Of a DNA stretch of 32,358 bases, positions 1 to 32,358 are shown one piece after another. Origin of the DNA: Floccifex porci (GTDB taxonomy: Bacteria; Bacillota_I; Bacilli_A; Erysipelotrichales; Erysipelotrichaceae); the NCBI RefSeq assembly GCF_009696175.1, contig NZ_VUMM01000021.1:1-32358 (forward strand). The letters are read 5' to 3'. Below the pieces are notes generated by a model. It saw nothing but the letters and a program-made list of their open reading frames with translations, had not been told where the DNA came from and did not search any database. How positions within the stretch are numbered: the stretch's first letter is position 1; the number at the start of each line of letters is the position of its first letter. Made by a program: the position numbers and the translations under genes.

Positions 1-44
1 GCCTGTACCTTTTGTTCTTTTGTATATTTAGCTTTTCTTCCCAT
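1..44 (-). CDS. IS3-like transposase OrfA, N-terminus only (runs off the window)
   Basis: Fourteen codons read leftwards from an ATG at 44-42 and give MGRKAKYTKEQKVQ, which I recognise as the type of N-terminus found on IS3-family helix-turn-helix OrfA proteins. An AAAGGTGGG ribosome-site-like run precedes the ATG. The terminal inverted repeat of the element lies just upstream (101-126), which fits the left end of an IS. The rest of the transposase is outside the window, so the subgroup cannot be assigned. Confidence 0.6.
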   Translation of the reverse strand, partial: MGRKAKYTKEQKVQ

Positions 45-100
45 ATAAAAAATCCCACCTTTGTAGTTTCACATCAATGGGATAATTTTAATTATTTCGT

Positions 101-126
101 GTGTCTACTTCAGTGGGATTATATCA
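101..126 (-). repeat. Terminal inverted repeat of the left IS3-like element
   Basis: On the minus strand this 26-nt stretch begins TGATATAATCCCACTG and ends AAGTAGACAC. It aligns with 32233-32258 on the plus strand at 20 of 26 positions, including TGATA at the outer edge and AAGTAGACA at the inner edge. TG at the outer tip is usual for IS3-family ends. The IS extends leftwards out of the window. Confidence 0.6.
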
Positions 127-153
127 AATACCAATCCTTTTTTTATAAAAAAA

Positions 154-173
154 AGAAATGGTTTCCCATTTCT
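154..173 (-). terminator. Terminator of the trigger-factor-like gene
   Basis: An 8-bp perfect stem (AGAAATGG at 154-161 with CCATTTCT at 166-173) has a TTTC loop and is followed on the minus strand by a run of eight T. It overlaps the stop codon of the gene ending at 172. Confidence 0.75.
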
Positions 174-1119
174 AAATATAATGAATGATCGCATTTTCCA
201 GTACGATCTGACTGGCTTTCATCAGTTTCATTTCCGTTTCCAGTTCATCATGAGGAATCTGCTGTTTAACCGTTTCTATATCCACATTATAGGAAGCTGC
301 AATCAGTTTCATCTGTTCTTCAATTTCTTCTTCTACATCAATGATATTTTCTAAACGAGCTACTTCCATTAAAGCCACTTCTAAACGAACCTGTTTGATC
401 GCAAAATCTCTAAACTGTTCTATAATGTCTTCACGACTCTGTCCTACCATCTGCAGATACTGATCTAAAGTCACACCCTGCTGCTGCAGCTGTGCTTCTA
501 TTCGAGTCACCTGCTGATTCAAAGCGGTCTGAATCAGATCTTCTGGTAAATCTCCCTCTACTGTATTCATCAGAATATCAAATACCGCATCCTGTACATG
601 TTCATCCGTCTGTTTCTGTGCTTCATTGGATAAATACGCTTTCAGATAAGCATAAAATTCATCCACATTTTTTACTTCTGGTAAATGTAAAGACTGTACA
701 AATTCATCATTCAATTCCGCTGGCTTGGTATTATAAATGTCATGTACTTTTACTTTAAAAATAACTGGCTGTCCTGCCAGACTTTTTTCCTGATAATTTT
801 CTGGGAAAGTCACATGAAGATCTTTTTCTTCTCCCTTACCCATTCCAATCATCTGATCTTCAAATCCAGGAATAAATTGTCCAGAACCAATAACCATTTC
901 ATAATTTTCAGCCGTTCCTCCATCAAAGGCAACTCCATCTTTCATTCCTTTAAAATCAAATAAAGCAGTATCTCCTTTTTCAATTGTTCCTTCTTTTGAT
1001 TCTTTTACTGGATTCTGATTTAAAGTATATTGTACCTGTCTTTCTACCATTTCCTGGCTACATTCTACTTTTTTAACTTCTACTTCAATTCCTTTATAAT
1101 TTCCAATTTTAATTTCCAT
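172..1119 (-). CDS. Trigger-factor-like chaperone/PPIase lacking the ribosome-binding domain
   Basis: The 315-residue product contains an FKBP-type peptidyl-prolyl isomerase domain (about residues 45-130, with FDFKG, IGSGQFIPGFEDQ and VTFPENY) followed by the helical trigger factor C-terminal chaperone domain (about 135-315). Full trigger factors are roughly 430 residues and start with a ribosome-binding domain carrying a GFRxGxxP signature. Here the protein begins directly at MEIKIGNYKGIEV and that domain is absent. The start is supported by AAAGGA six bases upstream of the ATG, so this is not a truncated reading. It probably acts as a free folding helper or isomerase in the cytoplasm, not on nascent chains at the exit tunnel. 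A full-length tig elsewhere in the genome is expected. The gene stands alone and has its own terminator. Confidence 0.85.
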   Translation of the reverse strand: MEIKIGNYKGIEVEVKKVECSQEMVERQVQYTLNQNPVKESKEGTIEKGDTALFDFKGMKDGVAFDGGTAENYEMVIGSGQFIPGFEDQMIGMGKGEEKDLHVTFPENYQEKSLAGQPVIFKVKVHDIYNTKPAELNDEFVQSLHLPEVKNVDEFYAYLKAYLSNEAQKQTDEHVQDAVFDILMNTVEGDLPEDLIQTALNQQVTRIEAQLQQQGVTLDQYLQMVGQSREDIIEQFRDFAIKQVRLEVALMEVARLENIIDVEEEIEEQMKLIAASYNVDIETVKQQIPHDELETEMKLMKASQIVLENAIIHYI

Positions 1120-1151
1120 AGTCTATCCTTTCTAACAACCCTACCACTATA

Positions 1152-1724
1152 TCATAAATTCTTTTCTTTTTCGAACACTTCTAAAAAAGGGATAACTTCC
1201 TGAACAGGAATTTTGTGATTTCCTAAAAATTTCTCCATCCAGACCATACTGTACCATCGATCAAATTTATACCCACACTGATGAAACTGTCCTACCATTG
1301 AATAACCCATATGTTCATGAAAATGAACACTGTTTAAATTCAAATATTCATCTTCTTTTTCAATATAGCTGATACAGGCATTCACATTTAAAATATTCTG
1401 TTTCTTTAAATATTTTTCCAGTTCAATATATAATTTTTTTCCAATTCCTTTTCCTTTACAATCTGGATCTACATAAATGGTCGTTTCCACGGACCAGTCA
1501 TAGGCTTTTCTTCCTTTAAAAACAGAAGCATAGGCATATCCTTTTATTGTATTGTTTTCTTCATAAACCAAATAGGGATATCGCTTTAAAATATTCTGAA
1601 TTCGATTTTCAAATTCTTTTTCACTAGGCACTTCGTATTCAAATGTAATGGCAGTATGTAATACATAATAAGAATAAATACGAAGAAGCTGTGGGATATC
1701 ACTTAATTTTACGATACGAATCAT
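1152..1724 (-). CDS. GNAT-family N-acetyltransferase (phosphinothricin/amino-acid acetyltransferase-like)
   Basis: The 190-residue protein starts IRIVKLSDIPQLLRIYSYYV, typical of the Pat/MnaT branch of GNAT acetyltransferases. The acetyl-CoA pyrophosphate loop is visible as CKGKGIGKKL near residue 110, preceded by a TTIYVDP strand. The C-terminal half (VHFHEHMGYSMVGQFHQCGYKFDRWYSMVWMEK) matches the end of this family. Members acetylate the amino group of small molecules such as methionine sulfoximine, phosphinothricin or amino acids, but the substrate here is not determined. The ATG is preceded by AAGGAAG. A TATAAT box on the minus strand at 1756-1751 may be its promoter. Confidence 0.85.
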   Translation of the reverse strand: MIRIVKLSDIPQLLRIYSYYVLHTAITFEYEVPSEKEFENRIQNILKRYPYLVYEENNTIKGYAYASVFKGRKAYDWSVETTIYVDPDCKGKGIGKKLYIELEKYLKKQNILNVNACISYIEKEDEYLNLNSVHFHEHMGYSMVGQFHQCGYKFDRWYSMVWMEKFLGNHKIPVQEVIPFLEVFEKEKNL

Positions 1725-1764
1725 AGTTTCTTCCTTCTTTCATGTTTCTCATTATACCTTTTAT

Positions 1765-1793
1765 TTGACAGAAAGAAAATTTTTTTATATGAT
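1765..1793 (+). promoter_or_regulatory. Sigma-70-type promoter of the small membrane protein gene
   Basis: TTGACA (1765-1770) and TATGAT (1788-1793) are separated by exactly 17 bp. The expected start is near 1800, about 20 nt before the ORF at 1820. Confidence 0.7.
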
Positions 1794-1819
1794 AGCCTCC
1801 TTGTAAAAGAGGATTTCAT

Positions 1820-2029
1820 ATGATACAGATCACAATGATTTATATTTTAACGTATCTTATTTATAAAAGAAGACAGACTCAATTTATAAAAATACATGAT
1901 AGTATCACATTCTTTTCCTGTTTCACATTTCTGCAGGATCCTTTATTTTCCACTTTAGGATTTGTAGCTGCCATTACAGGAATCACAATGATGATCTATC
2001 TGATGCGATATAAAACGGAAATACTATAG
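1820..2029 (+). CDS. Small hydrophobic protein, unknown function
   Basis: This 69-residue ORF has no family I recognise. It has a hydrophobic N-terminal stretch (MIQITMIYILTYLIY, then KRR) and a second one near residues 45-62 (LGFVAAITGITMMIYLM), so it probably spans the membrane twice. Support for a real gene comes from its surroundings: a near-consensus promoter at 1765-1793, a GAGG ribosome site eight bases before the ATG, and a strong terminator that begins inside its last codons. It is therefore a monocistronic unit lying opposite to GNAT. Confidence 0.5.
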   Translation: MIQITMIYILTYLIYKRRQTQFIKIHDSITFFSCFTFLQDPLFSTLGFVAAITGITMMIYLMRYKTEIL

Positions 2030-2050
2030 TTTTATATCGCATTTTATTTT
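2004..2050 (+). terminator. Rho-independent terminator of the small membrane protein gene
   Basis: A perfect 13-bp stem (TGCGATATAAAAC at 2004-2016 with GTTTTATATCGCA at 2029-2041) has a 12-nt loop holding the stop codon and is followed by TTTTATTTT. Confidence 0.8.
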
Positions 2051-2479
2051 ATGAATGTATTATTTTTAGATGGTATTTTAAATTCTGGAAGTGGAATTGA
2101 AGATTCAAAACTGGAAATTTTAAAACAGATTGTCAAGTAAACAAAAACGGAAATTATACTGATTTCTTCCTGGAAAGAATATCTGAATAAAGATTGTAAA
2201 CCTAAAAATATTATGGGAGAATATCTGATTGAGAAACTGAATCGGTTCAATCTAAAACTTTATGCACGTACAGATAGTGATATAGTAAATCAAGGGAAAA
2301 CCATCTACAACTGGTTACAGAAACATCTGAATGTGAAACATTATATTATTTTAGATGACAATGTATATGATTATGAAAAATACAATTTAATGGATCATTT
2401 AGTTTATTTATCTTTCCATATGGGACTTCAATACACTCATATTGAAGAATGTATAAAAAAAGTCCAGATGGACTTTTAG
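2051..2479 (+). pseudogene. HAD-like hydrolase pseudogene (in-frame TAA and damaged active site)
   Basis: Read from an ATG at 2051, one frame runs to 2479 except for a single TAA at 2138-2140. Across the stop the translation is continuous and family-like: FLDGILNS, then KLEILKQIVK*TKTEIILISSWKEYL, and later HYIILDDNVYDY. This fits the HAD-fold domain found in some RNA-repair-associated proteins, which begins FLDxDGVLNS. Here the DxD nucleophile motif is shortened to a single Asp (FLDG), as if two residues were lost. The TAA would be one change from AAA (Lys). The last codon overlaps the stop of the convergent activase gene by four bases. A downstream restart at 2213 (88 residues) is possible but would lack the catalytic strand. 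Confidence 0.6.
2458..2477 (-). terminator. Terminator of the glycyl radical enzyme operon
   Basis: AAAAGTCC (2458-2465) pairs with GGACTTTT (2470-2477) around an AGAT loop. The minus strand continues with a T-run. It sits inside the end of the HAD pseudogene and over the activase stop codon, so convergent units share it. Confidence 0.7.
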
Positions 2480-3417
2480 GCTTTGATTAGATTTTTAATT
2501 CCATTCTTTAATGCGATGGAATAGAATTCTTCCATTTGACTGGATGTATACAATTCCGGATTGTCTTTAAAACAGAATTCCATATCCAGATAAGCATATT
2601 TTGATTTGGCAAGAGGATTGTAGTTCAACAATTCATATTTTACATCTGGATATAAATTGGAAAGAAAGGAAGAAATGGAAGCAATATTTTCTTCTGTGGC
2701 ACTCATTGTTGGAATTAAAGGTGTACGAATGATTACTTTATCTTTATGCTCACTTGTCAGTAAATATTCAATATTCTTCCTGATTTTCTGATTGGATACG
2801 CCAGTATATTCAATATGTTTCTGTTCATCAAATAATTTACAGTCACAGTAAATCTGATCTAAATAAGGAACCACTTTTTTCACAATGTCTAAGTCGGTAT
2901 AAAAAGAAGATTCGATGGCAGTATGAACGTTTCTTCTTTTACATTCTTTTAATAAAGAAAGCATAAATTCATGCTGAAGAAAAGGTTCTCCTCCCGAAAA
3001 GGTAACACCTCCTCCATAACTGAAGAAAGCGATGTCTTTAAACAGTTCATCACAGGCAGCTACAAATGTATATTCTTTTGAATCAAAACAGATGGCGGTT
3101 GTTGGACACATATAGACAATTTCATCCCAGTTATCTTTAATATCGCGATGAATCACAATGTTTCCATCTACCCATTCAACTCCTTTATTCTTAGAAGTAT
3201 GTACACAAGTCTGACAATGAATGCACTGGTTTTCCATATAAAGAATCTGAGGCTGTTTTTTTAAGCCCTCCGGATTGTGACACCATTTACAGCGAAGCGG
3301 ACAACCTTTAAAAAACATAGTTGTCCGAATGCCATTTCCATCATGTGTCGCAAAGCGCTTAATGTCAAAAACAATTCCTTTAGATTTTGTCATAACTTGT
3401 TCTGGCGATGATTTCAT
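2476..3417 (-). CDS. Glycyl radical enzyme activating enzyme (radical SAM)
   Basis: This 313-residue radical-SAM protein would install the glycyl radical on the enzyme encoded just upstream, using S-adenosylmethionine and a reduced [4Fe-4S] cluster. The cluster motif CPLRCKWC is at Cys39, Cys43 and Cys46, and GGGVTFSGGEPFLQ is the SAM-binding region. Between them is the ferredoxin-like insert typical of activases for the PFL2/dehydratase branch. That insert shows only five cysteines (Cys65, 68, 71, 104, 110) where two full clusters would need eight, so one auxiliary cluster is more likely. The start at 3417 overlaps the 3' end of the upstream gene by 38 bp and is chosen because AGGAG lies nine bases upstream. 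The internal ATG at 3393 has no ribosome site. Confidence 0.9.
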   Translation of the reverse strand: MKSSPEQVMTKSKGIVFDIKRFATHDGNGIRTTMFFKGCPLRCKWCHNPEGLKKQPQILYMENQCIHCQTCVHTSKNKGVEWVDGNIVIHRDIKDNWDEIVYMCPTTAICFDSKEYTFVAACDELFKDIAFFSYGGGVTFSGGEPFLQHEFMLSLLKECKRRNVHTAIESSFYTDLDIVKKVVPYLDQIYCDCKLFDEQKHIEYTGVSNQKIRKNIEYLLTSEHKDKVIIRTPLIPTMSATEENIASISSFLSNLYPDVKYELLNYNPLAKSKYAYLDMEFCFKDNPELYTSSQMEEFYSIALKNGIKNLIKA

Positions 3418-5683
3418 CCTGTAAGTCTCCTGCTAATTCCGTAAAATAAGCGGTATATCCAGCTACACGAACCGTTAAAGAACTATACTGTTCTGGATGG
3501 GCTTTGGCAGCCAGCAGATCCTGTTTAGAAACAACATTAAATTGAATATGAGGAATTTCCAGATCCACAAAAGTACGCAGGAAATTCGCAAATTTTTCAA
3601 TTCCAGATTGTGTTGAGAAAAATTCTGGTAAAAATTTCATATTTAATAAACCACCATTGGTTGTACACTGATTATCCAGACGAGAAACCGATTTTAATAC
3701 CGCTGTTGGACCATTTAAGTCTCGTCCATATACAGCCGATAATCCTCCATCGGCCAGCGGAGTCTGTGATAGACGACCATCTGCACTGGCTCCTACATTC
3801 TGTCCCATTGGAACATGAGCACTGACAGTATACATTCCTGTATGATAAGGACCCTTTCGATAATTTGTATATTTTTTTAATTTATTTCTGAACGCATTGG
3901 CCCATTTTGATCCCAGTTCATCCACCCATTGAATATCGTTTCCATATTTTTCTACACGATTCAACAATGTCTGACGTAAAACTTCCTGTCCTTCAAAATT
4001 TGTCTGTAAAGCATATTCCAGATCATGAGCCGAAATACGTTTTTCATCAAATACCATCTTCTTAATCGCTGCCATAGAATCCGCTAAATTGGCTACCTGT
4101 ATCATCTGGATTCCTGATAAGTTATAACGGGCTCCTCCATTGACAACATCCATACCTGATTCAATACAGTCATCAATGACACAGGACAGGAATGGAGTTG
4201 GCAAATGATCCTGATGTCCTTTTTCCACTTTTTCACAACATTCGATCATTTTATCAATGAAATAATCCATTGTTTTTTCAAAAGCGTTTTCCAGTTCTTC
4301 AAAAGAAGAATAGGTACTTAAAGAACCATAATCTGGTGACAGCTGTTTATGGGTAATTAAACATTTTCCATGATTTAAAGTCAATTCCAGTACTTTACAT
4401 AAATTGAACATTGCTGAATCGGACCATCCTAAATTGTTTCCCTGTGTTGTGATTTCAACACATCCAACAATGGCATAATCTCTGGCATCTTCTTTTGAAA
4501 TTCCCAGTTCTTCTAAAGCTGGAATCAGACATTTATCATTAAAGAACTGTGGCATTCCACTTCCTTTTGATACACAGCGTACCGCATGTTCTAACAGTTC
4601 CTGATTGGTTTTTTCATGTAGACGAACACTTAAATTTGGCTGAGGTAAACCAATTTCTTCCTGTGCTTTAATAAATAAATGACTTAATTCATTACAGAAA
4701 TCATTTCCATTTTCATCCACTCCCCCAACGGCAATATTAAATCCAATTGGGAATCCCGCAAAATATTTTGCACTATGAGCATTTCTTAAATATACAATCT
4801 GATTAAATTTTAACCACAGACATTCAATCAGTTCTAAAGCTTCTTCATCGCTAATCATTAATTCTTCTTTGTCTTTTTTATAGTAAGGATACAATGATTC
4901 ATCTAAACGACCTGGAGAAAAGCTGGAGGCATTACTTTCCATATGAAGAATAACCATTAAAAACCATAAAGACTGAATGGCTTCTCTAAAACTTTGTGCC
5001 GGACGAACCGATAAATCATGACAAATTTGAGCAACGTCTTCTTTTCCCATTGATTTTGCCAGAGTGGCATATCGATTCATAAAATTCTGTACACCCTTCA
5101 TCACAAGAATCACTGACTGATAGAACTCAATTTTCTTTTCATCTGTACAATCCTTTAATTTTGATTCAGCTCTTTGAATATAACCAGCAGGTCCTGTTTC
5201 CAGCCATTCCTTTACATTTGGACAAATATGTCCCTGTGCATGATCAGTCTGATTGATTTTTACAACAGTACTGATGGCAGAAATTTTTCCATCGGCCTTC
5301 ACATCATCTTCTAAAGATCTTCCTTTCCAGTAAGGAAGGATCACATTACGGAATGTTTCAATGTCTTCTGGATGTACATTGAATTTGTCCTGTGGACGAG
5401 TCGGAATGGTTTCAAATTCAGAATCTACCCAGCTGATCCCACTTTCTGGAAAAACCACTCCATATCTGGATCCTTTGGTACGATTTCCAACAATCAGTTC
5501 TTCTGATTCCATACCAATTTCAATTTCATTTAATGCATTATATAAAGAGTAAGCACGTTTCATCTGAACCGATTCATTCTCGTGTTCTTTATAAGTACGA
5601 GTAATGATCAAAGCCTGTTCAATGCTTACATAACGAGGACAAGATAACATTTTTTCTTTCAGAATTTCGATTCGTTTATTCAT
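3380..5683 (-). CDS. Glycyl radical enzyme of the PFL2/glycerol-dehydratase-like group, substrate unknown
   Basis: The 767-residue protein has both hallmarks of the family: the thiyl-radical cysteine in VGCVE (Cys408, Glu410) and the C-terminal radical loop RVAGYTAYF (Gly742, 25 residues from the end). An Asp 14 residues after the cysteine (GWSD, Asp422) occupies the place of a substrate-binding Asp in glycerol dehydratase. This suggests an eliminase (dehydratase, or C-N or C-S lyase) more than pyruvate formate-lyase. The sequence after the cysteine, GCVEITTQGN, differs from the GCVEPQ pattern I associate with glycerol dehydratase and choline lyase, so I do not assign a substrate. The ATG at 5683 is chosen because GGAGG lies directly upstream; a longer frame would need a TTG start. 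It forms an operon with the activase and has its own promoter and operator. No microcompartment genes are nearby. Confidence 0.88.
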   Translation of the reverse strand: MNKRIEILKEKMLSCPRYVSIEQALIITRTYKEHENESVQMKRAYSLYNALNEIEIGMESEELIVGNRTKGSRYGVVFPESGISWVDSEFETIPTRPQDKFNVHPEDIETFRNVILPYWKGRSLEDDVKADGKISAISTVVKINQTDHAQGHICPNVKEWLETGPAGYIQRAESKLKDCTDEKKIEFYQSVILVMKGVQNFMNRYATLAKSMGKEDVAQICHDLSVRPAQSFREAIQSLWFLMVILHMESNASSFSPGRLDESLYPYYKKDKEELMISDEEALELIECLWLKFNQIVYLRNAHSAKYFAGFPIGFNIAVGGVDENGNDFCNELSHLFIKAQEEIGLPQPNLSVRLHEKTNQELLEHAVRCVSKGSGMPQFFNDKCLIPALEELGISKEDARDYAIVGCVEITTQGNNLGWSDSAMFNLCKVLELTLNHGKCLITHKQLSPDYGSLSTYSSFEELENAFEKTMDYFIDKMIECCEKVEKGHQDHLPTPFLSCVIDDCIESGMDVVNGGARYNLSGIQMIQVANLADSMAAIKKMVFDEKRISAHDLEYALQTNFEGQEVLRQTLLNRVEKYGNDIQWVDELGSKWANAFRNKLKKYTNYRKGPYHTGMYTVSAHVPMGQNVGASADGRLSQTPLADGGLSAVYGRDLNGPTAVLKSVSRLDNQCTTNGGLLNMKFLPEFFSTQSGIEKFANFLRTFVDLEIPHIQFNVVSKQDLLAAKAHPEQYSSLTVRVAGYTAYFTELAGDLQDEIIARTSYDKI

Positions 5684-5709
5684 ATTTTCCTCCAATTTAT
5701 TGTTTTTTA

Positions 5710-5742
5710 TTGTTTATAAGCCAAATATACGATAATAAACAA
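5710..5742 (-). promoter_or_regulatory. Operator-like inverted repeat over the glycyl radical operon promoter
   Basis: TTGTTTAT (5710-5717) and ATAAACAA (5735-5742) are perfect inverted half-sites 17 bp apart. They flank the -10 box of the glycyl radical operon. The adjacent DeoR-type protein is the obvious candidate to bind here. Confidence 0.55.
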
Positions 5743-5752
5743 GAATTGTCAA
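5724..5752 (-). promoter_or_regulatory. Promoter of the glycyl radical enzyme operon
   Basis: On the minus strand TTGACA (5752-5747) and TATATT (5729-5724) are separated by 17 bp. The leader to the ATG at 5683 is about 34 nt. Confidence 0.75.
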
Positions 5753-5761
5753 TAAAAAAGA

Positions 5762-6523
5762 CTAGATTATTTCCAGTCCTTTCTTATCTAAATATTCTTT
5801 CTGTTTATTATTTAATTCTTTATCCGTAATGATACCATTAAAATCTTCCAGTCTGGCACAAACAAAATTTCCATCCTGTTCAAATTTTGCTCCTTCTACT
5901 ACCACATAACATTTTTTTGAACGAGAAATCACCAGTCTTTTTGTCATTCCATCGTTTACATCATAAGTTGTCAGCTGATTGTGTTTTAAATCAATTCCAA
6001 CAACTCCAATAAAACTGATATCAAACTGATAATCTTTTAATATTTCATTGGTAATGGCCCCCACAAATCCATCTTTGGTTTTATTAAACCCTCCCCCAAT
6101 GAATATCAAATTCGTATCGCACTCAGCACTAAAGATCAATAATATATCTACACTGTTTGTCACAACTGTAATATTTAAATTTCTCTGATAGATCAGTTTA
6201 GCCAATTCAATATTAGATGTAGAAATTCCTAAAAAAATCATCGCTCCTGGTTTGATGAGTTCTATCGCTTTTCGTGCAATGCATTTCTTTTCTTCTACAT
6301 ATTTGTCCAGACGGGCACTGACATTAAACGTATGAGGATTTTCTCTTATACTGACGGCTCCACCATGAATTCGTTTCAGTTTTCCTTCTTTTTCAAGAAT
6401 TGCCAGATCTTTACGAATGCAGTCTTCCGTTACATTGTATTCCAGGGCTATATCGCGAACCCGTATAGACGATTCCAGATTTAATTTTGCCAGAATATGA
6501 TCGTGTCTTTCTTTTTGCAGCAT
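5762..6523 (-). CDS. DeoR-family transcriptional regulator
   Basis: The 253-residue protein has an N-terminal winged HTH (about residues 1-57: KERHDHILAKL, VTEDCIRKDLAILEKEGKLKRIHGGAV) and a DeoR C-terminal sensor domain (about 75-235: IFLGISTSNIELA, VVTNSVDIL, GGGFN, FIGVVGID). Family members usually bind phosphorylated sugars or related metabolites and repress neighbouring catabolic genes. It is transcribed in the same direction as the glycyl radical operon and ends about 10 bp before that operon's promoter, so it is probably its repressor. GGGAG precedes the ATG by about eight bases. Confidence 0.9.
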   Translation of the reverse strand: MLQKERHDHILAKLNLESSIRVRDIALEYNVTEDCIRKDLAILEKEGKLKRIHGGAVSIRENPHTFNVSARLDKYVEEKKCIARKAIELIKPGAMIFLGISTSNIELAKLIYQRNLNITVVTNSVDILLIFSAECDTNLIFIGGGFNKTKDGFVGAITNEILKDYQFDISFIGVVGIDLKHNQLTTYDVNDGMTKRLVISRSKKCYVVVEGAKFEQDGNFVCARLEDFNGIITDKELNNKQKEYLDKKGLEII

Positions 6524-6551
6524 TTTATTGTTCTCCCATTCTAATTAATAT

Positions 6552-6580
6552 TTGACAGATAGTCATGTATCATGTATTCT
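6552..6580 (+). promoter_or_regulatory. Promoter of tRNA-Ser
   Basis: TTGACA (6552-6557) and TATTCT (6575-6580) have a 17-bp spacer. The mature tRNA 5' end lies 10 bp downstream. Confidence 0.65.
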
Positions 6581-6589
6581 TAATTCGAT

Positions 6590-6680
6590 GCAAGAATACC
6601 CAAGTGGCTGAAGGGGCTCGCTTGGAAAGCGAGTAGATCGTTAACGCGGTGCCAGGGTTCAAATCCCTGTTCTTGCGCCA
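6590..6680 (+). tRNA. tRNA-Ser (anticodon GGA)
   Basis: The acceptor stem is GCAAGAA (6590-6596) paired with TTCTTGC (6670-6676), followed by discriminator G and an encoded CCA. The anticodon arm CTCGCTTGGAAAGCGAG places GGA at 6624-6626. A long variable arm and the T-arm motif GGTTCAAATCC make it a class II serine tRNA reading UCC/UCU. Confidence 0.97.
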
Positions 6681-6689
6681 TGAAAATCC

Positions 6690-6712
6690 GAGTGCTATGC
6701 ACTCTTTTTTTT
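6690..6712 (+). terminator. Terminator of tRNA-Ser
   Basis: GAGTGC (6690-6695) pairs with GCACTC (6699-6704) around a TAT loop and is followed by eight T. It abuts the stop codon of the convergent gene at 6711. Confidence 0.85.
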
Positions 6713-7889
6713 ATATTCCCACTTCTTCAAAAATATATTCATAAAGTTCCTGATTCAGTTTCATTGCACTTTGTGGTGCATTTTTCAATCCATGTTCTTT
6801 TAAACAAGTATATGTCAATAAATCATTGTTCACAAAATGAATGAGTTCCATCTGAAAAAAACGAGAATATTTCTGATTTCTTATAGATTCTGTTTTTGAA
6901 TACCAGAATTCTTCATACAGATCACAGGAAGATAGATTTATCTGTGTAACGATACACAGCGCAACTATTCTTTGAATGGGCCAGCTGCTGTATACTAAAA
7001 CAATATCTCCCACTTCAAAATTAAAAAACTGACGAGAAGTTAAAGTTTTATATTTTTTTAGACATCCCATATGATTAAATACATTGGGATTCATGGACAC
7101 GATCCATATCTTTTTATTCTGAATGGATATCAGCTGATTGGTAAAAGCTGATAAAAACATTTCCATTTCAAATTCATGTTCAAATTCATACTGAATACCA
7201 TAATGAATTGAATTTGTTTCAGGAAAACGTTTCAGATCCGAATTGTAATGCATGCATCCATTGTATCCTTTCATAAAGATATCCGGATGAATAACCAGAT
7301 TGTAGGTATCTGTTTTTAAACTGTAAATTGTTTCATTCATCACATTGTTTCGATAGGAAATGGCTTTTTCTGTTTCTGTTTCCTGTTCAAATCCATATTT
7401 CAATAATAAAGAAGAAATGTCTTTAAAATGAGAAAAAGAAGTCTTTTCCTGAACAAATTCCATACCAAATGAATGTAAAAAATGAATGGAATCCAGTTCC
7501 AGCCATTTCTTTTCTAAAGACTGGGCAATTTCATATGGGATTTGAATTCCACTGGATTTTGATAACCAGTTAAAATTTGAAGATATTTTTTTACATTCAT
7601 TCAGATTTAATATATCCTGTGTTTCATAATCATCAATGCGATCAAAGCAGACATAAATATAATGTATACCATCCTGTTCAAATACCGAACTCATTGCCTT
7701 TCCACTGGCAATGATTCCTTTAGGAAACTGCTTTAATTTCATTAAAAAAATGCGATCTTCTTTCTGAATGGATCGATTCTTTCCACAATTCCATTTCTGA
7801 TACGTACAGGCAACCTGTTCTATTTCATTCATTTTTTCTTTCCGACATTCCCAGCTTTCACTGTTCCATGTCAATAACCACGTTCTCAT
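6711..7889 (-). CDS. Protein with EVE/PUA-like domains at both ends, possible modified-base reader
   Basis: Three parts are visible in this 392-residue protein. Residues 1-130 (RTWLLTWN, CGKNRSIQKEDRIFLMK, PKGIIASGKA, SGIQIPYEIAQSLEKKW) resemble the PUA-superfamily domain that precedes HNH nucleases in McrA-like proteins. Residues about 155-250 form a middle region I do not recognise (HPDIFMKGYNGCMHYNSDLKRFP, HYGIQYEFEHEFEMEMFL). Residues 258-392 (KKIWIVSMNPNVF, FFNFEVGDIVLVYSSWPIQRIVA, ending NAPQSAMKLNQELYEYI) look like an EVE domain. These folds bind modified bases in DNA or RNA. I see no HNH, PD-(D/E)XK or ATPase motif, so the reader would need a separate effector or would act by binding alone. 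No ribosome site precedes the ATG. A TAAAAT box six bases upstream allows a leaderless transcript. Confidence 0.6.
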   Translation of the reverse strand: MRTWLLTWNSESWECRKEKMNEIEQVACTYQKWNCGKNRSIQKEDRIFLMKLKQFPKGIIASGKAMSSVFEQDGIHYIYVCFDRIDDYETQDILNLNECKKISSNFNWLSKSSGIQIPYEIAQSLEKKWLELDSIHFLHSFGMEFVQEKTSFSHFKDISSLLLKYGFEQETETEKAISYRNNVMNETIYSLKTDTYNLVIHPDIFMKGYNGCMHYNSDLKRFPETNSIHYGIQYEFEHEFEMEMFLSAFTNQLISIQNKKIWIVSMNPNVFNHMGCLKKYKTLTSRQFFNFEVGDIVLVYSSWPIQRIVALCIVTQINLSSCDLYEEFWYSKTESIRNQKYSRFFQMELIHFVNNDLLTYTCLKEHGLKNAPQSAMKLNQELYEYIFEEVGI

Positions 7890-7916
7890 ATATTTATTTT
7901 ACACTATATATTGTAT

Positions 7917-7944
7917 AAAAATCACTTGTTTCCAAGTGATTTTT
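7917..7944 (-). terminator. Bidirectional terminator after the flavoprotein gene
   Basis: A perfect 12-bp stem (AAAAATCACTTG at 7917-7928 with CAAGTGATTTTT at 7933-7944) surrounds a TTTC loop, with A- and T-runs at both ends. It ends the MATE-flavoprotein unit before the EVE-like gene. Confidence 0.75.
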
Positions 7945-7955
7945 ATTTCTTTTTA

Positions 7956-9323
7956 TTATTTTTTCTTTAAAATCCGATCAGCTACATAAACACCACTTGC
8001 CGAAGCATGAGATAAAGAATGAGTTACACCCGATCCATCACCAATCACATACAATCCTTTGTATTTTGTTTCCAGATTCTTATTTAACTCTACTTCCATA
8101 TTGTAGAATTTCACTTCCACTCCATACAGTAATGTATCATCGTTGGCTGTTCCTGGGGCAATTTTATCTAAGGCATAGATCATTTCAATAATGCCATCTA
8201 ATATACGTTTTGGAAGCACCAGACTTAAATCTCCTGGTGTGGCATTCAATGTCGGATGCACCAGCCCTTCTTCGATTCGCTTCTGTGTACTTCGTCTTCC
8301 TCTTTCCAGATCGCCAAAGCGCTGAACAATAACGCCTCCACCTAACATATTGGACAATCGTACGATATTTTCTCCATATCCATTGGAATCATTAAATGGT
8401 TCGGTAAACTGTTTGGATACCAGTAAGGCAAAGTTGGTATTTTCTGTTTTTTTATCTTCTCCTTCAAAACTGTGTCCATTGACTGTGACAATTCCATTGG
8501 TATTTTCATTGACGACAATTCCGTTTGGATTCATGCAGAAAGTTCGAACCTTATCTTCGAATTTTTCTGTACGATAGACAATTTTACTTTCATATAAAGA
8601 ATCGGTCAAATGAGAAAAGATCACTGCAGGCAGTTCCACTCGAACACCTAAATCCACGCGATTGGATAAAGTAGGAATCTTCATTTTTTTACACAGACTC
8701 TGCATCCATTTCGAACCCGATCTTCCCACCGATACAATGCATTTGTCACAGTCTGCTGTATCTTTCTTTGTATAGATTCGATATCCTTTTTCTAAAACAT
8801 CGATGGTTTCAACCGGTGTATCAAAATAAAAATCTACTTTTTCTTTTAATTCATTGTATAAATTTTCCAGAACGATATAATTGATATCCGTTCCCAGATG
8901 ACGCACCGAAGCATCCAGAAGCTTCAGTTTATTCTGCATACATAATTTTTTAAAGTTTGAACCCGCTGTGGAATACATCTTTGTATCCTGTCCACCATAT
9001 TTCACATTGATTTCATCCACATATTTCATCAGTTCAATGGCTTTATCTTTTCCAATATATTCATATAAAGTTCCCCCAAAGTCATTGGTGATATTGTACT
9101 TTCCATCACTGAAAGCACCTGCTCCTCCAAATCCATTCATGATCGAACAGCTGGCACAGTTGATACATGTCCTTATCTTCTTTCCATCAATGGGACATTT
9201 TCTTTTTTGAAGTTCATGTCCCGCTTCAAAGACTGCAATTTTGAGACTGGATTTCTTTGATAATTCATAAGCCGAAAAGATCCCTCCGGGTCCGGCTCCT
9301 ATAATAATGACATCATATTTCAT
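7956..9323 (-). CDS. FAD-dependent oxidoreductase of the COG2509 type
   Basis: The 455-residue flavoprotein opens with the Rossmann dinucleotide motif IIGAGPGGIFSAYELSKK and ends with the second FAD-contact motif GLYVIGDGSGVTHSLSHASASGVYVAD. A cysteine-rich segment near residues 43-60 (CPIDGKKIRTCINCASCSIMNGFGGAGAFSDGKYN) is characteristic of the uncharacterised FAD-dependent dehydrogenases of COG2509. The reaction is unknown. Its ATG overlaps the TGA of the MATE gene as ATGA, so translation is coupled. AAGGA lies about eight bases upstream. Coupling to an exporter could mean a shared small-molecule pathway, but this is inference. Confidence 0.85.
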   Translation of the reverse strand: MKYDVIIIGAGPGGIFSAYELSKKSSLKIAVFEAGHELQKRKCPIDGKKIRTCINCASCSIMNGFGGAGAFSDGKYNITNDFGGTLYEYIGKDKAIELMKYVDEINVKYGGQDTKMYSTAGSNFKKLCMQNKLKLLDASVRHLGTDINYIVLENLYNELKEKVDFYFDTPVETIDVLEKGYRIYTKKDTADCDKCIVSVGRSGSKWMQSLCKKMKIPTLSNRVDLGVRVELPAVIFSHLTDSLYESKIVYRTEKFEDKVRTFCMNPNGIVVNENTNGIVTVNGHSFEGEDKKTENTNFALLVSKQFTEPFNDSNGYGENIVRLSNMLGGGVIVQRFGDLERGRRSTQKRIEEGLVHPTLNATPGDLSLVLPKRILDGIIEMIYALDKIAPGTANDDTLLYGVEVKFYNMEVELNKNLETKYKGLYVIGDGSGVTHSLSHASASGVYVADRILKKK

Positions 9324-10636
9324 AATGCTGATCCTTTCTTTTTATATAAGACAATACATAAAATCATACATATTCCTTCACTTAATGGAAATGCCATCCA
9401 TCCTGTTTCTAATCCAAATGTATGCATAAGAACATATACAAGTGGAATTAAAAGAATAATTTGACGCATTAAACTAATAAGTAAAGACAGGTTCTGTTTA
9501 TTGGTTGCCTGTAAAATCGAACAGAATATAATGGAAATACCTGAAAAAATGAATCCGATACTGATGGTTCTTAATGCCGGTATTCCAATCTTTAATAATT
9601 CTTCATTGGCATCGAATAAAAATAATAGAGAGTCTGGAAAGAATTGAAATAATAGAGTTCCCATACTCATTAATACAATCGATAAGAACAATGAAAATTT
9701 AAGTGCCTGATGAATTCTTTCTTTATTTTTCGCTCCATAATTAAAGGAAACAACAGGAATGATGGCATTATTGATTCCATTGACTGGCATATATACAAAT
9801 TGGGAAATCTTAAAATAAATTCCAAACACTGAAACAGCCAGTACATTAAATGAAACCAATATCGAATTCATAAACAAATTCATTATGCTTAATAAAGATT
9901 GCATCAGTATAGCTGGTATTCCTATTTCATATATGTTTTTTATCATTGAAAAAGAAAGAGAAAAATTCTTCATTGTAAATTCAATTTCTTTGATTTTATA
10001 TTTTGTGATCCAGATACCAATTGTCATGGCAATGATCTGTCCAGTAACGGTGGCAATAGCTGCTCCTGTCACTCCCATTTGAAGACCAAAGATCAGAATG
10101 GGATCTAGAATGATATTGATAATGGCTCCCATTCCCTGCATCACCATATTGTAGACGGAATGCCCTGTTGCCTGCATGATTCTTTCATAGGTAATCTGTA
10201 TAAAGATAGAAAACGAAAACAGTAAGCAGTTTCTTAGATAACTCTGTCCCAATAAAATAATTTCCGGATCTGATGTATAAGAAGATAAAAACCATTTCAC
10301 ACCAAAAATACCAAACAGAGCAAATATCAGTCCATTCAACAAAGATAAAAGAATTCCATGCGAAGCAATCTGTATGGCTTCTTTTTCTTTCTTTTCTCCC
10401 AGATATCTGGATATCAGCGTATTGACTCCTACTGCTGTCCCACAGGCAAAAGCTATCATTATTGTCTGAATAGGAAATGCCAGAGAAACAGCTGTTAGTG
10501 CATTTTGTGATATATGGGCAATAAATATACTGTCCACAATATTGTAGAGTGCCTGTACCAGCATTGAAATCATAATGGGAAAAGCCATTGACAGAATCAG
10601 TTTTTTCATTTCCATTGTTGCCATTTTATTGTTCAT
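9320..10636 (-). CDS. MATE-family multidrug/metabolite exporter
   Basis: The 438-residue polytopic protein has about 12 hydrophobic segments. It carries MATE hallmarks: KLILSMAFPIMISMLVQALYNIVDSIFI at the start, LAFPIQTIMIAFACGTAVGVNTLISRYLG, and in the second half PVNGINNAIIPVVSFNYGAKN. This matches the MepA/NorM-like group, which uses a Na+ or H+ gradient to expel cationic drugs or metabolites. The ATG at 10636 is chosen because AAGGAGG sits six bases upstream; an in-frame ATG 33 bp earlier has no ribosome site. It forms a translationally coupled pair with the flavoprotein. A palindrome at 10697-10719 in the upstream region may be an operator. Confidence 0.9.
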   Translation of the reverse strand: MNNKMATMEMKKLILSMAFPIMISMLVQALYNIVDSIFIAHISQNALTAVSLAFPIQTIMIAFACGTAVGVNTLISRYLGEKKEKEAIQIASHGILLSLLNGLIFALFGIFGVKWFLSSYTSDPEIILLGQSYLRNCLLFSFSIFIQITYERIMQATGHSVYNMVMQGMGAIINIILDPILIFGLQMGVTGAAIATVTGQIIAMTIGIWITKYKIKEIEFTMKNFSLSFSMIKNIYEIGIPAILMQSLLSIMNLFMNSILVSFNVLAVSVFGIYFKISQFVYMPVNGINNAIIPVVSFNYGAKNKERIHQALKFSLFLSIVLMSMGTLLFQFFPDSLLFLFDANEELLKIGIPALRTISIGFIFSGISIIFCSILQATNKQNLSLLISLMRQIILLIPLVYVLMHTFGLETGWMAFPLSEGICMILCIVLYKKKGSAL

Positions 10637-10696
10637 AATTACCTCCTTTTTCACCTTAAACAGATTCAAAGGGGATGTTTAAGATTTTACGCAACA

Positions 10697-10719
10697 ATAG
10701 ACCAGACAAGCTGGTCTAT
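10697..10719. promoter_or_regulatory. Operator-like palindrome upstream of the MATE gene
   Basis: ATAGACCAG (10697-10705) and CTGGTCTAT (10711-10719) form a perfect 9-bp inverted repeat with a 5-bp centre. The site lies 61 bp before the MATE start and has no T-run, so a repressor site (TetR-like size) is more likely than a terminator. No regulator gene is adjacent. Confidence 0.4.
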
Positions 10720-10802
10720 ATTTCACAAACATGATTTTGATTCAATTCCTTTTATTATCTTATCACAATAGGTAAGAAATGTTACCATTCAATTCATTGT
10801 TT

Positions 10803-10931
10803 TTATAAGAATAAAGCTAAGACAAATAAAATAATAATGATCCATAAGATACATTTGATTAAAAATTTAGTTGTCTTAAAAATAATCTTTAAAAATATCA
10901 CTGTTAGAATCAATGTAAATATAAAGTGCAT
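10803..10931 (-). CDS. Putative 42-residue membrane peptide
   Basis: An ATG at 10931 opens 42 codons ending in TAA at 10805-10803. The product MHFIFTLILTVIFLKIIF, then KTTKFLIKC, then ILWIIIILFVLALFL has two hydrophobic blocks separated by a short basic loop. It fills most of the otherwise empty 10637-10967 interval. Only a weak AGAAAGAAG ribosome site is visible. Small proteins of this form are often missed in annotation. A chance ORF in AT-rich DNA is possible. Confidence 0.4.
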   Translation of the reverse strand: MHFIFTLILTVIFLKIIFKTTKFLIKCILWIIIILFVLALFL

Positions 10932-10967
10932 ATTTTAATCTTCTTTCTATTAGGATAAAATAATACC

Positions 10968-11717
10968 ATGATACAATACTTTTTTTCAAACTGGAAAGAC
11001 ATACCTGATACATACCAATGGAAAGCCTATAGTCTAGAATACTGGATCTGGATTCTTATTTTAATCACTCTTATTGTGATTATGGCAAAAATTTATAAAA
11101 AATCAAATCATAAAGATGCGATTTTAAAAGGAATTGCGATTGTCATTGTGATTCAGGAAATCCTGAAAGACATTCTGCACTATTATGCAGGCAGTCTGGA
11201 ATTAGAACATCTGCCTCTTCATTTATGTGGCATTTCTATCTTTATGGTTTGCTGGCATGCTTTTTCAAGAAATAAATTAAATACCCAGTTTATTTATGCC
11301 TTGACTCTGCCTGGTGCCATTTTCGCTCTGGCTTTTCCAAACTGGACACAGTATCCCATTTTCCATTTTTCCAGTTTCAACAGCTTTACCATTCATACCT
11401 GGCTGATCATGTATGTTGTGATCCAGCTGTATGGTAAAACATTAAGACCCAATTTTAAAGATTTAAAATACACTTTTATCTTTACTCTTTTATTAATGAT
11501 TCCAATCTATTTTTTAAATAAGATCTGGAATACCAATTTTTTCTTTTTAAATACGCCCAGTCCTGGATCTCCATTGATGTTTTTATATCAGTTATTTGGA
11601 AATGGATACGTGATTGCCTTAGTTTTATTATTTATACTGTTATGGATATTAATATACATTCCCTGGATGGAGACTTATGAAAATAAAAGCTATCAGAAAA
11701 ATCGAGAATTATCGTAA
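10968..11717 (+). CDS. TIGR02206/YwaF-like integral membrane protein
   Basis: The 249-residue protein has about seven hydrophobic segments and two motifs I associate with the YwaF/TMEM164 family: LPLHLCGIS near residue 84 and NTNFFFLNTPSPGSPL near residue 188. The function of bacterial members is not settled; eukaryotic TMEM164 is an acyltransferase acting on ether phospholipids. The ribosome site is weak (TTAGGA about 12 bases upstream). The last 41 bp overlap the start of the OLD-like gene, suggesting co-expression. Confidence 0.75.
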   Translation: MIQYFFSNWKDIPDTYQWKAYSLEYWIWILILITLIVIMAKIYKKSNHKDAILKGIAIVIVIQEILKDILHYYAGSLELEHLPLHLCGISIFMVCWHAFSRNKLNTQFIYALTLPGAIFALAFPNWTQYPIFHFSSFNSFTIHTWLIMYVVIQLYGKTLRPNFKDLKYTFIFTLLLMIPIYFLNKIWNTNFFFLNTPSPGSPLMFLYQLFGNGYVIALVLLFILLWILIYIPWMETYENKSYQKNRELS

Positions 11718-12852
11718 TTTATCATCCCAAAGCATTCAATTTGATGAAAATGTGAATTTTATCATTGGTGAAAACGAAATTGGGAAAACCAATATACTGG
11801 AACTGATCTCGCGCTTCTTTATTGAAAAACATTTTTTAGAATCGGATTACTATGATCTTTCAAAACCAGTAAAAATCACATTTGAGCTGGAAGATCATAC
11901 ATTATTAAAAGGAATTCAATATCCACATTCTTCTTTACAGATTAATCATGAATATAAAATAAATGGACTGTTTTTAAAAGACATCCATCCAAAAGATGAA
12001 CAGTCTTATATACAATCTATTTTTAAACAGATTCATACTGTTAAAGACTCCATTTCTTTTCTATTGCTGGATGAACCTGAAAATCATTTACAGCCTTATA
12101 AACAAAGAACCCTGATCAAAAAAATTGTGGAATTGACTTCCTGTCAATTGTTTATTGTGACACATTCCCCAAATATTCTTTTGATGAATTATAAACAGTT
12201 TATCCGTGTATTTCGTAATGATACCTGTTTATCAATCGTTTCTGGTTCAACGATTTCTTTAGAAAATACAGAACTGATCAAACATATGCTTCATAATTTC
12301 ATTTATTTAAAAGAAGCCATGTTTTCTCATCTGGTCCTGTTTGTGGAAGGAGACAGCGAATATGGAGCCCTGCCTGTTTTTGCACAGCGAATGAATATCG
12401 ATCTGGATGAATATGGGATTGGAATTGTAAAACTGGATGGAGCCGAAAGTGTATGTCGGTGTATGAATTTATATCAGAAATTTGGCATTCCTTCTTTAGC
12501 AATCATTGATAGAGATAAAGAAGAAAAATATAGAAACGTACAATCCATCACTTTTACAGAAGGAATCGATTTTGAAGAAGATCTATATAATTCTTTTGAA
12601 TTTGAGGATTACGTTTCCTTTATAAAAACAATGAAACACGATTCTTCTTTTTTAAAAAATTATCATAATGAAAATAAAAAATCGTACATGCTTGAACAGA
12701 AAAAGAATCAGTTAAAATATTTAAGAGAGAAGAAAAATGCGTATAAAGGATTTCTTCTTGCCAAATATGTCACGAAAATACCAGATAGTTATATTCAGCT
12801 CATTTATAAAGCAATTAAAGTGACATCAAAATTTAAATCATGTAAAATATAA
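11677..12852 (+). CDS. Compact OLD-family ATPase/TOPRIM protein
   Basis: The 391-residue protein combines an ABC-type ATPase head with a TOPRIM nuclease domain, the architecture of OLD-family nucleases. Walker A is GENEIGKT (31-38), Walker B is FLLLDEPENHLQP (128-140), and the switch histidine is in VTHSPN (His163). TOPRIM residues are Glu224 in LFVEGDSEYGA and the DRD at 278-280. Walker A and B are only about 90 residues apart, far less than in typical OLD proteins, and no LSxGxx signature is visible between them, so the coiled-coil arm and signature region look deleted. It may be inactive as an ATPase or represent a minimal form. GGAG four bases before the ATG supports the start inside the upstream gene. 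No GajB-like helicase follows. Confidence 0.75.
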   Translation: MKIKAIRKIENYRNLSSQSIQFDENVNFIIGENEIGKTNILELISRFFIEKHFLESDYYDLSKPVKITFELEDHTLLKGIQYPHSSLQINHEYKINGLFLKDIHPKDEQSYIQSIFKQIHTVKDSISFLLLDEPENHLQPYKQRTLIKKIVELTSCQLFIVTHSPNILLMNYKQFIRVFRNDTCLSIVSGSTISLENTELIKHMLHNFIYLKEAMFSHLVLFVEGDSEYGALPVFAQRMNIDLDEYGIGIVKLDGAESVCRCMNLYQKFGIPSLAIIDRDKEEKYRNVQSITFTEGIDFEEDLYNSFEFEDYVSFIKTMKHDSSFLKNYHNENKKSYMLEQKKNQLKYLREKKNAYKGFLLAKYVTKIPDSYIQLIYKAIKVTSKFKSCKI

Positions 12853-12869
12853 GTAGGAGGAAACACATT

Positions 12870-13469
12870 ATGAACAACAAAGCAATGTACAATCTGACTT
12901 ATGGATTATTTATCTGTACCGCAAGAGATGGAGATAAAGATAATGGGTGTATTGTCAATACCGTCAGTCAGGTCACAACTTCCCCAAATCGTATTGTTGT
13001 TGCGGTTAATAAAGATAATTATACGCATGATATGATTATGAAAACAAAAGAATTCAATATTTCAATTCTAACTGAAAAAGCTTCTTTTGATACATTTAAA
13101 CACTGGGGATTTCAAAGTGGAAAAAATGTAGACAAAGCCATCGGAATTGAATATTGTCGAAGCGATAATGGTATCATCTATATTGCCAATCAGACAAATG
13201 CCTATATCAGTGCAAAAGTATTATATCCAATTGAATTAGGTACTCATACTTTATTTATTGCGGATGTAACCGATTGTGAAGTATTGTCTGAAGATCCTTC
13301 CGTAACATATTCTTATTATCATAGTCATATTAAACCAAAACCACAGCCTGCCAAGAAAAAAGGATGGGTATGTACGATTTGTGGTTACATTTATGAAGGA
13401 GAAGTTTTACCAGATGATTTTATCTGTCCTTGGTGTAAACATCCTGCATCCGATTTTAAACCTCTTTAG
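12870..13469 (+). CDS. hrb: High-molecular-weight rubredoxin (flavin reductase-rubredoxin fusion)
   Basis: The 199-residue fusion has an N-terminal FMN-binding flavin reductase domain (about 1-150, with GCIVNTVSQVTTSPNRIVVAVNKDNYTHDMI) and a C-terminal rubredoxin (about 162-199). The latter carries an iron site of two CxxC pairs: CTICGYIYEG and CPWCKH. In acetogens such a protein passes electrons from NAD(P)H to the diiron flavoprotein FprA for O2 or NO reduction. The second knuckle reads CPWCKH instead of the usual CPxCG, a small deviation. It sits 15 bp before the superoxide reductase gene, so it may feed electrons to that enzyme. GGAGG precedes the ATG. Confidence 0.88.
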   Translation: MNNKAMYNLTYGLFICTARDGDKDNGCIVNTVSQVTTSPNRIVVAVNKDNYTHDMIMKTKEFNISILTEKASFDTFKHWGFQSGKNVDKAIGIEYCRSDNGIIYIANQTNAYISAKVLYPIELGTHTLFIADVTDCEVLSEDPSVTYSYYHSHIKPKPQPAKKKGWVCTICGYIYEGEVLPDDFICPWCKHPASDFKPL

Positions 13470-13483
13470 AAAGGAGATAAAAC

Positions 13484-13858
13484 ATGAACTATTATATTTG
13501 TCCTGTATGTAAAAAAATTGTAGAAGTCATTAAAGATTCTCCTGTTCCTTTAATCTGCTGTGGAAAACCAATGGAGAAACTGGAAGCCAATACAACTGAT
13601 GGAGCTTTTGAAAAACACGTTCCTGTCATTGAAATGGAAGGAAATCAGGTAACAGTACGTGTTGGATCTGTAAATCATCCTATGTTAGATGTTCATTATA
13701 TTGAATGGATCACAATTGAAACAAAACAGGGTACACAGACAAAATATCTAAAACCTGGACAGGAACCAAAAGCTGTATTCACACTGGCAGATGGAGATTC
13801 TGTAATTGCAGCTTATGAATACTGTAATCTTCATGGATTATGGAAAAAAGATAAATAA
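13484..13858 (+). CDS. Desulfoferrodoxin-type superoxide reductase (2Fe-SOR)
   Basis: This 124-residue protein reduces superoxide to hydrogen peroxide without making O2, a standard anaerobe defence. The N-terminal desulforedoxin site is CPVC with a CCG pair (Cys29-Cys30). The catalytic Fe(His)4Cys site is visible as EKHVPVI (with the conserved Glu-Lys), NHPMLDVHYIEW and CNLHGLW. The full length with both iron sites makes it the two-iron class. AAAGGAG lies upstream of the ATG. The hrb gene immediately before it is a plausible electron donor. Confidence 0.93.
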   Translation: MNYYICPVCKKIVEVIKDSPVPLICCGKPMEKLEANTTDGAFEKHVPVIEMEGNQVTVRVGSVNHPMLDVHYIEWITIETKQGTQTKYLKPGQEPKAVFTLADGDSVIAAYEYCNLHGLWKKDK

Positions 13859-13979
13859 CATAATTTCCCATTATCATTTGAAATTTTAAAGAGAAGTTTT
13901 TTATATAGTATAGTTGAGCAAAGATAAAGCTCAAACAAATAAAAATTTCTTCATATATTCTCTCTTCTCTTAAACAGAC

Positions 13980-14011
13980 AAAAAGACAAGGTTCAAAAAC
14001 CTTGTCTTTTT
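13980..14011 (+). terminator. Bidirectional terminator between superoxide reductase and CPBP genes
   Basis: A perfect 14-bp stem (AAAAAGACAAGGTT at 13980-13993 with its complement at 13998-14011) has a CAAA loop and serves both convergent units. Confidence 0.85.
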
Positions 14012-14014
14012 ATG

Positions 14015-14887
14015 TCAGTATCCAAACAACATAGTGGATATCATTGAAAAAATACATAAAACCCAAAATAAGATCATAGGTATATTAAAAAAAGTATATT
14101 TAATCAGATCCTCACTTACAGGAGCAATATTTAATGAATTTAAGAATTGTTTTCCTTTATAAACACAATATATACATCCAGCAATCATTAAAAGAGAAAT
14201 CATTCCATCCACAATGGAAATCATATCATAAGAACCATAATAATATATCACTGTGATAAGAACCGCCCATGCATTATTTAAAAAATGAATCCCTATATTG
14301 ATTTTCATTGAATCATATTTTAAAGATAAATAAGCCATTAAAAAGCCTAAAAAGAAAGTAAAGAAAAATTGAGTCACATCCATATGCAGCAATGCGAACA
14401 AAAAGCTGCTGGTAAATATCGCAAAGAAACGATTGTACCGGTCCAGTATTCTTAATATGGCCCCTCTAAACAACAGTTCTTCAAATATAGGTGCAATAAT
14501 TAATGCCGATATATAGATCGCAATATTCTGCCATACATTATCACTTAATAGAATATCAGATGTATCGGTATATATATTAAATACATTTTCCATTACATTC
14601 AGGAAAATTCCATTCAATAAATTAATAGCCAGTATAAATAAAAAAGAATAAAGATATATTTTTTTTGAAAATGGATGATTGGTGCATTTCAGTTCTAAAT
14701 TACAGGATTTTTTTAAATAAATATAGGCAATTACCATACTTACAATACTGATTAGAATGGATAACCAGTTGATAGCTGTCATAGACTTGGCAAAGAAACC
14801 AATTAAAAATCCAGCTGATAATTGAATGATGATCAAAAGCCATAAACCATAACCGATCCGTTTACAGTCTCTTTTCATTTCAAACAT
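14015..14887 (-). CDS. CPBP-family intramembrane protease
   Basis: The 290-residue protein has about eight membrane segments and the three CPBP motifs: FEELLFRGAIL (the EExxxR glutamate pair), FALLHMD, and HFLNNAWAVL. These glutamic-type proteases (Rce1/abortive-phage-infection family) cut within or near the membrane. Bacterial roles include bacteriocin self-immunity and peptide maturation, but nothing here points to a specific substrate. The start is preceded by a GGGG-rich ribosome site (AAGGGGGG). Its 5' side is only 35 bp from the left attachment core of the integrated element. Confidence 0.85.
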   Translation of the reverse strand: MFEMKRDCKRIGYGLWLLIIIQLSAGFLIGFFAKSMTAINWLSILISIVSMVIAYIYLKKSCNLELKCTNHPFSKKIYLYSFLFILAINLLNGIFLNVMENVFNIYTDTSDILLSDNVWQNIAIYISALIIAPIFEELLFRGAILRILDRYNRFFAIFTSSFLFALLHMDVTQFFFTFFLGFLMAYLSLKYDSMKINIGIHFLNNAWAVLITVIYYYGSYDMISIVDGMISLLMIAGCIYCVYKGKQFLNSLNIAPVSEDLIKYTFFNIPMILFWVLCIFSMISTMLFGY

Positions 14888-14904
14888 AAAATAACCCCCC
14901 TTAT

Positions 14905-14933
14905 TTGAATTTTATTGTATCATATTTTATGAT
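14905..14933 (+). promoter_or_regulatory. Host promoter spanning the left attachment site
   Basis: TTGAAT (14905-14910) and TATGAT (14928-14933) are separated by exactly 17 bp. The -35 lies in host DNA and the -10 lies inside the att core. It now points into the element. In a reconstructed empty site it would drive the aminotransferase at 21499. Confidence 0.5.
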
Positions 14934-14940
14934 TATATTA
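14923..14940 (+). repeat. attL core of the integrated element
   Basis: TATTTTATGATTATATTA is repeated exactly at 21464-21481, directly after the tyrosine integrase gene. The two copies bound the phage-like gene set and are unrelated outside the 18 bp, as expected for attL/attR. Confidence 0.8.
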
Positions 14941-14974
14941 TAAATACTAGATTTCTGGTATTAAGAAACATCAT

Positions 14975-14988
14975 TTCACGCTCAAATA
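14975..14988 (+). repeat. 14-bp inverted repeat partner near the left end of the element
   Basis: TTCACGCTCAAATA here is the exact reverse complement of 20208-20221, which lies over the small-RNA-2 promoter just before the integrase gene. The surrounding bases differ. It may be a shared protein-binding site (repressor, Xis or integrase arm). Confidence 0.5.
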
Positions 14989-14994
14989 AGTCCA

Positions 14995-15031
14995 ATATAT
15001 AACACTAAAACACCATACATTTGTTATATAT
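14995..15031. repeat. Inverted repeat in the left terminal region of the element
   Basis: ATATATAACA (14995-15004) and TGTTATATAT (15022-15031) form a perfect 10-bp stem around a 17-nt loop. It lies in the 226-bp gap between attL and the first ORF, together with the putative arm site at 15076-15092. Confidence 0.4.
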
Positions 15032-15075
15032 CAATCAAGAGGTAAAGAAATAACAAAGAAGCATAAAAGAAATAT

Positions 15076-15092
15076 CCCGGTGATTCCCCGGT
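15076..15092 (+). repeat. Putative integrase arm-binding repeats, left side
   Basis: CCCGGT occurs twice with an 11-bp period (15076-15081 and 15087-15092). The surrounding sequence matches 21371-21387 near the right end in the same orientation, including AAGAAA before it and ATAT after it. Paired direct repeats one helical turn apart near both ends are typical of arm sites bound by the N-terminal domain of Tn916-like integrases. Confidence 0.5.
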
Positions 15093-15166
15093 TAAAATAT
15101 CATCTGTTGGAAATACCAAAACATTCATAAAAAGAAATTAGATAACAGAACAAAAGGAGAACAAAA

Positions 15167-15415
15167 ATGAATTCAATAAATTTAACAGACAAATTAAACA
15201 AAGACTTTGAAAATGGAAAAAGATTAATATCCAATTCACATTATAGTTATGATTTAGAAATGATTGATTTTTTAAATATATTCAATCAAGTTAAAGGAGA
15301 TTTCGGAAACAATTTAGATCTGTTTTTAGATTTATCTATGGTTCTATATAACATTGGAATAAGTAAAGGATACAAGCTAAAAACAAATGAAATGAAAAGA
15401 ACAAAAGGGATCTAA
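15167..15415 (+). CDS. Small acidic/helical protein, possible element cargo
   Basis: The 82-residue product MNSINLTDKLNKDFENGK... has no motif I recognise. It looks soluble and helical, with a leucine-rich centre (GNNLDLFLDLSMVLYNIG) and a basic tail. AAGGAG lies seven bases before the ATG, and a strong terminator overlaps the stop codon, so it is a real monocistronic gene. It is the only plus-strand gene at the left end of the element and is separated from the replication genes by 660 bp. The host promoter captured at attL would read into it. Its position is where satellites usually carry accessory or interference genes. Confidence 0.65.
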   Translation: MNSINLTDKLNKDFENGKRLISNSHYSYDLEMIDFLNIFNQVKGDFGNNLDLFLDLSMVLYNIGISKGYKLKTNEMKRTKGI

Positions 15416-15430
15416 TGAATCCCTTTTTTT
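15403..15430 (+). terminator. Terminator of the 82-residue ORF
   Basis: AAAAGGGAT (15403-15411) pairs with ATCCCTTTT (15419-15427), with the TAA in the loop and a T-run to 15430. Confidence 0.85.
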
Positions 15431-16057
15431 ATGTCCTAATATAATGGGGTCGCATTTTGCTACTCCATAGATTTACACTTTTGTTTCTGCTATAGGGTAA
15501 CGTTTCGTTACTCCATTGATTAAATGTATTCCATTTTCAAATGACATTATACATCTGATAGAACGATTCGTTCGGTCTGCTTAAATTAATTGTATTCCTT
15601 TTCTAATGCCCCTATTCTTTTTATTTTGTACACCAGTATAGAAACCGACACCGAACTTTAAAAAAAGACTACAAGAATATATTTAGGGGTGTAGCTTTAA
15701 AGGTACTTTAAAAGCGAATACATAGCGATTTATATTTCATGATTAATTATACTAGAAATGTTTAAAAGAGCCTTATATTCGCTTTATGCGCTATTAAAAT
15801 TGATTTTATTCAAGAAACCCTATCTTTTTAGCTACTATTTCATGTTTGTTTAGTCATGCCCCTCTAACCCGTTCTCCAAAAAATTTATATCGATTTTTTT
15901 ACAAGTAGGGGGTAATGGTATGATACAAAATAAAAATATCTGTATAAATATTTATCGTTTGTATTTAATCGTTGTTATTTCGTTGTTAAACTATGTTTTT
16001 CTTTGATTCTTCACTGGTTCTTCACGGCTTTACCAATACTTAAAGCAAAACAAAAAA
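15431..16057. other. Repeat-rich non-coding region, candidate replication origin or control region
   Basis: No gene is visible here. It holds hairpins GTAACG-TTT-CGTTAC (near 15500) and GAACG-ATT-CGTTC (near 15562), and a long-range inverted repeat AAAGCGAATA (15711-15720) / TATTCGCTTT (15776-15785). Two direct repeats have 11-bp period: CGTTGTTA at 15970 and 15981, and TTCTTCAC at 16007 and 16018. The arrangement downstream of the helicase gene suits an origin, a strand-initiation site or a packaging (pac/cos-like) site of a satellite. Confidence 0.45.
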
Positions 16058-16074
16058 AAGGGAGAAACTCCCTT
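16058..16074 (-). terminator. Terminator of the replication operon
   Basis: AAGGGAG (16058-16064) and CTCCCTT (16068-16074) surround an AAA loop, with eight T following on the minus strand. Confidence 0.85.
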
Positions 16075-16078
16075 ATAT

Positions 16079-17284
16079 TCATTCTGGTCTTTCTTCAAAT
16101 ATTTGATATCCTTTTCTAAAAATCAATTCCTTTTGTCTGTTTATGTCATTCCTTGATTTTGGAGTTATCAATTCATACGTGGCATTTATACTCGTTTTAT
16201 CATCTGAAATATCATGAAGTAAAAATACATTGTCTGAATCTTCTTCAATTGAGCCACTCTCTTTTAAATCTTTTTCTGTTGGTCTGGAATTCGTATCGCT
16301 TCTCCTTAATTGAGCCAATGCAAATATAACACAATTCATAGAAGCTTTAATATTTAGCAATTGTTTTGTAATATGATTTATTTTTTCTCTTAAATTTGTA
16401 AATCTTCTTAATGTATCAATATTATTTATGTTATCTAAAAATACAATACAGAAATCATTTCTTGTTTCTTCTGAAATGATTCTTTTTATGGTCTCAATAT
16501 TAGAAGCTTCTCTTGAATCATATAGTTTTATTTTTAAACCGTTTCTTATTCTATAGATTGAATCCGATACTTTATTTTCGTTTTTTTGTTCTTTTATCTG
16601 ATTTTTTGTAAGCCTTGAATCTATCTGAATCAATCTCTGGTAAATGACATCTTTAGGGTTTTCAAGATTAAAATAAAGACACCTATATTTTTTCCCTAGA
16701 TCCAATAGAAGATTTAATGAAAATGCCGTCTTTCCTTTTCCGGTTCTCGCTCCTATTGTGTTTAACGTGTTGAAAGATATCTCAAAATCTTTCATAAATG
16801 ACAAATCAAAAATTAAATGCGATTTTTCGTTTGTGACTAGATTGAAGATTTCTTCTTCTGTTAGTATCTCTCCGGTTCTAGTATTGTGATAATAATTTGG
16901 AATATCTTCAATCATTGAAATAATCTCTTCAAAATCATTTCCTTTTGAATCATAGATAAGTTCTTTCATTTTTCTTTTACGAAATTCATTGTTTATAAAC
17001 TTTATATCGTTTTCAATATTGTGGTCAGAAAAAGCATTATCATTAATACTACATACTATATCTAACATCTTATTATCATTCATAAAAGATTGGAGTATCT
17101 TCTGATAGTCTACTTCATGATATTTTATATACTGGTTTTTCATTTCTTCGAATATAATTCCATACTCTTCTATACTGAAAATATCTTTGTCCAGATAATA
17201 GATATCAAACAATTCTGAATTAAACATGAAAGAAGAAATTAATCTTGATTCTATATTCTGTAAAGGGTTATTCACATTCGGCAT
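16079..17284 (-). CDS. DnaB-like replicative helicase of the element
   Basis: The 401-residue protein has a short DnaB-type N-terminal domain (starting NNPLQNIESRLISSFMFN) and a RecA-fold ATPase. Walker A is GARTGKGKTA (178-187), followed by CLYFNLENPKDVIYQRLI. Later come IVFLDNINN (Walker B strand), FALAQLRR, and the KDLKESGSIEEDSDNVFLLH segment typical of DnaB sensor regions. It would unwind DNA at the element's own origin. Its ATG overlaps the end of the upstream replication gene by 17 bp, with GAGG nine bases upstream. It is last in the operon and is followed by a terminator. Confidence 0.85.
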   Translation of the reverse strand: MPNVNNPLQNIESRLISSFMFNSELFDIYYLDKDIFSIEEYGIIFEEMKNQYIKYHEVDYQKILQSFMNDNKMLDIVCSINDNAFSDHNIENDIKFINNEFRKRKMKELIYDSKGNDFEEIISMIEDIPNYYHNTRTGEILTEEEIFNLVTNEKSHLIFDLSFMKDFEISFNTLNTIGARTGKGKTAFSLNLLLDLGKKYRCLYFNLENPKDVIYQRLIQIDSRLTKNQIKEQKNENKVSDSIYRIRNGLKIKLYDSREASNIETIKRIISEETRNDFCIVFLDNINNIDTLRRFTNLREKINHITKQLLNIKASMNCVIFALAQLRRSDTNSRPTEKDLKESGSIEEDSDNVFLLHDISDDKTSINATYELITPKSRNDINRQKELIFRKGYQIFEERPE

Positions 17285-18128
17285 TTTGCATTGCCTCTAT
17301 TTCTTCTTTTGTTGGATATCTGTCTTCTTTGAAGTGTATACTTTTTTGTTTTTCACTGTTTCTTATAAACAATTCAATAACGCTAAAATGTGAATCATCT
17401 GGATATTTATCCTTATTGCAATGAATATAAAAAGAAACTTCATCTATATATTTATTTATGTCATACTTTGGATATAAACTATTTAATTCGTTTAATTGAG
17501 ATTCTGATATGTATACATTTTTATATCTACCTTTTCCTTTATTATCTATATTATTAGTATTATTAATATCTATTATATTAGATTCTATTCCATTACATTC
17601 TTTTATATTAGATTCTATTATATTATATTCTATTATATTAGACCTCATATGACTATCATTTGATATCATATGACTATCATTTGATATCATATGACTATCA
17701 TTATATGCTATATTTTCTTTATTTAAGAAGTTTGTATTTAATGTTTTATATCTTGTGTATTCTTCTATGCAATATGGGTTAAATATATCTAAATCCTTTA
17801 AATATTCCAATAAGAAATCCTTTAAGTATTCATCTTTAATTTCTCCGTTCTCGATTCTTTCTTTATGATGAGTTTTCCATGAAGCTTTCCTTTTTTCTAA
17901 GCATGAAGAAATATAATTTATTTTATTGTCTCTGATATCTTCAAACATCATAGAACAAATCATTTCTTCTATCTGGTCTAGTTTTGGTATATCTGTATTT
18001 TCTCCTTTAAAATAGTGAATACATGAATCCATTACATTTTTTAACTGTTCTTTATTTAATTTTAATAGCTGCGATAGCATTTTTTCTTTGATTAGCATTC
18101 CACAATATGATTTTTGATTTTTTGACAT
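17268..18128 (-). CDS. DUF6291-like replication organiser with internal repeat tract
   Basis: The 286-residue protein probably opens the element's origin and recruits the helicase encoded next. Residues 1-95 (MLIKEKMLSQLLKLNKEQLKNVMDSCIHYFKGE..., EEMICSMMFEDIRDNKINYISSCLEKRKASW) resemble the DUF6291-type N-terminal domain of phage replication proteins. A low-complexity middle (about 140-190) contains three tandem NDSHMIS units and NIIESNI-like units. The C-terminal part (LYPKYDINKYIDEVSFYI...) is DnaD-like in position only. The repeats are also exact at DNA level, which suggests an origin within the gene. AGGGAG precedes the ATG. Confidence 0.6.
   Translation of the reverse strand: MSKNQKSYCGMLIKEKMLSQLLKLNKEQLKNVMDSCIHYFKGENTDIPKLDQIEEMICSMMFEDIRDNKINYISSCLEKRKASWKTHHKERIENGEIKDEYLKDFLLEYLKDLDIFNPYCIEEYTRYKTLNTNFLNKENIAYNDSHMISNDSHMISNDSHMRSNIIEYNIIESNIKECNGIESNIIDINNTNNIDNKGKGRYKNVYISESQLNELNSLYPKYDINKYIDEVSFYIHCNKDKYPDDSHFSVIELFIRNSEKQKSIHFKEDRYPTKEEIEAMQNAECE
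17570..17640. repeat. AT-rich degenerate repeats within the replication gene
   Basis: Variants of ATATTAGATTCTATT recur at short intervals directly beside the 21-bp repeats. The tract is almost free of G and C and would melt easily, as expected for an origin unwinding element. Confidence 0.45.
17646..17708. repeat. Three tandem 21-bp repeats (iteron-like) inside the replication gene
   Basis: The units 17646-17666 and 17667-17687 are identical, starting CATATGACTATCATTTGATA. The third (17688-17708) matches its first 15 bases and then diverges. Each encodes seven residues of NDSHMIS type. Tandem repeats next to an AT-rich tract inside an initiator gene are the classical layout of lambda-type origins. 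Confidence 0.6.
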
Positions 18129-18141
18129 ATGTACACTCCCT

Positions 18142-18450
18142 CTATATCCAAAAACATTTATCTAGTTTTTCCGATATTTTACGCATTATATGTTGCTTAA
18201 TTAATAGGCATTCAGTGCAAAAAAATACGATTTTTTTTCTTTCGTAATTAAAGCGTTCTTGTAATGTCAAAAATACTTCATCTTCAAATATGCTTAAACC
18301 GAGAGATTCCGATATTTCGTTTCTTCTAGTAATGAATTCTTTTAAAGATTCACTGTTTTTACTATTGTATTCGATATTCTGGTTAAAAATAATTTCATTA
18401 GAATCAAGATCTATAACTGAAACTTTGTATCTCAATATGTTTTTTTTCAT
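18142..18450 (-). CDS. Unknown element protein (102 residues)
   Basis: The product begins MKKNILRYKVSVIDLDSNEI and has an EFITRRNEISESLGLSIFEDEVFLTLQERFNYERKK core. A cysteine pair follows in FFCTEC. I recognise no family. The ATG at 18450 is preferred because AGGAG lies seven bases upstream; the in-frame ATG 18 bp earlier has none. It lies between the HTH gene and the replication organiser, so it is probably an accessory replication or regulatory protein. Confidence 0.6.
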   Translation of the reverse strand: MKKNILRYKVSVIDLDSNEIIFNQNIEYNSKNSESLKEFITRRNEISESLGLSIFEDEVFLTLQERFNYERKKIVFFCTECLLIKQHIMRKISEKLDKCFWI

Positions 18451-18460
18451 TTTGTTACTC

Positions 18461-18727
18461 CTATTCATTATTTTCTAAGTCGTTCAATGCTTCTTTTACA
18501 TGTTCTGGATTAGAAATATCATATCCAGTAAAGCGATCTAAAATACATTCTATTTCTTTACGAGAATAAATATAATTTTTTCCGGTTCTTAATCCCTTTA
18601 ATAGTCCGTATTGTCTCCACATAGTAATCTGGTTTTTATTGCAATGGAAAATATTGCATAAATCATTGGTAGTATAGGTAGGTACTAGATTTACGCTATC
18701 TTTTAACATCTGATTTTCTTTTTTCAT
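18461..18727 (-). CDS. Small HTH protein (MerR/AlpA/excisionase-like)
   Basis: The 88-residue protein contains a winged-helix motif of the MerR/HTH_17 type: TYTTNDLCNIFHCNKNQITMWRQYGLLKGLRTGKNYIYSRKEIECIL. Such proteins in satellites and prophages act as excisionases or as activators like AlpA. No Shine-Dalgarno sequence lies before the ATG. Instead a possible leader ORF ends two bases upstream (TAA at 18732-18730), and a hairpin precedes it, so translation may be coupled. The hairpin loop is complementary to the small RNA at 20138-20197. This makes it the likely regulated target of that RNA. Confidence 0.7.
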   Translation of the reverse strand: MKKENQMLKDSVNLVPTYTTNDLCNIFHCNKNQITMWRQYGLLKGLRTGKNYIYSRKEIECILDRFTGYDISNPEHVKEALNDLENNE

Positions 18728-18729
18728 AA

Positions 18730-18762
18730 TTAGTATCTGGAGAGAATAGAAATGTTGCTCAA
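18730..18762 (-). CDS. Possible 10-residue leader peptide coupled to the HTH gene
   Basis: A TTG at 18762-18760 preceded by AAGGA with a six-base spacer opens the codons for (M)SNISILSRY and stops two bases before the ATG of the HTH gene. Since that gene has no ribosome site of its own, translation through this leader could be needed to start it. The 21-nt complement of the small RNA (18751-18771) covers exactly this ribosome site and start. The peptide is short enough to be chance. Confidence 0.35.
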   Translation of the reverse strand: MSNISILSRY

Positions 18763-18780
18763 AATTATTCCTTTCTCTCC
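18739..18780 (-). promoter_or_regulatory. Leader hairpin and antisense target site of the HTH gene
   Basis: GGAGAGAA (18739-18746) and TTCTCTCC (18773-18780) form a perfect 8-bp stem. The loop (18747-18772) contains a 21-nt stretch (18751-18771) found in small RNA 2 in the orientation that makes the two transcripts complementary. A further CTTTCTC block beside it extends the match with a two-base gap. Confidence 0.65.
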
Positions 18781-18793
18781 GTTTTTATCCTTT

Positions 18794-18973
18794 CTATTCG
18801 TTTGCTAGTTCATCAATGATTTTAAAAATCTTTTGTTTTTCTTCTTCAGAAAACTCTTTTCTAAGTTTTCGTGAGAAATAATTGTCGGTAATGCCTAACC
18901 TATCGGCAATTTGCCATAATCGAATATCTTTTTTATTTGCATATTCTCTTACATCATAATTTGATTTTTTCAT
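18794..18973 (-). CDS. Cro-like small HTH protein
   Basis: The 59-residue product MKKSNYDVREYANKKDIRLW continues with QIADRLGITDNYFSRKLRKEFSEEEKQKIFKIIDELANE, a minimal lambda-repressor-like helix-turn-helix. The start at 18973 is fixed by AAAGGAGG six bases upstream; 15 further in-frame codons lie before it without a ribosome site. It is the first gene of the minus-strand operon, facing the repressor gene, which is the position of str/cro in phage satellites. It would antagonise the repressor at the shared operator region. Confidence 0.75.
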   Translation of the reverse strand: MKKSNYDVREYANKKDIRLWQIADRLGITDNYFSRKLRKEFSEEEKQKIFKIIDELANE

Positions 18974-19067
18974 GTTATCCTCCTTTCTTTTCTGTTGTTG
19001 TTGAAACATAAAAATCATGTGTTATAATTTAGATAGTAAAACATCAAATAGAACATTTTGTTTTACA

Positions 19068-19093
19068 TATCCTATTCAAAGGATAACATATGT
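19068..19093. promoter_or_regulatory. Operator-like palindromes in the repressor/Cro divergent region
   Basis: TATCCT-ATTCAA-AGGATA (19068-19085) is directly followed by the palindrome ACATATGT (19086-19093). A looser pair TAAAACA/TGTTTTA flanks the left side. They lie in the 224-bp gap between the divergent Cro-like and repressor genes and are the expected binding sites for both. Confidence 0.5.
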
Positions 19094-19134
19094 ATTTTTT
19101 AAATTCTATATACATGAATTATTTAGAACTACAA

Positions 19135-19164
19135 TTGTATTTAATTATTTTTTTGTTCTATACA
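19135..19164 (+). promoter_or_regulatory. Promoter of the repressor gene
   Basis: TTGTAT (19135-19140) and TATACA (19159-19164) have an 18-bp spacer. The ATG at 19198 lies about 27 nt after the predicted start. Confidence 0.5.
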
Positions 19165-19197
19165 ATGTGTTTTATCTTTAGAAGAAAGGGTGACATA

Positions 19198-19926
19198 ATG
19201 GAAACTTTAGGAGACAGAATAAAAAAAATTGCAAAGAAAAAAAAATTAACATATAGAGAAATAGCAAAAGACACCAGTTTATCATTGAATACCATAAGCA
19301 AAATAGTAAACAATCAAACCCAAAGTATTTCCAGTGAAACATTAAAGATTTTTTGTGACAAATTAGAAGTTTCATCTGACTATTTACTTGGACTAGATGA
19401 AGAACCGTCAAGAGATTTTGATTCTAAAAAAATTTCTAAAGAATTAGGATTAAGCCTAAAGAGCATACAAAAAATAAAAAGGTTAAAAATAAGAGAAGAA
19501 ATCGCTAATAAAAGAGAACAAGAAAAAAGAGATGATTTAAACAAATCTCCAATAAGAACTATATCCTCTATTTCTGATGACATACATTTACTTGGACACC
19601 CCTTAACTTCTTTAGACAAACTTTTAAAAGATGACTTTATAAATATAGATGAACTATTAATTTCAATTGTTGAATATCTTTATTTTGATAAAGACAGTTT
19701 AAACTTTGGAAATATTGCTATTATTAACACCGACAATTTATTCAAAGATGAAGAAAACGGAACTATTTATATGAATGATAAATGTAATATTGTACGAATG
19801 ACAAGCCCTACTATATATGAGGAATTGTTATTATCTAGAATAGAGCAAAATCTAATTGAAACAAAAGAAATATCTAAATTTATGAAAAAAGAAAGATTAT
19901 ACATAGAAAACACTGAAAACCAATAA
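19198..19926 (+). CDS. Phage-type repressor with XRE helix-turn-helix
   Basis: The 242-residue protein begins METLGDRIKKIAKKKKLTYR and has an HTH_3 domain over residues 1-65 (EIAKDTSLSLNTISKIVNN, ending DYLLGLDEEP). The remainder (about 70-242) shows no S24 peptidase Ser-Lys pair that I can see, so it is probably not cleaved by RecA-type autoproteolysis. In Gram-positive satellites the equivalent Stl repressor is released by binding a helper-phage protein. The start is set by AGAAAGGG eight bases upstream; a longer frame from 19090 encodes an implausible hydrophobic leader. It is followed by the small-RNA region and the integrase. Confidence 0.8.
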   Translation: METLGDRIKKIAKKKKLTYREIAKDTSLSLNTISKIVNNQTQSISSETLKIFCDKLEVSSDYLLGLDEEPSRDFDSKKISKELGLSLKSIQKIKRLKIREEIANKREQEKRDDLNKSPIRTISSISDDIHLLGHPLTSLDKLLKDDFINIDELLISIVEYLYFDKDSLNFGNIAIINTDNLFKDEENGTIYMNDKCNIVRMTSPTIYEELLLSRIEQNLIETKEISKFMKKERLYIENTENQ

Positions 19927-19936
19927 CGATTAAAAC

Positions 19937-20008
19937 AAAAAAATCTTTCACTACTGGCAATAGTGAAAGACGAGTGCAATAACATATTTTACGGACACGT
20001 TTTTGCAC
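19937..20008 (-). ncRNA. Candidate small antisense RNA 1 of the element
   Basis: On the minus strand an extended -10 box (TGC then TATAAT at 20018-20013) is followed by a hairpin GAGTGCAA/TTGCACTC (20010-20003 with 19979-19972) with a 23-nt loop. It ends in a perfect 10-bp terminator stem (19970-19961 with 19953-19944), loop TTGCCAG and seven T. The exact 5' end is uncertain by a few bases and may trim the first stem. It shares layout and terminator loop with small RNA 2, but its loop has no complement that I can find in the window. Confidence 0.55.
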
Positions 20009-20137
20009 TCCTATTATAGCAAATGAAACCAAAGAAAACGCAAGAAATAACACTGAAGTATCTGATTATTATGAGAATTTTTACGCTAAATATGACGATA
20101 TAAACGTATATGAATTATAGCCTTAACGCTGAAATAT

Positions 20138-20197
20138 AAAAAAAATCTCCATACTGGCAATATGGAGAAAGTGGAATAATTTTGAGCAACATTCCAC
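20138..20197 (-). ncRNA. Candidate small antisense RNA 2, complementary to the HTH gene leader
   Basis: On the minus strand TTGATT, a 17-bp spacer and TAAAAT (20207-20202) precede a hairpin GTGGAAT/ATTCCAC (20197-20191 with 20177-20171). This is followed by a terminator stem TCTCCATA/TATGGAGA with loop TTGCCAG and eight T. The first hairpin and loop contain 21 nt identical to plus-strand 18751-18771. The RNA is therefore perfectly complementary to the minus-strand mRNA leader of the small HTH gene, and the two loops can kiss over 13 nt. Confidence 0.65.
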
Positions 20198-20207
20198 CTC
20201 TATTTTA

Positions 20208-20221
20208 TATTTGAGCGTGAA
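20208..20221 (+). repeat. 14-bp repeat over the small RNA 2 promoter
   Basis: TATTTGAGCGTGAA is the exact reverse complement of 14975-14988 near attL. It occupies the spacer between the -35 and -10 of small RNA 2 and lies 37 bp before the integrase ATG, so a protein bound here could affect both. Confidence 0.5.
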
Positions 20222-20257
20222 TAAAATCAAGAAATAAGAAAGTAGAGGAAATGAAAA

Positions 20258-21406
20258 ATGTCAATTACTGAAAGGATTGGAAAAAAAGGCATTACATACG
20301 AATTAGAGTATTATGTGATTGAAAAAGGAGAAAAGAAAAGAAAGACAAAAAACTTTAAGACAAAAAGAGAAGCAGAAGCATTTGGCCGTAAAATGGAAAT
20401 GGAATTTGAAAAAACAAAAGCATTGATAGAAAGTGGAAATTATTTTATTTTTAGTGATAAAACATTTGATGAAGTATGGAATGAATATCTGGAAACGAAA
20501 GACTATGAATTTTCCAACCAGACAAAACTAAGCTATATAAGTATATATTCAAACCATATTAAACCGGTTTTTGGAAATGAAAAAATATCCAGTATAAAAA
20601 AAGGAATGATACAGAAGTTCATGAACGAAAAAAAATCATATTCTAAATCAACGCTGCTCATTCTAAAAAACATATTATCAGATACTTTCAATTATTCTAT
20701 TGATATGGATTATATACAAACATCACCTATGCAAAATATAAAGACAAATTCTAATAAGAGAAAAGAAGCAAATAAAAGAGTTCTTACACATAATGAATTT
20801 ATTTCTTTAACAGAGGCGTTTGAAAATGAAAAAGATATCTTTGATCAATCATGTTTGATTGCAATATATATCGGTTATTATTTAGGATTGAGAAGAAGCG
20901 AAATACTTGCATTGTGTAAAGAAGATTTTGATTTCCAAAACAATGAAGTAAATGTACATAGAAAAGTAGAGTACATTCCAAAAAACGGTAGCATAATTAC
21001 AGAAAGAATGAAAACAAAAAAATCTAAGGCAATTTTACCAGTATGTAAACCATTAAAAGAAAAACTGATTGAATGGTTTAAAATAAATCCTTTTGACCTA
21101 GTATGTACGAATTCTAATGGAGATATATTATATGCATGTTCCGTTAGTTCAAAAATACAGAAGAAAGCAGAAAGCATTGGCATATCAGATTTTACAATGC
21201 ACGCACTACGCCGTTCATTTATTACAAATTTAGTTGTGAATAACGTGGATATCAAAACGGCTACAGAACTTTCAAGACATAGCACTTGCAATATGACATT
21301 AAATATATATGCTCAAACAAATATAGAAAACATGAAAAAGGCAATTCAAAACACATTCAATCAAGAAAATTCCGGTGATTTCCCGGTTCATAATATTTTA
21401 GCATAA
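20258..21406 (+). CDS. int: Tyrosine integrase (Tn916/phage type)
   Basis: The 382-residue recombinase would integrate and excise the element at the 18-bp core. It has an N-terminal arm-binding domain (1-65: KGITYELEYYVIEKGEKKRKTKNFKTKREAEAF), a SAM-like core-binding domain (about 68-165) and a catalytic domain. Catalytic residues are Arg212 (GLRRSE), a lysine near 252-254, His315 and Arg318 (HALR), His341 (SRHST) and Tyr351 (NIYAQ). The ATG follows an AGAGGAA ribosome site. The last codons contain one copy of the CCGGT-type arm repeats, and attR begins 57 bp downstream. Confidence 0.93.
   Translation: MSITERIGKKGITYELEYYVIEKGEKKRKTKNFKTKREAEAFGRKMEMEFEKTKALIESGNYFIFSDKTFDEVWNEYLETKDYEFSNQTKLSYISIYSNHIKPVFGNEKISSIKKGMIQKFMNEKKSYSKSTLLILKNILSDTFNYSIDMDYIQTSPMQNIKTNSNKRKEANKRVLTHNEFISLTEAFENEKDIFDQSCLIAIYIGYYLGLRRSEILALCKEDFDFQNNEVNVHRKVEYIPKNGSIITERMKTKKSKAILPVCKPLKEKLIEWFKINPFDLVCTNSNGDILYACSVSSKIQKKAESIGISDFTMHALRRSFITNLVVNNVDIKTATELSRHSTCNMTLNIYAQTNIENMKKAIQNTFNQENSGDFPVHNILA
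21371..21387 (+). repeat. Putative integrase arm-binding repeats, right side
   Basis: TCCGGT (21371-21376) and CCCGGT (21382-21387) are 11 bp apart, within the 3' end of int. Together with flanking AAGAAA and ATAT they match the left set at 15076-15092 in the same orientation. Confidence 0.5.
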
Positions 21407-21414
21407 AAAAATTA

Positions 21415-21446
21415 GTAATATCTGGCTAATATTAGCCAGATATTAC
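21415..21446. terminator. Perfect 32-bp palindrome after the integrase gene
   Basis: GTAATATCTGGCTAAT is followed directly by its reverse complement, giving a perfect 16+16 palindrome. The plus-side T-run is weak (TGTTTT). The minus side has CTAATTTTTTT, so it may stop transcription in both directions or be a binding site next to attR. Confidence 0.6.
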
Positions 21447-21463
21447 TGTTTTAGAATAATTGC

Positions 21464-21481
21464 TATTTTATGATTATATTA
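21464..21481 (+). repeat. attR core of the integrated element
   Basis: This is an exact copy of the 18-bp core at 14923-14940. It ends directly before the AAAAAGGAGG ribosome site of the aminotransferase gene, so the insertion lies in that gene's promoter and 5' leader. Confidence 0.8.
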
Positions 21482-21498
21482 AAAAAGGAGGATGTTTT

Positions 21499-22689
21499 AT
21501 GAAATATGATTTTCATACAAAATTAAATCGAAAAGGACACGATGCTCTGGCTTTGGATTCCTATCCAACTTATGGAACAGAAGTAAAAGAAGGATTCAGT
21601 GAAATACCTATGTGGGTGGCGGATATGAATTATCCGGTTTTACCTGAAATCCAGAAAGCCATTCAGTCTCGTTTAGATCAACCTCATTTTGGTTATTTCA
21701 ATCCAGATAAAGACTATTACAAATCCATCATTAACTGGCAGAAAACAAGAAACCATGTGGATTGCCAGATGAAAAATATTCATTATGAAAATGGTGTACT
21801 GGGATGTTTAAGCAGCGCCATTCAGGCTTTTACAAGTCCAGGAGAAGCCATTCTGATTCATTCTCCCACTTATATAGGATTTACCCATGTATTGAATGAT
21901 TTGGGTCGTAAAATCATTCATTCTCCTTTATATCTGGATGAAAAGAATATATGGCGTATGGATTATGAAAATATGGATGAATTATGTAAAAAATATCACA
22001 TTCATTTTGCGATATTCTGTTCTCCTCATAATCCTGCAGGAAGAGTATGGGTAAAAGAAGAAATTGAAAAAGCAATGAAGGTTTATCAGAACAACGACTG
22101 TATAGTTTTCAGTGATGAAATCTGGTCAGATATTCTATTAAACGGAAATAAACACATTCCCACTCAATCCATTAATGAAGATGCCAGAAATCGTACCATT
22201 GCCGCTTATGCGCCTTCTAAAACTTTCTCTCTGGCTGGTTTAGTGGGTTCTTATCATATTATTTATAATTCAACTTTGATTGATAAGATTTTAAAAAGCA
22301 GTAAAAGCACACATTATAATTCACCAAATATTTTATCGGTTTATGCCTTAAAAGGAGCCTATTCAAAAGAAGGAGAAATATGGTGTGATGAATTGTGTGA
22401 AACCTTATCACATAATATCAATTATGCCTATGATTTTATTTTAAAACATTTTAAAGGAGTCAATGTATCCAAACCACAAGGTACTTATATGATGTATTTA
22501 GATTGTACAGAGTATTTATCTGATAAAAATGTATCTTTTCTTTCTTTACTTCAGAAAGGAATAGAAGCAGGTGTATTATGGCAGGATGGTCGACCATTTG
22601 GGAAAGAAAATACGATCCGATTAAATTTAGCTTTACCCGAAGATACAGTAAAAGAAGCTATGGAACGACTCAAACAATACGTATTCTAA
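21499..22689 (+). CDS. PatB/MalY-like PLP-dependent aminotransferase or cystathionine beta-lyase
   Basis: The 396-residue fold-type I PLP enzyme starts YDFHTKLNRKGHDALALDSY and contains IPMWVADMNYPVLPEI, YENGVLGCLSSAIQAFT, CSPHNPAGRVW (aldimine-region Asn/Pro) and the Schiff-base lysine in APSKTFSLAGLVGS. This is the MalY/PatB subfamily, which usually cleaves C-S bonds in cystathionine or cysteine conjugates. Some members act as regulators of maltose genes in addition. The ATG at 21499 is chosen because AAAGGAGG lies eight bases upstream. The original promoter appears split by the integrated element. Confidence 0.88.
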   Translation: MKYDFHTKLNRKGHDALALDSYPTYGTEVKEGFSEIPMWVADMNYPVLPEIQKAIQSRLDQPHFGYFNPDKDYYKSIINWQKTRNHVDCQMKNIHYENGVLGCLSSAIQAFTSPGEAILIHSPTYIGFTHVLNDLGRKIIHSPLYLDEKNIWRMDYENMDELCKKYHIHFAIFCSPHNPAGRVWVKEEIEKAMKVYQNNDCIVFSDEIWSDILLNGNKHIPTQSINEDARNRTIAAYAPSKTFSLAGLVGSYHIIYNSTLIDKILKSSKSTHYNSPNILSVYALKGAYSKEGEIWCDELCETLSHNINYAYDFILKHFKGVNVSKPQGTYMMYLDCTEYLSDKNVSFLSLLQKGIEAGVLWQDGRPFGKENTIRLNLALPEDTVKEAMERLKQYVF

Positions 22690-22705
22690 TCTGTAAACCA
22701 TTACT

Positions 22706-22736
22706 AAAAAATTGTCTGTTAAACAGACAATTTTTT
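22706..22736 (+). terminator. Bidirectional terminator between aminotransferase and Rpn-like genes
   Basis: AATTGTCTG pairs with CAGACAATT, extended by A- and T-runs to 13 bp, around a TTAAA loop. It serves both convergent genes and overlaps the stop of the gene at 22719. Confidence 0.8.
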
Positions 22737-23585
22737 TGATGCCAGCAATTCTTTAACAGAATCTATACTGCAGTTTAAAGCCTGAGAAATCGTTTCCAGA
22801 TTAAATCCCATTTTTGTCATATTCACAGCCAGAGAAATCTTTTCTTCTCGCTGTCCTTCACGTTTTCCTTCAAGTTTTCCTTCTAGTATTCCTTCACGCT
22901 TTCCTTCAAGCCTTCCTTGGGCTCTTTCACTTTTCGCAAATTCTTCCAGCAGTTCACACATTTCCTGTTTCTCCTTTTCTCTTGTCTTTATTTTTCGAAC
23001 CGATTCTCTTAATTCTTCAATAACCATTTTCTGATAGTCACTGCATGAAAAATCATGCATTAAATATCCTAACTCATCCTGGTTTCGATACTGACCATTG
23101 ACATAATACAGATTCATGCGATCTTTAAAAGGACAATGATTCAATTCTTTTATAGTTCTTTGAATATGATATACAGGATATCCTTTATGGTAATAGTCTT
23201 CTTCGGTAATAAAAAGAATATGAATATTTCGAATCTCATCAAATTTTATGCTTTTTTTGGCATATTCTACATCCAGGACGCTGGCATAATATCGAAGTCT
23301 TTCTACAGGTGCTTTCTTTGCACTTCTTTCCACTTCAATATCATAAATGTTTCCATCTGTATCCTCAATCACAATATCTGGGATGATAGATCGAGACAGA
23401 ATCTGTTTCATGTCTTTTTGAATTTCATATTTTCGGATTTTAATATCGGTTCGATTCAATAAAATATTCAGTATCCTTTGTACAAGTTCTTTATTGTCTT
23501 TAAACAGGATACGCATAAATATATCATCAAAGGGTCGTAACCTTTCAATGATATCAAGATACTTTTTATTTTCCGCCGCGGGCAT
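22719..23585 (-). CDS. Rpn/PDDEXK-family nuclease-transposase-like protein
   Basis: The 288-residue protein belongs to the Rpn/PD-(D/E)XK transposase-like family common in gut Firmicutes. LRPFDDIFMRILFKDNKELVQRIL is the family N-terminus. The nuclease core is visible as PDIVIEDTDGNIYDIEVE followed by RLRYYASVLD. A repeat tail of EGKREGILEGKLEGKREG type (about residues 225-245) precedes a C-terminal helical segment. Such proteins bind or cut DNA and may promote recombination. The ATG used (23585) has no ribosome site. A good site (GAGG) precedes another ATG 17 bp upstream in a different frame, which hints at a one-base change at the start. Confidence 0.75.
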   Translation of the reverse strand: MPAAENKKYLDIIERLRPFDDIFMRILFKDNKELVQRILNILLNRTDIKIRKYEIQKDMKQILSRSIIPDIVIEDTDGNIYDIEVERSAKKAPVERLRYYASVLDVEYAKKSIKFDEIRNIHILFITEEDYYHKGYPVYHIQRTIKELNHCPFKDRMNLYYVNGQYRNQDELGYLMHDFSCSDYQKMVIEELRESVRKIKTREKEKQEMCELLEEFAKSERAQGRLEGKREGILEGKLEGKREGQREEKISLAVNMTKMGFNLETISQALNCSIDSVKELLASKKLSV

Positions 23586-23682
23586 TGTGCTATCTGATTC
23601 ATATCAAAATCCTCTCTTTCTATTTATTATATACGTATCTGAAATCGATTTTTACAATATGAATCCGATTTTTTTTAATCAT

Positions 23683-24387
23683 TTATTCCTGATAAGTCCA
23701 TCCATGTTCTCCATGATAGATCATGATCTTTGTCATTCCTCCATCTACACAAATGTTTTCTCCATCTATAAAACTGGATTGTTGTGAACATAAAAACAGA
23801 ATTAGATTGGATATATCTTCTGGTTTCCCCACTCGTTTAACCAGCTGCTGGCTGGCATCGGCTCCTGTATAATTTTCATCATCTGTATCTATCCATCCTG
23901 GAGAGATGGAATTGACTCTTACTTTTCCAGCTAAAGAAGTGGCTAGTGCATGGGTTAAAGAAGCAATTCCACCTTTTGCGGCAGCATAGCTTTCCGTTTG
24001 TGGCATACTCATACGATCTCTGGTAGAAGATATATTGATAATGCAGCCATTTTCATTAAAATAATCTTTAAATAATTTACTTAAGTAAAACGGTGCTGTA
24101 ACGCCTACTTTCAGAGCATAATCAAATTCTTCATAGGAACAGGTATCCAGTCCTTTCTTTAAAGGCAATGCATTATTAATTAAATAATCAATGTGTCCAT
24201 GTTTTTCGATTACCTGACGCGCAAAGGCTTCCAGTACTTCTTTTTTTGAAATGTCTCCCACATAATGATCTCCCTGAACTTTATCAATCACTTCAACAAA
24301 AGCTCCTTTTTCTTCAAAGGCAATTCTGGTGCTTTTCCCAATACCATGAGCTCCACCTGTTATCACAACAACTTTATTCTTAAACAT
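23683..24387 (-). CDS. Short-chain dehydrogenase/reductase (SDR)
   Basis: The 234-residue classical SDR has the NAD(P) motif TGGAHGIGKS, the structural INNA motif, and the Ser-Tyr-Lys triad in ISSTRDRMSMPQTESYAAAKGG. It ends with an SPGWIDTD and VDGGMT region. The substrate is not evident. The start has AGGAG five bases upstream. It is the third gene of a tight operon (8-bp gap) behind the ECF S component and the nucleoside hydrolase, so a sugar or ribose-derived alcohol or ketone is a reasonable guess. Confidence 0.88.
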   Translation of the reverse strand: MFKNKVVVITGGAHGIGKSTRIAFEEKGAFVEVIDKVQGDHYVGDISKKEVLEAFARQVIEKHGHIDYLINNALPLKKGLDTCSYEEFDYALKVGVTAPFYLSKLFKDYFNENGCIINISSTRDRMSMPQTESYAAAKGGIASLTHALATSLAGKVRVNSISPGWIDTDDENYTGADASQQLVKRVGKPEDISNLILFLCSQQSSFIDGENICVDGGMTKIMIYHGEHGWTYQE

Positions 24388-24395
24388 ATTTTCTC

Positions 24396-24926
24396 CTATT
24401 TTTTATATTTATCTGGAATGCGCTTGTCCACAATCGATACCAGTGCCATTGCCACAAATTTGTCAATGAAATCGGTTAAAACCTGTACCACAAAACAGGC
24501 TATTGTCAGTCCCAGTGGTGTTTTTAAAAGCTGTACTAGAATACTGGATCCACTGGATGTAATTCCGCCAAATAAATAGGCTGTAATACAGGCAGAACAG
24601 AAAGAAGTAGGCAATACGACAATAAGAGTCGTAATCAGTAAAGAAACAAAATTATCTTTTTTGTATTTCCATATCCATCCTGTTAATAGTCCCAGTAAAA
24701 TTCCAACAGGGGCATAATATAATGAAAAGGCATCTCCCATCATAAAGAAAATGGTTCCGCTTAATACATTGGGAATCATCCCATAAACAGGTCCATATAG
24801 GGCCGCAATCAATACCGTTCCAATACAGTCTAAATAGATTGGAAGCCTGAATAACAATGCGATCTGGGCTCCAATTAAATTGATACATATGGCTAATGCC
24901 ACCATACTTATTTTCTTTGTATTCAT
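24396..24926 (-). CDS. ECF-type transporter substrate-binding (S) component
   Basis: The 176-residue membrane protein has about five or six hydrophobic segments and the look of an ECF S component: NTKKISMVALAICINLIGAQIAL, then DCIGTVLIAALYGPVYGMIPNVLSGTI. It would capture a substrate and dock onto a shared EcfA/A'/T module encoded elsewhere. The ATG at 24926 has AAGGAG upstream and overlaps the stop of the nucleoside hydrolase gene as ATGA, so the two are translationally coupled. This context suggests a nucleoside or nucleobase-like ligand, but vitamin uptake cannot be excluded. Confidence 0.75.
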   Translation of the reverse strand: MNTKKISMVALAICINLIGAQIALLFRLPIYLDCIGTVLIAALYGPVYGMIPNVLSGTIFFMMGDAFSLYYAPVGILLGLLTGWIWKYKKDNFVSLLITTLIVVLPTSFCSACITAYLFGGITSSGSSILVQLLKTPLGLTIACFVVQVLTDFIDKFVAMALVSIVDKRIPDKYKK

Positions 24927-25852
24927 TTTATTCTCCTTAATAAACATTCATAAAACATTTCAAAAAATTTATTTACATCCACTTGTGTTAATATATGGGC
25001 ATTTGCCTGTTTACGATAAAAATTATGATCGTCTACAATCGATTGTCCAATGGATATAGATTGAGTTTCAATCTGTACATACGAATCAAATCCCGAACAG
25101 ATACTTGAATCTATAAAATAGGCAATGGCCAATGGATCGTTAATTACACAACCCACTAAATGTTCCCATTCCAGATGAAACTGAAAATAGAATTTTGTGA
25201 TTTTTTCGACAAATTTTCCCACTTTCCCATTTTCTTTTTTCATATATTCCAGTCTTTCTGGAGTCAATACGATTTTACGAGTCACATCCAGGCCAACCAT
25301 ATGTATCCTTTTTCCACTGTTAAATACCATAGAAGCTGCATCTGGATCGCACCAGTAATTGTATTCTGCTACAGGTGAACAGTTTCCATGAGATTTATAA
25401 TTGCCTCCCATAGATATGAATTGATCAATACAATCAAATGCTTCTTTATCTTTTTCCATTAATAAAGCCAAATTTGTCAGTGGTCCTATGGCAATCACAG
25501 AACATTTTTCTTTTCTTAATATCTTTGATAAATAAGAAATGGCATCTTCTTTTTGCTGGTACCCCTCTACTTCTTCCAGAAAGCTTTCTCCCAAACCATC
25601 TATACCATGGGTATCCAGTGCATTGATATAGTTTCTTTTTAAAGGTTTATCAGCTCCTTTAAAAACAGGAATGTCGAGACGATTCATAAATTTTAATATT
25701 TTTTTCGCATTGGAAAAGCCCATTTCTACAGGAGCATTTCCAGCCACAATTGTAATAGCCAATACTTCGATATCTGGATGTGATAAAGCCATCATAATGG
25801 CTAAACTATCATCAATTCCCGGATCACAATCAATAATTATTTTTCTTTTCAT
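24923..25852 (-). CDS. Inosine/uridine-preferring nucleoside hydrolase
   Basis: The 309-residue protein hydrolyses the N-glycosidic bond of nucleosides to base and ribose. The Ca2+-binding motif DCDPGIDDSLA is at residues 8-18, and VAGNAP, SVIAIGPLTNLA, SMGGN, and EYNYWCDPDAA are the expected family blocks. The start at 25852 follows GAGGG. An in-frame extension of 31 codons upstream would run through a terminator and is rejected. It heads an operon with the ECF S component and SDR. The terminator just upstream separates it from the LysA-like gene. Confidence 0.9.
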   Translation of the reverse strand: MKRKIIIDCDPGIDDSLAIMMALSHPDIEVLAITIVAGNAPVEMGFSNAKKILKFMNRLDIPVFKGADKPLKRNYINALDTHGIDGLGESFLEEVEGYQQKEDAISYLSKILRKEKCSVIAIGPLTNLALLMEKDKEAFDCIDQFISMGGNYKSHGNCSPVAEYNYWCDPDAASMVFNSGKRIHMVGLDVTRKIVLTPERLEYMKKENGKVGKFVEKITKFYFQFHLEWEHLVGCVINDPLAIAYFIDSSICSGFDSYVQIETQSISIGQSIVDDHNFYRKQANAHILTQVDVNKFFEMFYECLLRRIK

Positions 25853-25869
25853 ATTTCCCTCACAAAAAA

Positions 25870-25889
25870 AAGTGCCTGAATAGGCACTT
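25870..25889 (-). terminator. Terminator of the LysA-like gene
   Basis: AAGTGCCT (25870-25877) and AGGCACTT (25882-25889) pair around a GAAT loop. A T-run follows on the minus strand and leads directly into the nucleoside hydrolase ribosome site. Confidence 0.8.
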
Positions 25890-25948
25890 AAAAAATCGAT
25901 ACCTATTATTATACTGGGAGGTTTAATAAAACCAGTGTTATTCAATTT

Positions 25949-27199
25949 TTAATCCCAGAAACCATCCAGAGTTCTGAAATAATCTTCTGGTGTTTCAGCT
26001 CTACGAATCATTTTTGTCGTTCCATCTTCTTTTAATAAAATTTCTGAACTACGTAAACGACCATTGTAGTTATATCCCATAGAGAAACCATGAGCTCCTG
26101 TATCATGAATGACCAGTAAATCTCCAATATCAATTTTTGGAAGTTTACGATCAATGGCAAATTTATCAGAGTTTTCACACAATGAACCCGTTACATCGTA
26201 TATATGATCACAAGGTTCGTTTTCTTTTCCCATAACGGTAATATGATGATATGCACCATAAATTGCCGGTCTCATTAAGTTGGCTGCACAGGCATCCACT
26301 CCAATATATTCTTTATGAATGTGTTTTTCATGAATCACACGAGTGACCAGACATCCATTTGGAGCTAACATGAAACGTCCTAATTCTGTAAAAATCTTTA
26401 TATTTCCCAGTCCTGCCGGAACTAAGATTTCATCGAATGCTTTATGTACCCCTTCTCCAATCACAAATATATTATTTGGTTCTTTATCTGGTGTATAAGG
26501 AATTCCGACTCCACCAGATAAATTGATAAACGATAGTTCAATTCCTGTTTCTTCTTTAATTTCCACAACAAGCTTAAATAAAATACGAGCCAGTTCTGGA
26601 TAATATTCATTGGAAACCGTATTGGAAGCCAAGAAAGCATGGATTCCAAATTTTTTAGCTCCTAATTCTTTTAAACGAACATAGGCTTCTTTAATTTGAG
26701 AAGGAGTCATTCCATATTTGGCATCCCCTGGATTATCCATAATATCTGTACCCAGTTCAAATTTTCCACCTGGATTGTAGCGACAGCAGATTGTTTCTGG
26801 AATTCCAGCTTCTTTTTCTAAAAAGTCAATATGTGTAATATCATCTAAGTTGATAATGGCTCCTAATTCTTTGGCTTTTTTAAATTCATTGGCAGGGGTA
26901 TCGTTTGAAGAAAACATTATTTCTTCCCCTGTAATGCCACATTTTTCTGACATCATCAATTCCGTTAATGAAGAACAATCCGTTCCACATCCTTCTTCAT
27001 GCAGAATTTTTAATATTGTGGGATTGGGTGTAGCCTTTACCGCAAAATATTCTTTAAATCCTTTATTCCATGAAAAAGCTTTATATAAATCTCTGGCTGT
27101 CTGACGAATTCCTTTTTCATCATATAAATGAAAAGGAGTTGGATATTGTTGACAAATATCTTCTAACTGATCTTTTGATACAAATGGTACTTTATTCAT
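25949..27199 (-). CDS. Diaminopimelate decarboxylase-like PLP enzyme
   Basis: The 416-residue fold-type III decarboxylase has the PLP lysine in YFAVKATPNPTILK (Lys55), the SGGVGIPY phosphate-binding turn, GEGVHKAF, TELGRFMLAPNG, and the catalytic cysteine motif CENSDKF. It continues with GAHGFSMGYNYNGRLRSSEILL. This is the LysA group, converting meso-diaminopimelate to lysine, though related members act on other D-centre amino acids. The ATG at 27199 is preferred because AAGGAAGG lies upstream; a longer frame adds eight residues. The gene is divergent from an aminotransferase-RidA pair through overlapping promoters, suggesting shared amino-acid metabolism. Confidence 0.8.
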   Translation of the reverse strand: MNKVPFVSKDQLEDICQQYPTPFHLYDEKGIRQTARDLYKAFSWNKGFKEYFAVKATPNPTILKILHEEGCGTDCSSLTELMMSEKCGITGEEIMFSSNDTPANEFKKAKELGAIINLDDITHIDFLEKEAGIPETICCRYNPGGKFELGTDIMDNPGDAKYGMTPSQIKEAYVRLKELGAKKFGIHAFLASNTVSNEYYPELARILFKLVVEIKEETGIELSFINLSGGVGIPYTPDKEPNNIFVIGEGVHKAFDEILVPAGLGNIKIFTELGRFMLAPNGCLVTRVIHEKHIHKEYIGVDACAANLMRPAIYGAYHHITVMGKENEPCDHIYDVTGSLCENSDKFAIDRKLPKIDIGDLLVIHDTGAHGFSMGYNYNGRLRSSEILLKEDGTTKMIRRAETPEDYFRTLDGFWD

Positions 27200-27225
27200 A
27201 AATAAGTTCCTTCCTTTTACCATAA

Positions 27226-27254
27226 AGTATAATCAAAACCAAAAAGATTGTCTA
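27226..27254 (-). promoter_or_regulatory. Promoter of the LysA-like gene
   Basis: On the minus strand TAGACA (27254-27249) and TATACT (27231-27226) are 17 bp apart. The -35 box coincides with the -35 of the divergent promoter. Confidence 0.65.
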
Positions 27255-27275
27255 GTTTTTCAAATCTGTTAAAAT
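27248..27275 (+). promoter_or_regulatory. Promoter of the aminotransferase-RidA operon
   Basis: TTGTCT (27248-27253) and TAAAAT (27270-27275) have a 16-bp spacer. It overlaps the divergent -35 almost completely, so polymerase can use only one side at a time. Confidence 0.6.
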
Positions 27276-27292
27276 AAAAATGAGGTGAAGCT

Positions 27293-28516
27293 ATGACAGT
27301 AACAAATAAAATGAAAGAACAGTTTCGTATTCTTCAGGGAGGCTTATCCAGTGATGTGAAAAAAGCCGATGTTGGAGAAGGAACTGGAAATTTTGTCAAA
27401 AATGGTGGCGATAATATGGCATGGGCAGATATGTTTGCACCGGATCCATCCATTCCTGAATCGGTTCAGAAAGCCAGTATAGAAGCTATTTTAAATGGCT
27501 CCAGTGCACATTATACAATGCCCATTGGTTTATTGGAGCTTAGAGAAGAAATCGCAAAACACGTTTCAAAAAAGACAGGACTTACGATTCATCCCAGTCG
27601 AAATGTGATCATTACGCCTGGTTCGGATGCTGGTTTTATTTTTTCACTGCTTCCTTTTCTAAAAAAAGGAGATGAAGTCTTAATTCCTGATCCTTGTTAC
27701 CCAAGTAATTATTTAAATTGTAAATTATTAGAGGCCACCCCTATATCGGTTCCTACCTATCCGGAAGATAATTACCAGATTCGTATAGAAGAAATGGAAA
27801 AAAGAGTGACTTCCAGAACTAAGGCCGTCATTCTAACGCATCCAAACAATCCTACAACAACCGTTTATCGTAAAGAAAATCTGATGGAATTGTCTAAGTT
27901 TATTATTAAACACGATCTGATCTTAATCTGTGATCAGGCATTTGAAGATCATATCTTTGATGGTATTGAATTTGTATGTCCATGTACATTACCAGGAATG
28001 TGGGAAAGAACCGTTACCATCTGTTCTTTATCTAAAGGATATGGATTGAGCGGATTTCGAATTGCCTATCTATATACAAATGAAGAAATCATGGATAAAT
28101 ACTATGGTGCCTGTGTCAATATAGTAGGTGCCCCATGTACCATCAGTACAATGGGAGCCATTGCCGCTTTACAGGATGAAACCATTCTTCCTGAATATTA
28201 CCAGAGACTGGATAGAAGAAGAACCATTGCCTATGATATTTTATCCACTATCCCAGGTGTTAAAATGAAAAAATCGGAAAGTGGAATTTTATCGTGGCTG
28301 GATGTCTCACAGTTAGGTACTGGACAGGAAGTAGCCGATTATATTAAAGAAAATGCCAATGTGCTGGTCAATGATGGAGCCGCTTATGGACAGATGGGAC
28401 AGGGACACATTCGCATTGTCACAGCCTGTTTTGCCAAAGATGAAGACTGTATAATCCGCTTGGAACGAATTAAAAAAGCATTAACACAGCTTGCCAAAGA
28501 AAAAGAAATTGTATAA
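27293..28516 (+). CDS. Class I/II PLP-dependent aminotransferase
   Basis: The 407-residue fold-type I enzyme has HYTMPIGLLELREEIAKHV, ITPGSDAGFIFSLLPFL, PDPCYPSNY, THPNNPTTTVY (with the substrate-binding Asn), CDQAFEDHIFDG, and the Schiff-base lysine in CSLSKGYGLSGFRIAY. It ends with GHIRIVTACFAKDED containing the carboxylate-binding Arg. Substrate is not assignable beyond an amino acid. GAGGTG precedes the ATG. The following RidA gene is 24 bp away, and the divergent neighbour is LysA-like, which points to an amino-acid biosynthetic or degradative module. Confidence 0.88.
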   Translation: MTVTNKMKEQFRILQGGLSSDVKKADVGEGTGNFVKNGGDNMAWADMFAPDPSIPESVQKASIEAILNGSSAHYTMPIGLLELREEIAKHVSKKTGLTIHPSRNVIITPGSDAGFIFSLLPFLKKGDEVLIPDPCYPSNYLNCKLLEATPISVPTYPEDNYQIRIEEMEKRVTSRTKAVILTHPNNPTTTVYRKENLMELSKFIIKHDLILICDQAFEDHIFDGIEFVCPCTLPGMWERTVTICSLSKGYGLSGFRIAYLYTNEEIMDKYYGACVNIVGAPCTISTMGAIAALQDETILPEYYQRLDRRRTIAYDILSTIPGVKMKKSESGILSWLDVSQLGTGQEVADYIKENANVLVNDGAAYGQMGQGHIRIVTACFAKDEDCIIRLERIKKALTQLAKEKEIV

Positions 28517-28540
28517 CATAAAAAAGAAAGAAGGTAGAAT

Positions 28541-28909
28541 ATGAAAGTCATAACAACAAATAACGCACCTGCTGCCATTGGACCTTATTCACAGGCCATT
28601 GTCACAGGAAATCTGGTATATGGATCTGGACAGATTCCAGTGGATCCACAAACAGGAAACATTCCAGAAGGAATTATCGCACAGGCACATCAATCCTGTA
28701 AAAATGTAAAAGGATTAATGGAAGCAGCTGGAACCAGCATGGAAAAAGTAGTCAAAACAACTTGTTTTCTGGCTGATATTAAAGACTTTGCGGCATTCAA
28801 TGAAGTCTATGCTCAATACTTTGTATCCAATCCAGCAAGAAGCTGCTGTGCAGTAAAAGACTTACCAAAAGGTGTTCTTTGTGAAATCGAAGCGATAGCT
28901 GAAATCTAA
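28541..28909 (+). CDS. ridA: RidA-family enamine/imine deaminase
   Basis: The 122-residue protein is a full-length RidA (YjgF/YER057c/UK114): NAPAAIGPYSQAIVTGNLVYGSGQIPVDPQTG at the start, the catalytic-site Arg in NPARSCCAV, and GVLCEIEAIAEI at the end. It hydrolyses reactive enamines and imines such as 2-aminoacrylate produced by PLP enzymes. Its placement directly behind an aminotransferase fits removal of that enzyme's by-products. The ribosome site is GAAGG before the ATG. Confidence 0.95.
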   Translation: MKVITTNNAPAAIGPYSQAIVTGNLVYGSGQIPVDPQTGNIPEGIIAQAHQSCKNVKGLMEAAGTSMEKVVKTTCFLADIKDFAAFNEVYAQYFVSNPARSCCAVKDLPKGVLCEIEAIAEI

Positions 28910-28935
28910 AGATTGTAGAAATACAGTCTTTTTTT
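28910..28935 (+). terminator. Terminator of the aminotransferase-RidA operon
   Basis: AGATTGTA (28910-28917) pairs with TACAGTCT (28922-28929) with one G-T wobble around a GAAA loop, followed by seven further T. Confidence 0.75.
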
Positions 28936-29202
28936 ATTTGAAAAGAATTAAACCATTCCTTTGACATGAATTTTTTACGGATACTATCTCATTTTGATCA
29001 TTACATACCTAAAATGAATTTATCACAATGAAATATTCATTATCTATTAAAAATACTCCTTTCCATATCCACTACCATTTTGTGATTATGAGAAAGGAGT
29101 TTTTATGTCTAGATTTAAAACTAATTATAATCGCTAATCAAAAAGACAAGTGCATATATGTCTGGAAATTCTTTATAATTTTAGAAAAATCTCAATCCGT
29201 TT
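28936..29202. other. Non-coding gap with an extended hairpin over a ribosome site
   Basis: A 9-bp stem ACTCCTTTC (29055-29063) / GAAAGGAGT (29092-29100), extended by A/T runs, encloses 28 nt. Its right arm is an AAAGGAG ribosome site five bases before an ATG (29106) that opens only MSRFKTNYNR. It may be a remnant leader of a lost gene. Nothing else is recognised. Confidence 0.3.
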
Positions 29203-29928
29203 TTATATTTTTCCCAGTATCTTACAAATTCGATAAGCTCTGTTAAGATGTTTTGAGACGGTGTTCATTCTATCTACAAACTTCTGCTCAAAATAGTTTA
29301 CAGCCAGTCGATCCAGCATATTATCAGGACCATTGTGTGTTACCAGGTTCAGCATCTTTTCTTTACCTACAGCTTCCTGCTGATGAACTGCAAATTCTTC
29401 GATTCTTTCAGCCTGTTTTTTAATTTCTTCCCCTTTGTATTCCCCATGAAGTTCCAGACCTCTTCTTGATATAAGTCTCAATCCTGAAATTCTTGTGATT
29501 ATTGTGTTGTAGTTCATCTGATACTTTATATGCTTAGCATATGGATGTGTTGTTTCAATATGCATGAAGATATTGTATCTCCAGAATACTTTGTCAAAAT
29601 CTCCCATTTTTAAGCTATTCTGCATGGGTTCTTTAATTTCAAACTTACCTGGTTTTTCTGTCCAGAATTCTTCAACTTCCACATATGCATCTTTTACCTG
29701 ATCGAAATCAATAATATACGGATTCTTTGACTTGAAAGTATCTTCAGGTCCCTCCACAACAACAAAGCATCTGCGTTCTTTGTCATAAATAAACTGTGTA
29801 GCTTCCGGATATTTCTTGACTCCTAAAGCCTTGGTTACATCAAATTCACTTTCCAGTCTTTTAAGATTCTCCTGCTGAAAAACTTTTTCCTCTTCTTTCG
29901 CTTTGTTTTTAAAATTAAATAATCCCAT
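29203..29928 (-). CDS. Uncharacterised protein resembling the C-terminal part of DUF4428-type proteins
   Basis: The 241-residue soluble protein starts MGLFNFKNKAKEEEKVFQQE. Its core is a beta-rich region with YIIDFDQVKDAYVEVEEFW, KVFWRYNIFMHIETTHPYAKHIKYQMNYNTI and RGLELHGEYKGEEIKKQAERIEEF. This pattern recalls bacterial proteins with an N-terminal DUF4428 zinc ribbon followed by this domain, but here no cysteine ribbon is present. The ATG has GGAGG upstream. It has no functional neighbours: a non-coding region lies upstream and a terminator-rich gap downstream. Confidence 0.5.
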   Translation of the reverse strand: MGLFNFKNKAKEEEKVFQQENLKRLESEFDVTKALGVKKYPEATQFIYDKERRCFVVVEGPEDTFKSKNPYIIDFDQVKDAYVEVEEFWTEKPGKFEIKEPMQNSLKMGDFDKVFWRYNIFMHIETTHPYAKHIKYQMNYNTIITRISGLRLISRRGLELHGEYKGEEIKKQAERIEEFAVHQQEAVGKEKMLNLVTHNGPDNMLDRLAVNYFEQKFVDRMNTVSKHLNRAYRICKILGKI

Positions 29929-30205
29929 AGTTTACACACCCTCCTTTAACTAATCCTGATTCTTTAACCTTTTTTTCATTATATAATACATCATTTCTTT
30001 TTCTTTCTATTTATTTAAAATTTTGTAATAATTGTTTTATATAAAGTAATTTTTTAACAATTTTGCATTAACAATAAAAATTTAACACACTTTGATATTT
30101 TCCTTTTGTAATATAATTTTTCTAAAAACACATGAAATATCTTTGTACATACAATTTTTGAATATATTTATGTAATTTTTTACATTAATTTCGTTAAGTA
30201 AGCCA

Positions 30206-30244
30206 TTGTCATTATTTTGTCATTTTTTATATGTATAGTATATA
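30206..30244 (+). promoter_or_regulatory. Promoter of the structured RNA
   Basis: TTGTCA (30217-30222) and TATATA (30239-30244) are 16 bp apart. A second TTGTCA lies at 30206-30211. The predicted start is near 30251. The preceding 30000-30200 is very AT-rich and contains no gene. Confidence 0.5.
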
Positions 30245-30250
30245 TCGAAA

Positions 30251-30411
30251 GGAGGATACATAGGTTACAGAAGAAAAGTATGTCTTAAAGTCAAACTTCC
30301 AAAAATACATATCTAAATACATAAGGCATACTCTATCGTATCAATCCTTTTTGATATTTTCTTCTATGTTCACTATGGGAAAAACAGCAGCAAGTTTTGT
30401 TGCTGTTTTTC
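30251..30411 (+). ncRNA. Candidate structured non-coding RNA with a three-way junction and terminator
   Basis: Between a promoter-like site and a strong terminator there is no ORF, but a consistent fold is visible. P1 is GAAGAAAA (30270-30277) with TTTTCTTC (30357-30364), extended outward by ACATA/TATGT. P2 is GTATGTCTTA (30278-30287) with TAAGGCATAC (30322-30331), with one G-U pair. P3 is TATCAA/TTGATA (30339-30344 with 30351-30356). The terminator follows at 30380-30410. It does not match SRP, RNase P, tmRNA, 6S or any riboswitch I can recall. The GGAGG near the 5' end has no usable start codon behind it. Confidence 0.5.
30380..30410 (+). terminator. Terminator of the structured RNA
   Basis: AAAAACAGCAGCAA (30380-30393) pairs with TTGTTGCTGTTTTT (30397-30410) with one G-U pair and a 3-nt loop. 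Confidence 0.8.
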
Positions 30412-30448
30412 GTATCTTTAAAAAATATTCTATACAAGTAAAATCGTG

Positions 30449-30649
30449 TTACAAAGACTTTGACAGGATATCAAATGCACATAGATTCTGTTGGGCTTTG
30501 GTTGAAACATAGCCAAAAAGAGTTTTACCAAGAATGACAGCCTCCAGAAGATGAACCCCGTCATGACCATGTGAATTCCTGTTTGTAAGGTCGATATAAT
30601 CAAATATATTTGCTCCTTCTACAACTTCAGCAACTGTACGTGAAATATC
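30449..30649 (-). pseudogene. Remnant of a DDE transposase N-terminus (IS1182-like)
   Basis: An open frame without a start codon reads DISRTVAEVVEGANIFDYID, then NRNSHGHDGVHLLEAVILGKTLFGYVSTKAQQNLCAFDI and stops. This matches the conserved N-terminal part of IS1182-type transposases, where a GYxxTRELEDLCKYDIRF block follows. The fragment is closed by TAA on both sides and has no ends or catalytic domain left, so it is a dead relic. Confidence 0.6.
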
Positions 30650-30764
30650 ATTTTTTTATATCACAATCATAAAAAATATTAAAATCGAATAGCAATTTTG
30701 GCTGATATACTGTTTATTAGTAGTGATTATTATACTTTTCATACACAACTATAATACCCAAAAA

Positions 30765-30801
30765 TGCGCCAGTCATATAACTATGATTAGCGCAATTTTT
30801 T
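30765..30801 (-). terminator. Bidirectional terminator after the VanY-like gene
   Basis: TGCGC-C-AGTCATA pairs with TATGATT-A-GCGCA (30765-30777 with 30782-30794), with one mismatch. A T-run follows on the plus side and TTTTT on the minus side. Confidence 0.75.
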
Positions 30802-30832
30802 TATTTTAGGATTATTTACTCTTTACAGCTCC

Positions 30833-31924
30833 TCAATTATAATCTCCACCTTGTATTCCTAAATACTCTTCAAGACATAAACCCGATTGATAAATAGCTG
30901 TAGCCTGATCTCCAACATATCGAATATGCCAAGGCTCTGCCACATAGCCTGTAATAGCTTCTTTTCCATATGGATAACGAACAATAAAACCATATCGATG
31001 GGCATTATTGGCCAGCCACACCGATTCATTATAGGACTGCAGTAAAGCTCCATTGGGCTGCATCAAATCAAAAGCCAATCCCGTTTGATGTTCCGAATAC
31101 CCGGCTCTGGCAGAAAATGTATCCGCTTGTTGCTGTCCATACGAATTCACATAATTCCAATACAATGAATTTTGATATTCATAAGAGCGGAATCCACTAT
31201 ACGAATCACTGACTTGTAAACCATCGGCTTTCATATCCGCTATTAATTTTAAAAACTGACTCTTGGCTTCTATATTTTCTCCTGGAGCATAATTAGAAGG
31301 CAAAGAATGTTTCTTATTCACAACAAGTATTCCATTCACAATACAGGGTTCAGCTGTTGTAGATGAACTTTGTATATTTGAAACAAGATTATTTGTAGTC
31401 TCTTCGACTTCAATTTCAAAAGAAGAAGACGAAACATTATGATATATATCTTCAACAATAATAGTTGCTTCATAGATACCCGAACTAGAAAAATCTACTT
31501 TTTCTAAATCAAAAGAAATGTCATAATCACTTAATTCTTCTATTTCAAAATAAGAAGAAAAATCATGGTCTTTATCATTTACATCCACTTTAATTTCATT
31601 TTTCTGTTTAATTACTGGCTTTGTACGATCTTCTACTTTTATTTGAATAGTTTTACTCTGATTGAAAAAAAGAATCTGATACTTCACTTCAACCAGATAA
31701 TTTCCCGGTTTTGCAAACTTGCCTTCCATTTCAATAGAAGAAACATCCAATTCAATATGACTTGGATCAATCCATGAATCTTTAAATAAAGACCTTTCGT
31801 TTATAGAAATATGTTTTCCATATTCAAAAACAAATACATCTTTTTTCAAAGAAACACTGAATATCGAATACATAAAAACAAGAACACCTGTCAACAATAT
31901 AAATAAAGCAATTATTTTCTTCAT
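30833..31924 (-). CDS. VanY-type D-alanyl-D-alanine carboxypeptidase (M15B) with Ig-like stalk
   Basis: The 363-residue protein has an N-terminal signal anchor (residues 4-24), two Ig-like/DUF5011-type beta modules (about 55-100 and 105-175), a Ser/Thr-rich linker and a C-terminal peptidase. Zinc ligands of the M15 family are visible: His279 and Asp286 in SEHQTGLAFDL and His333 in EPWHIRY, with Glu330 as catalytic base. SGFRSYEYQ is the substrate loop. It would trim the terminal D-Ala from peptidoglycan stem peptides outside the cell. No vanH/A/X or sensor genes are near, so a housekeeping cell-wall role is likely. No ribosome site is seen; TATAAT lies six bases before the ATG, which suggests a leaderless mRNA. 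Confidence 0.9.
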   Translation of the reverse strand: MKKIIALFILLTGVLVFMYSIFSVSLKKDVFVFEYGKHISINERSLFKDSWIDPSHIELDVSSIEMEGKFAKPGNYLVEVKYQILFFNQSKTIQIKVEDRTKPVIKQKNEIKVDVNDKDHDFSSYFEIEELSDYDISFDLEKVDFSSSGIYEATIIVEDIYHNVSSSSFEIEVEETTNNLVSNIQSSSTTAEPCIVNGILVVNKKHSLPSNYAPGENIEAKSQFLKLIADMKADGLQVSDSYSGFRSYEYQNSLYWNYVNSYGQQQADTFSARAGYSEHQTGLAFDLMQPNGALLQSYNESVWLANNAHRYGFIVRYPYGKEAITGYVAEPWHIRYVGDQATAIYQSGLCLEEYLGIQGGDYN

Positions 31925-32232
31925 ATTTTTATTATAAATTATTTTTTAAAAATACGATACCAGATCACAATCCATGCATTGGATTTTACCATTGACCACT
32001 ATAAATAATGCTTTCAACTTCGATATATCTTTTATCACTTTCTCCTTTCACAAACGCAAATAAGCCAACATAAGCACCAATTGTTATCGCAACCATTCAA
32101 ACACAAAACAAGAAAACCAGTAAAAATCGATAAAAATTTTTTCCTTCTATATGTCTTTACCATATCATGTAATTTTTTAATTCTGGTTTTAGCTTTGCAC
32201 ATAATATAAAAAAAAGCATTCGTATTGAATGA
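31925..32232. other. Non-coding gap before the right IS end
   Basis: I see no supported gene in these 308 bases. An 81-codon open frame at 32035-32280 on the minus strand has no ribosome site and begins inside the IS end, so it is not called. A small hairpin CATTC/GAATG lies at about 32218-32232. Confidence 0.4.
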
Positions 32233-32258
32233 TGATACAACCCTAGTCAAGTAGACAT
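32233..32258 (+). repeat. Terminal inverted repeat of the right IS3-like element
   Basis: The sequence starts TGATACAACCCTAG and ends AAGTAGACAT, and aligns with the left IS end (101-126, minus strand) at 20 of 26 positions. The element continues to the right. A minus-strand open frame in 32259-32358 that stops near this end may be the transposase C-terminus, which would make it the right end of an IS in the same orientation as the left one. Confidence 0.55.
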
Positions 32259-32358
32259 GGGAAATATTTAAAAATCTCATCGATCAACAACCCATTCCAC
32301 TTTGGTTTGGGTTGTTTTTTATTTCTTCTATAATCATTTCTTTTTGATGTTTCTTCTT

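Follow-up and report, generated by a model that had tools for sequence, protein, structure and literature searches.

The window (the whole stretch of 32,358 nucleotides analysed here) contains an integrated element of about 6.5 kb, in which two short units predicted to encode structured small RNAs lie in tandem between a cI-like repressor gene and an integrase gene. The locus raises the question of what these RNAs recognise and whether they contribute to the regulation and immunity of the element, as an earlier note based on the same sequence had proposed.

The element and its two RNA units

The element (14923..21485) is bounded by a 22-nt direct repeat, TATTTTATGATTATATTA(T/A)AAA, identified by repeat search at 14923-14944 and 21464-21485; in a contig of the same genus (G003:C113), the genes for a CAAX-protease and an aminotransferase are adjacent and the element is absent between them. 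Its minus strand encodes, in map order, a DnaB-like helicase (16079..17284), a putative replication initiator (17268..18128; a weak DUF6291 match, under the family cut-off), a 108-aa open reading frame, a MerR-like HTH protein (18461..18727) and a small HTH protein (phrog_17740; 18794..19018), which is the first gene of the early operon. These are followed by the cI-like repressor (HTH_3) on the plus strand (19090..19926, with a likely start at 19195 or 19198), units 1 and 2 on the minus strand, and a tyrosine integrase on the plus strand (20258..21406). With its integrase, divergent regulator and operon, replication genes and att repeats, and its lack of structural genes, the 6.5-kb element may be a PICI-like phage satellite, but no packaging-interference gene was recognised in it. 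A DNA search of phage and plasmid records with the whole element gave no match, and protein scans of IMG/VR with DnaB, the MerR-like protein and the repressor gave no relatives. A terminator-like hairpin of 15 bp (21414-21447) is located directly 3' of the integrase gene and adjoins the right repeat, and further along the window an open reading frame (22719-23585) contains a 12-bp repeat run near its C-terminus, encoding GKLEGKREG-type repeats.

Both units are present on the minus strand where the earlier note had placed them, as judged by folding, an architecture scan and covariation, and both consist of a hairpin, a short spacer, a terminator hairpin with the loop TTGCCAG and a T-run. Unit 1 (19937..20008, read from 20008 to 19937) is predicted to give an RNA of ~72 nt with the hairpin GAGTGCAA...TTGCACTC and the intrinsic terminator CTTTCACTA-TTGCCAG-TAGTGAAAG, followed by T7, whilst unit 2 (20138..20197, read from 20197 to 20138) is predicted to give one of ~60 nt with the hairpin GTGGAAT...ATTCCAC and the terminator TCTCCATA-TTGCCAG-TATGGAGA, followed by T8. 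The terminator loop is identical in the two units, as had been claimed, and varies around TT(N)GCC(A)G in relatives. Compared with dinucleotide shuffles, the folding energies are -31.4 kcal/mol (z = -7.35) for unit 1 and -21.7 kcal/mol (z = -4.21) for unit 2, and a scan of both strands of the 32-kb window for a hairpin followed by a terminator hairpin and a T-run recovered units 1 and 2 only.

Each unit had also been credited with a -10 box, and the two boxes differ in quality. Unit 1 has a good extended -10 element (TGCTATAAT), with TATAAT at 20013..20018 (minus strand) extended by TGC, located by an exact pattern at 20002-20018 and by aligned upstream regions, and a similar box, TGCTATAATAGGAG or near it, is found in most relatives. 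The box of unit 2, TAAAAT at 20202..20207 (minus strand, in TTGATT-17-TAAAAT, 20230-20202), is weaker. Transcription of unit 1 would start at about 20008, inside AGGAG, a position that fits the two outermost stem pairs being the weakest among the aligned sequences. One copy of TTCACGCTCAAATA is located towards the left end of the element, at ~14976 (plus strand), and an inverted copy at the promoter of unit 2, at ~20219 (minus strand), and CACGCT is found upstream of the -10 box in L061, L062, L150 and L236; these could be sites for the integrase or a regulator.

Covariation and relatives of the units

The earlier note had observed that the stems of the two units differ in sequence yet stay paired, and had taken this covariation as an argument for function as RNA, an argument that is weak for two copies and becomes strong once nine sequences, drawn from eight genomes or contigs, are compared. 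The stems were not registered by MAFFT, and pairs were counted from N-padded rows placed by hand. Standard pairs occupy 98.2% of 171 cells in the nine hand-registered sequences, a percentage that is inflated because the alignment was fitted by hand to the structure and so leans towards it. Changes on both sides of the stem, found in 17 of 21 stem pairs, are hard to obtain from a structure-fitted alignment; pairing falls to 34-53% when the partners are slid by 1-3 columns, and for four of the five measures of stem covariation, no shuffle out of 500 did as well.

Relatives were gathered with the repressor and later with the MerR-like and small HTH proteins, and the loci obtained belong to two families within a single order (Erysipelotrichaceae and relatives). 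Other genomes with the paired architecture, the absence of which would have spoken against the earlier reading, were found among them: about ten related elements carry one unit each in the same place, divergent from the integrase gene and convergent with the 3' end of the cI-like gene. The same architecture with a single unit is present in L016, L017 (Faecalitalea cylindroides), L018, L061, L062, L069, L150 and L154, units almost identical to that of L150 occur in G310 (L236) and L190, and a further unit occurs in G160 (L234). Units 1 and 2, the paralogy of which is supported, belong to a real RNA family that has no Rfam match; the C4 covariance model gave no match at gathering score in the window or in seven relatives. 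No description of the family was found in the open-access literature, a scope outside which most subscription papers and preprints fall, and this absence is no proof.

Two further loci, L152 and L148, contain weaker unit-target pairs in other contexts and are left as unproven. In L152, a similar divergent hairpin-terminator unit (5558-5636) accompanies a same-strand near-complement (7169-7194) in another phage type, and this unit is possibly a distant version of the system. Four skipping-rope RNAs (RF02924) were also noted, in L061 (8099-8195 and 9232-9311) and L062 (12265-12347 and 13116-13212).

Target hairpins and specificity groups

That unit 2 has a target inside the element, as the earlier note had stated, was confirmed by duplex searches and shuffling. 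A perfect complement of 21 nt, GGAATAATTTTGAGCAACATT, is located at 18751..18771 on the minus strand, which is unit 2's own strand; the complementarity extends to 35 nt at 86%, the best duplex has an energy of -37.5 kcal/mol, and the score was equalled by none of 400 shuffles (z = 9.0). The target is displayed in the loop of a hairpin, GGAGAGAA..TTCTCTCC (18739..18780, minus strand), which separates the small HTH gene from the MerR-like gene immediately downstream. The unit 2 gene and its target are thus on the same strand, ~1.4 kb apart and without overlap, the gene lying beyond the cI-like gene.

The RNA in at least eight related elements matches, perfectly or nearly, a hairpin that belongs to the replication operon of its own element. 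Of the eight relatives, seven contain an ungapped same-strand target within their own operon. In L061, L062, L069, L150 and L154 this target immediately follows the MerR-like gene; L018 shares the arrangement of the window, with the target flanked by the HTH and MerR-like genes; and in L016 the target falls at the 3' end of dnaB and precedes no known replication gene. L017 has a bulged target only (-28.1 versus -26.7 for the next best site), and no target was found for L234/L064. The assembly of G310, which is split within the element, offered a small test: one contig carries the unit close to its end, and the predicted target was recovered close to the end of a second contig, following the MerR-like gene. 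For seven of the nine units tested, the best duplex lay on the small RNA's own strand and exceeded all 400 shuffles (z = 9.0 for unit 2, and 8.7, 5.3, 11.9, 8.8, 13.1 and 8.7); L154, which was left out of the shuffles, scored 54.5 against 32.5 for its next best site. Each element has one target, with the next best sites at background. Among the candidates rejected, the apparent target in L169 seems to be an IS inverted repeat, the strong duplexes on the opposite strand in L056, L083 and L052 resemble tRNA genes or copies of att, and matches to the TATAATAGGAGYGYAAA pattern without hairpins were discarded.

The target hairpins have stems of 6-11 bp whose sequences differ between elements, and individually these stems are modest (chance P of 0.003-0.47), that of L016 being no better than random positions (P = 0.47). 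When all RNAs were paired with all targets in a matrix, each RNA gave its lowest energy with the target of its own element or of a closely related one (-27 to -40 kcal/mol), whereas other pairs mostly reached -6 to -20 kcal/mol, the main exceptions being partial cross-pairing between the L061/L062 and L150/L154 groups. The earlier proposal that specificity is determined by the loop is supported, and about six specificity groups are apparent (window unit 2; L016; L018; L061/L062; L069; L150/L154/L017/L234).

Unit 1, in contrast to unit 2, is an orphan, and the earlier failure to find a target for it was borne out: its best site in its own element was matched or beaten by 286 of 400 shuffles, and in the cross-pairing matrix its best energy was -17.7 kcal/mol, with no good partner. 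The search of other genomes for the complement of its loop, which the earlier note had advised, yielded no credible match in IMG/VR, in phage and plasmid records or in 2.07 Mb of related loci. Across the 272 genomes examined from the family (its own and 271 others), 13 non-self matches were obtained when up to three mismatches were allowed, about as many as with the reversed-pattern control and hence at chance level. The strongest of the unit 1 matches, in L107, can be read as GDNIFYGNGFT and, judged from its sequence, looks like a housekeeping nucleotidyltransferase gene. The suggestion that unit 1 provides a second immunity specificity, aimed at a helper phage, a sister element or the host, is possible but unproven; the unit may be an RNA left over after an immunity module was exchanged, or it may be active against an element outside the collections.

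There is an even chance, in our estimate, that unit 1 is a relic, in which case the element would be a recombinant in which the target of a former immunity module was replaced and the RNA retained. Consistent with this, the element lacks a unit 1 target, and the unit 1 loop resembles that of the group whose target follows the MerR-like gene (AAAAACGT..AATATG), a position at which no convincing unit 1 target was found in the window by the cross-pairing matrix. The stretch between the units could, moreover, contain the 3' end of another gene, as an open frame on the plus strand (20022-20117, NETKENARNNTEVSDYYENFYAKYDDINVYEL*) looks like the end of a lost gene; against this, the supposed remnant has no convincing homologue in 266 genomes, and unit 1 itself is intact, with its promoter, both stems and terminator present and eight of eight stem pairs kept. 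On a more speculative and rather unlikely view, the mobile elements of these gut bacteria gather antisense RNA genes, one directed at their own target and others, unit 1 among them, at competing elements or helper phages, and tandem units would then constitute a small RNA-based interference array. The sequence expected in the loop of a unit 1 target is AACATATTTTACGG(A/G)C(A/G)CGTTTTT, adjoining HTH or MerR-like genes.

Proposed mode of action and related systems

The family probably represents trans-acting antisense RNAs that silence the replication genes of their element, and thereby contribute to lysogenic control and superinfection immunity, resembling P4 CI and P1 c4 in action whilst being a member of neither family. 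In this model, RNAs of 60-75 nt from temperate mobile elements would be transcribed divergently from the integrase, from a gene between it and the cI-like gene. The specificity loop of unit 2 would pair over 21 nt with the hairpin loop in its own early replication operon (18739-18780), silencing the downstream genes for the MerR-like protein, the putative initiator and DnaB. In the integrated state the RNA would back up the cI repressor and, because it is encoded in trans, could extend its action to the mRNA of any newcomer that carries the same target, which would amount to superinfection immunity; the element's cI-like repressor is a further likely immunity determinant. We infer that the units are transcribed, that the sign of the effect is repression and that immunity is the outcome.

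Silencing could proceed through RNase III cleavage of the ~20-bp duplex, which is long enough for this enzyme, through premature termination or through a block of translation. The distance from target to ribosome-binding site varies between elements, so cleavage or termination would fit best; the target hairpins showed no clear intrinsic terminator. The replication genes downstream of the target include a Phage_rep_org_N replisome organiser (L061), a D5-type primase/helicase (L069), a Prim-Pol (L150) and DnaB (window, L018), and as these are of unrelated types, the common part is the RNA-target pair and not the replication protein.

The presence of replication genes of several unrelated types downstream of the target also favours a narrower role, to which we give perhaps one chance in three, that of limiting the replication operon of the excised element (copy-number control) with no immunity against newcomers. 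Plasmid antisense RNAs of the pMV158 RNAII type are encoded opposite their target, whereas the RNA gene here is ~1.4 kb away, in an immunity-region position beside cI and int. The control of repB by pMV158 RNAII (PMC4485353) offers a parallel for copy-number control. The specificity groups would be expected from either immunity or incompatibility, and to this extent the two readings overlap.

It is improbable that the RNA activates, opening the target hairpin upon pairing so that transcription or translation proceeds. The target is itself a hairpin, and in L150/L155 it is directly followed by a hairpin enclosing the AAAGGAGG ribosome site, but no alternative fold common to the targets is evident and the analogous pairing in P4 and P1 is repressive. 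That the units are mere transcription terminators of the neighbouring genes is scarcely credible, since, strong as the intrinsic terminator at the end of each unit is, its T-run belongs to the strand that does not encode cI and int, conservation extends to the promoter and the first hairpin, and trans targets are matched by the loops. Control of a type I toxin-antitoxin system was set aside, as the genes beside the target are those of regulators and replication proteins, and no small hydrophobic ORF was noted at that site.

Silencing of replication genes by a trans-acting antisense RNA, the preferred reading, can be compared with several known systems. Plasmid copy-number RNAs (pMV158 RNAII, pIP501 RNAIII type) are likewise short hairpin RNAs directed against the mRNA of a replication gene, but are encoded in cis on the opposite strand, whereas the RNAs here are encoded elsewhere on the same strand as their target. 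STnc6030 of the Salmonella prophage BTP1 is also a prophage RNA, and gives superinfection exclusion (PMC7067206), but it is 786 nt long and antisense in cis to structural genes. The c4 antisense RNA of P1 and P7 (Rfam C4) governs heteroimmunity between relatives and shares with the present family loop-borne specificity sequences and action in trans (PMC12197685); its target is, however, the antirepressor mRNA ant near the ribosome site, whereas the targets here are in replication operons and adjoin HTH, MerR-like and replication genes, not an antirepressor gene.

The CI RNA of the satellite phage P4 is a small antisense RNA by which an integrated element silences its own replication genes via leader sites (PMC4825925), and unit 2 is similarly complementary to a hairpin in the replication operon of its own element. 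In P4, CI RNA arises by processing of a transcript that also contains its two targets, seqA and seqC, on either side of the RNA gene (PMC4825925), whereas unit 2 has its own predicted -10 box and terminator across the cI-like gene, ~1.4 kb from the one target found, and the units have no Rfam match. RNA and target co-vary as about six specificity groups across elements with unrelated replication genes, groups that predict which elements can co-reside in one cell, and the loop and target hairpin are short interchangeable parts suited to reporters. Antisense RNA immunity has so far been associated with a few enterobacterial phages and satellites (P4, P1/P7), to which the RNAs described here would add a separate, stand-alone family from Gram-positive gut bacteria.

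Follow-up and report, generated by a model that had tools for sequence, protein, structure and literature searches.

In a 6.3-kb integrated element, the stretch that separates the repressor gene from the integrase gene holds a minus-strand unit, own2 (20138-20201), whose hairpin contains a 21-nt perfect complement of the mRNA leader of the early gene HTH88. The explanation that best accounts for the data as a whole, and which we consider highly likely, is that own2 would specify a displaced, trans-acting antisense RNA repressing the early excision/replication operon of this element. The complementarity, its significance, the conservation of the unit and the matched change at both sites were computed in this work. 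An RNA acting in trans against the early operon had been proposed in an earlier note on this DNA, and at the level of sequence the matched changes found in seven relatives strongly support that proposal.

Gene organization of the element

The element is located in a window of 32,358 nt (the whole stretch of DNA that was analysed) from a low-GC genome, and is flanked by att-like repeats at 15077-15093 (left, CCGGTGATTCCCCGGTT) and 21372-21388 (right, CCGGTGATTTCCCGGTT), which take the form CCGGTGATT(C/T)CCCGGTT and agree at 16/17 positions. Its GC content is 26.8%, compared with ~33% in the surroundings. Two genes are read on the plus strand: a CI-like repressor (19198-19926; HTH_3 2e-9, phrog_8 1.7e-16) and a tyrosine integrase (20258-21406; Phage_integrase 7e-19, phrog_1 1e-61). 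The 330-nt gap between them holds two antisense-like units, own1 and own2, and the integrase start lies 65 nt downstream of the 21-nt own2 core, on the opposite strand.

The leftward genes, all on the minus strand, begin with orf59 (18794-18973; phrog_17740 1.2e-11), which encodes a small HTH protein with 37-51% identity in relatives and is located upstream of the antisense target. It is followed by HTH88 (18461-18727), the first gene 3' of the target, which is kept in relatives and encodes a small MerR/excisionase-like DNA-binding protein (Pfam MerR_1 7.9e-5; phrog_66 excisionase 0.04). Next, a 108-aa reading frame without a family match (18142-18468) overlaps the HTH88 stop and fills the position where most relatives carry the antisense target. 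A probable replication protein (17268-18128; sub-threshold DUF6291) occupies the position of the DnaD/replisome organisers of relatives, and a DnaB-like helicase (16079-17284; Pfam DnaB_C 1.5e-29, phrog_19 1.7e-53) closes the early operon. The earlier note had called the element a satellite; its att repeats do enclose an integrase, a repressor and replication genes, which agrees with this, but no packaging or capsid-interference gene was matched within the element.

The own2 unit and its tandem paralogue

Based on its fold, the terminator scan and its complementarity, own2 is a predicted antisense RNA in which a target-complementary hairpin is followed by an intrinsic terminator. On the minus strand the hairpin is formed by GTGGAAT and ATTCCAC, separated by 13 nt, and the terminator corresponds to CTCCATATTGCCAGTATGGAGA-T8. 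Folding of minus 20138-20200 gave an MFE of -21.6 kcal/mol (z -4.6), and 0/200 shuffles were as stable. The stem described in the earlier note is therein present, but the energy model adds 2 pairs to it, and the predicted loop is of 6 nt in place of 13. The intrinsic terminator that had also been placed here was recovered in the terminator scan, in which 7 terminators were detected in comparison with 1.7 expected. An Rfam scan of the window at gathering score returned one tRNA alone, with no family match for own2.

The promoter that had been assigned to own2 corresponds to a putative sigma-70 sequence, TTGATT-17-TAAAAT (20202-20230, minus strand), with a 9/12 match to the consensus. Matches of 9/12 are no commoner in the real sequence than in shuffles, and the own2 promoter is weak by consensus; its position is conserved, however, and its support is comparative, since most aligned units have TATAAT at an equal distance from the hairpin.

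The second unit, own1 (19935-20018, minus strand), had gone unmentioned in the earlier note. It comprises a perfect TATAAT, an AGGAG, a hairpin and a terminator (fold z -5.3), and constitutes a tandem paralogue of own2, with an identical terminator loop (TATTGCCAGTA) and a different stem; its hairpin loop (AAAAACGT...AATATGTT) is similar to the loops of relatives. The search for an own1 target retrieved no second genomic site within 3 mismatches, and by duplex energy the best duplex was at background (z +0.8). One reading is that own1 is a remnant, its target having been lost once own2 adopted a new target upstream of HTH88; alternatively, own1 is possibly aimed at related incoming elements.

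Complementarity of own2 to the orf59-HTH88 leader

The 21-nt own2 core (20173-20193, minus strand), delimited by sequence match and genome search, is a perfect complement of the HTH88 mRNA leader, the target core being located at 18751-18771 in the minus-strand orf59-HTH88 intercistronic mRNA. In agreement with the match originally reported, plus 18751-18771 matches minus 20193-20173 at 21/21 nt, the two sites being 1.4 kb apart. Among inverted repeats this pair ranks first, both within the element and across the window. A score of 21 was reached by 0/200 dinucleotide shuffles of the whole element (maximum 20) and, when the 200 nt preceding the integrase gene were compared with the next 4.8 kb, by 0/1000 (maximum 18); the same-sense control for the window region scored 11, versus 21 for the inverted match. 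Further, a search of the 2.02-Mb genome allowing ≤3 mismatches retrieved two exact copies of the 21-nt core and one 3-mismatch site, with no others.

The target core lies inside an 8-bp leader hairpin (arms ~18738-18780; GGAGAGAA/TTCTCTCC) with a stability of -14.8 kcal/mol (z -3.1), and a CTTTCTC block lengthens the pairing, the duplex reaching about -48 kcal/mol. Both features had been anticipated in the earlier note and were borne out. The RNA-RNA interaction prediction of own2 against the leftward transcript gave -48.2 kcal/mol at the target and -23.0 at the runner-up site. The matched part of the 64-nt own2 RNA comprises 21 nt, or ~30 with the extension, and is confined to the first hairpin.

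HTH88 has no good Shine-Dalgarno sequence directly ahead of its ATG. Reading of the leader sequence suggests a possible 10-codon ORF at 18730-18762 on the minus strand (TTG AGC AAC ATT TCT ATT CTC TCC AGA TAC TAA), preceded by the Shine-Dalgarno sequence AAAGGA and ending with a stop 2 nt ahead of the HTH88 ATG; its Shine-Dalgarno sequence and start fall within the paired region. This ORF is tentative because it is absent in the related element of genome G138.

Conserved units and matched targets in related elements

Searches with the integrase, HTH88 and orf59 gathered relatives belonging to the same genus, family and order. For each related integrase, the sequence ahead of the gene was systematically compared with the next 5 kb; elements with the full gene set were retested against 1000 dinucleotide shuffles and against a same-sense control. 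A conserved unit was found upstream of related integrases, constituted by a TATAAT, an AGGAG start, a hairpin, a terminator and a T-run, and in at least seven relatives (G138, G183, G077, G200, G003, G217 and G095) its hairpin is complementary to a gene junction of the early operon. The net inverted scores were 21 for the window, 25 for G003, 22 for both G077 and G200, 19 for both G183 and G095, and 17 for G138; shuffles reached these pair scores in 0-1/1000 cases, and same-sense controls scored 10-13. G069 also has the unit, but its match at the corresponding position is weak and contains gaps (z -1.3).

Compensatory change between the two sites had been put forward in the earlier note as a means of checking the pairing. 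Both sites differ between the seven elements, yet they match within each; for instance, the G077 loop core ACGTACTCGCAATATG pairs with CATATTGCGAGTGCGT, and the G200 loop core ACGTACGCCAATATG with ACATTGGCGTACGT. Correspondingly, in a matrix of duplex energies each RNA prefers its own target, except for the near-identical G183/G077 and for G069, whose RNA gave -31.1 on the G200 target and -28.1 on its own. In G217 the contig ends just upstream of the unit, and the loop core ATTGGCGTACG was searched genome-wide; this blind prediction retrieved it twice, once in the unit and once on another contig directly 3' of the stop of an HTH88 homologue, with a predicted duplex of -34.3 kcal/mol. The same genome-wide loop-core test in G101 found no target.

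All targets share a location at a gene junction of the early operon, and their distance to the start codon is variable. In the window and in G138 the target is at the orf59-HTH88 junction, within a hairpin that may form in the interval separating a Shine-Dalgarno-like sequence from the HTH88 start; in G183, G077, G200, G003, G217 and G069 it lies at the HTH88 stop or closely 3' of it, ahead of the next gene or at its start; and in G095 it is at the junction 3' of a dnaB-like gene. Thus, the view of the target as the leader of the HTH gene holds for the window and G138, but most relatives use the junction after HTH88. In several relatives the pairing site is 25 to >100 nt from the next start codon.

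The gene content around these pairs was also inspected. In the G095 locus (L158 6818-8144), head scaffolding and major head protein genes are found a few genes past the target, which suggests a capsid-encoding element or a neighbouring prophage. The G003 locus (L157 6818-8961), with the top-scoring pair, encodes a D5-type primase and a MobC/NikA-like mobilisation protein, and this suggests a mobilizable element. Since cargo differs among unit-bearing elements, the switch appears to be a module of different kinds of integrative elements.

A model of the unit was built from sequence only, because the hairpin arms were left unaligned by MAFFT; the significance of the pairs rests on related elements whose sites are largely different in sequence. 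Across 316 genomes, this model recovered its nine source genomes with E 6e-20 to 4e-12, and other matches at 9e-7 or weaker; the weaker matches that were tested (G133, G197, G015, G206 and G059) had no local target. Searches with the exact pattern ATTGCCAGTA plus T-run in 295 genomes yielded two intergenic copies in this element, and the other matches inspected were devoid of a paired-hairpin unit. The integrase scan of genome contigs returned one distant relative, scans of viral contigs returned no homologue or copy, and the class-wide orf59 search detected two genomes only; the apparent restriction to the order rests on searches of 316 genomes from the order and of 395 taken from the class.

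Neither unit nor pair was found in those orf59 elements in which the repressor gene overlaps or adjoins the integrase gene, and ~25 loci with related integrases and other gene sets had nothing comparable except for repeats in L153 and L077. The L153 pair (G151; score 20) was rejected as an antisense pair because both of its sites are terminators with self-complementary arms, and the 44-nt perfect inverted pair of L077 (G210; 2015-2058/3127-3170) was rejected as the upstream repeat of another integrase, unrelated in sequence to the units. Similar units were found ahead of integrase or probable integrase genes in G101:C6 (L071) and G202:C1 (L061), as well as weaker units, likewise ahead of an integrase or probable integrase gene, in G133:C78 (L200), G197:C1 (L198) and G015:C11 (L197), in all cases with no target detected nearby. 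The class of promoter-hairpin-terminator units may be wider than the pairs found.

These like-shaped units ahead of other integrases, along with the position of own2 immediately ahead of int and on the other strand, are the kind of observation expected if the unit were chiefly cis-acting, with a minus-strand terminator and antisense transcript that insulate or repress the integrase leader, and with the early-operon match being secondary or a relic. We consider this unlikely as the main role, as it leaves unexplained how, in seven other elements, two sites far from each other have changed and still match, and a cis role is compatible with a trans role. A different possibility arises from the proteins of the element, which encodes an integrase, a repressor and two further small proteins that bind DNA; elements of this sort often carry repeated DNA sites close to int, and the shared 21 bp could be a double-stranded protein site (for the repressor, HTH88 or an integrase arm) present twice in inverted orientation, with no RNA pairing involved. 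A DNA site needs no orientation bias, but the long match is inverted, never direct, in 8/8 confident elements; moreover, its int-proximal copy is always within a promoter-hairpin-terminator unit, and its sequence varies freely between elements while the two copies stay matched within each, which leaves this account with a rather small probability. Lastly, single pairs of 17-20 nt do rarely arise in shuffled AT-rich sequence, but a functionless segment copied in inverted orientation by chance or duplication is hardly credible when seven other elements show the arrangement at equivalent positions but in different sequences, one of these cases having been predicted blind.

Proposed mechanism

Under the trans-acting antisense model, we infer the transcription of own2, the repression it exerts, its molecular step and its biological role as follows. 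Own2 would be an RNA of ~60-75 nt produced, probably constitutively, from the repressor-integrase gap; its target, in trans but inside the same element, would be the divergent early operon (orf59, HTH88, replication protein and DnaB helicase). Its first hairpin would pair with the intercistronic hairpin upstream of HTH88, possibly starting from a kissing contact as the earlier note suggested, and forming a duplex of 21 to ~30 bp, and this pairing would lower the expression of HTH88 and also, via polarity or RNase III cleavage, that of the replication genes. In the window, pairing would cover the start of the leader ORF, as CopA does for tap. With sites located 25 to >100 nt from start codons, simple ribosome blocking cannot be general; given these distant targets and the absence of the frame in G138, cleavage by RNase III, or termination at the junction, has at least an equal claim to be the general mechanism.

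Own2 would thereby aid the repressor in silencing the integrated element. Once the element has excised it would also curb replication, and a related element entering the cell would be blocked. Furthermore, if the int leader (plus 20138-20257) were transcribed from upstream, it would be a perfect complement of own2, and could either be repressed by it or act as a sponge.

Significance and relation to known systems

Immunity by antisense RNA is textbook knowledge for P4 and P1 in Gram-negative hosts, and in low-GC mobile elements control is usually credited to repressor proteins. Our comparisons point to a recurring RNA-target pair in low-GC mobile elements, whose sequence changes between elements and yet remains matched. 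This predicts testable exclusion groups among elements, and the conserved promoter-terminator unit provides a handle for finding further cases. A full-text literature search, conducted on open-licence papers, retrieved no description of this arrangement, including an antisense switch in PICI. It is conceivable, although we regard it as somewhat doubtful, that these units represent an undescribed family of displaced antisense RNAs serving as a second, fast-evolving switch in low-GC integrative elements, in which a private RNA-target code gives element-specific immunity or incompatibility and an int-leader sponge couples int with the early operon.

The element resembles Gram-positive PICI in having an integrase, a repressor and a replication module in a small integrated element, and differs from them in that no packaging or capsid-redirecting gene was recognised in its 6.3 kb. 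In the par system of pAD1, a type I toxin-antitoxin of Enterococcus, RNA I and RNA II likewise pair by way of hairpin loops and of matching segments that are displaced from each other; par, however, has a toxin-antitoxin function and convergent overlapping genes, whereas the element of the window is without a toxin.

The P4 CI RNA and the P1/P7 C4 RNA are antisense RNAs through which a prophage or integrated element silences its lytic or replication genes, by premature transcription termination, and may become immune to superinfection, and the RNA predicted here is likewise complementary to the leader of an early replication operon. CI and C4 arise by processing of the very leader transcript under their control, in which they are encoded; unlike them, own2 is at a separate locus ~1.4 kb off, adjoining int, with promoter-like and terminator sequences of its own, in a low-GC genome. 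With CopA/CopT of R1 it shares the design of a hairpin-loop RNA with a terminator directed against a structured leader, and, as in CopA/tap, pairing in the window would cover the Shine-Dalgarno sequence and start of a possible leader ORF, although this ORF is not conserved, being absent in G138. CopA, being encoded on the strand opposite its target, matches it over the full length; in own2, by contrast, the first hairpin alone matches, and does so from a displaced locus. Given this separate locus and partial complementarity, own2 would work like P4 CI, P1 C4 and CopA while being a member of none of these families.
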